64,000 nt of DNA from Pseudomonadota bacterium (GCA_963205175.1 CAUJIW010000084.1:1-64000); one strand, 5' to 3'. Numbered from the stretch's first letter, positions 1-64,000 are shown. Translations and numbers: made by a program. The notes: generated from the letters alone by a model not told the origin.

Positions 1-60
1 ACGGTTGAAGTGTGCAAACTCCACCATAACGATGAACCCGGTGGCCACCAGCGACGCCGC

Positions 61-92
61 ATTCCGGGGTGGGGCATGCCCCACCCCGGAAT
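61..92. repeat. 32-bp perfect palindrome
   Basis: Both halves are exact reverse complements of each other with no loop, centred on GCATGC at 74-79. Each arm carries a G-rich GGGGTGGGG core. It could be a cruciform, a protein-binding dyad or a terminator stem. No T-run follows on either side, which argues against a simple intrinsic terminator. Confidence 0.85.
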
Positions 93-153
93 ACACCATC
101 GCCTACACCGGAAATTACACCACGAGCGCGGACGCTAACACTATGTTTTGCAG

Positions 154-264
154 GGGAACAATGGGAACATGGGAACAAGCTATCTCAAACAGACAGAAAG
201 CCTTGTGTCCTGAGGTCGCCAGCCTGTTCCCAAGCCGTCTGGCCGGTCTGGGAACATGGGAACA
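154..264. repeat. GGGAACA heptamer cluster A (six copies)
   Basis: GGGAACA occurs at 154-160, 163-169, 171-177, 250-256 and 258-264, and its complement TGTTCCC at 225-231. Six copies in 111 bp is far above the roughly eight expected by chance in 64 kb on both strands. Spacers of 1-2 bp within the groups give iteron-like tandem arrays. A matching cluster lies at 5227-5334, beyond the primase/helicase and resolvase. Likely a binding array for a replication, integration or regulatory protein of the element. Confidence 0.75.
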
Positions 265-342
265 GAATTGGCCGATCCCGATGCAGGAAAATCCGCGCGC
301 GTGTGGCTACCCCCTGCCCCCTCCAGCCGGGGAGCGGCGGTA

Positions 343-1218
343 ATGGCGGACGATTCCCAGCCTGATACGGAGGTCGGGCGGAAGCCTTGGGATGCTGATG
401 ATCCGGCAGAGACAGTGCGGCTGGCAATCGGTGTGCTGGCCAAGGGGCTTGGTGAATACGGCCTAGGGATGTCGGGCCAGTTGTCGGCAGCACAGTCGGC
501 CGACGCGCTTGATGCTGCCAGCTCGCTCTTGGGCGGCATCGCGGCGGCGTTGCGGGAGCGGGCGGCAGAGGAACAGGCGGAAGCCGGTGACGACGCGCCA
601 GAGCTGTTATCGCCCGCGATCCGGCAGGCATTCGCCAGGGGCTGCGCGCCTGCCTCGCCCGATGGGCTGGAAAGAGCAATCTGCGATTATCGCCTGGCGC
701 ACGTAGTCGTGCCGCAAATCGGCGCGCCACTGGTTGTTTGGGATGATCCTGCGGCGGGCACCCCTCCACCGTCCGCAGCCGTCCGCGCCGACATTGCGCG
801 TGTTCTCAAGGCCGCCCAAGCATTGCGTGAGACCATGGCGGGCGTTTCAGGCGAGGCGCTTGGGCGAATTAGCGTCGTGGCCTACGAGGCCGGGAAGGGG
901 GCGGGCTTTGCCAGCGCCGCATTCGATCTCACAGGCGAGTTGATAGGCCATGCCGAAGCGGCGCTGGACGAGTTGGGCGACAACGCCAGCCCTGGCCGCA
1001 CAGTTTCCCCCAAGACACGACTGGCCCTGTGGCTGGGCGACTTTCTGGAGGACAGCGGGGTTCCGGTTGTGGTTGACGGCAGGCCCTCTGCCCAATGGGC
1101 TTTGGCCTATGATTTGGCGCTAGAGGCGGCTGGCGGTGGTCCCTGCCAACATGCCCGCAAGACGCTGCAAAACGCGATTGCCCTGCGCCGGAAGGAAAGA
1201 ATGCCCCCAGCCGCCTAG
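343..1218 (+). CDS. Hypothetical protein of the mobile element
   Basis: A 291-residue protein that I do not recognise. The ATG at 343 is chosen because a GGGGAG ribosome-binding stretch lies just upstream and the region before it is repeat-rich. The sequence is soluble, alanine-rich and largely helical in character. It has an acidic N-terminus, no signal peptide, no membrane span and no obvious catalytic motif. It lies immediately before the AlpA-like gene and the DUF927 primase on the same strand, so it is probably cargo or an accessory replication or regulation protein. Codon use is high G+C like the host, so any acquisition came from a similar background. The gene call is fairly safe; the function is unknown. 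Confidence 0.7.
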   Translation: MADDSQPDTEVGRKPWDADDPAETVRLAIGVLAKGLGEYGLGMSGQLSAAQSADALDAASSLLGGIAAALRERAAEEQAEAGDDAPELLSPAIRQAFARGCAPASPDGLERAICDYRLAHVVVPQIGAPLVVWDDPAAGTPPPSAAVRADIARVLKAAQALRETMAGVSGEALGRISVVAYEAGKGAGFASAAFDLTGELIGHAEAALDELGDNASPGRTVSPKTRLALWLGDFLEDSGVPVVVDGRPSAQWALAYDLALEAAGGGPCQHARKTLQNAIALRRKERMPPAA

Positions 1219-1272
1219 GATTGTTCACACGCTCTTGTAGCGCCCAACACAACAGGATGTACATGAATGGCC

Positions 1273-1288
1273 CCCAGTGAAAACTGGG
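1273..1288 (+). promoter_or_regulatory. GNRA-loop hairpin covering the HTH gene's ribosome-binding site
   Basis: CCCAGT and ACTGGG form a 6-bp stem closed by a GAAA tetraloop. The 3' arm supplies most of the GGGAG Shine-Dalgarno sequence of the HTH gene that starts at 1299. When folded, the hairpin would mask that site. The structure is seen in the sequence; the control role is inferred. Confidence 0.45.
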
Positions 1289-1298
1289 AGCCTATGAA

Positions 1299-1484
1299 AT
1301 GAACGACACACTATCGGGCGCGCCTCTCGCCTATTCGATCAAAGAGGCCAGCCGCGCCACGTCGCTGGGGCGGACGCGGCTCTATCAGTTGATTGCCGCC
1401 GGGCGGCTGGAGGCCGTCAAGATCGGCAGCCGGACGTTGATCCCCGCCGATGCCCTGCGCAAGCTGCTGGCGGGCGACCGATGA
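1299..1484 (+). CDS. AlpA/excisionase-type helix-turn-helix protein
   Basis: A 61-residue DNA-binding protein of the HTH_17/MerR-like excisionase class. The family signature runs from YSIKEAS near residue 10, through the recognition helix region (GRTRLYQLIAAG), to the wing strand (KIGSRTLIPADAL). Relatives act as recombination directionality factors or transcriptional activators in integrative elements, such as AlpA of prophage CP4-57. The stop codon overlaps the next start as ATGA at 1481-1484, so translation is coupled to the helper and primase genes. Likely roles are excision or control of the cassette; I cannot separate these from sequence alone. Confidence 0.85.
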   Translation: MNDTLSGAPLAYSIKEASRATSLGRTRLYQLIAAGRLEAVKIGSRTLIPADALRKLLAGDR

Positions 1485-1810
1485 ACGGCGATAGCGGTGC
1501 CGTGCGATCCGGCAGGATTGACTTTGAGCGGGTCAATCGTTCGGCGTTGGCCCTCGCTGCGGCGATCGTGCGGGGCTTGCTGCCCGAAGGGCGGCTGGAG
1601 GGGCACGAATACGTTGCCCGCAACCCGCGCCGCCCTGACAAGCGGCTGGGCAGCTTCAAGGTCAATATCTCCACCGGGCGATGGGCGGACTTCGCCACGG
1701 GCGACGGCGGCGGCGATCTGGTGAGCCTTGCCGCCTTCGTTTCGGGCCTTCCCCAGCGCGAAGCCGCCATTCGGCTGGCGGAATCCATGGGGGTTTCCCC
1801 ATGGGCGTGA
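1481..1810 (+). CDS. Small primase-associated helper protein
   Basis: A 109-residue protein starting inside the ATGA overlap with the HTH gene. Its core (GSFKVNISTGRWADFATG, residues about 57-74) and a C-terminal stretch on repeated use of substrate or template (LPQREAAIRLAESMG) resemble the N-terminal region that precedes Toprim in phage and plasmid primases. No zinc-binding cysteines are present. It overlaps the next gene by 10 bp. The likely reading is that an ancestral primase N-terminus is encoded separately here and works with the DUF927 protein. Moderately sure of the gene, less so of the role. Confidence 0.7.
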   Translation: MNGDSGAVRSGRIDFERVNRSALALAAAIVRGLLPEGRLEGHEYVARNPRRPDKRLGSFKVNISTGRWADFATGDGGGDLVSLAAFVSGLPQREAAIRLAESMGVSPWA

Positions 1811-4452
1811 ACGACAGGCCGGATGATCCCTTTGCCAACGTCTCCAAGTCCATTGCCGCAGCTGACGACTCGCCAGCCGGGGATGTGCCAGAGACGAAAC
1901 GCCCGGGCGCGCCCAAGCCCAAGGGCGACTGGGTGTCCCCGGTGCCCGCCGATGCGCCGGCCGCGCGGACCTCGCACAATCACCATGGCAAGCCCTCTGC
2001 ATCTTGGGCCTATCGCGATGCGGCGGGCAGGACGATCCACTGGGTTTGCCGTTTCGACAAGCCGGACGGGTCCAAGGAAATCCTGCCGCAAACGCTGTGG
2101 CGTGAAGGCGGCCGGTTGGGCTGGCGCTGGGGTGCGCCGCCGGTCCCTCGCCCGCTCTACGGGCTGGACCGGCTGGCCTTGGCTCCAGCCGCGCCCGTGC
2201 TGATCGTGGAGGGCGAAAAGACAGCGGACGCGGCGACAGGTCTGTTTCCGGGGTTCGCGGTGGCGTCATGGTCCGGCGGGTCAAAGTCAGTCAGCAAAGC
2301 CGATTGGGCCGCGCTGGCGCGCCGCAGGGTGGCCATCCTGCCCGACGCCGACACGCCGGGGCGCGAGGCCGCGCAAGCCGTCCGCAAGGCCGCGCTGGCG
2401 GCTAGCGCAGAGGGGGCGGCTATTGTCCAGCTCCCCGCCTCGCTGCCAGCCGCATGGGATTGTGCCGATCCGTTCCCGCCGGGCTTCGCCCAATCGGACC
2501 TGCTGGGGTTGATCGGCGCGGCGCTGGAGGCCGCCAGCACCGGGCGGCTGAAAATGCCGCCGGGCTATACGCTCGATAACGATGGCCTCTATTGGCTGGA
2601 GCCGGGCAAGGATGGCGCGGACGCACGGGCTGTGCGGCTGTCCGATCCATTCGATATCATGGGCGAGGCGCGAGACGGCGATGGTGGCGATTGGGGCCTG
2701 TTGATTCGGTTCCGGGACCGCGACGGGGTGGAAAAGCGCAAGACCGTGAAGCGGGCGGCGCTGGCGTCCGATGCGGGCGCGGTGCGAGCCGAGCTTGCGG
2801 GAGCGGGAATGCTGATCCTCTCCGCGCCGGGCCAGAGAGATCGGTTCATTCGCTTCCTTCGGGAGGTGACGCATAGTGCTCGCCTCACCTTGGCGGAAAG
2901 GACCGGTTGGGTTGATACCAGCCGCTTTGTTCTGCCCCATGCAGTGATAGCGCCGCCTGGCGCGGAGCCGGTGCATTTCGACGGGGCGGCGTCTGCGCTG
3001 CACTATCGGGAAAAGGGCAGTCTGGACGGCTGGAAGCGCGCCCTGGCGGCGCTCGCACCGGGCAACAGCCGGCTCACCTTTGCCATATCTCTGGCCTTTG
3101 TCGGACCAATCATGCGCTGGCTCGATATGGAGGGCGGCGGCTTTCACTTTCGCGGGTCGTCCAGCACCGGCAAAACGTCGCTCGCCATGGCGGCTGGCAG
3201 TGTGTGGGGCGGGGGCGGCGCGCTGGGCTTCGCGTCGAGCTGGCGGGCAACTGGCAACGCCCTGGAGGGCGTCGCTCACGGTCATACCGAAACGCTGCTG
3301 ATCCTTGACGAGCTGGCGCTTGTTGATCCCCAAGAGGCGGGCAATGCCGCCTACGCGCTCGCCAGCGGCCAAGGCAAGGCACGGGCCGGACAGACCGGGG
3401 CCTTGCGCCGCCGGGCAGAATGGCGGGTCATGGTGTGCAGCACCGGGGAAATCGGCCTTGCCGACCACATGAGAACCGCGAAGCGAGGCGAGCGGACGAT
3501 GGCCGGGCAAGAGTTGCGCTTGCTCGATCTGCCGGCCGACGCTGGGGCCGGTTTCGGGGCATGGGAAGCGCTGCACAACATGGCCAGTCCAGCCGCCTTT
3601 TCCGATGCGATCAAGGCGGCCTGCGCCGCCCATTATGGCTATGCTGGGCCTGCCTTCGTGCGCGGCCTTGTTGCTGATCCTGCCCATTGGGAGCGTGAGG
3701 CCAAGCGGCTGGCCGAAGCGTTCGTGGGGAAGGCCAGGCAAGATGGGGATAGCGGGCAGGTGCATCGCGGTGCCTTGCGGTTCGCTGCCGTCGCGGCGGC
3801 TGGCGAGATGGCCATTGCGCTTGGCGTTGTGCCGTGGCGAGCTGGGGAGGCAGAGACGGCGGCGCTTGCTTGCTTCAATGCCTGGGCGGCAGGGTTTGGA
3901 CGCGCTGGCCTGCGAGAGCATCGGCAGATTCTGGAGCGGGTGCGCAACGCCATACAATCCGGGCAGTCCCGCTTTGCCAGTGTGCCAAAGGCCAAGCGGC
4001 AATCGTTCTATGGCGACGATTCGGACGACAGTAACGGGGCGGCGAGCAATCGAGAGGGGGAAGCCCGCTCGCTTTCCACGTGGGGCTATCTGCACGACAT
4101 TGAGCCGGGCAAGTCCTGCTATCTGTTCCACGATAGCGGCTGGAACGAAATCCTTGCCGGTTTCGCTCCGGCGGAAGCGGCAACGGTGCTGCAAGAACAT
4201 GGGTTTCTGGTGCCCGGCGACGGCGGCCGGCTCAAGCGCAAGCAACGTGTCGGGAATCAAAGCCTGCGCTTATACACGGTGCGGGATACCATTCTGGAAT
4301 GGGATGCAAGCGATCTGGCCAAAGCCGTCCCTTCGCCTGCCGACGCTCCAGCCGGGCCGGTAGACTGGCCAATGGATGGTCCAGCCGCGCCGGGTGCGGA
4401 TGATTACGACTACGGCGGAGATCCCTTCGCCGATGATCTGGACGGCTGGTGA
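1801..4452 (+). CDS. Toprim-DUF927 primase/helicase of a mobile element
   Basis: An 883-residue replication protein. The start at 1801 is chosen over the in-frame ATG at 1681 because the upstream gene ends at 1810 and the extra residues are out of family. The N-terminal third has a Toprim-like fold: IVEGEKTAD near residue 140 gives the acidic Glu motif, and LPDADTPG about 40 residues later gives the DxD motif. The C-terminal half is DUF927, with a Walker A loop (GSSSTGKTS, residues about 453-461) and a Walker B-like ILDELALVD. Proteins of this design unwind and prime DNA in satellite phages, plasmids and genomic islands. The TGA overlaps the ATG of a truncated frame that follows, showing the operon once continued. 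Confidence 0.88.
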   Translation: MGVNDRPDDPFANVSKSIAAADDSPAGDVPETKRPGAPKPKGDWVSPVPADAPAARTSHNHHGKPSASWAYRDAAGRTIHWVCRFDKPDGSKEILPQTLWREGGRLGWRWGAPPVPRPLYGLDRLALAPAAPVLIVEGEKTADAATGLFPGFAVASWSGGSKSVSKADWAALARRRVAILPDADTPGREAAQAVRKAALAASAEGAAIVQLPASLPAAWDCADPFPPGFAQSDLLGLIGAALEAASTGRLKMPPGYTLDNDGLYWLEPGKDGADARAVRLSDPFDIMGEARDGDGGDWGLLIRFRDRDGVEKRKTVKRAALASDAGAVRAELAGAGMLILSAPGQRDRFIRFLREVTHSARLTLAERTGWVDTSRFVLPHAVIAPPGAEPVHFDGAASALHYREKGSLDGWKRALAALAPGNSRLTFAISLAFVGPIMRWLDMEGGGFHFRGSSSTGKTSLAMAAGSVWGGGGALGFASSWRATGNALEGVAHGHTETLLILDELALVDPQEAGNAAYALASGQGKARAGQTGALRRRAEWRVMVCSTGEIGLADHMRTAKRGERTMAGQELRLLDLPADAGAGFGAWEALHNMASPAAFSDAIKAACAAHYGYAGPAFVRGLVADPAHWEREAKRLAEAFVGKARQDGDSGQVHRGALRFAAVAAAGEMAIALGVVPWRAGEAETAALACFNAWAAGFGRAGLREHRQILERVRNAIQSGQSRFASVPKAKRQSFYGDDSDDSNGAASNREGEARSLSTWGYLHDIEPGKSCYLFHDSGWNEILAGFAPAEAATVLQEHGFLVPGDGGRLKRKQRVGNQSLRLYTVRDTILEWDASDLAKAVPSPADAPAGPVDWPMDGPAAPGADDYDYGGDPFADDLDGW

Positions 4453-4520
4453 TGGCCGTCCCGGATAGCCCGCCGCAATTCGATCTGTTCGAGGCGCTGT
4501 CCACTAAGGTGCACCCATAG
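4452..4520 (+). pseudogene. Truncated start of the next cassette gene
   Basis: An ATG overlapping the primase stop (TGATG) opens a 22-codon frame (begins MAVPDSPPQFDLFEAL) that ends at TAG 4518-4520. The first 16 residues look like normal coding sequence of the element. The frame then runs into the res-like region of the resolvase module at about 4502. The simplest reading is a gene cut short when the resolvase module inserted. A real leader-size peptide is possible but less likely. Confidence 0.5.
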
Positions 4521-4633
4521 GGAACGTGCACATACATCCTCAAAGATGTTCACTTAGGGTCAAAATGGAATTTAGTTGACACTTGCGAGAGAGGGTCTTA
4601 GACCTTAGTGCACACCGCGAACAGGGATGCACT
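4502..4633 (+). promoter_or_regulatory. Res-like site with embedded resolvase promoter
   Basis: Several dyads lie directly upstream of the resolvase. GTGCAC arms at 4509-4514 and 4526-4531 frame one site, AGTGCA 4607-4612 and TGCACT 4628-4633 frame another, and the 9-bp pair CACTAAGGT 4502-4510 / ACCTTAGTG 4602-4610 encloses the whole. A promoter sits between them: TTGACA 4576-4581, 17 bp, TAGACC 4599-4604. The -10 box touches the last dyad. This arrangement matches res sites of Tn3-type resolvases, where the enzyme represses its own gene. Confidence 0.6.
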
Positions 4634-4636
4634 TCA

Positions 4637-5188
4637 ATGAGCATGATCGGATATGCCCGTGTGTCGACCGCGAGCCAGTCGACCGACATTCAGGTCGAGA
4701 AGCTGAAAGAGGCCGGTTGCAGCGTGATCCGTATGGAGAAGGTTTCCGGTCGCAGCCGCGAAGGTCGGAGTGAGCTGGAAACGGTAATGGACTTCATCCA
4801 AGCCGGCGACACTCTGGTCGTCGCCAAGCTCGACCGCCTCGGACGCTCTACTCGGGACGTGCTCAACCTGGTGCACGAACTGGAGCAGCGCGGAGCCGCC
4901 TTGCGCGTGCTCGAACCCGCCATCGATACCAATGGCCCTATGGGGAAGGTCGTGCTTACCGTCCTTGGCATGGTTTCAGAAATGGAGCTGGGCTTCATTC
5001 GCGAACGGCAGAAAGACGGTATTGAGAAGGCAAAGGCAGAAGGCCGTTACAATGGCCGGCCGGCAACGCTGGACGTTGGTGCAATTCAGAGCATGAAAGC
5101 TGGCGGGCTGGGCGCTACAGAGATCGCCCGCCGCCTGAACTGTTCGCGCAGCGCGGTCTACAAGATTTTGAATGCTACCCCTGCATAG
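4637..5188 (+). CDS. Serine recombinase, Tn3-type resolvase
   Basis: A 183-residue small serine recombinase. The catalytic domain begins MSMIGYARVST, with nucleophile Ser10. It also shows LVVAKLDRLGRS (the conserved DRLGRS motif with its Arg) and the long E-helix near GMVSEMELGFIRERQ. The C-terminal Hin-type HTH is LGATEIARRLNCSRSAVYKIL. Full length is normal for resolvases and invertases. The ATG at 4637 is used rather than an upstream TTG because the family starts exactly here. It cuts and rejoins DNA at paired res sites to resolve cointegrates or dimers. No transposase is nearby, so it is a stand-alone module or a transposon remnant. A 6-bp hairpin (5177-5192) overlaps its stop. Confidence 0.93.
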   Translation: MSMIGYARVSTASQSTDIQVEKLKEAGCSVIRMEKVSGRSREGRSELETVMDFIQAGDTLVVAKLDRLGRSTRDVLNLVHELEQRGAALRVLEPAIDTNGPMGKVVLTVLGMVSEMELGFIRERQKDGIEKAKAEGRYNGRPATLDVGAIQSMKAGGLGATEIARRLNCSRSAVYKILNATPA

Positions 5189-5221
5189 GGGTGTTGGCCG
5201 CCAAACCTGCGTTGAGGGTGT

Positions 5222-5258
5222 AAGGCTGTTCCCAAGTGTTTAGGCCGGGAACAGCCTT
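5222..5258. terminator. 12-bp hairpin after the resolvase
   Basis: AAGGCTGTTCCC (5222-5233) and GGGAACAGCCTT (5247-5258) pair perfectly around a 13-nt loop. The stem contains two copies of the GGGAACA heptamer in inverted order. Only a weak pyrimidine run follows, so it may be a protein-binding dyad rather than a terminator. Confidence 0.45.
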
Positions 5259-5334
5259 CCTCATTCTCGGGAACACGGTTTCACTTATAAAACCAATACG
5301 TTGCCGGTTGTGTTCCCATTTTCCCGCTGTTCCC
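5227..5334. repeat. GGGAACA heptamer cluster B (five copies)
   Basis: TGTTCCC at 5227-5233, 5311-5317 and 5328-5334, and GGGAACA at 5247-5253 and 5269-5275. The motif is the same as in cluster A, about 5 kb upstream, but here the orientations are mixed. The AT-rich stretch 5280-5300 between copies could be an unwinding region. Confidence 0.7.
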
Positions 5335-5449
5335 GACATTTGGAGAGCAACCCAACGACCTAGCGTGCCAGCCGAACCCGGATCGCTCTACAGGTGGGGT
5401 TGGTGCGGCAGCGCTGCCCATAGCTCCCAGTCTACCGTCACTCGAAACA

Positions 5450-5472
5450 TTTGGGGGTATCTTTGGGGGTAT
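5450..5472. repeat. TTTGGGGGTAT tandem repeat, possible element edge
   Basis: Two exact 11-bp copies (5450-5460 and 5462-5472) are separated by one C. Repeats of this look occur beside tyrosine-integrase genes in proteobacterial islands, where they may be arm-type binding sites. No integrase gene is present here. The repeat marks the approximate right limit of the accessory DNA; calling it an attachment region is inference. Confidence 0.4.
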
Positions 5473-5757
5473 GTACAAAAGGATGCGCGAGGGGAGTGGC
5501 TGAAATTAGCTATTATCATGGCGCTTTACGATTCCCATCACCCAGCCGCTTCCTTCCCCCCTGCCTGTGCGCCCGACCCGTTGGCCCACCGTGATCGTGA
5601 CGACGACATGGGTGGCGGAGAATGTGGTGTGCTGCTTGACGTGGCGCAATCGGTCCGGCGAGCGACCGCGATAGGATGCCCTCATGAACGCCGGCCCTGA
5701 GCGCCTGCCCGCCCCGCCGGGCGGACGCGACGGCTGACGCCAAGGAAGGAGCTGCCC

Positions 5758-6834
5758 ATGACCCGCATGATGAAGGCCGCCATCTTTGCCGAACCCGGCC
5801 GGATCGTGCTCGATGACAAGCCCGTGCCCGATGTCGGCCCGCTCGACGCGCTGGTTCGGATCACCACCACCACCATTTGCGGTACCGACGTGCACATCCT
5901 CAAGGGCGAGTATCCCGTGGCCCGGGGGTTGACCATTGGCCATGAGCCGGTGGGGGTGATCGAGAAGCTGGGGTCCGCCGTGGTCGGATATCAGGAAGGT
6001 CAGCGGGTGATCGCCGGCGCGATCACTCCCAGCGGCCACAGTGCCGCCTGCCTGTGTGGCTGTCACTCGCAGGACGGCGCGGGCACCCGCCACGGCTTCA
6101 AAGCCCTGGGCGGCTGGCGCTTCGGCAACACCATCGACGGGGCACAGGCGGAATATCTGCTGGTGCCCGACGCGATGACCAACCTGGCGCCGATTCCCGA
6201 CGCACTGAGCGATGAGCAGGTGCTGATGTGCCCCGACATCATGTCCACCGGCTTTTCCGGCGCCGAGAGCGGGCAGGTGAAGATCGGCGACACCGTGGCC
6301 GTTTTCGCCCAGGGGCCGATCGGTCTTTGTGCCACTGCCGGCGCCCGGCTGATGGGCGCCACCCGTATCATCGTGGTCGATGCCGTACCGGCCCGGCTGG
6401 CCATCGCCAGGCAGATGGGCGCCGACGAGACGGTGGATTTCAGTCGTGTCGACGTGGTCGACGAGATCATGCGTCTGACAGACGGACGCGGTGTCGACGT
6501 CGCCATCGAGGCGTTGGGACGTCAGGCGACCTTCGAGGCAGCGCTGCGGGTGTTGCGGCCCGGCGGCACGCTGTCCTCGCTGGGCGTCTATTCCAGCGAT
6601 CTGACCATCCCGCTCGATGCCTTCCGGGCGGGGCTGGGCGACAACAAGATCGTCACCACCCTGTGTCCTGGCGGCAAGGAGCGGATGCGCCGTCTGATGG
6701 CGGTGATCGCCGCCGAGCGTCTCGACACCCGCCCGCTGGTGACGCATCGCTTCAAGCTCGACGACATCGAGGTCGCCTACGACCTGTTCGCCCATCAGCG
6801 CGACGGCGTGTTGAAGATCGCCATCACACCGTGA
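5758..6834 (+). CDS. Zinc-dependent alcohol dehydrogenase
   Basis: A 358-residue medium-chain dehydrogenase close to the secondary-alcohol (isopropanol) dehydrogenase branch. It interconverts alcohols and ketones or aldehydes with NAD(P). The GroES-like half shows TICGTDVH (catalytic zinc Cys) and GHEPVGVIEKLG (His-Glu motif). A cysteine-containing segment (ACLCGC) follows, as in that branch. The Rossmann half starts near VAVFAQGPIGLCA with its glycine motif, and IIVVDAV ends the second strand. The start follows a strong AAGGAGG-like site. It is the first chromosomal gene after the accessory block, stands alone and converges on ahpF across a terminator. The exact substrate cannot be told from sequence. 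Confidence 0.88.
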   Translation: MTRMMKAAIFAEPGRIVLDDKPVPDVGPLDALVRITTTTICGTDVHILKGEYPVARGLTIGHEPVGVIEKLGSAVVGYQEGQRVIAGAITPSGHSAACLCGCHSQDGAGTRHGFKALGGWRFGNTIDGAQAEYLLVPDAMTNLAPIPDALSDEQVLMCPDIMSTGFSGAESGQVKIGDTVAVFAQGPIGLCATAGARLMGATRIIVVDAVPARLAIARQMGADETVDFSRVDVVDEIMRLTDGRGVDVAIEALGRQATFEAALRVLRPGGTLSSLGVYSSDLTIPLDAFRAGLGDNKIVTTLCPGGKERMRRLMAVIAAERLDTRPLVTHRFKLDDIEVAYDLFAHQRDGVLKIAITP

Positions 6835-6855
6835 CGCCGCCGCCGCGCAAAACGA

Positions 6856-6891
6856 CAACGGCGCCGACGCGGGCTTGCGTCGACGCCGTTG
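6856..6891. terminator. Bidirectional terminator hairpin between adh and ahpF
   Basis: CAACGGCGCCGACGC and GCGTCGACGCCGTTG pair at 14 of 15 positions around a 6-nt loop. It lies 22 bp from each of the two converging gene ends, as expected of a shared terminator. Confidence 0.65.
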
Positions 6892-6913
6892 CGATCGCGG
6901 CGGCAGGAGGGGG

Positions 6914-8488
6914 TCAGGCCGCCGCGGCTTCCACCGGCGCCAGGCGGATCAGGTAATCGAAGGCCGACAGCGCCGCCTTCGAGCCTTCGCCCATGGCGAT
7001 GATGATCTGCTTGTAGGGCACGGTCGTCGCGTCACCGGCGGCGAACACGCCCGGCAGCGAGGTCTGGCCCCTGGCGTCGATCTCGATCTCGCCACGCGGC
7101 GACAGCGCCAGCGTGCCTTTCAGCCACTCGGTGTTGGGCACCAGGCCGATCTGCACGAAGATGCCTTCCAGCTCGACCCGGTGCAGGCTGTCGTCGGTAC
7201 GGTTCTTGTAGCTCAGCCCGGTCACCTTGCTGCCGTCGCCGTGCACCTCGGTGGTCAGCGCCGAGGTGATGACAGTGACGTTGGGCAGGCTGAACAGCTT
7301 GCGCTGCAGCACTGCGTCGGCGCGCAGCTGGGCGTCGAACTCGATCAGCGTGACGTGGGCGACGATGCCGGCAAGATCGATCGCCGCCTCGACACCGGAA
7401 TTGCCGCCGCCGATCACCGCCACCCGCTTGCCCTTGAACAGCGGGCCATCGCAATGCGGGCAGTAGGCGACGCCCTTGTTGCGATACTCGTTCTCGCCCG
7501 GCACGTTCATCTGCCGCCAGCGCGCGCCAGTGGCCAGGATGACGCTCTTGGTCTTCAGCGAGGCGCCGCTTTCCAGCTTGACCTCGATCAGCCCGTCGGC
7601 GCCGGCCGGCACCAGCCCGCTGGCCTTCTGCAGGTTCATGATGTCGACGTCGTAATCCTTGACGTGCGTCTCCAGCGCCGTGGCGAGCTTCGGCCCTTCG
7701 GTGTGCGGCACCGAGATGAAGTTCTCGATCGCCATGGTGTCGAGCACCTGGCCGCCGAAGCGCTCGGCCGCCACGCCGGTGCGGATGCCCTTGCGCGCGG
7801 CATAGATCGCCGCGGCAGCGCCCGCCGGGCCACCGCCGACCACCAGTACGTCGAAGGCCTCCTTGGCCTTGATCTTCTCGGCGGCGCGCGCAACCGCGCC
7901 GGTGTCGATTTTCGCGAGAATTTCCTCGATGCCCATGCGGCCCTGCGCGAACGGCTCGCCGTTCAGCAGCACCGTCGGCACCGCCATCACCTTGCGCGCC
8001 TCGACCTCCGCCTGGAACAGCGCGCCATCGATGGCGACGTGGCGGATACGCGGGTTGATGCTGCTCATGGTGTTGAGCGCCTGCACCACGTCCGGGCAGT
8101 TCTGGCAGGACAGCGAGAAATAGGTCTCGAACAGATAGTCGCCGTCGAGCGCCTTGATCTGCTCGATGATTTCCGGCTCCACCTTGGGCGGGTGGCCGCC
8201 GACATGCAGCAGTGCGAGCACCAGCGAGGTGAATTCGTGGCCCAGCGGAATGCCGGCGAAGCGGACACCGATGTCGGTGCCGACGCGGTTGATCGCGAAG
8301 CTGGGCTTGCGGGCGTCGTCGTCGCGACGGGCGACGGACACCTTGTCCGATTGGGCGGCGATATCCTCCAGCAGGCCGAACAGCTCCTGGGACTTGGCGC
8401 TGTCGTCGAGCGAGGCCACCAGCTCGATGGGCTGCCGCAGATGGCCCAGATAGGCCTTCAGTTGGTCCTTCAGACTAGCGTCCAGCAT
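6914..8488 (-). CDS. ahpF: Alkyl hydroperoxide reductase subunit F
   Basis: A 524-residue flavoprotein disulfide reductase that passes electrons from NAD(P)H through FAD to AhpC in the cytoplasm. The N-terminal double-thioredoxin domain carries the active pair CQNC (Cys128/Cys131). The thioredoxin-reductase-like body has the FAD motif [10 protein letters not shown] and the redox pair CPHC (Cys343/Cys346) followed by DGP. A GGNSG NAD(P)-binding motif comes shortly after. Length equals the usual 520-525. The ATG at 8488 is preceded by GGAG; an upstream extension to 8587 overlaps ahpC and is out of family. It lies 85 bp downstream of ahpC in the same direction. Confidence 0.97.
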
Positions 8489-8526
8489 GATACGCTCCAA
8501 TCGGTACAGAATTTCGGGGGGCGAGA

Positions 8527-8554
8527 CCGCCGCCGGGGCCAGGCCCGGCGGCGG
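8527..8554 (-). promoter_or_regulatory. Hairpin between ahpC and ahpF
   Basis: An 11-bp perfect G+C stem (8527-8537 with 8544-8554) with a 6-nt loop fills the short ahpC-ahpF spacer. There is no T-run on the transcribed side, so partial attenuation or protection of the ahpC 3' end is more likely than full termination. It would give the usual excess of AhpC over AhpF. Confidence 0.5.
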
Positions 8555-8573
8555 ATGCCCTTGATGGTCAGGC

Positions 8574-9137
8574 TTAGATCTTGCCAACCAGGTCGAGCGA
8601 CGGCGCCAGGGTCTTGTCGCCTTCTTCCCACTTGGCCGGGCAGACTTCGCCCGGGTGGCTCGCCCAGTACTGCGCGGCCTTCACCTTGCGCAGCAGCTCG
8701 GTGGCGTTGCGGCCAACGCCTTCCGGGGTGATCTCGACGATCTGGATCACGCCGTTGGGGTCAACCACGAAGGTGCCGCGGTCGGCAAGGCCGACGCCGG
8801 CGCGCAGGATCTCGAAGTTGTTCGAGAGGTTGTGGTTCTGGTCGCCGAGCATGAAGTACTTGATCTTGCCGATGGCCGGCGAGGTGTCGTGCCAGGCCTT
8901 GTGGCAGAAATGGGTGTCGGTCGACACGCCGTAGATCTCGACGCCCAGCTTCTGGAACTCGGCGTAGTTGTCGGCGAGGTCTTCCAGCTCGGTCGGGCAG
9001 ACGAAGGTGAAGTCGGCCGGGTAGAAGAAGAAGATCGACCACTTGCCCTTCACGTCGGCGTCGGTGACGTCGAGGAACTTGCCTTCCTTGAAGGCGGTCG
9101 CTTTGAACGGCTTAATTTCGGTATTGATCAAGGACAT
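8574..9137 (-). CDS. ahpC: Peroxiredoxin, alkyl hydroperoxide reductase subunit C
   Basis: A 187-residue typical 2-Cys peroxiredoxin of the AhpC/Prx1 group that reduces hydrogen peroxide and organic peroxides. The peroxidatic Cys47 lies in DFTFVCPTE and the resolving Cys166 in GEVCPAKW, both at the positions known for the enteric enzyme. The start at 9137 follows a clear AGGAG site. It is the first gene of the ahpC-ahpF pair. An imperfect 37-bp dyad around a TATATA core at 9201-9237 lies in its promoter region and is a candidate operator for a peroxide regulator. Confidence 0.98.
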
Positions 9138-9200
9138 CGTTATCTCCTGGCCTTGGGTTGAACGCAGGGTCTCTCTAGCGGCTTGACGCTTGTTAAAGAA

Positions 9201-9237
9201 ATTGATTTTTACGCCTATATACAGCGGTAAAATCGAT
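9201..9237. promoter_or_regulatory. Imperfect dyad upstream of ahpC
   Basis: ATTGATTTTTACGC (9201-9214) and GCGGTAAAATCGAT (9224-9237) are inverted repeats matching at about 11 of 14 positions around a CTATATACA core. It lies 64-100 bp upstream of the ahpC start in an AT-rich patch within G+C-rich DNA. The size fits a tetrameric LysR-type regulator such as OxyR, but the regulator gene is not in this window. Confidence 0.5.
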
Positions 9238-9270
9238 TAGTTGCATCGGGCCGCGCAACGCCGCGCTGCT

Positions 9271-9300
9271 GCGCGCCTCCCGCTCGTGGTGGAGGCGCGC
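9271..9300. terminator. Hairpin downstream of the RND operon (second)
   Basis: GCGCGCCTCC (9271-9280) and GGAGGCGCGC (9291-9300) form a perfect 10-bp stem with a 10-nt loop. It follows the stronger hairpin at 9316-9350 on the transcribed strand and may insulate ahpC from the efflux operon. Confidence 0.45.
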
Positions 9301-9315
9301 GGCGATGGCAAGCCA

Positions 9316-9350
9316 CCCCGACACTGCGACGTTCGGTCGCAGTGTCGGGG
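9316..9350 (-). terminator. Terminator of the RND efflux operon
   Basis: A perfect 15-bp stem (9316-9330 with 9336-9350) with a 5-nt loop lies 18 bp after the stop of the RND gene on the minus strand. The following sequence has only a short T-rich part. Confidence 0.65.
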
Positions 9351-9368
9351 CGGTGCGTGACTTGGGTT

Positions 9369-12300
9369 TTATTCCGCCGGGTTGGCGGCCGGCCGGCCGG
9401 CACCCACGGTCGCGGTGCGTGGCCGGTGATCGGCGGCGAGATAGGAATATACCACCGGCACGATAAACAGGGTGAACAGGGTGCCGATGGTCATGCCGCT
9501 GGCAATGACCAGGCCCATGGAAAACCGGCTGACCGCGCCGGCGCCGCCGGCCAGCAGCAGTGGCATCACGCCCGCCACCATGGCGGCGGTCGTCATGAGG
9601 ATCGGCCGCAGGCGGATGGCGGCCGCCTCGACGATCGCGGCCCGCTTCTCCAGCCCGCGGGTTGCTTGCAGTTCGTTGGCGAAGGACACCATCAGGATGC
9701 CGTGTTTGGAGATCAGGCCCGCCAGAGTCAGCAGGCCGATCTGCGTGTAGATATTGATCGAGAAGCCGCTTGGCTGCGTCGGCCAGATACTGCCGATGTT
9801 GAGCACGAACAGGGCGCCGCACACCGACATCGGTACCGAAACCAGCACGATGATCGGGTCCCGGAAGCTTTCATACTGCGCTGCCAGTACCAGGAAGATG
9901 ATGATGAGCGCGAAAACGAACGCTGTGGCCAGCGTCGCGCCCTCCTGCTTGAACTGGCGGCTTTCGCCCGCATAGTCGTAGGTGAAGCCCTCCGGCAGCA
10001 TGGTCTTGGCCTTGGTTTCCAGGAACTCCAGCACCTCGCCCTGGGTGCGGCCGGGGAAGGGGACACCCGACAGGGTGGCGGAATTGAGCTGCTGGAAGGT
10101 CTTGAGGCCGTTGGGCTGGATCGAACGGCTGACGGTGACGAACGTCGACAGCGGGATCAGGTCGCCGCTGGCCGCGCGCACATAGTAGCTGCCCAGCAGC
10201 TCGGCATTGACGCGATAGCTGCGCGGCACCTGCGGGATGACACGATAGCTGCGGCCCTCAAGGTCGAACAGATTGACGTAGTTGCCGCCCAGCAGCGTCG
10301 ACAGCGTGTTGCCGATGTCGGCCATGCTGACGCCGAGCTGGTTGGCCTTGGCGCGGTCAATGCGGATGTCGACCTGCGGCTTGTCAAAGCGCAGGTCGAT
10401 GTCGGAGAAGATGAACAGCCCGCTCTTGTCGGCTTCAGCCTGCAACTGGTCCACCACCTTGGAGAGCGTGTCGTAACTCTCCAGCGTCTGGATGACGAAC
10501 TGTACCGGCATGCCGCCACCGCCCGGCGTCGGCAGGGACGGAACGTTGAACACCGATGCCTGGACACCGGGCAGCTCGCGCAGCTTCGCCTGAAGCTCGG
10601 GCACAATCTCCTTGGGGCCGCGATCGCGTTCTTCCCAGGGCTTGGTCAGGAAGCCGCCGAAGCCCTGGGCGCCGCCTACGCCATTGATCATGAAGGTGGC
10701 CTGATATTCCGGGAAGGTCTTGAAGATCGGATGAAACTGCTCGGCATAGGTGTCGAGATAGTCCAGCGTCACCGATTCCGGTGCTCGCCACAGCATGAAC
10801 AGGAAGCCCTGATCCTCGTCGGGCGCCAGTTCCTTGCGGGTGGCGTCGTAGAACATCACGCATCCGCCCAGCACCACCGCGCCCAGCACCAGCAGGGTGC
10901 GGCGGGCGCGCAGCGCCTGTTCCAGCACGCGGGCATAGCCGTCGTGCAATCGCTCGAAGCGTTCATCGAGCCAGCGGGCGAAACTGCCCTGGCTCGCCTG
11001 GCCGGCGTGGGGGCGCAGGATCCTGGCGCACATCATCGGCGACAGTGTCAGGGCGACGATGCCGGAGATGATCACCGCCGCCGCCAGCGTGAAGGCGAAC
11101 TCCTGGAACAGAATGCCGGTCAGGCCGGAAACGAAGCCGATTGGCGCATAGACCGCGGCCAGCGTGACGGTCATGCCGATCACCGGCAGGGCGATCTCGC
11201 GGGCGCCCTGCAGGGCCGCCTTGTAGGGCGTCATCCCCTCCTCGATGTGGCGGGAGATGTTCTCGACGACGACGATGGCGTCGTCGACGACGAGGCCAAT
11301 GGCTAGCACCAACGCCAGCAATGTCAGCAGGTTGATGGAGTAGCCGAGCACTTGCAGCAGGAACAGCACGCCGATCAGCGACAGCGGGATGGTGACGATC
11401 GGAATCAGCGTCGAGCGCACGTTGCCAAGGAACAGATAAACGATGACGATGACGATCAGCGCCGCTTCGGCGACGGTCTTCACCACCTCAAGAATCGCGC
11501 TGCGGATATACTCGGTGGCGTCGTAGTTGATCTCGATGTTGAGGCCCTTGGGGGCCTGCTGCTTCAGTTGCGCCACGACTTCCCGTACCTTGGGAATGAC
11601 CGACAGCGCGTTGGAGGACGGCGTGTTCTGGATCTCGATGAACACCGCGCGCTCGCCGGTGGCGAACGCGGAGAAATCGTTGGACTCCGGCCCGAGGTCC
11701 AGTTCGGCGACGTCGCGCAGGCGCACCAGCGCGCCATCGCGCGATGCCACGACCAGTTGGGCGAACTCCTCGACACTCGCGAGGTCGGTCTTGGCGTCGA
11801 TGGTCGCCTTGACGTACTGCCCCTTCATCTCGCCCGGCGCGGCGGTGAAGTTGTTGGCCTCCAGCGCCTGACGCACGTCGGTCGCCGTCACGCCCAGCGC
11901 CGCCATGCGGTCGGGCTTAAGCCACACACGCATGGAGAAGGTCTGGGCACCGAGAATATTGGCCTTGGCGACGCCATCGACCGTCTGCAGCGCCGGCTGC
12001 ACCACCCGGGTCAGATAGTCGGTGATCTGGGCGGGGTTCAGCACCTTGCTGGAGAAGTCGATGTACATGATCCCGTTGCCCTCGCTGGACTCGCGGGTCA
12101 CGGTGGGATCGAAGGCCTCGCGCGGCAGTTCGCTGCGCACCTGGTTGACCTTGGACATGGCGTCGGTCACGGCGCGATCGGCATCGGCGCCAAGGCGCAA
12201 CTGGAGCGTGACTTCACTGAACCCCTGGCTGGACGACGAGCTGATGGTGTCCACGCCCTCGGTGCCGGCGACGGCCTGCTGGATCTTGGTGGTGATGAAG

Positions 12301-12482
12301 CTCTTGACCACCTCGGGGCTGGCACCCGTGTAAATGGTCTGGATGCGGATCTGCGAGTTCTCGACGAACGGGAACTGGCGGATCGACAGCGAGCTCAGTG
12401 CTTGCGCGCCCAGGAGCAGGATCAGCAGGCTAACGACGATCGACAGGACCGGGCGTCGAATGAACAGGTCGGTGAAGGTCAC
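9369..12482 (-). CDS. RND efflux pump inner-membrane transporter, HAE1 family
   Basis: A 1037-residue proton-driven multidrug transporter of the AcrB/MexB-like superfamily, nearest in style to the MdtB/MexK branch. TM1 is at residues about 10-30. A large periplasmic loop follows, then TM2-6 around residues 335-480 with the proton-relay motif GLVVDDAIVVVENI (paired Asp in TM4). The second half repeats the layout, with the typical AAQYESFRDP before TM9-12. A GTG start at 12482 follows AGGAG. It lies 47 bp downstream of the adaptor gene, forming a two-gene operon. No outer-membrane TolC-type gene is adjacent, so the channel must be supplied from elsewhere. Substrates are not predictable. Confidence 0.95.
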   Translation of the reverse strand: MTFTDLFIRRPVLSIVVSLLILLLGAQALSSLSIRQFPFVENSQIRIQTIYTGASPEVVKSFITTKIQQAVAGTEGVDTISSSSSQGFSEVTLQLRLGADADRAVTDAMSKVNQVRSELPREAFDPTVTRESSEGNGIMYIDFSSKVLNPAQITDYLTRVVQPALQTVDGVAKANILGAQTFSMRVWLKPDRMAALGVTATDVRQALEANNFTAAPGEMKGQYVKATIDAKTDLASVEEFAQLVVASRDGALVRLRDVAELDLGPESNDFSAFATGERAVFIEIQNTPSSNALSVIPKVREVVAQLKQQAPKGLNIEINYDATEYIRSAILEVVKTVAEAALIVIVIVYLFLGNVRSTLIPIVTIPLSLIGVLFLLQVLGYSINLLTLLALVLAIGLVVDDAIVVVENISRHIEEGMTPYKAALQGAREIALPVIGMTVTLAAVYAPIGFVSGLTGILFQEFAFTLAAAVIISGIVALTLSPMMCARILRPHAGQASQGSFARWLDERFERLHDGYARVLEQALRARRTLLVLGAVVLGGCVMFYDATRKELAPDEDQGFLFMLWRAPESVTLDYLDTYAEQFHPIFKTFPEYQATFMINGVGGAQGFGGFLTKPWEERDRGPKEIVPELQAKLRELPGVQASVFNVPSLPTPGGGGMPVQFVIQTLESYDTLSKVVDQLQAEADKSGLFIFSDIDLRFDKPQVDIRIDRAKANQLGVSMADIGNTLSTLLGGNYVNLFDLEGRSYRVIPQVPRSYRVNAELLGSYYVRAASGDLIPLSTFVTVSRSIQPNGLKTFQQLNSATLSGVPFPGRTQGEVLEFLETKAKTMLPEGFTYDYAGESRQFKQEGATLATAFVFALIIIFLVLAAQYESFRDPIIVLVSVPMSVCGALFVLNIGSIWPTQPSGFSINIYTQIGLLTLAGLISKHGILMVSFANELQATRGLEKRAAIVEAAAIRLRPILMTTAAMVAGVMPLLLAGGAGAVSRFSMGLVIASGMTIGTLFTLFIVPVVYSYLAADHRPRTATVGAGRPAANPAE

Positions 12483-12529
12483 CGGGCTTCTCCTGGGGGC
12501 TTGGGCGCGAAGCCGCGCCCGGCTGGGCG

Positions 12530-13684
12530 TCAGTAGTTGGGCAGTTTGTCGGGGGTTGGCGTCAGCGGTATCCGGTTGCTGATCACCGCCTTGCCGCCGT
12601 CACGCAACTTGATCAGGCCGGCGGTGGCCACCAGCTCGCCGGCACGCAGACCGGACACGATGGCGACGCGACCGCCTTCGACCTCACCAGGTGTGACGGT
12701 GCGCCGTTCCACGGCATGGATCTGCCCGGCCGGTTTCTCCGACATCTGGTTGGCCAGCGGGGTCAGGACGAACACGGAGTCGCCGTAGAGGCTGTAGCTG
12801 ATCGCGGTTTCCGGCACGGTGACCACGGACTCGACGCTTTGCCCGATGGCGGCGACATTGACGAACATGCCCGGCGTCAGCGCGCCATCCGGGTTGGGCA
12901 GAGTCGCCTGAACGCGGATGTTGCGGGTCGCCTCGTCGATGCGGGCGTCAATCGAGGTGATCGTGCCCCCGAACACCCGGCCGGGCGCGGCATCGGTGCG
13001 CGCCTCGATCTTCTGGCCGCCGCGCAGCGCGCGCAGCTTCTGCTCGGGCACGAAGAAGGTCACGTAGATCGGGTCCACCGCCTGCAAGGTGACGATGGCG
13101 GTGCCGGGGCTGACATATTGTCCGAGGTCTACCTGCCGGATGCCCAGCCGCCCGGCGAACGGCGCGCGGATGACCTTTTTCTGCAGGTCGGCGCGGGCGC
13201 GCTGCAGCTGTGCTTGCGCCTGATCGCGCGCGGCGATGGCATTGTCGACATTGGCCTGCGAAACGAAGCCCTTGCCCACCAGCGAGACGGCGCGGTCGAG
13301 ATTCTGCTGGGCGTTCTTCAGGGTGGCCTGATACAGCCGGATGTCGGCTTCTTCCGACGTGGTGTCGAGGCGGAGGATGACCGCGCCCTTGGCCACGGCC
13401 TGGCCGGAGGCAAAAGCGATCTCGCGCACCACGCCACCGACTTCCGCCGCCACGTCGACGCCGTTGATCGCCTGCACCGAGCCGACTGCCGTAATGGCCG
13501 CGATGCGCTGTTCCGTGCGCGCGGCCTCGGCGCTGATCACCTCGGGTGGCTGTTCGGCGCCGCGGATGAACTTTTCCAGCAGCATGGGCTGGATGACGTA
13601 ATTGTAGAGTCCCAGCAGGCCGAACAAGGCGGCGAGCACGATCAGGCCGATGTAGGACTTCCGCAGACGCATGGTGAGAGCCAT
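12530..13684 (-). CDS. RND efflux periplasmic adaptor (HlyD/MexA family)
   Basis: A 384-residue membrane-fusion protein linking the RND pump to an outer-membrane channel. An N-terminal membrane anchor (about residues 9-29, SYIGLIVLAALFGLLGLYNY) is followed by the lipoyl half-motif GGVVREIAFASGQAVAKGAVILRLD. An alpha-hairpin (about 110-160) comes next, then the second lipoyl half (IRAPFAGRLGIRQVDLGQYV) and beta-barrel segments. No lipobox cysteine is seen. MALTMRL at 13684 or MRLRK at 13672 could be the start; neither has a strong ribosome-binding site. It is the first gene of the efflux operon. The region from 13685 to the tRNA promoter has no gene. Confidence 0.92.
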   Translation of the reverse strand: MALTMRLRKSYIGLIVLAALFGLLGLYNYVIQPMLLEKFIRGAEQPPEVISAEAARTEQRIAAITAVGSVQAINGVDVAAEVGGVVREIAFASGQAVAKGAVILRLDTTSEEADIRLYQATLKNAQQNLDRAVSLVGKGFVSQANVDNAIAARDQAQAQLQRARADLQKKVIRAPFAGRLGIRQVDLGQYVSPGTAIVTLQAVDPIYVTFFVPEQKLRALRGGQKIEARTDAAPGRVFGGTITSIDARIDEATRNIRVQATLPNPDGALTPGMFVNVAAIGQSVESVVTVPETAISYSLYGDSVFVLTPLANQMSEKPAGQIHAVERRTVTPGEVEGGRVAIVSGLRAGELVATAGLIKLRDGGKAVISNRIPLTPTPDKLPNY

Positions 13685-13845
13685 CAATTGCAGGTGGGGG
13701 AGACGAAGAGACGCCGCGCCGGCGTGGCGCTGCACTGCAATAAAATTTCGCCGGTCGTCTGGCAACCCGGATTGCGCCCGCCGGTGACAGCGACAGGCGA
13801 ACGTTCTGTGTCCGCCGCGCGCCCGGCCACGCGACGGTTTTCGCT

Positions 13846-13873
13846 TGCTCTCCTGCGGGCGCAATTCTATACG
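13846..13873 (+). promoter_or_regulatory. Promoter of tRNA-Trp (secE-nusG)
   Basis: TTGCTC (13846-13851), a 16-bp spacer and TATACG (13868-13873) form a sigma-70-type promoter about 40 bp before the tRNA. An 8-bp hairpin, GCCTTCGG/CCGAAGGC (13878-13898), lies between promoter and tRNA. Confidence 0.55.
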
Positions 13874-13914
13874 ACGCGCCTTCGGACTCGCCGAAGGCAT
13901 ATGCCTGCGGTCGG

Positions 13915-13990
13915 AGGAGTGTAGCTCAGCTGGTAGAGCATCGGTCTCCAAAACCGAGGGCCGGGGGTTCGAGTCCCTCCACTCCTGCCA
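13915..13990 (+). tRNA. tRNA-Trp (CCA anticodon)
   Basis: A 76-nt cloverleaf. The acceptor arm AGGAGTG pairs with CACTCCT, and the 3' CCA is encoded. The D arm is GCTC...GAGC and the anticodon stem-loop is CGGTCTCCAAAACCG with anticodon CCA. The T loop is GGTTCGAGTCC. It sits just upstream of secE-nusG, the normal place for tRNA-Trp in proteobacteria, and is probably cotranscribed with them. Confidence 0.98.
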
Positions 13991-14156
13991 TCCAATCTGA
14001 TTGTGAAATCAATTGGTTGGCGGCGCGGGCGCGGCGGGCGAGTGCGGTTGGGACGGTCTGACGCCACGAAGTGAGGATGTGGCTGTTGGACTGTTTTGTT
14101 TTGCCTGAATCGTCCTTTGGGTGATTCGGGTGCGATTGATGCGGAGTGACGGCGCG

Positions 14157-14381
14157 ATGGCGAGTGGCAGTGGGACGGAGGCCGGACGGCCGAAGGTCAG
14201 CCCTGGCGATTTCGTCCGCCAGGTGCGTCAGGAAACGCGCAAGGTTGCATGGCCGACCCGTCGGGAGACCATGGTGACCACCATCATGGTGTTCATCCTG
14301 ACCACGGTGCTGGCGCTGTTTTTCCTGGGCGTTGACTGGGTGCTCGCGTCTATCGTCAAGTGGTTGGTTAATCTGGGTTAA
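14157..14381 (+). CDS. secE: Preprotein translocase subunit SecE
   Basis: A 74-residue inner-membrane protein, the essential clamp of the SecYEG channel. The conserved amphipathic segment (FVRQVRQETRKVAWPTRRE) is followed by one membrane span (TTIMVFILTTVLALFFLGVD). This is the short one-span form usual outside enterobacteria. The ATG at 14157 is preferred because GGAG lies about 10 bp upstream; starts at 14121 or 14139 would add residues not usual in the family. nusG follows after 64 bp, forming the classic secE-nusG pair. Confidence 0.95.
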   Translation: MASGSGTEAGRPKVSPGDFVRQVRQETRKVAWPTRRETMVTTIMVFILTTVLALFFLGVDWVLASIVKWLVNLG

Positions 14382-14445
14382 TTCGGTCAGGTGTCGCGGG
14401 GCATCCCGTGGCGTTCTAGCCAGAGCAGGACTTTCAAGGACCGAG

Positions 14446-14982
14446 ATGACAGCGCGTTGGTACATCATTCACGCCTACTCCGGGTTCGAGAACAAGGTGC
14501 GTGACGCGATCAGGGCCGAGGCCGAGCGGCTCGGCCTGTCGGCACTCGTGCCGCAGGTGGAGGTGCCCACCGAGAAGGTGACGGAGGTGCGCCGTAACAA
14601 GAAGGTGGTGACGGACCGCACCTCCTTCCCCGGTTACGTGCTGGCCAAGATGGATATGACCGACGACGTCTATCACCTGGTGCGCAACACGCCCAAGGTG
14701 ACCGGCTTCCTGGGGCCCAAGGGCAAGCCGCAGGCGATCAGCGAGGCCGAGGCCGCGCGCATCCTGCACATGCAGACCGCCGAGGCGGCGCCCAAGGCCA
14801 AGGCACGGGCCGAGTTCGAGATCGGCGATTCCGTGCGGGTGCTTGACGGTCCGTTCGCGTCGTTCAACGGCCTCGTGGAAGAGATCGATTTCGATCGCGC
14901 CAGGGTCAAGGTGTCGGTGTCGATCTTCGGTCGCGCCACCCCGGTCGAACTGGACTTCGAGCAGGTCGAGCGCGTCAAGTAA
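14446..14982 (+). CDS. nusG: Transcription termination/antitermination factor NusG
   Basis: A 178-residue transcription factor that binds RNA polymerase and couples it to Rho or to ribosomal S10. The NGN domain opens with ARWYIIHAYSGFENKV. A short linker follows, then a C-terminal KOW domain (FEIGDSVRVLDGPFASFNGLVEEID, about 126-150). The ATG at 14446 has AAGGA at the right spacing; longer in-frame extensions overlap secE. Length is normal (175-185). It lies in the operon leading to the ribosomal protein and RNA polymerase genes. Confidence 0.98.
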   Translation: MTARWYIIHAYSGFENKVRDAIRAEAERLGLSALVPQVEVPTEKVTEVRRNKKVVTDRTSFPGYVLAKMDMTDDVYHLVRNTPKVTGFLGPKGKPQAISEAEAARILHMQTAEAAPKAKARAEFEIGDSVRVLDGPFASFNGLVEEIDFDRARVKVSVSIFGRATPVELDFEQVERVK

Positions 14983-14989
14983 GAGCTTA

Positions 14990-15018
14990 CCCGCCAGCCG
15001 CGCGGTTGGGCTGGCGGG
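14990..15018 (+). terminator. Hairpin between nusG and rplK
   Basis: CCCGCCAGCC (14990-14999) and GGCTGGCGGG (15009-15018) form a 10-bp perfect stem 8 bp after the nusG stop. No T-run follows. It may allow partial termination or processing before the rplKA unit, whose mRNA is normally autoregulated by L1. Confidence 0.5.
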
Positions 15019-15141
15019 CGAACGTGGGAGGCAGAGCCATCTGCCGTTATGAACCACGGCAACCGCACCTGCCGGCGGGGTTCGCCGGCGTGCAACGCCC
15101 ATCGGCTCCTTGCGGGCCGGCGGGCATGGAAGGTTGGAACA

Positions 15142-15573
15142 ATGGCCAAGAAGATTACGGGCTATATCAAGCTCCAGGTCGGCGCCGGCGCTGCCAATCC
15201 GAGCCCGCCGATCGGTCCGGCGCTCGGTCAGCGCGGTGTCAACATCATGGAGTTCTGCAAGGCGTTCAACGCCAAGACCGGCGACATGGAAAAGGGGATG
15301 CCGATTCCGGTCGTCATCACCGTCTATGCCGACCGCTCCTTCTCCTTCGAGATGAAGACGCCGCCGGCGACCTATCTGCTGTCCAAGGCTGCCAGCGTGA
15401 AGAAGGGCACGGCCACGCCGGGCCGTGGCTTCATCGGCAAGGTGACCAAATCGGACGTGCGCAAGATCGCCGAGACCAAGATGCCGGATCTGAACACGAC
15501 CGACATCGAGGCCGCCATGCGCTCGATTGAAGGTTCCGCCCGGTCCATGGGCCTCGAAGTGGTGGAGGGCTAA
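15142..15573 (+). CDS. rplK: 50S ribosomal protein L11
   Basis: A 143-residue ribosomal protein at the base of the L7/L12 stalk, contacting 23S rRNA and the GTPase factors. The N-terminus ([13 protein letters not shown]) and the proline-rich loop ([21 protein letters not shown]) are diagnostic. The C-terminal rRNA-binding domain ends in MGLEVVEG. The ATG at 15142 follows GGAAGGTTGGAA. It ends 3 bp before rplA. In other bacteria L1 represses this pair by binding the rplK leader; the spacer is G+C-rich and could fold, but I do not identify the L1 site. Confidence 0.99.
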
Positions 15574-15576
15574 ACC

Positions 15577-16278
15577 ATGGCCAAGTTGACCAAGCGCATG
15601 CAGAAGCTGGTTCCGACCGTTGATCGGAAGAAGCTCTACTCGATCGACGAGGCGATCTCGATCGTCAAGACCAACGCGGTCGCCAAGTTTGATGAGACCA
15701 TCGAGGTCGCCATCAACCTGAATGTTGATCCGCGTCACGCCGACCAGATGGTCCGCGGCGTCACCACCCTGCCCAAGGGCACCGGCAAGACCGTTCGCGT
15801 CGCCGTGTTCGCCAAGGAAGGCAAGGCGGATGAAGCCAAGGCCGCCGGTGCCGATGTCGTCGGCGCGGAGGAGCTGGTGGACGCGGTGTCGAAGGGTGAA
15901 ATCAACTTCGATCGCTGCATTGCCACGCCGGACATGATGGCGCTGCTGGGCCGCGTCGCCAAGATCCTCGGCCCCAAGGGCCTGATGCCGAACCCGAAGC
16001 TCGGCACCGTGACTCCCAACGTCGCCGACGCCGTCAAGGCGGCCAAGGGCGGTCAGGTGGAGTTCCGCGTCGAGAAGGCGGGCATCATCCACGCCCGCCT
16101 CGGCAAGGCGAGCTTCGCGGCGGAAGATCTGCGCGCGAACTTCGATGCCTTCGTCGATGCCATCATCAAGGCCAAGCCGTCGGGCGCCAAGGGTAAGTAT
16201 CTTGAGAAGATCGCCCTGTCGTCCAGCATGGGCCCGGGCGTGAAGGTGGATATCGCCAACGTCAGCGGCGCCATCTGA
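15577..16278 (+). CDS. rplA: 50S ribosomal protein L1
   Basis: A 233-residue two-domain protein of the L1 stalk, which helps move the E-site tRNA and represses its own operon. Features are the N-terminal [10 protein letters not shown], the conserved [13 protein letters not shown], the hinge [22 protein letters not shown], and the terminal [10 protein letters not shown]. Normal length. It starts 3 bp after rplK. A G+C hairpin at 16298-16317 (8-bp stem, GCGA loop) lies just after the stop and begins the L10 leader region. Confidence 0.99.
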
Positions 16279-16599
16279 CGCTGACATGAACCGAATTCCC
16301 GCCGCGCGAGCGGCGGGAGGACGGCCGGTGCCGCCTCGCCAGAGGATCACCGGCCATCCGTCCGAGACTGCAGGCGCACGCCTTTCCCGGGAGTGCTTAA
16401 ACGCCAAGCCTGCATAGACGGGGAAACGAGACTTTACGGCTCCGCGCGTGCGATGCGGGGCCGACCGCAAGAAGGCCATACGGCTCTTCGACCGGGTGTC
16501 GGGACTGACCCCACGGACGGGCAACGGGGCTCGGAGATTATTTCCGGGTTCCAGCTCAACCGGCTGTTGGGTCTTCCGATAGCCAAACAGGAGAAGAGC
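16279..16599 (+). ncRNA. L10-type mRNA leader between rplA and rplJ
   Basis: A 321-bp gene-free spacer. It starts with a tetraloop hairpin, CCCGCCGC/GCGGCGGG (16298-16317), and holds further complementary G+C segments (for instance around 16320-16360). It ends with AGGAG before rplJ. In proteobacteria this position carries the leader bound by L10-(L12)4, which represses translation of rplJL. Position and structure support that call. I did not verify the conserved kink-turn motif. Confidence 0.55.
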
Positions 16600-17112
16600 A
16601 TGGACAGAGTCCAGAAAAAGGAGATGGTCTCCTCGCTCAACGCAACCTTCTCCGAGACGTCGGTGGTGGTGGTCGCCCGTAACAAGGGTCTGACCGTCTC
16701 CCAGGTGAACGATCTCCGGAGAAAGATGCGGGCAGCGGGCGCCAGCTTCAAAGTGGCGAAGAACAAGCTCGCTCGCCTGGCGCTTGAGGGCACGGACTAC
16801 ACCGGTATCAGCGACATGCTGACCGGTCCGACCGCGCTCGGCACCTCCAAGGATCCCGTGGCCGCGGCCAAGGTGATCGTCGCTTTCGCCAAGGATAACG
16901 AGAAGCTCGAAATCGTTGGTGGCGCGATGGGGGCGACCGTCCTCGACGTCAATGGCGTGAAGGCGCTGGCCGAACTGCCGTCGCTCGATGAACTCCGGGC
17001 CAAGCTGCTCGGCCTCATCAATGCGCCGGCGACCAAGGTCGTCCGCGTCGTCAGCGAACCGGCGGCGAAGCTCGCCCGCGTGTTCGCCGCCTATGGCGAT
17101 AAAGCTGCTTAA
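16600..17112 (+). CDS. rplJ: 50S ribosomal protein L10
   Basis: A 170-residue protein that anchors the L7/L12 dimers to the ribosome. The N-terminal rRNA-binding domain begins [14 protein letters not shown] and contains [15 protein letters not shown]. The C-terminal helix that binds L12 dimers is [13 protein letters not shown]. The ATG at 16600 follows AGGAGAAGAGC; the longer frame from 16393 runs through the leader and is rejected. It is followed after 50 bp by rplL, its binding partner. Expression is probably set by L10 binding to the upstream leader. Confidence 0.99.
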
Positions 17113-17162
17113 CCTTAGAAAACTTTTTGCGGCGCCGCTGTGCGCCCATTTGGAGATGAACA

Positions 17163-17540
17163 ATGGCTGATCTTGCGAAACTGGTTGATGATCTGTCGGC
17201 GCTGACCGTGCTGGAAGCCGCCGAACTGGCGAAGATGCTCGAAGAGAAGTGGGGCGTTTCCGCCGCCGCTGCCGTCGCGGTTGCCGCGCCGGCCGCTGGT
17301 GGCGCCGCTGCGCCGGCCGCTGAAGAGAAGACCGAGTTCGACGTCGTTCTGGTGTCGGACAACGGCAAGAAGATCAACGTGATCAAGGAAGTCCGCGCGA
17401 TCACCAACCTCGGTCTGACCGAAGCGAAGGCCCTCGTCGAGGGCGCGCCGAAGGCGATCAAGGAAGGCGTCAGCAAGGACGAGGCCGAGAAGATCAAGAA
17501 GCAGCTTGAGGAAGCCGGCGCGACCGTCGAACTCAAGTAA
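17163..17540 (+). CDS. rplL: 50S ribosomal protein L7/L12
   Basis: A 125-residue acidic stalk protein, present in several copies per ribosome, that recruits translation GTPases. The N-terminal dimerisation helices ([24 protein letters not shown]) are followed by an Ala/Val/Pro-rich hinge (about 35-55). The compact C-terminal domain carries the factor-binding helix ([20 protein letters not shown]). It ends the ribosomal part of the operon. A T-rich-tailed terminator stands 29 bp downstream, so most transcripts should stop before rpoB, fitting the greater need for L12. Confidence 0.99.
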
Positions 17541-17568
17541 GCTTGCGCCTTCACGGCAAGTTACGGGC

Positions 17569-17603
17569 AAGGGCGGCGCCTCCGGGGGCCGCCCTTTCTC
17601 TTT
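17569..17603 (+). terminator. Intrinsic terminator after rplL
   Basis: AAGGGCGGC (17569-17577) pairs with GCCGCCCTT (17588-17596) and is followed by TCTCTTT. It would reduce read-through from the rplJL unit into rpoBC. Confidence 0.7.
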
Positions 17604-17632
17604 GGCGCCCGGTGCTGATCGCGCCGGAGCGT

Positions 17633-17661
17633 TTGACATGCGGAATGCGGCCCCCTATACC
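17633..17661 (+). promoter_or_regulatory. Promoter for rpoBC
   Basis: TTGACA (17633-17638), a 17-bp spacer and TATACC (17656-17661) form a near-consensus sigma-70 promoter between the rplL terminator and rpoB. It would give rpoBC its own transcription start, about 175 bp before the rpoB ATG. Confidence 0.7.
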
Positions 17662-17757
17662 GCCCGCACACCCGGAGTCGATCGGGACATGGCGCGCCGT
17701 TGCGCAGCGCGCTGAACGCATGGATCGGCCCGGAACCGAAGACGCGGCAAAGCGGCG

Positions 17758-17787
17758 GCCTCCCGCTAGGGAGGCTTGCGGCTTTTT
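17758..17787 (+). terminator. Attenuator in the rpoB leader
   Basis: GCCTCCC (17758-17764) and GGGAGGC (17769-17775) form a stem with a GCTA loop. An outer AAAGC/GCTTT pairing may extend it, and a run of six T (17783-17788) follows. It has the form of an intrinsic terminator but lies between the rpoBC promoter and the rpoB start, which suggests attenuation rather than full stop. Confidence 0.6.
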
Positions 17788-17836
17788 TCCGCGTCCGCGC
17801 CTGTTGAGACAGTGACGAGCGAGGACGAACACACCC

Positions 17837-21949
<4,113 letters not shown>

Positions 21950-21953
21950 GTGA

Positions 21954-26198
<4,245 letters not shown>

Positions 26199-26221
26199 GG
26201 CACGCCGAACGGCATTGGCCC

Positions 26222-26257
26222 GAGAAAGCCGCCCGGTCCCGCCGGGCGGCTTTTCTC
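26222..26257 (+). terminator. Strong intrinsic terminator after rpoC
   Basis: AAAGCCGCCCGG (26225-26236) pairs with CCGGGCGGCTTT around a 5-nt loop; flanking GAG/CTC extends the stem and TTTTC follows. It is symmetrical enough to work in both directions. Confidence 0.85.
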
Positions 26258-26322
26258 ATGAAGTGTCGGTGTTCGTTTGTCACTGGTCCGACTGTTTCTT
26301 TCGTTTGGTCGAGGTTCCGTCC

Positions 26323-27234
26323 ATGTCCGTTGTTGCCATCCTCGCTTCCGGCGACATGATGCCGGGTGCTGCCGATCGCAGGGTGGATGCCTGGGAAGGC
26401 GACGCGCAGGTGGCCGTGGTGGCCGCTGCGTTGGCCCGCCATGGCTACGCCACCGAACTGCGACGCTGGGATGACGCCGAGGCCGATTGGTCAGCCTATG
26501 CGGCCGCCATCGTCTCGGTGACCTGGGATTACGCGGCCCGTCCCGACGCCTTTTTAGCCGCGCTGGAGCGCATCGCCGCCGCGACGCGGCTGGTCAATCC
26601 GCTCGAAGTCATCCGCTGGAACATGCGCAAGACCTATTTGCGCGACATGGAGGCGCGCGGCGTCACCGTGGTGCCGACGGTATGGGTGGACGCGGCGACG
26701 CCGGCACAGGCCGCCCGTGCCTTTGCTGATTTTGCCACCGACCGACTGGTGATCAAGCCGCAGGTCGGCGCCGGCGCCTGGCGCCAGGTGCGGCTGGGCG
26801 CGGGCGATCCCTGGCCGGCGGCCGAGGCGCTGCCGCCCGGTCCGGCGATGATCCAGCCTTATCTCGCCTCGGTGGCGGCGGAGGGGGAGTACAGCTTCCT
26901 CTACTTCGGCGGCCGTTTCAGCCATGGCGTGGTCAAGCGGGCGGCGCCCGGCGACTACCGCATCCAGTCGAGCTTCGGCGGTACGACGCAGGTCTATCAC
27001 CCCAGCGCCGAGGAACTGGCGGTTGGCGTGGCGGCGCTGGCGGCGGTCTCGGCGCCCTTGTTTCATGCCCGCGTCGACCTGGTGCGGCTGGACGATGGCC
27101 GGCTGGCGCTGATCGAGCTGGAGCTCATCGAGCCCTATCTCTATGTGGTCGGCGTCGCGGGTCTGGAGGATGTGCTGGCGGACGCCTGGGCGGGGCTGAT
27201 CGAGACTTTCACCCCGTCCGCGATGCCCGTATAA
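26323..27234 (+). CDS. ATP-grasp domain protein (RimK/glutathione-synthetase-like)
   Basis: A 303-residue enzyme of the ATP-grasp fold, which joins a carboxylate to an amine or thiol through an acyl phosphate. An N-terminal pre-ATP domain begins [13 protein letters not shown]. The central lid/ATP segment includes [20 protein letters not shown]. The metal- and phosphate-binding strand near the C-terminus is [16 protein letters not shown]. Relatives include the cycloserine ligase DcsG, but substrate cannot be inferred. The ATG at 26323 has GAGG upstream; extension into the rpoC terminator is rejected. It lies 28 bp before hisS and may be cotranscribed. Confidence 0.8.
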
Positions 27235-27262
27235 GCGGCGGCTGTTTCAGGAGTTCAAGCCG

Positions 27263-28510
27263 ATGTCGAAACTTCAGCCGGTGCGCGGCACGCGGGATCT
27301 GTTCGGGGAAGACGCCGAGCGTTTCGCCCATGTGGTGGCGACGTTCGAGCGGCTGGCTCGTGCCTATGGCTTCCGCGGCGTCGACACGCCGATTTTCGAG
27401 TTCACCGAACTGTTCGCGCGCGGCATTGGCGAGACTACCGACATCGTGTCGAAGGAAATGTACACGTTCGAGGATCGCGGCGGCGAATCACTGACGCTGC
27501 GCCCGGAATTCACCGCCGGGCTGTGCCGGGCCTATCTGTCGAACGGCTGGCAGCAGCTCAGCCCGCTGAAGCTCGCCGCCCACGGCCCGGTGTTCCGCTA
27601 CGAGCGGCCGCAAAAGGGGCGCTACCGCCAGTTCCACCAGATCGACGCCGAAATCATGGGGGTGGCCGAGCCGCAGGCGGATATCGAGCTGCTGGCGCTG
27701 GCGGCGCACCTGCTGGACGAGCTGGGGCTGGCCGGCAAGGTCCAGCTGGAGATCAACACGCTGGGCGACACGCCGAGCCGGCTGGCCTGGCGCGAGGCGC
27801 TGGTGGGCTATTTCGGGCGCCATGAGGCGGCGCTGTCGGAGGACAGCAAGACCCGGCTGCACAAGAACCCCATGCGCATTCTCGATTCCAAGGACGAGGG
27901 CGATCGTGCGCTGGTGGCCGATGCGCCGCTGCTCGACCGCTTTCTCTCCGCCGAGGCCGGCGCGTTTTTCGAAACGGTGCTCAAAGGCCTGGAGTCGGTG
28001 GGCGTGCCCTATGTCGTCCAGCCCCGGCTGGTGCGCGGGCTGGATTATTACTGCCACACCGCCTTCGAGTTCACGACCACCCACCTGGGCGCCCAGGGCA
28101 CGGTGCTGGCCGGTGGTCGCTACGATGGTCTGATCGAACAGCTCGGCGGCCCGGCGACGCCGGCGATCGGCTGGGCCGGCGGCATCGAGCGGCTGGGCAT
28201 GCTGGTCGACCTGCCGGCGGCTCCGCGCGGACCGATCACCGTGGTGCCGATGGGCGAGGCGTCCCAGCTGGCGGCGGTCGGGCTCACGGCCCGGCTGCGG
28301 CGGGCGGGCTTCGTGGTCGAGCAGGCGTTTCGTGGCAACCTGAAGAAGCGGCTGTCGCGGGCTAGTGACATGGGTGCGCCGGCGGTGTTGATTCTCGGCG
28401 AGGACGAGCTGGCGCGCGGCGAGGTGATACTGAAGGATCTGGCGACCGGCGCCCAGCAGGCGGTGGCGCTGGACCAGGTCGAGACGGCGCTGGCCGTCTA
28501 CCGGGACTGA
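27263..28510 (+). CDS. hisS: Histidyl-tRNA synthetase
   Basis: A 415-residue class II aminoacyl-tRNA synthetase. Near the N-terminus is [10 protein letters not shown]. Motif 2 is [16 protein letters not shown], and the histidine-specific stretch is [22 protein letters not shown] comes next, with motif 3 near [14 protein letters not shown]-terminal anticodon-binding domain occupies about residues 325-415. Length is standard (about 415-425). It is followed after 3 bp by prfA, giving a translation-related operon hisS-prfA-prmC. Confidence 0.98.
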
Positions 28511-28513
28511 GCG

Positions 28514-29602
28514 ATGGTCGGCATCCCACTGGCCAAGCTGGAGCGCATTCGCGCCCGTCATGCCGAGCTGTCGCATACCATGGCCGACCCTGGTCTGGCC
28601 GCCGACCGGTTCGTCAAGCTGTCGCGCGAATACGCCGAGCTGGCGCCGGTGGTGGAGGCCGCCAACGCATTGACGCGGCTGGCCGATGATATCCGGGAGG
28701 CGGAGCAGATTCTCGCCGATCCCGGCGCCGATGCCGACATGAAGGAACTGGCGCGCGACGAACTGGACGCGGTCAAGGACCGGTTGCCGGAGGCCGAGCG
28801 CCAGCTCAAGATCATGCTGCTGCCCAAGGACGTGGCGGACGAGAAATCGGCGATCCTCGAAATCCGCGCCGGCACCGGTGGCGATGAGGCGGCACTGTTC
28901 GCCGGTGACCTGTTCCGCATGTATTCGCGCTATGCGGAAACCCAGGGCTGGCGGGTGGAGCCGATTTCCGCCTCGCCGTCCGACATGGGCGGCTACAAGG
29001 AAGTGGTGGCCTCCATCACCGGCCAGGGGGTGTTCGCCAAGCTGAAGTTCGAATCCGGCGTGCATCGGGTGCAGCGGGTGCCGGTGACGGAGTCAGGCGG
29101 GCGCATCCACACCTCGGCGGCCACCGTCGCCGTGCTGCCTGAAGCGGAGGATGTCGACATCCAGATCGACGACAAGGATCTGCGCATCGACGTGTTCCGC
29201 TCGTCCGGGCCCGGCGGCCAGTCGGTCAACACCACCGATTCGGCGGTGCGCATCACACACCTGCCCACGGGGCTGGTGGTCAGCCAGCAGGATGAGAAGA
29301 GTCAGCACAAGAACAAGGCCAAGGCGCTGAAAATCCTGCGTGCCCGGCTGTACGAGATGGAACGCGAGAAAGTGGCGGCGGCGCGTGCCGACGCGCGCAA
29401 GAGCCAGGTCGGCTCCGGCGACCGTTCCGAGCGCATCCGCACCTATAATTTCCCGCAAGGGCGCGTCACCGATCACCGCATCAACCTGACGCTGCACAAG
29501 CTCGATGCGGTGCTCCAGGGCGAGGCGCTGGAGGAGCTGGTGCAGGCACTGATCGCCGAGGATCAGGCGGAGAAGCTTGCGTCGCTGGACGAGCAGGGCT
29601 GA
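28514..29602 (+). CDS. prfA: Peptide chain release factor 1
   Basis: A 362-residue release factor for UAA and UAG. The GGQ motif that triggers peptide release is at residues 234-236 ([15 protein letters not shown]), and the RAGTGGDEA and GVHRVQRVP segments are conserved around it. The stop-codon-recognising PxT motif falls within [13 protein letters not shown]. The C-terminus has the [16 protein letters not shown] block typical of RF1. Its stop directly abuts the ATG of prmC, the methyltransferase that modifies the Gln of GGQ. Confidence 0.98.
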
Positions 29603-30481
29603 ATGGGCGAGGGCGCGACCCGCAGGGCGGTTGTCCTGCGCGCGGCGGCGACGCTGGCGGCGGCCGGTATCGACCAGCCCCGGCTGGATGCCGAGGTGCT
29701 GCTGGCGGAGGCGCTGGGCCTGCCCCGCCTCGCCATGCTGGTGGACCTTGACGCGCCGGTGCCCGATGACGTGCGCGCTCGTGTCGAGGCATGGGTCGCC
29801 CGCCGGACCATGGCCGAGCCCGTCGCCTATATTGTTGGTCATCGCGAGTTCTGGTCGCTTGATTTCACGGTCACGCCGGCGACGCTGATTCCCCGCCCCG
29901 ACAGCGAGACGCTGGTGCAGGCGGCGGTGGCCGCCTGGCCGCGCCAGACGCCACTGCGCGTGCTCGATCTGGGCACGGGCAGCGGCTGCCTGCTGCTGGC
30001 GGTGCTGCATGAGTTCCCGCGTGCGACCGGACTGGGTGTCGATCGCAGCGCCGCGGCGTTGGCGGTCGCCGCCGGCAATGCCAGGGTGCTGGAACTTGAG
30101 GATCGGGCGACGTTCGTTACGGGTGACTGGGGGTCGGCGATCGCCGGGCCGTTTGACTGCATCCTCGCCAACCCGCCCTACATCGCCACCGGCGAGGTTC
30201 TGGCACGCGATGTGGCGGCCCACGAGCCGGCGACTGCCTTGTTCGCCGGCCCGGACGGGCTGGACGATTACCGGCGGATCATCCCGGACCTGCCGCGCCT
30301 GCTGGCGCCGGCGGGGCGGGCGTTTGTCGAGGTCGGCGCTACCCAGGCGGCGGCGGTGTCGGCACTGGCGCGGTCGGCCGGCCTGACGGCGGTCACGCAT
30401 CCCGATCTGGCGGGGCACCCGCGCTGCGTCGAACTGAGCGGGCCGCAGAATCCCCTTGGAATGGTCGCACGAAGCGATTAG
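29603..30481 (+). CDS. prmC: Release factor glutamine methyltransferase
   Basis: A 292-residue SAM-dependent N5-glutamine methyltransferase that modifies the GGQ glutamine of release factors. The N-terminal helical domain (about 1-80) recognises the factor. The catalytic domain has the SAM motif VLDLGTGSGCLLLAV and the glutamine-binding NPPY at residues 190-193. YIVGHREFWSLDFTVTPATLIPRPDSE is a family signature. The ATG starts right after the prfA stop, so the two are translationally coupled. Confidence 0.96.
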   Translation: MGEGATRRAVVLRAAATLAAAGIDQPRLDAEVLLAEALGLPRLAMLVDLDAPVPDDVRARVEAWVARRTMAEPVAYIVGHREFWSLDFTVTPATLIPRPDSETLVQAAVAAWPRQTPLRVLDLGTGSGCLLLAVLHEFPRATGLGVDRSAAALAVAAGNARVLELEDRATFVTGDWGSAIAGPFDCILANPPYIATGEVLARDVAAHEPATALFAGPDGLDDYRRIIPDLPRLLAPAGRAFVEVGATQAAAVSALARSAGLTAVTHPDLAGHPRCVELSGPQNPLGMVARSD

Positions 30482-30619
30482 AGACAAAGGCGGACGGGGT
30501 CGATGGTCTCCCCCCTCCACCTGATTTCCGATATGGACGGATCGCAGGGAAAGGCGACGCCACTGGCGCGCCGGTAACGGGGCGAACAGCCTGAGGGCGA
30601 CAGAAGAAGAACGGAATTG

Positions 30620-31159
30620 ATGAGAAACGGTCAAGGCGGGCGTCGCAGAGGTCGCGGCGGTGGCAGCGGGCGTCAGGTCCAGACGGGCGGGCGTCCCATG
30701 GAATCCGGTGGACGCAATGACGCCCGGGTGCGTGGCAACGCCCAGCAACTGCTGGAGAAGTACAAAGGCCTGGCGCGTGACGCGGCGTCGGCCGGGGATC
30801 GTATCCTGGCCGAATATTACATGCAGCATGCCGACCATTACCATCGTGTCCTGGCGGAGTTCCGCTCCCGGTTCGAGGACAGCCGGCCGCAGCGCGAGCG
30901 CGACGGTCAGGAAGGCGATGCCGGACCGGAACCTGATCCGATTGACATCCAGCCCCAGGGATTTGCTGCTTCCGCCTCGGTGCAGACCTTCGGTGTCGAG
31001 GGTCCGGCCGCTGAGTCGGCGCCGCCCCCGGCTGAGCCCGAAGCCGGCGAGACCGAGGTCGCCGAGGTGACGCCGGCAGCCGAGGCCGACGCAGGCGAGG
31101 AGCCGCGCCGTCGCCGTCGCGGACGACCGCGCAAGACGGCAGAGCCTGCCGACGCCTGA
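30620..31159 (+). CDS. DUF4167 protein with C-terminal AT-hook
   Basis: A 179-residue protein with the DUF4167 domain, found almost only in alphaproteobacteria next to prfA-prmC. The N-terminus is Arg/Gly-rich (GGRRRGRGGGSGRQ). The domain core (residues about 36-90) contains NAQQLLEKYKGLARDA and YYMQHADHYHRVL. A long acidic Pro/Ala linker follows. The C-terminus is RRRRRGRPRKTAEP, a canonical AT-hook. Nucleic-acid binding is therefore likely; the cellular role is unknown. The ATG at 30620 is used in place of the TTG one codon earlier. Two hairpins lie downstream. Confidence 0.88.
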   Translation: MRNGQGGRRRGRGGGSGRQVQTGGRPMESGGRNDARVRGNAQQLLEKYKGLARDAASAGDRILAEYYMQHADHYHRVLAEFRSRFEDSRPQRERDGQEGDAGPEPDPIDIQPQGFAASASVQTFGVEGPAAESAPPPAEPEAGETEVAEVTPAAEADAGEEPRRRRRGRPRKTAEPADA

Positions 31160-31181
31160 GCCTGCCAGCCTCAGGGCAGGC
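31160..31181 (+). terminator. Small hairpin after the DUF4167 gene
   Basis: GCCTGCC (31160-31166) and GGCAGGC (31175-31181) form a 7-bp stem with an 8-nt loop immediately after the stop. It precedes the much longer hairpin at 31189-31234. Confidence 0.4.
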
Positions 31182-31188
31182 GTTGAGA

Positions 31189-31234
31189 CATGACAATCCC
31201 CGGCCTCTCATTCGAGGGGCCGGGGATTGTCATG
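31189..31234. terminator. 46-nt near-perfect hairpin
   Basis: A 17-bp perfect stem (31189-31205 with 31218-31234) continues through four further pairs, one of them G-U, to a 4-nt ATTC loop. There is no T-run on the plus side. It probably ends the hisS-DUF4167 transcript and insulates the porin gene. Confidence 0.65.
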
Positions 31235-31330
31235 TCGGGGTCTTGTCAGCCGGCTACAATGCCGGCGGACAATCGGTAATTGGGCGTTTTCCACTGTTGT
31301 GTGGGGTCGGACGGCCGGAAAGGTGACCGG

Positions 31331-31370
31331 CAGTCATCATTCTGCAATATTTTTGCAGTTTAACCGTCAC
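31331..31370 (+). promoter_or_regulatory. Pho-box-like repeat array upstream of the porin
   Basis: Four 7-mers with an exact 11-bp period: CAGTCAT (31331), CTGCAAT (31342), TTGCAGT (31353) and CCGTCAC (31364). They resemble the PhoB repeat CTGTCAT with its 4-bp spacer; the first two match at 11 of 14 positions. The downstream gene is a phosphate-selective-type porin, which fits. The overlapping hairpin CTGCAA/TTGCAG is an alternative explanation. Confidence 0.45.
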
Positions 31371-31399
31371 CACATCCTCATTAGCCAGATGGTAAACAG

Positions 31400-32749
31400 A
31401 TGCCGCGCACACAGTCATTCATGATCAGCCGTCCACTCTCGCGTGGACTCATGCTCGCGGCCGTGGCCGGCATCGTGCCGCTGGCGACGCCGGCGCTGGC
31501 GCAGGACATCTCGGAGGCCGATGCGGAGCGGGCGATGCTGCAGGCGCAGCTCGACGCCCTGCAGGAGCAGATCAAGGACCTCAGTGCCCGGCTGGCCAAG
31601 GCCGAGAAGGCCACCAGCTGGAAGGGCGCGCCGCAGCAAGCCGGCGGCGGGTTCGATTTCAAGATGCGCGGTCGCATACAATATGACATGGGCACGGCGA
31701 GCAGCGGCGCCCAGGGTGACGATAAGCTCCCGGCCGCCGACCAGCCGGCGTTCAACAGCGATTTCCGCCGTCTGATCTTCGGCGCCGCCGGCAGTCTGCC
31801 GGGTGGCTTCAAGTACAAGGCGGACTTCGATTTCGCCGGCAGCAAGGTGAATTACGAGGATGTCATCCTCACCTGGGCGCCGGCTGACTCGCCGTTCAGC
31901 GTCACGCTGGGCAACCATTACAGCTTTTCCGGCCTGGAGACGATGACCAGCTCCGGCGCCATTACCTTCATCGAACGCAGCCAGGCCAACGAGGCGTTCA
32001 ATCACAGCCGGCGGCTGGGCGTCTCGGCGGGCTTCGCCCAGGGCGATTTCATGGTCAATGCCGGCGTGTTCCCGGATTGGACCGGATCTTCGACGCCCAA
32101 TGGCGCGATCCCCGGTGTGGCTGACGACTCGCTGGTGATCGGCGCCCGCGCCGTTTACTCGCCGAAGCTCGGTGAGAACCAGCTCCACGTCGGTGTGAAC
32201 TATCAGCACCGCGAGAACGACGACACCAAGCATACCAATCAATACAAGACCCGGCCGTTCACCCGTGTCACCGATACCCGGCTGGCCGACACCGGCGGTC
32301 TCACCGCCGATGGCGATGCGGTATACGGCGCTGAGCTGGCGGGTGTGTTCGGGCCTCTCTATGCGGCCGGCGAGTATCAGCGGCTGACGGTCAGTGGCTC
32401 CAATCTCGCCAACAGGCCGTCGTTCAGCAGCTGGTACGTCGAAGGCGGCTACGTGCTGACCGGCGAGTCCCGTGGCTACAAGAACGGAGCCTGGCTGGCG
32501 CCCAAGGTCGCCAATCCGTTCGACAAGGGCGGGCCCGGCGCGATCCTGGTCTCCGCCCGCATCGACCAGCTGGACCTCAATGACGGCACGGTGCTCGGCG
32601 GCAAGCAGACCGGCTATGGCCTGTCGATGACCTGGCTGCCGATCGACTATGTCAAGTTCCTGGCCCAGTATGTCCGGGTCGAGGCAACGAAGAACAGCGT
32701 CGACACCGACGCCGACATCTTCGGCCTGCGGGCGCAGGTCGAATGGTAG
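31400..32749 (+). CDS. Phosphate-selective porin, OprO/OprP family
   Basis: A 449-residue outer-membrane beta-barrel for anion or polyphosphate uptake. The signal peptide (about 34 residues) ends ATPALA-QD. A short coiled coil (ERAMLQAQLDALQEQIKDLSARL) follows, then the barrel with family features such as FRRLIFGAAGSLPGGFKYKADFDFA and a C-terminal aromatic (VEW). The start at 31400 is the only one giving a full signal peptide, although its ribosome-binding site is weak. Pho-box-like repeats lie upstream and a terminator at 32814. It is monocistronic. Substrate preference for phosphate is inferred from the family. Confidence 0.88.
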   Translation: MPRTQSFMISRPLSRGLMLAAVAGIVPLATPALAQDISEADAERAMLQAQLDALQEQIKDLSARLAKAEKATSWKGAPQQAGGGFDFKMRGRIQYDMGTASSGAQGDDKLPAADQPAFNSDFRRLIFGAAGSLPGGFKYKADFDFAGSKVNYEDVILTWAPADSPFSVTLGNHYSFSGLETMTSSGAITFIERSQANEAFNHSRRLGVSAGFAQGDFMVNAGVFPDWTGSSTPNGAIPGVADDSLVIGARAVYSPKLGENQLHVGVNYQHRENDDTKHTNQYKTRPFTRVTDTRLADTGGLTADGDAVYGAELAGVFGPLYAAGEYQRLTVSGSNLANRPSFSSWYVEGGYVLTGESRGYKNGAWLAPKVANPFDKGGPGAILVSARIDQLDLNDGTVLGGKQTGYGLSMTWLPIDYVKFLAQYVRVEATKNSVDTDADIFGLRAQVEW

Positions 32750-32813
32750 CGCGCGGGGCTGATCCGGCTGGAAGATATCGGGCTCGAACGACAGGGGTCT
32801 GACAGGAGTTCAG

Positions 32814-32840
32814 GGGGCGACGCCAGCGTGGCGCCGCCCC
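32814..32840 (+). terminator. Terminator after the porin gene
   Basis: GGGGCGaCGCCA and TGGCGcCGCCCC form an 11-bp stem with one mismatch and a 3-nt loop, followed by TTGTCGTG. It also faces the converging thioesterase gene. Confidence 0.55.
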
Positions 32841-32869
32841 TTGTCGTGCGTGCGGGCTGTCCGGTGGTT

Positions 32870-33262
32870 TCAGAGGTCGCCGGGCGCCAGATCGGGCCGG
32901 TCGACCGGGCGCGGGCGCTGGTTCTTGTCCAGTGCCACGAAGGTGAACACCCCCTCGGTGACCTTGAGTTCTTCCGGCGCCGAACGCCGTCGCGCCCAGA
33001 CGTCGATCTGCACCGCCAGCGAGGTCCGGCCGACCCGGATGACCTTGGCGTAGAGCGACAGCACGTCGCCCAGCAGAATCGGCTTGTGGAAGGTCATGCT
33101 CTCGATGGCGACGGTCGCCACCGGCCCCTGGGCGTGGGTATGAGCGGTCATGCCGCCGGCGATGTCCATCTGCGACAGAATCCAGCCGCCGAAGATATGG
33201 CCGTTCATGTTGATGTCGGCAGGGCGGGGGACCACCCGCAACACGGGATCACGCACTTCCAT
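32870..33262 (-). CDS. Acyl-CoA thioesterase, YciA-like hot-dog fold
   Basis: A 130-residue single hot-dog domain enzyme that hydrolyses acyl-CoA. The helix motif MNGHIFGGWILSQMDIAGGM (the conserved catalytic Asp of YciA-type enzymes) starts near residue 18. MTFHKPILLGDVLSLYA and TFVALD are family marks. The ATG at 33262 has an AGAGG site; a longer frame to 33328 is not supported. It stands between two convergent or divergent neighbours and seems monocistronic. Chain-length preference cannot be told. Confidence 0.88.
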   Translation of the reverse strand: MEVRDPVLRVVPRPADINMNGHIFGGWILSQMDIAGGMTAHTHAQGPVATVAIESMTFHKPILLGDVLSLYAKVIRVGRTSLAVQIDVWARRRSAPEELKVTEGVFTFVALDKNQRPRPVDRPDLAPGDL

Positions 33263-33428
33263 GGTTTGATGACCTCTCCTTGTCACGCCCCGGGTCCGCG
33301 CCGGGGGTCGGCGCGATTCGCGGGCCACTGATATGCACCCTTTCCTTTTGTCCCGCGAATCGTGATCATCGCAAGATCAGTCGTGGTGTGGCGTAACCGT
33401 GGGCGAAACAAGCACAAGGAGAGGAGCC

Positions 33429-33857
33429 ATGACCATTGCGGCCATTCTGGCCCAGAAAGGCGGAGACGTTATCCTGGTATCCGAGGAGGCGGCGGTCAGC
33501 GCCGTGGTGGAAGTGCTGCACGCCCGGCGGATCGGCGCGGTCCTGGCGGTCGACGCCAACGACGATGTGACGGGCGTGGTTTCGGAACGCGACGTCATCC
33601 GTGGCCTCGCCACCCATGGCGCTTCGGTGTTGCAGCAGCCGGCACGCACCATCATGAGTTCGCCCGTCATCACCTGCCATCCGCGTGACCGGGTGCAGGA
33701 CGCCATGGCGCTGATGACCAGCCGCCGCTTCCGCCACCTGCCGGTGGTGGCCGACGGCCAGTTGCTGGGCATCGTCTCCATCGGGGATCTGGTGAAGCGG
33801 CGGATCGAGGATGCCGAGCACGAGGCCGAGGCGCTGAAGATCTACATCACCAGCTGA
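33429..33857 (+). CDS. CBS-domain protein
   Basis: A 142-residue protein made almost entirely of one CBS pair (Bateman module) that binds adenosine nucleotides. CBS1 covers about residues 5-65 (DDVTGVVSERDVIRGLATHG). CBS2 covers about 75-130 (VMTSPVITC-like IMSSPVITCHP, then RFRHLPVVADGQLLGIVSIGDLV). There is no attached enzyme domain, so it likely acts as a stand-alone sensor or regulatory partner. The ATG at 33429 follows AAGGAGAGGAG. It converges on arfB with only 12 bp between the stops. Confidence 0.9.
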   Translation: MTIAAILAQKGGDVILVSEEAAVSAVVEVLHARRIGAVLAVDANDDVTGVVSERDVIRGLATHGASVLQQPARTIMSSPVITCHPRDRVQDAMALMTSRRFRHLPVVADGQLLGIVSIGDLVKRRIEDAEHEAEALKIYITS

Positions 33858-33869
33858 CGGGGCGGTGTA

Positions 33870-34292
33870 CTAATCGGCCGGCGCGCCCTTGCGCCGCAGT
33901 GCCTTCACTGTGCCGCGCCGGGCCTTGTCATCGACGCGGCGGCGCTGGGAGGCACGCGTGGGCTTGGTCTCGCGCCGGACGGTCGGACGGTGGCTGGCCT
34001 CCTGTATCATTGCCAGTAGCCGGGCCAGGGCATCCTCGCGGTTGCGTTCCTGGCTGCGGAAGCGCTGGGCCGTGATGACGATGACGCCGTCGTGTGTCAT
34101 CCGCCGGCCGGCGATGGTGCGCAGCCGGTGAAACACGTCGTCGGGCAGATTGGGGGAGCGCGCGGCGTCGAAGCGGATCTGCACCGCGGTCGCCACCTTG
34201 TTGACGTTCTGGCCGCCTGGTCCCGAGGCGCGGATGAACGACTCCTCGATCTCGGCGTCGTCGATCCGGATGTGGCGTGTCACCTGCAGCAT
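33870..34292 (-). CDS. arfB: Peptidyl-tRNA hydrolase ArfB (ribosome rescue)
   Basis: A 140-residue codon-independent release factor that rescues stalled ribosomes. The GGQ motif lies in FIRASGPGGQNVNKV (residues about 20-34). The basic C-terminal tail (KPTRASQRRRVDDKARRGTVKALRRKG) would enter the empty mRNA channel. Length is normal (about 140). The ATG at 34292 is chosen over a TTG at 34313. It is divergent from the Kef-type antiporter, separated by about 80 bp. Confidence 0.95.
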   Translation of the reverse strand: MLQVTRHIRIDDAEIEESFIRASGPGGQNVNKVATAVQIRFDAARSPNLPDDVFHRLRTIAGRRMTHDGVIVITAQRFRSQERNREDALARLLAMIQEASHRPTVRRETKPTRASQRRRVDDKARRGTVKALRRKGAPAD

Positions 34293-34372
34293 GAACGTTC
34301 CAGACTCCGGCAATATCGGACAGTGGCCATGTGCGCCATGGACATCGTTCGCTCAACCCTTAGGGTTGTGCC

Positions 34373-36187
34373 ATGAGCGCACCGCTTGATCCATCCGCCT
34401 TCAAGGAAACCCTGATCGTACTCGGAGGGGCGGGGATCGTCATTCCCGTCTTCTACAAGCTCAAGATCAGTCCGGTGCTGGGCTTCATCCTGATCGGCAT
34501 GGTGGTCGGGCCTTTCGGGCTTGGCGCCCTGGCGCACAGCATACCCTGGCTGGCCGCCGTCACCATCATCGACCGCTCGGAGATCGAGGCGGTGGCCGAA
34601 CTGGGTGTGGTGCTGCTGCTGTTCATGATCGGGCTGGAGCTGTCGTTCGACCGCCTGATGGCGATGCGTCGGCTGGTGTTCGGCATGGGCCTGTCCCAGG
34701 TACTGCTCAGCGCCGCGATCATCGCCGGAATCACCGTGCTGTTCGGTCAGGCGTTTCGCACGGCGGTGGTGATCGGTCTGGCGCTGGCGGTGTCCTCGAC
34801 CGCGATCATCGTTCAGGTATTGTCCGAGGAGAAGGCGCTGACCTCGGCCGTCGGTCGTTCCAGCTTCGCGGTGCTGCTGTTCCAGGACGTCGCGGTGGTG
34901 CCTATCCTGTTCGCGGTCAGCGTGCTGGCCAAGGGCAATAGCGGTTCCGCCATGGGCGAGCTGGGCGTGGCACTGGCCCAGGCGGCGATTGCCGTCGCCG
35001 TGCTGGTGCTGATCGGTCGCCGTCTGCTGCGCCCCCTCTATCGCATGGTGGCGGCGACCCGCAGCGAGGATCTGTTCATGGCCGCTTGCCTGCTGGTGGT
35101 GCTGGCGGCCAGCCTCACCACCGCGCTGGCCGGGCTGTCGATGGCGATGGGGGCGCTGATCGCCGGTCTGATGCTGGCGGAGACCGAGTATCGCCGGCAG
35201 GTCGAGGTCACCATCGAGCCGTTCAAGGGGCTGATGCTGGGTGTGTTCCTGATCTCCATCGGCATGAGCATCGATCTGGGCCGGGTGGTCGCCCAGCCGC
35301 TGGCGGTCGGCGGCGCGGTACTGGGTCTGCTGGTGGTCAAGGGCGGCGTGGTCTTCGGCCTCGGTCGCCTGTTCCGGCTCGGCCGGCTGACCAGTCTGCG
35401 GGCGGGCCTGCTACTGGCACCGGGCGGCGAGTTCACGGTGGTGATCATAGGTCTGGCGACCACGCTGGGCCTGATCTCGCGCAAGGTCTCGGATTTCGTA
35501 CTGATCATTGCCGTGTTGACCATGACGCTGATTCCCTTGCTGTTCCGGGCTGGCCGGCGGCTGGAGAAGCGGGCGGCGCCGGCGGTTGGCGCCAGTGATG
35601 AAACGCAGTTGCCGGAACCTGCCGCCGACGCGGCACGGGTCATTCTGGCCGGTTTCGGTCGCGTCGGCCGGGTCGTGGCGACGATGCTGGATGCCCATGA
35701 CATTCCCTATATCGCCATCGACGCCGACGCCGAACTGGTGGCGCGCCAGCGCCGCGCCGGCCGCCACGTCTACTATGGCGACATCACCCGGCCGGATTTT
35801 CTCCGCCGGGCCGACCTCGCCCATACGCCGGCGCTGGTGGTGACAATGGATGACTCCGCCGCGGCTGACCGCATGGTGGCCATGGCGCGCGCCGAGCGAC
35901 CAGACCTGCTGATCGTGGCGCGCGCGCGCAACGCCGATCACGCGGCCCACCTCTACCGGCTGGGGGTGACCGAGGCGGTGCCGGAGACGGTGGAGTCCAG
36001 CCTGCAGCTGTCGGAGACGCTGCTGGTCGAGCTGGGCGTACCGATGGGGCCGGTGATCGCCTCGATTCATGAGCGCCGCGCCCAGTTCCGTGCCGATATC
36101 CAGGCTTCCGCGCCGGATGCCGTCGTGCGCTTGCGGTCGCGCAGCCGGCTGCGTGACTATCAGGCGATGGCCGCCGGCGAGGAGTGA
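34373..36187 (+). CDS. Kef-type cation:proton antiporter (CPA2) with TrkA-N domain
   Basis: A 604-residue inner-membrane antiporter, probably K+/H+. About 12-13 membrane spans cover residues 10-390, with SPVLGFILIGMVVGP and GLELSFDRL typical of CPA2 proteins. A C-terminal RCK/TrkA-N Rossmann domain begins RVILAGFGRVGRVVATML (about 422) and would bind NAD(H) or a ligand to gate transport. There is no KefG/F ancillary gene nearby and no YbaL-type extension. It converges on thrS. Physiological ion is inferred from family only. Confidence 0.93.
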   Translation: MSAPLDPSAFKETLIVLGGAGIVIPVFYKLKISPVLGFILIGMVVGPFGLGALAHSIPWLAAVTIIDRSEIEAVAELGVVLLLFMIGLELSFDRLMAMRRLVFGMGLSQVLLSAAIIAGITVLFGQAFRTAVVIGLALAVSSTAIIVQVLSEEKALTSAVGRSSFAVLLFQDVAVVPILFAVSVLAKGNSGSAMGELGVALAQAAIAVAVLVLIGRRLLRPLYRMVAATRSEDLFMAACLLVVLAASLTTALAGLSMAMGALIAGLMLAETEYRRQVEVTIEPFKGLMLGVFLISIGMSIDLGRVVAQPLAVGGAVLGLLVVKGGVVFGLGRLFRLGRLTSLRAGLLLAPGGEFTVVIIGLATTLGLISRKVSDFVLIIAVLTMTLIPLLFRAGRRLEKRAAPAVGASDETQLPEPAADAARVILAGFGRVGRVVATMLDAHDIPYIAIDADAELVARQRRAGRHVYYGDITRPDFLRRADLAHTPALVVTMDDSAAADRMVAMARAERPDLLIVARARNADHAAHLYRLGVTEAVPETVESSLQLSETLLVELGVPMGPVIASIHERRAQFRADIQASAPDAVVRLRSRSRLRDYQAMAAGEE

Positions 36188-36220
36188 ACCAGGCCTGTCG
36201 CGCGGGCGGTCCCGGTCGGC

Positions 36221-38224
36221 TCAGCGGCAGCGCAGATCAGGCGCGGTGCCTTCCAGACGCAGCCGCTCGGTGATGGCGTCGAGCGCCACCACTTCCTGCT
36301 TCTCGTCCGAGCCCAGCCGGCGCACGGCGACCGTGCGTTCCTCGGCCTCGCGCTTGCCCACCACCAGCAGGTAGGGGACCTTGGCCAGGCTGTGCTCACG
36401 GACCTTGTAGTTGATCTTCTCGTTACGCACGTCCAGCTCTGCGCGCAGGCCGGCGGCCCTGAGTGCCGCCACCACGTCGGCGGCATAGGCGTCGGCGTCG
36501 GAGACGATGGTGGCGACCACCACCTGCACCGGCGCCAGCCACAGCGGGAAGCGGCCGGCATGGTGCTCGATCAGAATCCCGATGAAACGCTCGAACGTGC
36601 CCAGAATGGCCCGGTGCAACAACACCGGACGGTGACGTTCGCCGTCCTCGCCGATGTAGGACGCGTCCAGCCGCTCCGGCAGCACGGTGTCGGCCTGGAT
36701 GGTGCCCACCTGCCAGGTGCGGCCGATGGCGTCGGTGAGGTGGAACTCAAGCTTGGGCGCGTAGAAGGCGCCTTCGCCCGGCAGTTCCTCCCAGCCATAA
36801 GCTGGCGTGTCGCGGCCGGCGGCACGCACGGCGTCGCGCAGCGTCTGCTCCGCTTTGTCCCACATGGCGTCGTCGCCGAAGCGCTTTTCCGGCCGCAGCG
36901 CCAGCTTGATGGCGTAGTGCTCGAAACCCAGGTCCTTGTAGACCGAGTCCAGCAGGTCGCAGAAGTCGCGGATCTCGTCGATCAGCTGATCCTCGCGGAC
37001 GAAGATGTGGGCGTCGTCCTGGGTGAACTGGCGTACCCGCATGATGCCGTGCAGCGCGCCATGGGGCTCGTTGCGGTGGCAGCAGCCGAATTCGGCCAGA
37101 CGCAGCGGCAGGTCGCGGTAGCTCTTGATGCCCTGGCGGAAGATCAGCACGTGCGCCGGGCAGTTCATCGGCTTCAGGGCCATCAGGTCGGCGGCACCGG
37201 AGAGTACGGGCGCATCCTCCTCGGTGCCGGGGATCTCGTCGGGCACCACGAACATGTTCTCACGGTATTTGCCCCAGTGACCGGACTGTTCCCACTGGCG
37301 GGCGTCCATCAGCTGCGGCGTCTTGACCTCGACATAGCCGGCGGCATCCTGCCGGCGGCGCATATAGGCCTCCAGCTGCCGCCACAGGATATAGCCCTTG
37401 GGGTGCCAGAACACCGAGCCCTGTGCCTCCGACTGGAGGTGAAACAGGTTCATCTCCTGGCCGATCTTGCGGTGGTCGCGCTTGGCGGCCTCCTCCAGCC
37501 GGGTGAGGTGCTCGTCGAGCTGCTTCTTGGTCAGCCAGCCGGTGCCGTAGATGCGGCTGAGCATGGCGTTGTTCTGGTCGCCGCGCCAGTAGGCGCCGGA
37601 AACGCGGGTCAGCTTGAAGGCGTCGACCGGCACCTTGGCCGTCGAGGCCAGGTGCGGCCCGCGGCACATGTCCAGCCAGTCGTCGCCCGACCAGTAGACG
37701 GTGAGTTCGTCGCCATCCGGCAGTTCGGCGGCCCATTGCGCCTTGAACGTCTCGCCCTGCTCCTGCCAGCGGCGGATCAGGTCCTCGCGGCGCCACACCT
37801 CGCGCCGGAGCGGCTTGTCGGCGCGGATGATGCGGCGCATCTCCTCCTCGATCGCCGGCAGATCCTCCTCGGTGAAGGCACGATCGCGCGGCGCGAAGTC
37901 GTAGTAGAAGCCGTCGTCGGTGGCCGGCCCGAAGGTGATCTGGGTGCCGGGGAACAGGCTTTGCACGGCTTCCGCCAGAATGTGCGCATAGTCGTGGCGC
38001 ACCAGCTCCAGCGCGTCCTTCTCGTCGCGGGCGGTGACGATGGCCAGCTGGACGTCACGCTCCAGCGGCCGGTTGATGTCCCACAGCGTGCCGTCGACGC
38101 GGGCGGCCAGCGCCGCCTTGGCGAGGCCGGCGCCGATGCTGGCCGCGACGTCGGCCGCCGTCGTCCCGCGCGGCAGCTCTCGCTGCGAGCCATCGGGGAG
38201 CGTTACGCGGATCATCTCGGGCAT
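36221..38224 (-). CDS. thrS: Threonyl-tRNA synthetase
   Basis: A class II synthetase of about 667 residues. The N-terminal TGS domain begins [17 protein letters not shown]. The editing domain ([25 protein letters not shown], then YYDF) carries the HxxxH-like site. The catalytic core has the zinc ligand Cys in [15 protein letters not shown], motif 2 [30 protein letters not shown], and a C-terminal anticodon-binding domain. Starts at 38245, 38233, 38224 or 38215 are all in frame. I favour 38224 because AGGATGG lies just upstream. Confidence 0.97.
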
Positions 38225-38340
38225 CGGGGCCATCCTAAAGTTCAACGGGCCGGCACCCTATAGCAGCCTGGTCGTTTGCGAGGGAAGCCGGGAAGCGGCC
38301 TCGCGGGCGTGAATCAGGCTGCCCGCTCAGGATTTGCGGC

Positions 38341-39309
38341 TCAGTAGTTGTAAACCACCGAGAAGCGCGTCGTGGTGTCCGTGCGGGCGAGATCCGCGAT
38401 CGGGTCCGACTCGTGGATCACGTCGTAGGACAGCCGGGCCGACACCGCGCCGATCAGTTTGCTCGTCAGTGATGATGTGGCGGTATAGGTGTTGGAGCCG
38501 TCGAGCACCAGGGCCGCCACCTGGGCGAATTCCACCGCCGGGTGGATCTGCCAGCGGTAGGACAGCGCGCCGCGACCGGCGATCTCGTTTTCGCGGCTGC
38601 CATCGACGAAGCGGATCTGACGGAAGGCAGGACCGGCGGTCAGGTTGAGTGTCATTGTCTCCCGGTCGAGCGGGCGATAGCCGACGCCGACGGACTCGGT
38701 GAAACGCCGGCTGTAACCGGCGAAACGGTCCCGCTCCCAGCCCACCAGGCCGTACAGCGACAGGGGGCCGTCGAATTTGTAATCGAACTGCAAGTCGGCC
38801 AGCGTGCGGGCTCGGGTGAGTTCGCCGTCGCTCTTCTTGCGATCGAGCAGGGCGTTGAGCTTGTGCCGCCAGCGGTCGCTTTCGCGGCTGGCGGTGCCCT
38901 TCAGCAGCAGGCCGACGTCCTTGCTGTTACCGGTGGAGCGGCTGGCCCCTGCCTCCAGGGTGCCGGTCCAGTCGGCCAGCCAGCCACGATCCGGAGCCGG
39001 TTCCGGCGCTTGCGGGGCCTCGTCGGCCGTGGCGACCACGACGGGCGTTGACTGCGCCCTCACGCCGGCGAGGCTGGCGACCAGCGTGTCGATCTCCGCC
39101 AGCGACCGCGGGTTGGTGGCGCGGGCCACCGACGTCACGACGTCGAGCTTGGCGGCGTCGCCGCTGGCCGCGCGGATCATCGCCGCCACTGGCTCCGGCA
39201 ACGGGTCGGCGTGTGCCGGCGTCGTGCAGATCGCGGCCACGAGGCTGGCGGCGATGCCGGTGCCGCACAGGGATTGGAAGAGATGCGGGCCGGGCGTAAC
39301 GCGGCGCAT
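38341..39309 (-). CDS. DUF481 outer-membrane protein, YdiY-like
   Basis: A 322-residue secreted protein. The signal peptide ends near residue 36 (TTPAHA-DP). A helical linker follows with a Pro-rich part (APQAPEPAPDRG). The DUF481 beta-barrel begins WTGTLEAGASRSTGNSKDVGL and ends in FSVVYNY, an aromatic C-terminus as expected for Bam-dependent insertion. The ATG at 39309 has AAGGA upstream. Relatives include YdiY, an acid-inducible outer-membrane protein of unknown function. It is transcribed away from thrS in its own unit. Confidence 0.85.
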   Translation of the reverse strand: MRRVTPGPHLFQSLCGTGIAASLVAAICTTPAHADPLPEPVAAMIRAASGDAAKLDVVTSVARATNPRSLAEIDTLVASLAGVRAQSTPVVVATADEAPQAPEPAPDRGWLADWTGTLEAGASRSTGNSKDVGLLLKGTASRESDRWRHKLNALLDRKKSDGELTRARTLADLQFDYKFDGPLSLYGLVGWERDRFAGYSRRFTESVGVGYRPLDRETMTLNLTAGPAFRQIRFVDGSRENEIAGRGALSYRWQIHPAVEFAQVAALVLDGSNTYTATSSLTSKLIGAVSARLSYDVIHESDPIADLARTDTTTRFSVVYNY

Positions 39310-39525
39310 GGCGATATCCTTGACTTCTCGGGGAGCGGTACCCGATTGCGCGGGGCGCTGCGTGATTGCCAAGTCTAGGCGGAGCAGGTGGCCCAGGGCA
39401 AGGTCATCACGGTGGGCTGGCTATGCAGCCGCTCCCATCTGGTGCCCGGTCCGTCGTGTCACTATCGTCATCGACCTTGGTTACTTGCCGGCTGGCGCCG
39501 GCATGATGGACGGGAGCGACAAGTG

Positions 39526-40302
39526 ATGATGCGCGATCCGGCGACGGCTGACATCCAGCGGCTCGACCGCGGCGACGGCGTGGCGCTGGCCTACCGCCGC
39601 CAGCCCGGCGACGGCCCGACGGTGGTGTTCCTGCACGGCTTCATGTCGGACATGGGCGGCGGCAAGGCCGAGGCGCTGGCGGGCCATCTGGCGGCACGCG
39701 GCCAGGCCTATGTCCGGCTCGACTGCTCCGGCCATGGCGCCTCCGGCGGCGCCTTCACCGACGGCACCATCGGCCGCTGGCGCGACGACGTGCTGGCGGT
39801 GCTGGACGCGGCCACCACCGGGCCGCTGCTGCTGGTGGGGTCCAGCATGGGTGGCTGGCTGGCGCTGCTGGTGGCGCTGGCCCGACCGGAGCGGGTGGCG
39901 GGCCTGGTGCTGCTGGCGGCGGCGCCGGACTTCACCGACTGGGGACTGTTCGCCTCGCTCGACGAGGCGCAGCAGGCGCGGCTGGCCCGCGATGGCCAGG
40001 TGGCGGTACCCAGCGCCTATGGCCCCGACCCCTATGTCTATACCCGCGCCCTGTTCGAGGATGGCGCCCGCCACCGGCTGCTCGACAAGCCGATCCCCTT
40101 TGCCGGCCCGGTGCGGCTGTTGCAGGGCCAGCGCGACCCGGACGTGCCATGGCGGCTGGCGCTCGACATCGCCGACCGGCTGACCAGCGACGACGTGCGC
40201 ATCCAGCTGCTCAAGGATGGTGACCACCGGCTGTCGCGCGAGGCCGATCTCGCCCTGCTGTGCGCCACCGTCGACGAGCTGACGGCGACTCTGCGCGGCT
40301 GA
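39526..40302 (+). CDS. Alpha/beta hydrolase
   Basis: A 258-residue serine hydrolase. The nucleophile elbow GSSMGG (residues about 105-110) holds the catalytic Ser. The oxyanion HGF lies at VVFLHGFMSD, the acid is probably Asp in GQRDPDVPW, and the His is in KDGDHRLSR. No signal peptide, so cytoplasmic. Two adjacent ATGs (39526, 39529) both follow GGGAG. It is followed after 17 bp by the TPR gene. Relatives are described as palmitoyl-thioesterase-like or esterase-like; the substrate is unknown. Confidence 0.88.
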   Translation: MMRDPATADIQRLDRGDGVALAYRRQPGDGPTVVFLHGFMSDMGGGKAEALAGHLAARGQAYVRLDCSGHGASGGAFTDGTIGRWRDDVLAVLDAATTGPLLLVGSSMGGWLALLVALARPERVAGLVLLAAAPDFTDWGLFASLDEAQQARLARDGQVAVPSAYGPDPYVYTRALFEDGARHRLLDKPIPFAGPVRLLQGQRDPDVPWRLALDIADRLTSDDVRIQLLKDGDHRLSREADLALLCATVDELTATLRG

Positions 40303-40319
40303 CCTGCTACACCGGCGGC

Positions 40320-41204
40320 ATGACCAGATGTCCGCCGTTGCCCGCCCTGCTGGCGCTTGCCGCTGTCCTCGCCACCGCCCTTGGCACCGCGACGCCCGCC
40401 GTCGCGGCGGCCGCGGCGATGGAAGCCGCCAGTCCGGCCGCCCGTCGCTACGCGGCCTGTCTGGCCCAGGCGCGCACCGACCCCGCCCAGGCGATCGCCG
40501 CCGCCAGTCGCTGGCGCGACGAGGGCGGCGGGGTGGCCGCCAAGCACTGCCTGGCGCTGGCGTTGCTGGCGCAGGGGCAGCCCAAACGGGCGGCGGCGGC
40601 GCTGGAGCAGGCGGCCCAGGACATGGAGGCCGGCCGGGGCCTGCCCGAGGGCATGGCGCGCGGCGCGGTCACGTCGGCCGATCTCTACGGCCAGGCCGGC
40701 AACGCCGCGCTGCTGGCCGGTGATGGCGCCCGGGCCTACGAGCTGCTCAGCCGGGCGGTGACGCAGGCCGAGGCCCGCCCGGGCCTGCAGGGCGACCTGC
40801 TGATCGACCGGGCCCGCGCGGCGGCGGCGATGAGCGACTTCGCGGCGGCGACCAAGGATCTCGACCGGGCGGTGGGGCTGCTGCCGGGCCGGCCGGACGC
40901 CTGGCTGCTGCGGGCGACCGCGCGGCGCAAGACCGGCGATCTCGCCGGCGCCCGCACCGACATCGACGCGGCGGTGCAGCTGGCGCCGGACGAACCGCTG
41001 GCCTATCTCGAACGGGCGACCATCGCGGCGCTGGGGCAGGACATGGCCACCGCCCGCGCCGACTGGACCCGGGTGATCGCGCTGGCGCCCGACGGCCCGG
41101 AAGCGGCGATCGCGCGGGAGAATCTCGTCAACGCCGGCCCGGCCGAGGCAGCGGCTCCCGCCGGCGTGTCAGCGACACCGGGCGCTACCCCGCCGCAACC
41201 CTGA
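40320..41204 (+). CDS. Secreted TPR-repeat protein
   Basis: A 294-residue protein. The signal peptide is about 29 residues (LLALAAVLATALGTATPAVAA). The rest is alpha-helical, with tetratricopeptide-like repeats in about residues 100-270, for example [23 protein letters not shown] and AARTDIDAAVQLAPDEPLAYLERA. A Pro/Ala-rich tail ends it. Likely a periplasmic protein-interaction scaffold. It forms a pair with the upstream hydrolase. A palindromic repeat begins 2 bp after its stop. Confidence 0.82.
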   Translation: MTRCPPLPALLALAAVLATALGTATPAVAAAAAMEAASPAARRYAACLAQARTDPAQAIAAASRWRDEGGGVAAKHCLALALLAQGQPKRAAAALEQAAQDMEAGRGLPEGMARGAVTSADLYGQAGNAALLAGDGARAYELLSRAVTQAEARPGLQGDLLIDRARAAAAMSDFAAATKDLDRAVGLLPGRPDAWLLRATARRKTGDLAGARTDIDAAVQLAPDEPLAYLERATIAALGQDMATARADWTRVIALAPDGPEAAIARENLVNAGPAEAAAPAGVSATPGATPPQP

Positions 41205-41205
41205 T

Positions 41206-41305
41206 CCGTCATGCGCGGGCTTGACCCGCGCATCCACGCGAACACCGCCGGCGCCGACGCGAACGCCGCCAGTCGTGGATGGCCGGGACACGCCCGGCCA
41301 TGACG
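41206..41305. repeat. Alphaproteobacterial palindromic repeat element
   Basis: Two hairpins face each other. CGTCATGCGCGGGCTTGACCC...ATCCACG starts at 41208, and CGTGGATGGCCGGGACACGCC...CATGACG ends at 41305. Each arm folds on itself (GCGCGGG/CCCGCGC; GGCCGGG/CCCGGCC) and the two ends are inverted copies. This is the form of the widespread REP/RIME-like mosaic elements of this class. No gene is inside. Confidence 0.75.
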
Positions 41306-41335
41306 TTGGTGGTGGCGCCGCAGGATATATCCTTG

Positions 41336-41408
41336 GGCTGAGCCGCGAAAGCTGTCTCCCCTCGCGGCTGAGCCGCGAAAGTTGTCTCCCCGCGGCTCAG
41401 CCGCGAAA
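41336..41408. repeat. Tandem repeat running into the gloB stop codon
   Basis: A 26-bp unit beginning GGCTGAGCCGCGAAAG occurs at 41336-41361 and 41366-41391 with one mismatch. A shortened third copy, GGCTCAGCCGCGAAA, lies at 41394-41408. The third copy contains the gloB stop (41397-41399). Each unit holds the CGCGGCTnAGCCGCG dyad. The gene end thus seems to have been copied downstream. Confidence 0.7.
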
Positions 41409-42143
41409 TGAATCTTTTGCCGCGCGCCGGAGGGCGAACTCGTCAACGGTGCGGGCGGTCAGGAACGGGTTGGTCGCCTTGTCCAGTCCGAGCGGGAACG
41501 GCACCGTCGGCCGTCCCTGGTCGCGCAGGCGGACGATCTCGGCCATGCGGGCCTGTAGCGCGGCGTTGCCCTCGTCGACGGCCAGCGCGAAGCGGCCGTT
41601 GCTCTGGGTGTATTCGTGCGCGCAGTAGACCGTGGTGTCGTCGGGCAAGGCGCGGATCTTGGCCAACGAATCCCACATCTGCGCCGGCGAGCCCTCGAAC
41701 AGCCGGCCGCAGCCCAGCGCGAACAGCGTGTCACCGGAGAACAGCACGCCGGCCTCGGCGAAATAATAGACCACGTGGCCGCCGGTGTGGCCCGGCACGT
41801 CCATCACCACGGCTTCCGATTTGCCGATGCGGACGCGGTCTCCTTCCCCGACCGCCCGGTCGAGGCCGGGAATCCTGTCGCCTTCCGCGCGCGGGCCAAT
41901 GATCTGGCAGCCGGTTGCATCCTTGATCGCCTGGTTGCCGCCCACATGGTCGGGGTGCCAGTGGGTGTTCAGGATATGGGTAATGCGCCAGCCGCGACGA
42001 TTGGCCTCCTCCAGCACCGGTACCGAGACGGCCGGGTCGATGACCGCGCAGGCGCCGCTGGCGGCATCGTGGGCGAGATAGACATAGTTGTCATCCAGCA
42101 CCGGAAGCTGGGCGATGGTGAGCGTTGCCGTGGCGGTACTCAT
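41397..42143 (-). CDS. gloB: Hydroxyacylglutathione hydrolase (glyoxalase II)
   Basis: A 248-residue metallo-beta-lactamase-fold enzyme converting S-lactoylglutathione to lactate and glutathione. The metal motif THWHPDHVGG lies at about residues 59-68. GHTGGHV, the bridging Asp in FSGDTLF, and the His of CAHEYT follow. The C-terminal substrate-binding domain includes NPFLTARTVDEF. Length is as expected (about 250). gloA lies just upstream in the same direction, so the methylglyoxal pathway is together here. The final codons fall in a tandem repeat. Confidence 0.95.
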   Translation of the reverse strand: MSTATATLTIAQLPVLDDNYVYLAHDAASGACAVIDPAVSVPVLEEANRRGWRITHILNTHWHPDHVGGNQAIKDATGCQIIGPRAEGDRIPGLDRAVGEGDRVRIGKSEAVVMDVPGHTGGHVVYYFAEAGVLFSGDTLFALGCGRLFEGSPAQMWDSLAKIRALPDDTTVYCAHEYTQSNGRFALAVDEGNAALQARMAEIVRLRDQGRPTVPFPLGLDKATNPFLTARTVDEFALRRAAKDSFRG

Positions 42144-42246
42144 GGGTCATCCTCATGCGGCTGCCGAAGACGAGGAACGTGGCCACCCGTTTGCCGGGGG
42201 GTGAACCATCAATGTTATGCCCGCGCGACCGGAAGTCCAGCCGGCG

Positions 42247-42666
42247 TTACCAGCTGCCGGTATTGGGCATTGATGCCCACGGCTCGGCCGGCGGCAGCGC
42301 CTTGCCCGCCTGCAGCAGTTCCACCGAGATGCCGTCGGGCGAACGCACGAACGCCATGTGGCCATCACGCGGCGGCCGGTTGATGGTGACGCCGCCGTCC
42401 ATCAGCCGCTGGCAGGCGGCGTAGATGTCGTCCACCTCATAGGCCAGGTGGCCGAAGTTGCGGCCGCCGTCATAGCCCTGCTGGTCCCAGTTGTAGGTCA
42501 GCTCCACCTGCGCCAGCTCGTTGCCGGGGGCGGCGAGGAAGATCAGGGTGAAGCGGCCGGCCTCGTTTTCCATCCGCCGCAGTTCGCGCAGGCCCAGCAG
42601 GTCGCAGTAGAAGCGCAGCGAGGCATCGACGTCCGACACGCGGACCATGGTGTGCAGGTATCTCAT
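42247..42666 (-). CDS. gloA: Lactoylglutathione lyase (glyoxalase I)
   Basis: A 139-residue VOC-fold enzyme that turns the hemithioacetal of methylglyoxal and glutathione into S-lactoylglutathione. All four metal ligands of the bacterial Ni-type enzyme can be placed: His5 (MRYLHTMVRV), Glu55 (QVELTYNW), His73 (NFGHLAYEV) and Glu116 (ISVELLQ). The start overlaps the stop of the upstream thioesterase (ATGA), so translation is coupled. gloB follows about 100 bp downstream. Confidence 0.94.
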   Translation of the reverse strand: MRYLHTMVRVSDVDASLRFYCDLLGLRELRRMENEAGRFTLIFLAAPGNELAQVELTYNWDQQGYDGGRNFGHLAYEVDDIYAACQRLMDGGVTINRPPRDGHMAFVRSPDGISVELLQAGKALPPAEPWASMPNTGSW

Positions 42667-43112
42667 GCGGAAAACTCCATCTGGCGCAGGGTACGGCCCT
42701 CGAACTGCTCGATGCGGGCGACCACCCAGTCGGGAATCGGCTGTGAGGTGCTGTAGTCGGGGCTGACATGGACGTGGATCATCTCGCCGCTCGCCCGCAG
42801 GTCTTCTCCGCCGGGGCCGTGAATCTCGTAGGTGGTGTGGATGCTCGAACGGCCGATGCGGCTGGTGCGCATGCAGATGGCGATCACTTCGTCGAAGACG
42901 ATCGATCTCTTGTACTCGACCACCGCCTTGACCACCTGGAAGTCGACCATGTCCGGGCCGGGCAGGGTATGGATGCCCATCTCGCGCCAGTATTCGGTGA
43001 GCCCGATGTCGACATAGTCAAGATAGCGGGCGTTGAAGACCACCGCCTGGGCGTCGATCTCGGCGTAACGCACCCGCTTGTCGTAGGAGAACCTGAAATC
43101 GCCCCGTGCCAC
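42663..43112 (-). CDS. Acyl-CoA thioesterase, YbgC/4-hydroxybenzoyl-CoA type
   Basis: A 149-residue hot-dog fold enzyme. The active-site segment VRYAEIDAQAVVFNARYLDYVDI corresponds to the YbgC motif, with Asp near residue 20 (usual form is DxxGVVY; here DAQAVVF). IHVHVSP is in the last strand. The start is GTG with AAAGGAG upstream. Overlap with gloA by 4 bp suggests a shared transcript. Substrate is uncertain, because the catalytic loop deviates slightly from the typical sequence. Confidence 0.85.
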   Translation of the reverse strand: MARGDFRFSYDKRVRYAEIDAQAVVFNARYLDYVDIGLTEYWREMGIHTLPGPDMVDFQVVKAVVEYKRSIVFDEVIAICMRTSRIGRSSIHTTYEIHGPGGEDLRASGEMIHVHVSPDYSTSQPIPDWVVARIEQFEGRTLRQMEFSA

Positions 43113-43309
43113 GCTGGCTCCTTTCCGGCGTCACTTGCTGTATGTCCGGCGAACGACCCGCTCGTTGACGGAAAATGATCCGCACGCCGACAGGCAGGTC
43201 TAGCCATGGCGGGGATGACTGGAAAGAGGCAACAGAGCACTGCTGCGTCGTCACCGTCGCGACAATCGCCTTGACGGCGGGCGGCGTGCTTGGCGGCGGG
43301 GCGCACGGA

Positions 43310-45100
43310 CTAACCGTAGAGCTGTTCCAGCCGGGTACCGTAGGCGCGCTTGATGACATGGCGGCGGATCTTCAGCGTCGGCGTCATCTGCTCGTTCTCG
43401 ACAGAGAAGGGCGCATCGGCGATCGCGATGCGCCGGACCCGCTCGATCACCGACAGCCGGGCGTTGACCCGGTCGACCGCCGCCGCCAGCGCCCGCTTGA
43501 AATCCGTATCCGCATGCAGGGCCTGCAGGTCGCTCGTCTTGCCATGGGCAGGAGCCCAGTCACGCGCCCAGTCGGGGTCGGGCACCACCAGACCGACGAG
43601 ATGCGGGCGCTTGTCGCCATACACCATCGCCTGCAGGATTTCCGGCTCCAGCGTCAGCATCCCCTCGACCCGCTGCGGCGAGACATTGTCGCCCTTGTCG
43701 TTGACAATGATGTCCTTCTTGCGGTCGGTGATCACGATGTGGCCGGCCTCGTCTATATGGCCGATATCGCCGGTATGCAGCCAGCCATCCACCAGCACCC
43801 GCGCGGTCTCCTCGGGGTTCTGCCAGTAGCCCTGGGTGACCAGCTCGCCGCGTACCAGGATTTCGCCATCCTCGGCGATCCTGACCTCGACCCCGGTCAT
43901 CGGCGGGCCGACGCTGTGCATCCGCACCCCCCGCGACGGCCGGTTGCAGGAGATGATCGGCGCGGCCTCGGTCTGGCCATAGCCTTGCAGCAGCGGCAGT
44001 CCGATGGCGAAGAAAAAGATGCCGACATCGGGCGTCAGCGGCGCGCCGCCGGACACCATCGCTTTCAGCCGGCCGCCGAAGCGGGCCTGGGCGCGCTTGC
44101 GGATGGTGCGGTCAAGCAGCCGGTCAAGCCAGCCCTCCCACCAGGCCAGCGGCTCGCCGGCGTAGCGTCGGGCGCCCAGTCGCAGGGCCTGGTCAAGCAG
44201 CAGCGCCGGCAGCCGCCCCTGCTTCTCGATCGCCTTGGAGATGCGGGTGCGCAGCACCTCGAACAGGCGGGGCACCACCACCATGATGGTCGGCCGGGCT
44301 TCCTCGATGTTGGCGGCGAGTTTTTCGAGACCCTCCGCATAGTAGATCTCGGCCCCCAGCGACATCGGCAGGAACTGGCCGCCGGTGTGCTCATAGGCGT
44401 GGCTGAGCGGCAGGAAGGAGAGGAACACGTCGTCGCTGGGCGGAAAGTCCTCGCGGACGATGGCGCCGGCTCCCGCGACATTGTGCAGGATGGCGCCGTG
44501 ATGCTGCATCACCCCGCGCGGCGCGCCGCCGGTGCCGGAGGTATAGATCAGGCAGGCGATATCGGTGCGCTGGAAGGTGGCCCAGCCGCGCGCTTCCTCG
44601 ACGCTGGTGGCGCTGGCGGCCAGCAGGGAGTCGAGGTCATGAATCTGGGCGACCGAGGCCTGGCCGATGCGCAGCGGCTCCATGCCGATCACCATCCGGC
44701 AGGTGGCGGTCTGGTACACCGCCGGCAGCAGGGTTTTGGCGAGCTTCGGGCCGGAGACGAAGGCGGCGACGGCACCCGAGTTCTCCAGGATGTGCAGGTG
44801 GTCGCGCTCGGTATTGGTGGTGTAGGCCGGCACGGTCACGGCGCCGGCGGCCATGATCGCCATGTCGGCGATCAGCCATTCCGGCCGGTTTTCGGAAACG
44901 ATCACCACCCGGTCGCCGGGACGGATGCCCAGCGTTTTCAGGGCGCCGGCCAGCTTCGCCACCCGCCGGGCGGTCTCCGCCCAGCTGATCGGCTGCCACG
45001 CTTCGTCCTGCTTCGACCACAGGAACGGCCGCTCGCCCTTCGTCGCCGCCTGGTCGAACAGCATCTCGACCAGGTTGTTCCACTTGTCCGGTGTCTTCAC
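43310..45100 (-). CDS. Long-chain acyl-CoA synthetase (AMP-binding)
   Basis: A 596-residue adenylate-forming enzyme activating fatty acids with ATP and CoA. P-loop-like motif: LIYTSGTGGAPRGVMQHH. Later motifs are GYGQTEAAP and HTGDIGHIDEAGHIVITDRKKDIIV. The C-terminal lysine region (QMTPTLKIRRHVI) is present. The start is GTG at 45100 with GGAGAGG upstream; the open frame extends farther but lies within the ggt gene there. No membrane span is evident. It belongs to the FadD15/long-chain (AAE) branch. It is the first gene of the strand run leading to the thioesterase and glyoxalases, with a 197-bp gap. Confidence 0.92.
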   Translation of the reverse strand: MKTPDKWNNLVEMLFDQAATKGERPFLWSKQDEAWQPISWAETARRVAKLAGALKTLGIRPGDRVVIVSENRPEWLIADMAIMAAGAVTVPAYTTNTERDHLHILENSGAVAAFVSGPKLAKTLLPAVYQTATCRMVIGMEPLRIGQASVAQIHDLDSLLAASATSVEEARGWATFQRTDIACLIYTSGTGGAPRGVMQHHGAILHNVAGAGAIVREDFPPSDDVFLSFLPLSHAYEHTGGQFLPMSLGAEIYYAEGLEKLAANIEEARPTIMVVVPRLFEVLRTRISKAIEKQGRLPALLLDQALRLGARRYAGEPLAWWEGWLDRLLDRTIRKRAQARFGGRLKAMVSGGAPLTPDVGIFFFAIGLPLLQGYGQTEAAPIISCNRPSRGVRMHSVGPPMTGVEVRIAEDGEILVRGELVTQGYWQNPEETARVLVDGWLHTGDIGHIDEAGHIVITDRKKDIIVNDKGDNVSPQRVEGMLTLEPEILQAMVYGDKRPHLVGLVVPDPDWARDWAPAHGKTSDLQALHADTDFKRALAAAVDRVNARLSVIERVRRIAIADAPFSVENEQMTPTLKIRRHVIKRAYGTRLEQLYG

Positions 45101-45190
45101 GCCCGAACCTCTCCCAGGGACATCCTTATGATTACGTCTAATAAGGGCATCATTGTCATGAAAGAGCAACAGGTCTGCGCGGGGGGCGTC

Positions 45191-45229
45191 GCCTTCAGTC
45201 GCCGCTGATCTTGCCTTCAGTCGCCGCTG
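45191..45229. repeat. 22-bp duplication spanning the ggt stop codon
   Basis: GCCTTCAGTCGCCGCTG occurs exactly at 45191-45207 and 45213-45229. The second copy contains the ggt stop (TCA at 45217-45219). The last codons and stop of ggt have been copied just downstream of the gene. Confidence 0.75.
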
Positions 45230-46986
45230 GCGATGCCTTCCCGGCGCGGATCGACGCCGCCGAGGTAGTGCGCCGCGCCATCGGCGTCGTGGACGACCTG
45301 TATGCCGGTCAGGCCGGAGATGTTGGCCCGCGTCACCACCGTGTGGCCCATGGCCTCCAGCGCCGGGGTCAGTGCCTCCAGTGGGGTGCCGGCCTCCACC
45401 TCGATGCGCGGATTGTCGCCGTGCAGGTTGGGCAGGCTGATGGCCTGCTGCACGTCGAGCCCCCAGTCGAGCACGCCGACGACGGTTTTCAGCACATGGC
45501 CGATGATGCGGCTGCCGCCGGCCGAGCCCAGCGCCAGCACCAGCCGGCCCTGGTCGTCGAACACCAGCGTCGGCGACATCGAGCTGAGCGGCCGCTTGCC
45601 GGCCTCGGCGCGGTTGATGACGGGGGTGCCATTGGCTTCGGGGCGCATGGCGAAGTCGGTCAACTCGTTGTTGAGCAGATAGCCGTCGACCATGATGAAG
45701 CTGCCGAAACCGGACTGGATGGAGCCGGTGAAGGTGGCGGCGTTGCCGGCCTTGTCCACAACTGCCCAGTGGCTGGTCGAGGGCAGGTCGGCGCTCCGGC
45801 CCGGTGCCCATGCGCTTTGCACCAGCCCCGGTGGCGTGCCGGCGGTCGCTGGCGGTCCGGCCTTGTCGGGGTCGATCAGCCGGCCGCGCCCCCGCAGGTA
45901 GCCGGGGTCGGTGAGGCCGGCCACCGGCACCTCGGCGAACGCCGGATCGGCGAGGTACATCTCGCGGTCGGCGAAGGCCAGCGCGGTCGCCTCGGCGATC
46001 AGGTGGACGGCCTGGGGTGACGTCGGTCCCAGCGCCTTGAGATCGAAGCGCTCCAGCATCTTCAGCTCACCCAGCAGGGTGGTGGCGCCGGACGATGGCG
46101 GCCCCATGCTGCACACCGTGTAGACGCGGTAGCCGCCGCACACCGCCGGTCGCTCGATGGCGCGGTAGCCGGCGAAGTCGGCGGCCGTCACCGGCACCGG
46201 CGACAGCGGTGCGGTGCTGATGGCGGTGGCGGCGCGGGCGGCGGCGGGGCCGACATAATAAGCGTCCGCGCCACCGGTGGCGATCTCGCGCAGCAGCTGG
46301 GCAAGCTCGGGGTTCCTGAGCACCGTGCCTACCGGCTTGGGCGTGCCGTCGGCCTGATAGTAATGACTGTGCATCGCCGGGAACTGGCGGGCGATGTCAC
46401 GGGCGCTGGTCAAGGCTGCGTTGAGGCGTGGCGAGATGGCGAAGCCGTCGGTGGCGATGCGGATCGCCGGTTGGAACAGCCGCACCCACGCCAGCTTGCC
46501 GTGGCGGCGGTGGGCCATCTCCATCATCCGCAACATGCCGGGCACGCCCACCGTATGGCCGCCGACATAGCCTTGCGGGAACGGGCGCTGCTTGCCGTCG
46601 GCGTCCAAGAACAGCGCCGGCGTCGCCGAGGCCGGCGCTGTCTCGCGGCCGTCGAAGCTGGTGATCTCACGGCTGGCGGCGTCGAAGGTGAGCAGGAAGC
46701 CGCCACCGCCAATGCCCTGCGACTGCGGTTCGACGATGCCCAGCACGAGTTGCATGGCGATGGCGGCATCCACCGCCGAACCGCCGGCGTCGATGATCTC
46801 CCGACCGGCGGCGGTGGCGATAGGGTTGGCCGAGACCACCATCGACGTGCGGCCCGGCACCGCCGCCTTCGGCGCGTCGCGGCTGACCTGGGCCTCGTAG
46901 GCGACCTGGGCCCGCGCGGGGGGGGCGGCCAGCGCCAGCATGGCGAGCGCCGCCGTCCTCACCCAATCAAGCCGCCGTCCCTGCAT
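45217..46986 (-). CDS. ggt: Gamma-glutamyltransferase
   Basis: A 589-residue periplasmic Ntn hydrolase that cleaves or transfers the gamma-glutamyl group of glutathione. The signal peptide is about 26 residues (ALAMLALAAPPARA). The proenzyme self-cleaves before Thr404, in STSHWAVVDKAGNA. The large subunit shows GGGGFLLTFDA and SFDGRETAP; the small subunit shows SGFGSFIMVDGYLLNNELTDF and KRPLSSMSPT. The ATG at 46986 has GGAG 6 bp upstream. It is divergent from the flavoprotein gene. Its 3' end is duplicated in 45191-45229. Confidence 0.95.
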   Translation of the reverse strand: MQGRRLDWVRTAALAMLALAAPPARAQVAYEAQVSRDAPKAAVPGRTSMVVSANPIATAAGREIIDAGGSAVDAAIAMQLVLGIVEPQSQGIGGGGFLLTFDAASREITSFDGRETAPASATPALFLDADGKQRPFPQGYVGGHTVGVPGMLRMMEMAHRRHGKLAWVRLFQPAIRIATDGFAISPRLNAALTSARDIARQFPAMHSHYYQADGTPKPVGTVLRNPELAQLLREIATGGADAYYVGPAAARAATAISTAPLSPVPVTAADFAGYRAIERPAVCGGYRVYTVCSMGPPSSGATTLLGELKMLERFDLKALGPTSPQAVHLIAEATALAFADREMYLADPAFAEVPVAGLTDPGYLRGRGRLIDPDKAGPPATAGTPPGLVQSAWAPGRSADLPSTSHWAVVDKAGNAATFTGSIQSGFGSFIMVDGYLLNNELTDFAMRPEANGTPVINRAEAGKRPLSSMSPTLVFDDQGRLVLALGSAGGSRIIGHVLKTVVGVLDWGLDVQQAISLPNLHGDNPRIEVEAGTPLEALTPALEAMGHTVVTRANISGLTGIQVVHDADGAAHYLGGVDPRREGIASGD

Positions 46987-47158
46987 GCCCAACTCCACTG
47001 CTCAACACCTGTCCCGGCCGTGACCAGCCGTGGCGGCGAGTTTAGGGCGCTTTGCCGGCCTGTCCAGCAAGGGCCTTGTCGCCTGTCCCCTAAGGCGCGC
47101 GGTGCCGAGCACGCACGGTGCGTTTCCCCTGACGGCGGACTTGGGCTAGGGAGGCGCC

Positions 47159-48430
47159 ATGGATACCCTGCCAACCGCCGCGACAACCCCCGCCCCGCCC
47201 GCCGGCGGCGATGCCCGCTGGGTCGCCGTCGTCGGCGGTGGCCCGGCCGGGCTGATGGCCGCCGAGACACTGGCGCGCGCCGGCCTGGTGGTCCGGCTGT
47301 ACGAGCGCATGCCCTCATTGGGCCGGCGACTCCTGATGGCCGGGCGCGGCGGTCTCAACCTCACCCACAGCGAGCCGCTGCCGGCCTTTCTCGCCCGCTA
47401 CGGCCCGGCGGCCGGCCCGGTGGCGGCGGCGGTCGAGGCTTTCCCGCCCGCCGATCTCGTCGCCTGGTGCGAGGGGCTGGGCCAGCCGACTTTCGTCGGC
47501 TCCAGCGGCCGGGTGTTCCCCCGCGCCCTCAAGGCCTCGCCGCTGCTGCGGGCCTGGATCGCCCGGCTGCAGGCCCTGGGGGTGGCGATCAATCTCCGCC
47601 ACGACTGGCGCGGCTGGGACGAGGGGGGGCGTCTGCTGGTGGCCGGCCCCGACGGCGCGGTGGCGACGCTGGAACCGGCGGCGACCATCCTGGCGCTGGG
47701 TGGGGCGAGCTGGCCCCGGCTTGGCGCCAATGGCGACTGGGTGGCCCCGCTCGCCGCCGCCGGCATGGCGGTGACGCCGCTCCGACCCGCCAACTGCGGC
47801 TTTGTCGTCGGCTGGACACGTGACTTCGCCGCGCGCTTCCAGGGCCAGCCCCTCAAGACCATCGCGCTGACACTGGGCGCGCGCACCGTAAGAGGCGAGG
47901 CGGTGGTGACCGCCACCGGTATCGAGGGGGGCGCGGTCTATGCCCTGTCGGCCCCGCTCCGGGACACCATCGCCACTGAGGGGCGGGCGTGTGTCGCGAT
48001 CGACCTCAAGCCGGACCAGCCGCTGGACGCGCTGGCGGCGAAGCTCGCCAAGGCGCTGGCCCGCCCTGGAGCCTCGCTGGCGACGGTGCTGCGCAAGGCA
48101 GCGGGCCTGTCGCCGCTGGCGGTCAACCTGCTGCGTGAGGCCCATGGCGTGGCGTTGCCACGCGAGGCAGGCGCGCTGGCGGCGCTGGTGAAGGCGGTGC
48201 CGCTGACGCTGCTCGCGGCGCAACCGATCGCGCGGGCGATCTCCACCGCCGGCGGGGTGAATCTTGGGGCGCTCGATGGAAGCCTGATGGTTCGTGATCG
48301 CCCGGGTTTGTTCCTGTCTGGTGAAATGCTGGATTGGGAAGCGCCGACGGGCGGTTATCTGCTGCAAGCTTCGTTCGCCACTGGCCGGGCGGCGGCGCGG
48401 GGCGTGAGCGCGTGGCTGGCGTCGCGCTGA
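47159..48430 (+). CDS. HI0933-type flavoprotein (TIGR03862-like)
   Basis: A 423-residue FAD-binding protein. The N-terminal dinucleotide motif is [21 protein letters not shown], and MPSLGRRLLMAGRGGLNLTH is the family signature. PTFVGSSGRVFPRALKASPLLRAW and the C-terminal ISTAGGVNLGALDGSLMVRDRPGLFLSGEMLDWEAPTGG block (quoted in parts: AGGV, SGEMLDW) mark the HI0933/BaiN-like group. Substrate unknown; probably a cytoplasmic oxidoreductase. It is transcribed away from ggt and ahead of the DUF885 gene. Confidence 0.85.
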   Translation: MDTLPTAATTPAPPAGGDARWVAVVGGGPAGLMAAETLARAGLVVRLYERMPSLGRRLLMAGRGGLNLTHSEPLPAFLARYGPAAGPVAAAVEAFPPADLVAWCEGLGQPTFVGSSGRVFPRALKASPLLRAWIARLQALGVAINLRHDWRGWDEGGRLLVAGPDGAVATLEPAATILALGGASWPRLGANGDWVAPLAAAGMAVTPLRPANCGFVVGWTRDFAARFQGQPLKTIALTLGARTVRGEAVVTATGIEGGAVYALSAPLRDTIATEGRACVAIDLKPDQPLDALAAKLAKALARPGASLATVLRKAAGLSPLAVNLLREAHGVALPREAGALAALVKAVPLTLLAAQPIARAISTAGGVNLGALDGSLMVRDRPGLFLSGEMLDWEAPTGGYLLQASFATGRAAARGVSAWLASR

Positions 48431-48532
48431 AATAATCTTGCGTCGATCCCCGCACGCGTTAGCCTGCCGCCATTCAGGCCGGGGGCGCGTGTCTGCGCCG
48501 GGGGTACGGCCGTGCAACAAGGAGGGTTCATC

Positions 48533-50374
48533 ATGCGCGCTTTCCGCGCCTTCGCCACGTCATTCGCCCTGGCTCTCGCCACCACCACTGCGATGGGCTC
48601 GTTGAGCATCCTGGCGGCGCCTGTCGAGGCGGCCGAGGACGAGACCAGTCGTTTCAATGCCTTTCTGGAGCAGGCCTTCCAGGCCGAGGTCGCCAGCTCG
48701 CCGACCTTCCAGACCCAGCTCGGCATCAAGACCGACTATGGCAAGTGGGACGACATGTCGGAGGCCGGTGCGATCGACGACTATGCGCGGCGCGCAAAGA
48801 CACTTGCAGTGATGCGCGAGAGCTTCGATTTCGCCAAGCTGTCGCCGGACGCGCGGCTGTCGTGGCGGATCATGGAATCCAACGCCCGCCGCGAGGAAGC
48901 GGCCCTGCGCTTCCGCAACCATGACTATGTGTTCGACCAGATGAACGGCGCGCAGAGCCAGCTGCCGGCGTTTCTCATCAACCTGCATCGCATCGATACC
49001 AAAGCGGACGCCGAGGCCTACGTCTCGCGCCTCAACGGCTTGAAACCGCTGATGGCGACGTTGCTCGCCGAGACCCGCAAGCGGGCGGCACTGGGCGTGA
49101 TGCCGCCCAAGTGGGTGTTCCCCTACGTCATCGCGGATGCACGCAACATCATTACCGGAGCACCCTTCACCAAGGGCGCGGACTCGACGCTGCTGGCCGA
49201 CTTCAAGGCCAAGGTCGCCAGGCTGAAGCTGCCGGCGGCCGAGGAGAAGGCGCTGGTGGACGCCGCCAGTGCCGCGCTGCTGGGCGCGGTCAAGCCCGCC
49301 TATGAGGAACTGATCGCGCTGATGCAGGCTCAGGAAGCGCGGGCGACCAATGATGACGGCGTGTGGAAGCTGCCCGATGGCGCCGCCTATTACGCCGAGC
49401 GGCTGGCCAACTACACCACCACCAGCCTGACGCCTGACGAGATCCACAGCTTTGGCCTGTCTGAAGTCGCCCGCATCCACCAGGAGATGGCGGCGGTGAT
49501 GACGCGTGTCGGTTTCAAGGGTGACCTCAAGGCCTTCTTCAAGGCCGTGCAGGACGATCCGAAGCAATATTACCGGAACGACGCCAGGGGTCGTGCCGCC
49601 TATCTCGCCGAGGCGACGCGGGTGATCGACGCCGCCCGCGCCAAGCTGCCGGCCTATTTCGGTCTACTGCCCAGGGCGGAGATGGTGGTGAAGCCGGTGG
49701 AGGCGTTCCGCGAGAAATCCGCCGGCAAGGCCTTCTACCAGCGGCCGGCGCCGGATGGCTCACGGCCGGGCGTCTATTACGCCAACCTCTACGACATGAA
49801 GGACATGCCGAAATATCAGCTGGAGGCCCTGGCCTATCATGAGGGCATTCCCGGCCACCACCTGCAGCTGGCAATCTCGGGTGAATTGAAGGATGTGCCG
49901 AGCCTGCGCAAGTTCGGCCGCTTCACCGCCTATTCCGAGGGCTGGGGGCTTTACGCCGAGCGGCTGGGCAAGGAGATGGGTTTCTACACCGACCCCTATG
50001 CCGAATTCGGCCGGCTGAGTCAGGAGCTGTGGCGGGCGGTGCGGCTGGTTGTCGACACCGGCCTTCACGCCAAGAAGTGGACCCGCGAGCAGGCGATCCA
50101 GTATCACCTCGACAACACGCCAAATTCCGTGGGCGAAGCGACCAAGGCGGTCGAACGCTACATCATCTATCCCGGTCAGGCGACCGCCTACCAGATCGGC
50201 ATGACCGAGATCGTCAAGGCCCGTGAATCGGCGCGCGCCATCATGGGTGACCGCTTCGACATCCGCGGCTTCCACGATGTGGTGCTGGGGGCAGGCCCGG
50301 TACCGCTTGATATCCTGCACGAGAATGTCGCGGCCTGGGCTCGCGGCGAGAGTGGTGCCCCCGGCACCCGCTGA
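48533..50374 (+). CDS. DUF885 family secreted metallopeptidase
   Basis: A 613-residue protein with a signal peptide of about 36 residues (LSILAAPVEA-AED). DUF885 proteins resemble zinc carboxypeptidases of the M32/M2 class. The metal-binding motif HEGIPGHH sits at residues 436-443, followed by a Glu-containing segment (AYSEGWGLYAERL, about 464-476) that fits the third ligand. The ATG at 48533 follows AAGGAGG; a TTG-type extension at 48512 is not needed. It converges on nhaA across a hairpin. The enzyme is expected in the periplasm; its substrate is not known. Confidence 0.88.
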   Translation: MRAFRAFATSFALALATTTAMGSLSILAAPVEAAEDETSRFNAFLEQAFQAEVASSPTFQTQLGIKTDYGKWDDMSEAGAIDDYARRAKTLAVMRESFDFAKLSPDARLSWRIMESNARREEAALRFRNHDYVFDQMNGAQSQLPAFLINLHRIDTKADAEAYVSRLNGLKPLMATLLAETRKRAALGVMPPKWVFPYVIADARNIITGAPFTKGADSTLLADFKAKVARLKLPAAEEKALVDAASAALLGAVKPAYEELIALMQAQEARATNDDGVWKLPDGAAYYAERLANYTTTSLTPDEIHSFGLSEVARIHQEMAAVMTRVGFKGDLKAFFKAVQDDPKQYYRNDARGRAAYLAEATRVIDAARAKLPAYFGLLPRAEMVVKPVEAFREKSAGKAFYQRPAPDGSRPGVYYANLYDMKDMPKYQLEALAYHEGIPGHHLQLAISGELKDVPSLRKFGRFTAYSEGWGLYAERLGKEMGFYTDPYAEFGRLSQELWRAVRLVVDTGLHAKKWTREQAIQYHLDNTPNSVGEATKAVERYIIYPGQATAYQIGMTEIVKARESARAIMGDRFDIRGFHDVVLGAGPVPLDILHENVAAWARGESGAPGTR

Positions 50375-50392
50375 CGGCAAGATCGATGCTGT

Positions 50393-50425
50393 CCGCCCGG
50401 TTGCGCGTTCAGCGCTGCCGGGCGG
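50393..50425. terminator. Nested hairpin between DUF885 gene and nhaA
   Basis: CCGCCCGG (50393-50400) pairs with CCGGGCGG (50418-50425), with an inner GCGC/GCGC pair. It overlaps the last codons of nhaA and could serve both converging genes. Confidence 0.5.
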
Positions 50426-51599
50426 CAAGCCGCAGCAGCGCCAGGCCGCCCAGTGCCGAGATCAGTGATCCGGTCAGGATGCCCAGCCGGATGTCGTCGG
50501 CGTGCAGCCCACCGGGGAAGGCCAGCCCGCCGATGAACAGGCTCATGGTGAAGCCGATGCCGCAGATCACCGACATGCCATAGAGGCCGGTCCAGTTGGC
50601 GCCGTCCGGCATCCGCACCCAGCCGGCCTTGATCATCAGCCAACAGGCACCGAACACGCCGATCTGCTTCCCGGCCACCAGACCGGCGGTGATGCCCATG
50701 GGGATGGGGGCGGCGAGATCGGCCAGCGAAAGGCCGCGCAGGTCGAGGCCTGCGTTGGCGAAGGCAAAGATAGGCAGGATCGCGAAGGCGACCCAAGGGT
50801 GCAGGGCGTGTTCCAGCGTCTCCAGCGGCGACACATCGGCACGACGTGGCAGCCGCAGCGGGATGAACAGCGCCGTCACCACGCCGGCAATGGTGGCATG
50901 CAGGCCTGATTTCAGAACGAACACCCACATTGCCGCACCCACCAGCAGGAATGGCCACAGTCGCTTGGGGTAGAAGCGGTTGAGCGCTGCCAGCACCACC
51001 ATGCAGACAACGGCGCCCAGCAGGTAACCCAGGCTGAGTTTGGCGGTGTAGAACAGGGCGATGATGATGATCGCGCCCATGTCGTCGACCACGGCGATGG
51101 CGGTCAGCAAGACCTTCAACGTCAGGGGAGTGCCCTTGCCGGCCAGCGAGAAGATGCAGATGGCGAAGGCAATGTCGGTGGCCGACGGGATCGCCCAGCC
51201 ATGGACGGCCGAGGCGTCCTGGTGGTTGAACAGCACATAGATGATCGCGGGCACCACCATGCCGCCCAGTGCCGCCACCATTGGCAGGATGATCTGGTCG
51301 CGGCTGGACAGCTGGCCCTGGACGATCTCGCGTTTGATCTCCAGCCCGACGAGCAGGAAGAAGATCGCCATCAAGCCGTCATTGATCCAGAGAATCAGCG
51401 GCTTGGTCAGGCTGGCACTGTCGATGCCGAGCGTCAGACGATGTTCCTGGAAGGCGTCATAAAGGGGCGCCGCCGGTGAATTGCGCATGATGATGGCGAT
51501 GGCGGCGGCAATGAGAAGCATGATGCCACCGGCGGCCTCCAGGCGGAAAAACTCCCGTAACATCGTTGCCGGGGCTCGCCATACCGGTGCACGCATCAT
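50409..51599 (-). CDS. nhaA: Na+/H+ antiporter NhaA
   Basis: A 396-residue inner-membrane antiporter with about 12 spans that expels Na+ for H+. The paired ion-binding aspartates lie in TAIAVVDDMGAIIIIALFY. GLMAIFFLLVGLEIKREI (TM2-3) and WAIPSATDIAFAI (TM4) are strongly conserved. Two adjacent ATGs (51599, 51596) follow AGGAG; the second has the better spacing. A MarR-type regulator lies 179 bp upstream on the same strand. Confidence 0.96.
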   Translation of the reverse strand: MMRAPVWRAPATMLREFFRLEAAGGIMLLIAAAIAIIMRNSPAAPLYDAFQEHRLTLGIDSASLTKPLILWINDGLMAIFFLLVGLEIKREIVQGQLSSRDQIILPMVAALGGMVVPAIIYVLFNHQDASAVHGWAIPSATDIAFAICIFSLAGKGTPLTLKVLLTAIAVVDDMGAIIIIALFYTAKLSLGYLLGAVVCMVVLAALNRFYPKRLWPFLLVGAAMWVFVLKSGLHATIAGVVTALFIPLRLPRRADVSPLETLEHALHPWVAFAILPIFAFANAGLDLRGLSLADLAAPIPMGITAGLVAGKQIGVFGACWLMIKAGWVRMPDGANWTGLYGMSVICGIGFTMSLFIGGLAFPGGLHADDIRLGILTGSLISALGGLALLRLAARQR

Positions 51600-51778
51600 T
51601 CACTCCTGCGGTTCGTCAACGTGGCGATCGGGTCGGTCCGGCTAAAGGCGGTACACCTCGGTCCAAAGCCGGCTGCCCGCCGCCACGTGCGGCGTCACGT
51701 CAACTCGTTGACCCTTCTAGATAAGGGGCTGACAGGGGGGGTCAACCGAAACCGGTCGCGGCACGGCGCGACGGATGC

Positions 51779-52279
51779 TCAATCCGTCGGTGCCGCGGTG
51801 TGGCTGGCGGTCGTGATCAGGCGATTCAACATGCCGATAAGCGCACGCAGTTCGTCGGGCGTGAACAACGCCCGGTATTTCTCTTCCTGGCGGAAAACCG
51901 CCTCGCGCATCTGTGTCAGCGTTTCCCGGCCCCTGTCGGTTGCGTGCAGGCAATGGCGGCGGCGATCGTCAGCGGACTGGCGCCGCTCCGCCAGACCCTC
52001 GCGTTCCAGCAGGTCGATCAGCGACACGATGGTCGCCTTGTCGATGTCCAGCTCGCGCGAGAGTTCGATCTGGGAGATGCCGGGGTTGGCGACGATCAGC
52101 GCGAGCGTGCTGAACTGTCCGGGGCGCAGTTCTCCCTGGCCAACCTCGCTGGCGAAGTCGCGCCAGAGGTGCAGTTGCGCCCGCCGGACACTATGCTGAA
52201 GCAGGTCCGGCAGAAAACTCAGATTTACCCTTGCCCCTTGCGATGTGGCGTGTTGGCCCGACTTGCGCCTCATGCTCAT
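51779..52279 (-). CDS. MarR-family transcriptional regulator
   Basis: A 166-residue winged-helix regulator. The recognition region is ISQIELSRELDIDKATIVSLIDLLEREGLAER, and the wing is RRQSADDRRRHCLHATDRG. Dimerisation helices flank it at both ends. A possible start two codons later (52273) exists. Target and ligand are unknown. Such genes often control a neighbour, and nhaA downstream and the upstream 226-bp spacer are the nearest candidates. Confidence 0.92.
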   Translation of the reverse strand: MSMRRKSGQHATSQGARVNLSFLPDLLQHSVRRAQLHLWRDFASEVGQGELRPGQFSTLALIVANPGISQIELSRELDIDKATIVSLIDLLEREGLAERRQSADDRRRHCLHATDRGRETLTQMREAVFRQEEKYRALFTPDELRALIGMLNRLITTASHTAAPTD

Positions 52280-52504
52280 ATCGGCGTGCCTTTGTTTTTA
52301 TTTTCAGGCGGTTCCGCTGTATGGAATGCGCCCTCCCCCATGCCTGAGCAGCGGTCCGGTTCCGGCTTCCGTAACGTCAGGCACCCAATGATTCGCAACG
52401 TAACCAATCCGCAGCATCTGGGCTAGACCCTGATCGCGTCTGCTGCTTGGCGCCCTGACGCACCTATCAGGTGCGATGGAGCGTGACAGCGATGCGCTGG
52501 TGGG

Positions 52505-52885
52505 TCAGTTCCCGCCGTGGAGCGCGGCGCGCAGCTGCGCGCGGGTAAATGGCTTGGGCAGGGCGGCACAATTGGGTTCGGAGAGTTGATCGGCGTCTGT
52601 CAGGCTACCCGACATCAAAACGACGCGAATGGTGGGGTGACGGGCGCGCACATGCGTCAGCAGCCCCCGGCCATCCATGCCGCCATGCAGATTGAGGTCG
52701 GTCAGCACGGTGTCCACTGGTGAACCGGTGGCCAGGATCGCGCAGGCCGCGTCGCCACTCTCGGCTGTGATCACCGTGCAGCCGAGGCTTTCCACCTCGG
52801 CGCTGATGGAGTCGAGCACCAGATCGTCGTCATCGACGATCAGCACGTGCAGCGACAAGGGGGTGTCGGACGACGCGACTGTCAT
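52505..52885 (-). CDS. Single-domain response regulator receiver
   Basis: A 126-residue CheY-like receiver with no output domain. The acidic pocket is HVLIVDDDD. The phosphorylated Asp is in TVLTDLNLHGG (about residue 61), the switch Ser is in VLMSGS, and the Lys is in ALPKPF. It begins with ATG at 52885 after AGGAG. No kinase gene is adjacent. This type (FixJ/hybrid-kinase receivers) often works in phosphorelays or as a phosphate sink. Confidence 0.93.
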   Translation of the reverse strand: MTVASSDTPLSLHVLIVDDDDLVLDSISAEVESLGCTVITAESGDAACAILATGSPVDTVLTDLNLHGGMDGRGLLTHVRARHPTIRVVLMSGSLTDADQLSEPNCAALPKPFTRAQLRAALHGGN

Positions 52886-52996
52886 GGCCTGCTCCTGCTG
52901 GGGTGTCCGCTGCTGCGGCGCACCACCGGATGCAGGCCATGTTAGCCCATTTCTCCCGCAAGGCGAGGGGATTGCGTCAATTTCCCGGGCGCCGGC

Positions 52997-54621
52997 TCAA
53001 CTGTCGTGGCCGATATCGCGGTCTTTCGTTTCCGGCAGGAACAGCAGACTCACCACCAGCGCCATGGCGACCACGCCCCATGTGTACCACAAGCCGGCGT
53101 ATACATCGCCCGACTTCACGATGATGTACTGCGACACGAAGGGCAGGAAGCCGCCGAAATAGCCGGTGCCCAGGTGATAGGGGACGCTGAGCGAGGTATA
53201 GCGGACGCGCGCCGGGAACAGTTCCACCAGCAGCGCCGCCACCTGTCCGTAGGTCATGCCTGACAGCCAGGTCATGGCGACGACGATGGCGATGATAAGT
53301 GCCGGTTTCATCTGCGCCGGATCGGCCTTCAGCGGATAGCCGGCGGCTGCCAGCGCGTCGGCTAGTGCCGCCTCGTCATAGCCGGTCACCAGCTGGTCGC
53401 CAGCGCTTACCGTCAGCGTCGTGCCCTCGGCCTTGGTGTAGCTGATGCCGCGCTTGGTCAGATAGTCGATGGCGCGGGCGCAATCGGTGGCCTGGCCTTT
53501 CTGGGCGAATACATTGTACTGGCAGTCGCTGCCCGTCACCGTGACCGGGGCGGCTTTCATCGCCCGCGCCAGTGCCGGGTTGGCGGCATCGGCCAGCTGA
53601 TGGAACAGCGGGAACAGCAACGCCAGCGTCAGGGCGTAGCCGGCAATCAGCAGCTTCTTGCGGCCAACCTTGTCGGACAGCCAGCCGAATACCACGAAGG
53701 CTGGTGCGCCGAGGATGACCGCCAGGGCGATCAGTTCCTGTGCGTGGCTGGGTTCCATCTGCGCGGTCTGCTGCAGGAAATAGAGGCTGGAGAACTGGGC
53801 AGTGTACCAGATGACGGTCAGGCCGGCCGACACGCCGAACAGCGCCACCAGCACCAGCTTGGTATTGGCCCAGGTCGAGAAGCTTTCCTTCAGCGGATTG
53901 CGCGAGGTCTCGCCGGCGGCCTTCATGGCCTGAAATACCGGGCTCTCCTTGAGCTTCAGCCGAATGTAGAGCGAGATCGCCAGCAGGAACAGCGAGAAGA
54001 TGAACGGAATCCGCCAACCCCAGGCGTTGAAGTCATCCGCCGGCAACATCGCCCGGCAACCTAGCACCACCGCGAGCGACAGCAGGAAGCCGCCAACCAC
54101 CGACACATCTGGATCCAGCTGGTGTAAAAGCCGCGCCGCCCCCTGGGGGCGTGCTCGGCGACATAGATGGCGGCACCGCCATACTCACCGCCGAGCGCCA
54201 GCCCCTGCAACAGCCGCAGCGTCACCAGCAGCACCGGTGCCCAGATGCCGATTTCGGCGTAGGTGGGCAGGATGCCGACCGCGGCCGTTGCAACGCCCAT
54301 CAGGGTGATGGTGACAAGGAAGGTGTATTTGCGGCCGATCATGTCGCCGAGGTGCCCGAACACCACCGCGCCGATGGGGCGCACGCCGAAGCCGGCGCCA
54401 AAGGCGGCCAGCGACGCGAGGAAGGCGGCGGTCGGGTTCTCGACCGGGAAGAACAGGCTGCCGAGCAGGGCCGCCAGCGTGCCGTACATGAAGAAGTCGT
54501 ACCATTCGAACACGGTGCCCAGCGACGAGGCGACGATGACCAGCCGGTCGCGTTTGCCGATGACGTGGGCATCCATCTCGTGATCCGTCACGTCCTGCCC
54601 AACGCCCTGTTCCTGCGCCAT
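52997..54621 (-). pseudogene. Frameshifted MHS-type major facilitator transporter
   Basis: The 5' part (about 54621-54100) encodes TM1-5 with GTVFEWYDFFMYG and ends abnormally after TSWIQ. The rest (about 54106-52997) continues in another frame from VGGFLLSLAVVLG through TM6-12. Compared with the intact neighbour at 54861-56492, the break falls at 54101-54108 in a TGTG run on the coding strand. Removing one TG restores one frame of about 540 residues. MAQEQG at 54621 matches the neighbour's N-terminus; MTDKRR at 54687 is an alternative start. A real decayed copy or a sequencing error are both possible. Confidence 0.85.
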
Positions 54622-54805
54622 CGACTGTGTCTCCCCGTGTTTGTTATCCGTCGCCTGTCCTGCCGGAAGGCGGCGCTTGTCAGTCATGCCGTCCGTCTCC
54701 CCTTGCTGGCAAGGCCTGACCATAGCGGGTGATCGTCTGGCGTGAAAAGGAGCCAAAATCAACAAGGCGTTGCCGGCGTGCCGGGGGGCGGCCACCAAGA
54801 AAATC

Positions 54806-54830
54806 GGGGCCGCGCTGGCGGCGCGGCCCC
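54806..54830 (-). terminator. Terminator after the intact MHS transporter
   Basis: GGGGCCGCGC (54806-54815) and GCGCGGCCCC (54821-54830) form a perfect 10-bp stem. On the minus strand it is followed by GATTTTCTTGG, a fair T-run. It lies 30 bp after the gene's stop. Confidence 0.75.
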
Positions 54831-54860
54831 GGGGAGGCGCAGAACTCTGGACGAGGTTCG

Positions 54861-56492
54861 TTACTGGTACTTGGCGTCGTGATGGATCTCGCGATCCTTG
54901 GTCTCGGCGAGGAACAAACCGCCGACGATCAGCGACATCACGGCGATGCCGATCGGATACCAAAGGCCAGCGTACATGTTGCCGGTGACGGCGACGATGG
55001 CCAGCGAGATGAACGGCAGCAGGCCGCCGAACCAGCCGTTACCGAAGTGGTAGGGCACCGACATCGACGTGTAGCGGATCCGCGCCGGGAACAGCTCCAC
55101 CAGGAAGGCGGCGATCGGGCCATAGACCATGGTGACGTACAGCATCAGCACGGTGAGGATGACGACGATCATCGGCTTGTTCATCTGCGCCGGATCGGCT
55201 TTGGCTGGATAGCCGGCCTGATCGAGCGCGGCCTTGTACTCGTCCTCGTTGAAGCCCGAGAGCATGATGTCCGGGCCGATATTGACCGTCACCTGAGAGG
55301 CCGTGCCCTCCTGTTTGGTGTACTGGATGCCCTTCTTCGACAGGAAGTCGAGCGCCTTGGCGCAGTCGCTGGCCTGCTTGCCCCACATGTTGAACTGGCA
55401 GTCCGGCGTCACCTGTACCGTCACCGGCGCCCGTTCCATGGCGTCGAACAGCGCCGGATTGGCGAAGTTGGCCAGCCCCTTGAACAGCGGGATGGCGGTC
55501 AGCGCGGCAAGCAGGAAGCCAGCCATCATGATCTTCTTGCGGCCGATCCGGTCGGACAGCGTGCCGAAGAACACGAAGAAGGGCGTACCGATGGCCAGCG
55601 CGATGGCGATCAGCGTGTAGGCGGTCGTGTAGTCGACGCTCAGCGACTTCTCCAGGAAATAGAGCGCGTAGAACTGGCCCATGTACCACACCACGCCCTG
55701 ACCGGCGGTGGCGCCCAGCAGGGCCAGCAGCACGTACTTGAGATTATACCAGTGGGCGAAGCTTTCCTTGAGCGGGTTCTTGGAGACCTTGCCCTCGGCC
55801 TTCATCTGCTTGAACACCGGGCTTTCCGACAGTTTCATGCGGATGTAGACCGAGATCGCCAGCAGCACGACCGAGACCAGGAATGGAATGCGCCAGCCCC
55901 AGGCCTTGAACGATTCCGCGTCCATGACGCCGCGAATGCCGCCGATGACCGCCAGCGACAGGAAGAAGCCCAATGTCGCCGTGGTCTGGATCCAGCTGGT
56001 GTAGAAACCGCGCTTGCCGGCCGGCGCGTGCTCGGCCACGTAGGTTGCGGCACCGCCGTACTCCCCGCCCAGGGCGAGGCCCTGCAGCAGGCGCAGCACC
56101 AGCATCAGGATCGCGGCCCAGATGCCGATCTGTTCATAGGTGGGCAGCAGGCCGACGGCGGCAGTGGAAATGCCCATCAGCAAAATGGTGATGAGGAACG
56201 TGTGCTTGCGGCCAATCACGTCGCCCAGATGGCCAAAGACGATGGCGCCGAACGGACGCACCAGGAAGCCGGCGCCGAAGGTCGCCATCACGGCGAGCAG
56301 GGCCGCCGTTTCATTGCCCTGCGGAAAGAACAGCACCGAGAAGAAGGTCGCCAGGGTGCCGTAGAGGTAGAAGTCATACCACTCGAACACCGTGCCGAGG
56401 GATGACGCGAAAATTACCATGCGATGGTCCTTGTCGCCCAGTTCATCCTGAACTGGGCCGGACGCACCGGTATTGACTGCCGAAGTCGCCAT
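54861..56492 (-). CDS. MHS-family major facilitator transporter
   Basis: A 543-residue inner-membrane symporter of the metabolite:H+ (MHS) group (KgtP/ProP/ShiA relatives). Signatures are SSLGTVFEWYDFYLYG (TM1), GHLGDVIGRKHTF (loop 2-3 motif) and RLLQGLALGGEYGGAATYVAEHAP (TM4-5). SDRIGRKK repeats the motif in the second half. A soluble insert of about 110 residues (roughly 330-440) between TM8 and TM9 contains Cys365 and Cys377; it is absent from ordinary MHS proteins. It is about 20 kDa longer in region than typical members (430-500). Substrate unknown; organic acids are usual. A frameshifted sister copy lies downstream. Confidence 0.9.
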   Translation of the reverse strand: MATSAVNTGASGPVQDELGDKDHRMVIFASSLGTVFEWYDFYLYGTLATFFSVLFFPQGNETAALLAVMATFGAGFLVRPFGAIVFGHLGDVIGRKHTFLITILLMGISTAAVGLLPTYEQIGIWAAILMLVLRLLQGLALGGEYGGAATYVAEHAPAGKRGFYTSWIQTTATLGFFLSLAVIGGIRGVMDAESFKAWGWRIPFLVSVVLLAISVYIRMKLSESPVFKQMKAEGKVSKNPLKESFAHWYNLKYVLLALLGATAGQGVVWYMGQFYALYFLEKSLSVDYTTAYTLIAIALAIGTPFFVFFGTLSDRIGRKKIMMAGFLLAALTAIPLFKGLANFANPALFDAMERAPVTVQVTPDCQFNMWGKQASDCAKALDFLSKKGIQYTKQEGTASQVTVNIGPDIMLSGFNEDEYKAALDQAGYPAKADPAQMNKPMIVVILTVLMLYVTMVYGPIAAFLVELFPARIRYTSMSVPYHFGNGWFGGLLPFISLAIVAVTGNMYAGLWYPIGIAVMSLIVGGLFLAETKDREIHHDAKYQ

Positions 56493-56629
56493 GATCCAAC
56501 CCTATGTATGTTTCGTTGATCCCCATGTCGGCATGACGCGTCTCCCCCGCCTGCTCCGACATCGGTCACAGCATCCCTGTTTGTGCGCCGCACAACCAAT
56601 TAGACTTTCGGGTCAGAGTGTAGCGGCGG

Positions 56630-58360
56630 CTATTTCAACCGGCTGCCGAGGTTTTTCGCCAGATATTCCAGCGTGGCGATGCGCTTCAGAAGCCCGGGGT
56701 CGAGCGGCCGTTCGACGCGGAAGAACGCGCGCATGGCCGGAAAGTCGAGGTCGATGACCCGGCCGAGATAGTCGGGCGCCATGAAGCCCGAGGGCGCTGC
56801 GGGCCGGCGCAGGCGGTGGCGCAGGCGGTTGCTCCAGCGGCGCATGGCCGGCGTGCGGTACAGGCTCACCGCGTCGTCCAGCCGGTGGGCGAGGCCGGGC
56901 TGTTCAACGAAGCTGTGGCCATAGGCCGATGGATAGGCGGCCAGCCGGCGGTCGATGGCGGCGAGCAGCTGACTCTGGAACACGCCGTGGGTGCGCAGCG
57001 ACACCGGCAGTGCAACGCTGTGCTCGACGATGGCATGCTCGAAGAATGGCACGAAATAAGCGCCAAAGCGGCCGACCATGCTGATCTCGCGACCGAAGAA
57101 CGGCGGGCAGCGGAACAGCGGATAGGCGGTTTCCACCTGCTGGCGGGTCAGTCGGTCGTCCTCGACGCCCAGGGACGTCCGCAACTTGGCGTCCAGGTTG
57201 GCGAAATAGCGGCTCTCGTCGAATGTCCCGGTGCAGTCGCGCGGATCAAAGCCGGCATAGAAGGCGTCGAGGATGTCGCGACTGCGCCATGGGCGGTCGC
57301 GCAGGTAAAAATAGTTGCGGAAAATTTCGCCCGCCGCCCCCGAGACCGCCAATGCGCCGCCGCGCGCGCGCGCGTGCCGTGCCGCCGAATTGCAGCCGTT
57401 GTCGAACAGGCCGCCATCGATGGGCGTTGCATCCATCTCATGGAAATTGTGCGCCACGATGTCGGCGAAGGCGTCCGGGGTGATCTGGCGATAGGCTACC
57501 TTGTCGAAGACCTCGACGTCGAAGCCTTCCGCCGCGCCGATATGGCGGGCCACGGTCACGTCGGCATCACGGGCGCTGCCGTAGACGTAGACATGGGGGC
57601 GCACGCCCGCCTGACGCAGCAGCGCCAGCACCAGCCGGGAATCGAAGCCACCCGAGAGCGGGCATTGCACATTGTCGCCGTAGAGCCGGGCTGGCACCTC
57701 GAACATCCGGCCGAGCTGGTCGGCCATGCGCGTCACCAGGGTATCGACCGGCTCGTCGCTGACGACCGACGGCAGCCGCCGTGGTGACTGGTGTACGGTG
57801 ACATGTTCGCCCAGCGACAGCTGCGCCGTCGGTGCCAGCCTGGCGATGCCGTCCAGCACCGTGTCCTGGCCAAGCGGCGTCGACGTGAACGCGAACTCGT
57901 AGACCGCCTGGCGGTTGAAGCGCAGGGTCGTCAGCGACTGGGCGAGCGCCAGAAAGGACGTCGACACCACGTCGTGGCTGGCGTCGTGATAAACGTGGAA
58001 GCCGCCGAACCAGTCGGCGAACACATGCAGCTGGTTGTTCTTGCGCACCAGCGCGCCGAACTGGCCCAGCACGTCGGTCCAGCGGTCGAACGGTGGCGCG
58101 AAATCGGCCAGCAGGCGTTTGAGCGCGGCCTCGCCGCCTTGGCCCTGGTAGAAAAGGGTGCCGGCCACCGCGATGAAGTCGTCGCCTTCGGTGGCGAGCG
58201 TTGCCAGTCCGGGGTGGATGTGGCCGACGTGGAAACCGCGGTGGGTTGGCGTCGCGAAAGCCTGTGGCTCGGCAAAGCCGTGGCGGGCGAACTGTGCGCG
58301 CGCCTGCGCCAGCCGGGCGTCGGCCCGCGCGTCGTTCCGGCAGAGATACCAGCCGCCCAT
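56630..58360 (-). CDS. Asparagine-synthetase-like protein lacking the glutaminase cysteine
   Basis: A 576-residue protein with an N-terminal Ntn-type domain (about 1-180) and a C-terminal ATP-pyrophosphatase domain. The PPi loop is SGGFDS at residues 236-241. The N-terminus is MGGWYLC, so the Cys2 nucleophile needed to hydrolyse glutamine is absent. Hence it may use free ammonia or another amine, or catalyse a different amidation or cyclisation. VSGAAGEIFRNYFYL and the C-terminal helical part fit the family's synthetase half. The ATG at 58360 follows GAGGGGACG. It is divergent from the rRNA methyltransferase. Precise reaction unknown. Confidence 0.85.
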   Translation of the reverse strand: MGGWYLCRNDARADARLAQARAQFARHGFAEPQAFATPTHRGFHVGHIHPGLATLATEGDDFIAVAGTLFYQGQGGEAALKRLLADFAPPFDRWTDVLGQFGALVRKNNQLHVFADWFGGFHVYHDASHDVVSTSFLALAQSLTTLRFNRQAVYEFAFTSTPLGQDTVLDGIARLAPTAQLSLGEHVTVHQSPRRLPSVVSDEPVDTLVTRMADQLGRMFEVPARLYGDNVQCPLSGGFDSRLVLALLRQAGVRPHVYVYGSARDADVTVARHIGAAEGFDVEVFDKVAYRQITPDAFADIVAHNFHEMDATPIDGGLFDNGCNSAARHARARGGALAVSGAAGEIFRNYFYLRDRPWRSRDILDAFYAGFDPRDCTGTFDESRYFANLDAKLRTSLGVEDDRLTRQQVETAYPLFRCPPFFGREISMVGRFGAYFVPFFEHAIVEHSVALPVSLRTHGVFQSQLLAAIDRRLAAYPSAYGHSFVEQPGLAHRLDDAVSLYRTPAMRRWSNRLRHRLRRPAAPSGFMAPDYLGRVIDLDFPAMRAFFRVERPLDPGLLKRIATLEYLAKNLGSRLK

Positions 58361-58477
58361 CGTCCCCTCGTTCCGTTCCGCGGTCGGGGCAGAAATCCCC
58401 TTCGGCCCAACGCGATCAAGCTCTAGCCATGTCGGCAAAGGATTGAAACTCGGTGAATGCACCGCTACCCACCGTCC

Positions 58478-59665
58478 ATGACAAATCCTGACGCCTGCCC
58501 CAAGATCGCCCTTGCCGCCGACACCAAGCCCGCCGCCGTGCGGGGGCGCCCCTGGGTGTTCGCCAACCAGCTCAAGATGACGGCCGAGACCCGCGCCCTG
58601 CCGCCGGGCTCGGTGGTGCGGCTGATGGAGCCGGACGGCCGCCTGCTCGGCCTCTACCACTTCAACCCGCATTCGCTGATTGCCGCCCGCCTGCTCACCC
58701 GCAATCACAGCCGGGCGATCGACGCGCGCTTTTTCACCGAGAAGCTGACACGCGCGCTGTCCCTGCGGGAGCGGCTGTTCGATGCGCCGTGTTACCGCCT
58801 GGTGCATGGCGAGGGCGACGGCCTGCCCGGCCTGATCGTCGATCGCTATGGCGATGTGCTGGTGGTCCAGCCCAACACCGCCGGCATGGACGCCAGCCTC
58901 GATCTGATCGTCGCGGCGCTGGAGAGCCTGGTCAAGCCGGCCGGCATCGCCGTGGTCGCCGATGGCCCGGCCCGCGCCCAGGAAGGGCTGGCGCCGCGCG
59001 CCGAGGTGCTTGTCGGCGCCGTCGCCTCGCCGGTGCCGCTGGTCGAGAACGGCATCACCTATCTTGCCGACCCGATCGGCGGCCAGAAGACCGGATGGTT
59101 CTACGATCACCGGCTCAACCGCGCCTTCGCCGCCGGGCTGGCGCGCGGCCAGAGCGTGCTCGACCTCTACACCTACGCCGGGGCCTTCGCGCTCGCCTGC
59201 GCCCAGGGCGGTGCGGCCCAGGTGACGGCGGTCGACCGCTCGGCGCCGGCGCTGGCGCTGGCCGCCGAGGCCGCCGCGCGCAACGGCTGGGCCGACCGGG
59301 TGACGACCGAGACGGCGGAAGTGTTTGGCTGGCTGGAGAATAATAACCGAACGTTCGGTTTGGTGGTTGCCGACCCGCCGGCCTTCGCCAAGACCCGCAA
59401 GGACATTTCCGCCGCGCTGAAGGGTTACGAGAAGCTGGCCCGGTTGAGCACGGCGAAGGTGGCGCCGGAGGGCTTCCTGTGTCTGGCCTCGTGCAGCCAT
59501 CATGTGGCGCCCGAGGCGTTCCTCGATGCCTGCGCCGCCGGCATCCGGGCCGGCGGGCGTTCGGCGCGGCTCATTCACCAGGCCGGCGCCGGGCCGGATC
59601 ACCCGGTCCACCCGCAGTTGCCGCAGACTGCCTACCTGAAGTTTCTGGCCTTCGCACTGGACTGA
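58478..59665 (+). CDS. RlmI-type rRNA cytosine methyltransferase
   Basis: About 395 residues. An N-terminal PUA domain (RGRPWVFANQL, then GLYHFNPHSLIAARLLTR) precedes a SAM-binding Rossmann core with VLDLYTYAGAFALACA. The target loop is VVADPPAFAKTRKD, and CSHHVAPEAF follows. RlmI methylates C1962 of 23S rRNA; the orthology is likely but not proven. Start 58457 is in frame too (402 residues); neither has a strong ribosome-binding site. Confidence 0.9.
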   Translation: MTNPDACPKIALAADTKPAAVRGRPWVFANQLKMTAETRALPPGSVVRLMEPDGRLLGLYHFNPHSLIAARLLTRNHSRAIDARFFTEKLTRALSLRERLFDAPCYRLVHGEGDGLPGLIVDRYGDVLVVQPNTAGMDASLDLIVAALESLVKPAGIAVVADGPARAQEGLAPRAEVLVGAVASPVPLVENGITYLADPIGGQKTGWFYDHRLNRAFAAGLARGQSVLDLYTYAGAFALACAQGGAAQVTAVDRSAPALALAAEAAARNGWADRVTTETAEVFGWLENNNRTFGLVVADPPAFAKTRKDISAALKGYEKLARLSTAKVAPEGFLCLASCSHHVAPEAFLDACAAGIRAGGRSARLIHQAGAGPDHPVHPQLPQTAYLKFLAFALD

Positions 59666-59785
59666 TAAGATGTTGCGATGTTTCAGGGAAGTTTAACGCT
59701 GGTGGCCTAGACGAGACCCGCGGCAGACATGCGCGACCGGCTGCCGGTGGCGACATCTGAACGGATGAACTGATAGGAGGGGTAT

Positions 59786-61915
59786 ATGGTTGGCCGTCGT
59801 GTCGGCATTATCGGGGCTGGCTATATCGCCCAGACGCATCTTGAGGCGCTGGCGGCGCTGCCATCGGTACAGGTCGCGGCGATTGTCGACCCGAATGTGA
59901 AAGCCGCCGAGCGGCTGGCCGCCCAGCGCAGCGGCGTGCGGGTGTTCGCCGATCTTGCCACGGCGATTGCCGAAAAGGCGTTTGATCGTGCCCATGTGCT
60001 GGTGCCGCCGCACCTGCATGCTGCCGTCGGCGAGCAGTTGCTGAGTGCCGGGATCGCCACCTTCATGGAAAAGCCGCTGGGGGTGACGGCCGAGGAAACT
60101 GCCCGCCTGCTGGCGGCGGCCGACGCCGGCAATGCCCGCCTCGGCGTCAACCAGAATCTGATCTATCATCCGGCGCTGCAGACCTTCTGCAAGGATCTCG
60201 AGGCCGGCCGCTATGGCCGCTTGCGTCATGTAAGCGCCTCCATCGCGGTGCCGCTGCGCCAGCTTGCCGGCCGCCAGTTCGGCCACTGGATGTTCGAGCG
60301 GCCCTCCAATATCCTGCTGGAACAGATGGTCCATCCGCTGTCCCAGGTCATCCATCTCATTGGGCGGGCCACGATCACCGCCGCCGTCGCCCGCCCGGCG
60401 ATCGAACTGGCGCCAGGGATGCACTTCCACAAGGGTTTCGAGGTGATGCTGCAGGGCGAGCGCGCGCCGGCCCAGCTGCACATGGCGTTCGGCGAGAACT
60501 ATCCCGCCTGGCTGGTGACGGTAGTGTGCGACGATGGCGCCGTCGTCATCGACATGTTCCGCAACCAGATCACCCGGCTCGGTCGCACGCCGTGGCTGGA
60601 TGCCGCCGACACCGCGTTGGTCGGAGTCAAGGCCGGCTTTGGCCTTGTCGGCCAGGGCGTTCGCGATTTCGCCCGCTATGTTGGGGCCCAGGTGCGGCTG
60701 GCCCGCCGGTCGGACGTGTTCTTCACCGGCATGCGCGGTTCGATCGCCGCCTTCCACGAGGCGGTGGATGTCGGCGACAACCCGCCGATCGATGGCGCCT
60801 TTGGCGGCCACCTGGTGGGGCTGTGCCTTGATGTCGCGCGCCTGGCCGGCGTGTCGGACGCGCCGGCACCGCTGCCGGCCAACGTGGTTGCGCCGGACGC
60901 GCCGGTACCCGCCTACGACGTGGCGGTGTTCGGGGGAACCGGCTTCATCGGCCGGGTGGCGGTGGAGAAGCTGGTGGAGGCCGGCTACAGCGTTGGCGTT
61001 GTGGCACGCAACCTTCGTGGCCTGGCGCCCGTGTTCCGTCACGAGAAGGTGCATCTGCTGCGCGGAGACGTCACTCGCGCGGCGGATGTCGAGCGCGGTG
61101 TCGGGTCGGCGAAGTATGTGGTCAACCTTGCCCATGGCGGCGCCAGCGGGTCGCGCCAGCAAATCGTCGACGCCATGGTCGGTTCCGCCGAGCTGGTCGC
61201 CCGGGTCTGCATGGAAAAGGGTGTCGCCCGCCTGCTGCATGTCAGTTCCATCGCCGGGCTGTATCTGGGCGAACCGGGCGCCGTCATCTCGCCCCAGACG
61301 CCGCCCGACCCGCAGGGCGCCGAGCGTGGCGACTACTCCTTCGCCAAGGCTGAAGCCGAGCGTCGTCTGCTGGCGCTGCATCGCGAAAAGGGCCTGCCGG
61401 TGACCATCCAGCGTCCAGGCGTGGTGGTTGGCGATGGCACCTCGCCGTTCCACTCCGGTCTTGGTCTGTTCAACAACGACCAGTATTGCCTCGGCTGGAA
61501 CGACGGTCGCAACGGCCTGCCGTTCGTGCTGGTGGAGGATGTCGCCACCGCCGTGGTGGCGGCGCTGAAGGCCGACGACAGGGTGCTCGGGCGTACCGAC
61601 AACATCGTCGGCGGCGTCTACATGTCGGCGCGCGAGTATCTCGATATTCTCAAGGGCATACTGGGCCGGCCGCTGGTGTTCCGCCCGCAGTCGGTTTGGC
61701 TGCAGGTGCTGATCGATCGCGGCAAGTGGCTGGTCAAGCGCGTCGGCGGCAAGCAGGTGCCGTTCCCGACCCCGCGCGACTTTGCCTCGCGGGGCATGCC
61801 GGTCCGCTGGGACATCAGCGAGACGGAAAGCGTGCTGGGCTGGTCGCCCAACCGCGATCGCGAGACCTTTATCGAGCGCGGCATCCGCGTACCGGCGCGC
61901 GCGCTGCTCGACTAG
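59786..61915 (+). CDS. Gfo/Idh/MocA oxidoreductase fused to an SDR epimerase
   Basis: A 709-residue two-enzyme fusion. Residues about 1-370 are Gfo/Idh/MocA-like: RVGIIGAGYIAQTHLEAL for NAD(P) binding, FMEKPLGVTAEE with the conserved EKP Lys, and a C-terminal sheet domain. From about 378 an extended short-chain dehydrogenase/epimerase starts with GGTGFIG (383-389). Its catalytic YSFAK is at Tyr517 and Lys521. Both halves have intact cofactor motifs. The usual substrates of the two families are nucleotide sugars or cyclitols. AGGAGG precedes the ATG. A GT4 glycosyltransferase follows after 9 bp. Confidence 0.9.
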   Translation: MVGRRVGIIGAGYIAQTHLEALAALPSVQVAAIVDPNVKAAERLAAQRSGVRVFADLATAIAEKAFDRAHVLVPPHLHAAVGEQLLSAGIATFMEKPLGVTAEETARLLAAADAGNARLGVNQNLIYHPALQTFCKDLEAGRYGRLRHVSASIAVPLRQLAGRQFGHWMFERPSNILLEQMVHPLSQVIHLIGRATITAAVARPAIELAPGMHFHKGFEVMLQGERAPAQLHMAFGENYPAWLVTVVCDDGAVVIDMFRNQITRLGRTPWLDAADTALVGVKAGFGLVGQGVRDFARYVGAQVRLARRSDVFFTGMRGSIAAFHEAVDVGDNPPIDGAFGGHLVGLCLDVARLAGVSDAPAPLPANVVAPDAPVPAYDVAVFGGTGFIGRVAVEKLVEAGYSVGVVARNLRGLAPVFRHEKVHLLRGDVTRAADVERGVGSAKYVVNLAHGGASGSRQQIVDAMVGSAELVARVCMEKGVARLLHVSSIAGLYLGEPGAVISPQTPPDPQGAERGDYSFAKAEAERRLLALHREKGLPVTIQRPGVVVGDGTSPFHSGLGLFNNDQYCLGWNDGRNGLPFVLVEDVATAVVAALKADDRVLGRTDNIVGGVYMSAREYLDILKGILGRPLVFRPQSVWLQVLIDRGKWLVKRVGGKQVPFPTPRDFASRGMPVRWDISETESVLGWSPNRDRETFIERGIRVPARALLD

Positions 61916-61924
61916 GCGCGCGCG

Positions 61925-63058
61925 ATGCCTCGGCGACGCTGGCTGCATGTCTTCTCGACCTTCGATGTCGGTGGACCACAGGTGCGCGCCTGCCAGCTGA
62001 TGAACATCTGGGGCGATGCCATCGAGCATCATGTTGCCTCCGCCAACGCCGGTCAGTATGCGGCGCGCGCACTGGTGGAGCCGGTGGTCCCGCTGGCGAT
62101 CGTCGACGATCTTGCGCCCTTCAAGGGGCCGGCGCTCCCGGTGCGGCTCTGGAAGATCGGCCAGGCGCTGGCACGCAGCGACTATGACCTGGTGCTGACC
62201 TACAACTGGGGCGCCATCGAGGTTGCGCTGGCCAACCGGCTGCTGGCGCGCGTGCCATTGGTCCACCATGAGGATGGCTTTGGACCGGACGAGGCGGCGG
62301 GGACACTGCCCCGGCGTGATCTGATCCGCCGGCTGGCGCTGCCGGGGGCAGGCGCCGTGGTCGCCTGCTCACGCCGGATCGAACAGCTGGCGCTGACGCG
62401 CTGGGGCCAGTCCACGGCCCGCGTCCACTATGTTCCCAACGGCGTCGACGTGCTGGCGTTCGATCGCCATCCCGCGCCCGACGCCATTCCGGGGCTAACA
62501 CGGCGGCCGGGTGACCTGGTGGTCGGTACCATGGCCGGGTTGCGGCCGGAGAAAAACCTGCGCCGTCTGGTGCGCGCCTTCGCCCTCGCCACCCGGGGGC
62601 GCGGCAACGTCCGGCTGGTGATCGCCGGCAAGGGCGTCGAGGAAGCTGGCATCCGCGCCGAGGCGCAGGCCTATGGCGTTGCCGATCAGCTGCTGCTGCC
62701 CGGCTATCTGCGCGATCCGGCGCGCTATGTCGGCCTGTTCGACGTCTTCGCCATTTCCTCCGACACCGAGCAGTTCCCCATCAGCCTCGTCGAGGCGATG
62801 GCGGCACGCCTGCCGGCGATCTGCACCGACGTCGGCGACATCGCCGACATCGTGGCGACCGAGAACAGTCCGTATGTCGTGCCGGCGACAGACGAGGCGG
62901 CGCTGGCGCGCGGTCTGGAACGTCTGCTGGCCGATGCCGAGCTGCGCCACCGCATCGGCAACGCCAACCGGGTGCGGGTGGAAAGCCAGTTCAGCCAGCA
63001 GCGCATGGTCGAAAGCTACCGGGCGATCTACGCCGAGGTGGGGGGGATCGGGTGGTAA
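61925..63058 (+). CDS. Glycosyltransferase family 4
   Basis: A 377-residue GT-B enzyme. The N-terminal domain has WLHVFSTFDVGGPQVRACQL, the acceptor-side loop of WaaG/PimB-type enzymes. The C-terminal donor domain shows HYVPNGVDV, GTMAGLRPEKNL and the EX7E motif in DTEQFPISLVEAMA. No membrane span. It is 9 bp from the sugar-modifying fusion enzyme, so the two probably act in one glycan pathway. No flippase or polymerase is within the window. Confidence 0.92.
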   Translation: MPRRRWLHVFSTFDVGGPQVRACQLMNIWGDAIEHHVASANAGQYAARALVEPVVPLAIVDDLAPFKGPALPVRLWKIGQALARSDYDLVLTYNWGAIEVALANRLLARVPLVHHEDGFGPDEAAGTLPRRDLIRRLALPGAGAVVACSRRIEQLALTRWGQSTARVHYVPNGVDVLAFDRHPAPDAIPGLTRRPGDLVVGTMAGLRPEKNLRRLVRAFALATRGRGNVRLVIAGKGVEEAGIRAEAQAYGVADQLLLPGYLRDPARYVGLFDVFAISSDTEQFPISLVEAMAARLPAICTDVGDIADIVATENSPYVVPATDEAALARGLERLLADAELRHRIGNANRVRVESQFSQQRMVESYRAIYAEVGGIGW

Positions 63059-63146
63059 GCATGGACGGCTGAGGCCGGCTCTGCCAAGGTTGCCCGGACA
63101 CCTGTCGTGCGCGATATATCGAGAAGCAACTTTGGGGAGTGAGCCT

Positions 63147-64000
63147 ATGACCACCATGCGTTCCTGGCGCCTGCGCCATCGCCCGGTTGGCGACATCAAG
63201 GACAGCGATCTCGAACTGGTGAGCGAGCCGGTTCCGTCGCTCGCCGACGGCGAGTTTCTGGTGCGTACCGTCTATCTGTCGCTCGATCCCACCAACCGTA
63301 TCTGGATGAGCGACATGGACCAGTACATGCCGCCGGTCGAGATCGGCGACATCATGCGCGGCGGGGTCGCCGGCGTGGTCGTTGAATCACGCAATCCTCG
63401 TTTCAAGGTCGGTGACACGGTGTCGGGGCTCGGCGGCTGGGCCGACTATTTCGTCTCCGACGGCAGCATGCTGAGCCCGATGCCGCCGGCGCCGGGCGTG
63501 CCGCTGGCGGTGCAGTTCGGCCTGTTTTCGCTGATCGGTCCCACCGCCTATTTCGGCCTGCTCGATATCGGCCAGCCCAAGCCCGGCGAGACAGTGGTGG
63601 TGTCGGCCGCCGCCGGCGCGGTCGGCAGCCTGGTCGGGCAGATCGCCAAGATCAAGGGTTGCCGGGTGATCGGCATTGCCGGCTCCGACGGCAAGTGCCG
63701 CTGGATCACCGAGGAACTCGGCTTCGATGGCGCCATCAACTACAAGCGCGAGAATGTCGGCGCCCGTCTTGACGAACTGTGCCCCAACGGCATCGACGTC
63801 AATTTCGAGAATGTCGGCGGCGAGATCATGGAAGCGGTGATGCAGCGGATGAACAATTACAGCCGCATGCCGCTGTGCGGACTGATCTCCACCTACAACG
63901 ACACCGAGCCGGCGCCGGGGCCGCGCACCTGGCCGTTGATCCTGATGCGTCGCATCAAGGTGCAGGGCTTCATTGTGCTCGATTTTCTGCCGCGCATCGC
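63147..64000 (+). CDS. NADP-dependent oxidoreductase, MDR superfamily (partial)
   Basis: The first 284 residues of an MDR enzyme cut by the window end. The ATG at 63147 follows GGGGAGTGAG. Features are SLDPTNRIWMSD and GGVAGVVVESRNPRFKVGD, then the nucleotide-binding VVVSAAAGAVGSLVGQIAK (about residues 150-168). VDVNFENVGGEIME follows. There are no zinc ligands. This matches the zinc-free leukotriene B4 12-hydroxydehydrogenase/2-alkenal reductase (CurA) group, which reduces alpha,beta-unsaturated carbonyls. It seems a separate unit from the glycan genes. Confidence 0.9.
   Translation, partial: MTTMRSWRLRHRPVGDIKDSDLELVSEPVPSLADGEFLVRTVYLSLDPTNRIWMSDMDQYMPPVEIGDIMRGGVAGVVVESRNPRFKVGDTVSGLGGWADYFVSDGSMLSPMPPAPGVPLAVQFGLFSLIGPTAYFGLLDIGQPKPGETVVVSAAAGAVGSLVGQIAKIKGCRVIGIAGSDGKCRWITEELGFDGAINYKRENVGARLDELCPNGIDVNFENVGGEIMEAVMQRMNNYSRMPLCGLISTYNDTEPAPGPRTWPLILMRRIKVQGFIVLDFLPRI

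Follow-up and report, generated by a model that had tools for sequence, protein, structure and literature searches.

The window analyzed here, a stretch of 64,000 nucleotides from a Pseudomonadota bacterium, raises the question of why a gene for a DUF927 primase-helicase should be enclosed by two clusters of one heptamer, GGGAACA. A sequence-only reading had counted six copies upstream and five downstream, which suggested a two-part origin of a self-replicating satellite or island, comparable with the ori and crr regions of satellite phage P4. Recounting the coordinates bears out both clusters. The left array (154–264) holds GGGAACA at +154, +163, +171, −225, +250, and +258, the sign giving the strand, and the right array (5227–5334) holds it at −5227, +5247, +5269, −5311, and −5328; a degenerate copy, TTTTCCC, at 5319–5325 brings the right array to six as well. 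Read along the DUF927 gene, the spacing is +9+8+54−25+8+ upstream and −20+22+42−17− downstream, with unequal central gaps (54 vs 42). The window contains 21 copies on both strands, compared with a mean of 6.3 and a maximum of 12 in shuffled sequence, and the ten copies in the remaining 58.7 kb are scattered. In a blind search of positions 1–6000 for clustered 7-mers, the two arrays were the top matches (6 and 5 copies), and shuffles reached at most 4. The pattern GGGAACA-N(0–3)-GGGAACA has three matches in the 3.39-Mb genome, all in the left array, and its reversed control has none in the same 3.39 Mb. The genome-wide count of the heptamer, which had been proposed as a check, revealed no clustering elsewhere.

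The features of the island are the following.

1–139, no strand: insertion sequence end, 14 bp left of the first array, truncating the integrase side of the island
154–264, plus strand: left iteron array, upstream, ori-like; three iterons, a 54-bp gap, the reversed iteron at 225, a 25-bp gap, two iterons
343–1218, plus strand: ORF with no family assigned, conserved in L004 and L005, divergent in L006 and L007
1299–1484, plus strand: AlpA/excisionase-like HTH_17 protein of 61 aa (Pfam HTH_17, 1.8e-9; TIGR01764 excise, 6.4e-10)
1481–1810, plus strand: 109-aa protein matching the N-terminal part of the primase-like family NF005477 (profile positions 18–97)
1804–4452, plus strand: 882-aa protein with a TOPRIM primase, a DUF927 helicase (6.1e-68), and a C-terminal winged-helix-like domain
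4637–5188, plus strand: serine resolvase/invertase (Pfam Resolvase, 2.1e-40), carried as cargo after the replication gene and before the right array
5227–5334, minus strand: right iteron array, downstream, crr-like; −5227 (20) +5247 (22) +5269 (42) −5311 (degenerate −5319) −5328
5447–5472, plus strand: direct repeats TTTGGGGGTATCTTTGGGGGTATG, probable integrase arm sites, in relatives also found near the integrase start and the right end
5529–5543, plus strand: possible right attachment site GATTCCCATCACCCA, similar to the 3' end of a tRNA-Gly; it follows the arm repeats by about 57 bp, a distance also seen in L005 and L006

Positions 1–139 recur at least 14 more times in the genome at 99–100% identity, in many cases at contig ends. 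The matches stop at 139–141, and homology to related islands starts at 141–143. Because the insertion sequence has cut the integrase side, the window, which starts at the contig start, shows no integrase; a search of the genome for the lost integrase end found only a 51% integrase, on another contig. The end of this high-copy insertion sequence, in which many contigs of the assembly terminate, also contains a 32-bp perfect palindrome at 61–92. At the right end, the attachment site GATTCCCATCACCCA is a weak call because a search of the genome did not find the exact tRNA-Gly arm/attachment sequence TTCGATTCCCATCACCC. With the ATG at 343 as the start of the first ORF, the left array is intergenic; this ORF has no match in Pfam, NCBIfam, PHROG, or PADLOC. 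Successive parts of the NF005477 model are matched by the 109-aa protein and, at positions 126–296, by the first portion of the DUF927 protein. No capsid or terminase gene was found in the window island.

The same DUF927 gene is present at 78–92% identity in five contigs, L004 and four Novosphingobium/Croceicoccus loci. Loss of the arrays from islands that keep the gene had been named as grounds for abandoning the origin reading; the related islands keep the arrays too, both of them in L004–L007 and the right one in L008, where the left side is cut away. When the islands are aligned without gaps, 40 of the 42 iteron positions of the left array are invariant vs 22 of 74 spacer positions (five islands), and for the right array the counts are 36 of 42 and 14 of 69 (six islands). 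The letters and spacing of the motif are thus constant across related islands, whereas the spacers drift. Gene order in the relatives runs from tRNA-Gly through a P4-type integrase (Arm-DNA-bind_3), the left array, the ORF, AlpA, the 109-aa protein, and TOPRIM-DUF927 to variable cargo, the right array, TTTGGGGGTAT repeats, and the attachment end. The cargo slot between DUF927 and the right array differs by island (a resolvase, a GmrSD-like nuclease, an HTH protein, unknowns), and the right array stays; the resolvase is common to the window and L007 (homology 4498–5375) and absent from L005 and L006. In L004, the cargo before the right array (9784–10929) carries a GmrSD_N domain and matches PADLOC NsnA and PD-T4-2_A, which marks the slot as a likely defense slot. 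The right-end region (window 5000–5800) had no match in plasmids. The arrays are conserved backbone parts of an integrative island and enclose its primase-helicase.

What could read these arrays? Over residues ~250–835, an AlphaFold model of the DUF927 protein (22 sequences, mean pLDDT 80.5) resembles SCCmec Cch (5DGK, Z 30.7) and the SaPIbov1 Rep initiator (8TCH, Z 28.2), and residues 47–243 match DnaG-type TOPRIM domains. The C-terminal 118 residues, folded alone, best match residues 472–556 of SaPIbov1 Rep (8TCH, Z 8.4); next comes the pCW3 relaxosome accessory protein, also solved bound to oriT DNA. The P4 origin-binding domain (1KA8) was absent among the structural matches of the C-terminal domain, and kinship with it is still conceivable. 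Judged by its model, the DUF927 protein is a helicase of the SaPIbov1-Rep/Cch type, with an MCM-like AAA+ fold and a C-terminal DNA-binding domain. Cch, itself a DUF927 protein, is related to SaPIbov1 Rep, and SaPI Rep recognizes iterons downstream of its own gene through its C-terminal domain (PMC7581432). We had considered covariation between heptamer and C-terminal domain as proof of recognition and dropped it: heptamer similarity tracks this domain too weakly (rho 0.16) and no better than it tracks the helicase core (partial 0.086 vs 0.091). Because of this weak covariation, iteron recognition by the C-terminal domain rests on the SaPI precedent.

The association of gene and array extends well beyond the close relatives. 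In a genome of the same family (G053), a DUF927 gene of 41% identity lies in another island, ordered integrase, array (+9+9+43−24+10+), HTH gene, DUF927, fused prohead protease/capsid, large terminase, array, tRNA-Arg. Since a protein search yielded the gene and a pattern search the arrays, the association in this island is independent. The stretch read (L054, 12802–16975) includes the fused prohead protease/capsid and the large terminase and no tail genes; among the distant relatives, capsid or terminase genes were found in L054, L220, and L222. The G053 island is a candidate capsid-forming satellite, and L220 and L222 are similar candidates.

DUF927 loci were then drawn from 385 genomes of the class, from plasmid records, and from viral contigs, and each was searched blind for arrays. 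In viral contigs, a single-sequence search found no close DUF927 relatives, and an alignment query was needed to reach DUF927 loci. Arrays of at least five copies on both strands were found in 56 of 77 non-redundant loci vs 1 of 385 shuffles, and arrays of at least six copies in 38 of 77 vs 0 of 385; the other 21 loci gave no array, some of them because their contigs are short. The heptamer varies by element (GGTGGTA, GGTGCTA, GGTAACA, TGGGACA, GTGTAAC, AGCTGGG, and others), and despite this change a layout of +9+9+(33–58)−(~20)+9+ recurs. The array starts no more than 700 bp downstream of the DUF927 stop in 40 of 73 cases vs 5.3% expected (p 9e-32), and the central gap is AT-rich (0.53 vs 0.45 in the flanks and 0.41 overall). 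Most elements have a single array, just downstream of the gene. One genome (G088 C1) carries two DUF927 element copies with GGTGTTC arrays (L056 and L057), one of them at the very start of a contig.

In viral contigs, GGGAACA arrays of related layout are also found beside VapE, Prim-Pol/AAA_25, and other helicases. The motif is therefore not specific to DUF927, and the origin type is wider than that family. In L180 (2104–2293) and L181 (2852–3039), GGGAAC arrays adjoin VapE-domain primase-helicases, which suggests the same origin layout with a different helicase family. A phage-like contig (L055, 9347–9614) has two back-to-back arrays, GTTCCCA/GGGAAC(G/A), directly after a 642-aa primase-like protein that has no Pfam match.

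A second array of the same heptamer was found in 17 of the 56 array-bearing loci, compared with 0 of 56 when shuffled, and is mostly a mirror image of the first. Weak cases among the 17 are L048, a near-duplicated record, and L049 and L227, which are off-layout. L048 is plasmid pMaqPC2 (38,021 bp), in which most genes, arrays included, are repeated ~19.4 kb apart; it is probably a dimer or an assembly duplication of one DUF927 plasmid or phage. Of eleven pairs that follow the layout, seven show central gaps that differ by no more than 1 bp (57/58, 37/37, 34/34, 35/35, and 48/48, for example), with a permutation p of 0.001 that is indicative only because the eleven pairs were picked by hand. 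That arrays separated by kilobases have equal gaps suggests that both are read by the same protein assembly.

The arrays are almost certainly replication sites, predicted to be bound by the initiator, and the island is very probably an integrative element with its own replication module, consisting of a DUF927 initiator and paired iteron arrays. Self-replication and a satellite nature are inferred, and the window copy has lost its integrase end. By analogy with SaPI Rep, the C-terminal domain of the initiator would bind the GGGAACA iterons. Initiator hexamers would load at the array on either side of the AT-rich gap, the DNA in the gap would melt, and the TOPRIM half of the protein would prime synthesis. 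The second array would most likely work like P4 crr, as an extra cis site contacted by the same initiator, serving either joint firing or copy control by looping or handcuffing.

The most serious competitor, although we consider it unlikely, is that a single origin is at work, the downstream one as in PICIs and SaPIs, and that the other array is a duplicate for negative control or incompatibility. The PICI ori is located 3' of rep (PMC6092414), and the prevalence of a lone downstream array among DUF927 elements fits this proposal. However, conservation in the window family is strong for both arrays, and several other elements have two full mirror-image layouts. Sites for the AlpA-like excisionase or another island regulator, acting at the operon promoter on the left and in excision at the attachment end on the right, are improbable. 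The left array does lie in the promoter region of the operon and the right one near the attachment end, and AlpA-like proteins regulate PICI genes (PMC10111431). Against such a role, arrays in other DUF927 elements hug the 3' end of the DUF927 gene, those of L055 directly follow a primase-like gene in a phage-like contig, and the equivalent arrays of P4 are annotated as type 1 repeats in ori and crr, apart from the attP arm repeats.

More doubtful still, and in our judgment very unlikely, is that the island is a true relative of P4 with a diverged alpha protein as initiator. The likeness to P4 is considerable: two separated arrays flank a primase-helicase with gaps of ~43 and ~20 bp, ori/crr repeat spacing is near-identical, and the order ori, vis/AlpA, alpha/helicase, crr, attP, int is shared, with crr adjoining the attachment site. 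With GGTGAACA taken as plus and alpha setting the reading direction, the ori of P4 runs −10−43+22−11−10− and each crr unit +14−18−43+9+. In an 11.7-kb viral contig (L150, 4828–7692), moreover, a Zn ribbon and Toprim_3, both matching P4 alpha, are joined to a DUF927 helicase beside two GGGAACA arrays, and the contig has an integrase; this chimera possibly bridges P4-type and SaPI-type replicases. BLAST detects no similarity between the DUF927 protein and alpha (best E 2.3). The DUF927 protein does not carry the alpha domain set (Zn ribbon, Toprim_3, D5_N, and Pox_D5) and has a helicase non-homologous to the D5/SF3 helicase of P4, lacking D5/Pox_D5 domains in Pfam; its structural match to SaPIbov1 Rep and Cch also speaks against kinship. 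P4 crr is a doubled 120-bp unit, the P4 octamer GGTGAACA differs from the heptamer, and every window repeat points opposite to those of P4. Because the initiator is of the SaPI/PICI type and repeat polarity is opposite, the island is not a P4 relative. The P4-like two-part layout proposed earlier thus stands in position, spacing, and flanking arrays and not in kinship. The shared GAACA core, offered as a link to P4, has no weight because the repeats run opposite to those of P4 and the heptamer varies freely among DUF927 elements. Chance or low-complexity clustering is a negligible prospect, contradicted by the shuffles, the genome-wide count, the conservation of the arrays, and their independent recurrence in distant elements.

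Returning to paired arrays around a DUF927 initiator, we propose tentatively, with slightly less than even confidence, that a widespread class of mobile elements (PICI-like and capsid-carrying islands, small plasmids, and phage-like elements) surrounds a single SaPI-type initiator with iteron origins in pairs, mirror images for the most part, and that the layout persists although the iteron letters, and even the family of the helicase, change. If so, P4 ori/crr would be an example of a general design of two-site origins and not a P4 oddity. The mirror-image pairs with matched gaps make a concrete, testable argument for initiation at two sites, or for copy control, in satellites, and they connect the P4 and SaPI models of replication. 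A large, barely annotated island group, in which the key gene still goes by the name of a domain of unknown function, gains candidate origins and an initiator, and the layout offers a way to find the origins of DUF927 elements and to set the elements' boundaries. Two-array origins in DUF927 elements may already have been described beyond the open-access literature checked here.

Among known systems, the nearest are the pri-rep-ori modules of Gram-negative PICIs and SaPIs (SaPIbov1 Rep; EcCICFT073), with which the island shares the SaPIbov1 Rep/Cch fold, an integrase, an AlpA-like gene, and an origin with iteron sets on both sides of an AT-rich gap, in most cases beyond the 3' end of rep. In Gram-negative PICIs, the origin is an AT-rich region with one set of iterons to each side, and one pri-rep-ori proved functional when placed on a plasmid (PMC6092414); the same arrangement near rep is found here. 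Integrase, AlpA, and primase-rep in one direction, a Gram-negative PICI feature, are present in L004–L007, and in the window the integrase side is cut. The differences are that there are two arrays here, upstream and downstream of the operon and mirror-oriented in most paired elements, and that the primase is a fused TOPRIM (DnaG) type, whereas SaPI primases are of the AEP type (PMC7581432). SCCmec Cch, also a DUF927 protein, is the closest solved helicase, and Cch2 binds direct repeats downstream of its own gene through its C-terminal domain (PMC7581432), but SCC elements use serine recombinases, and Cch2 has just one putative origin, of three iterons. The island is, as far as its sequence tells, P4-like in its working and SaPI/PICI-like in its descent.
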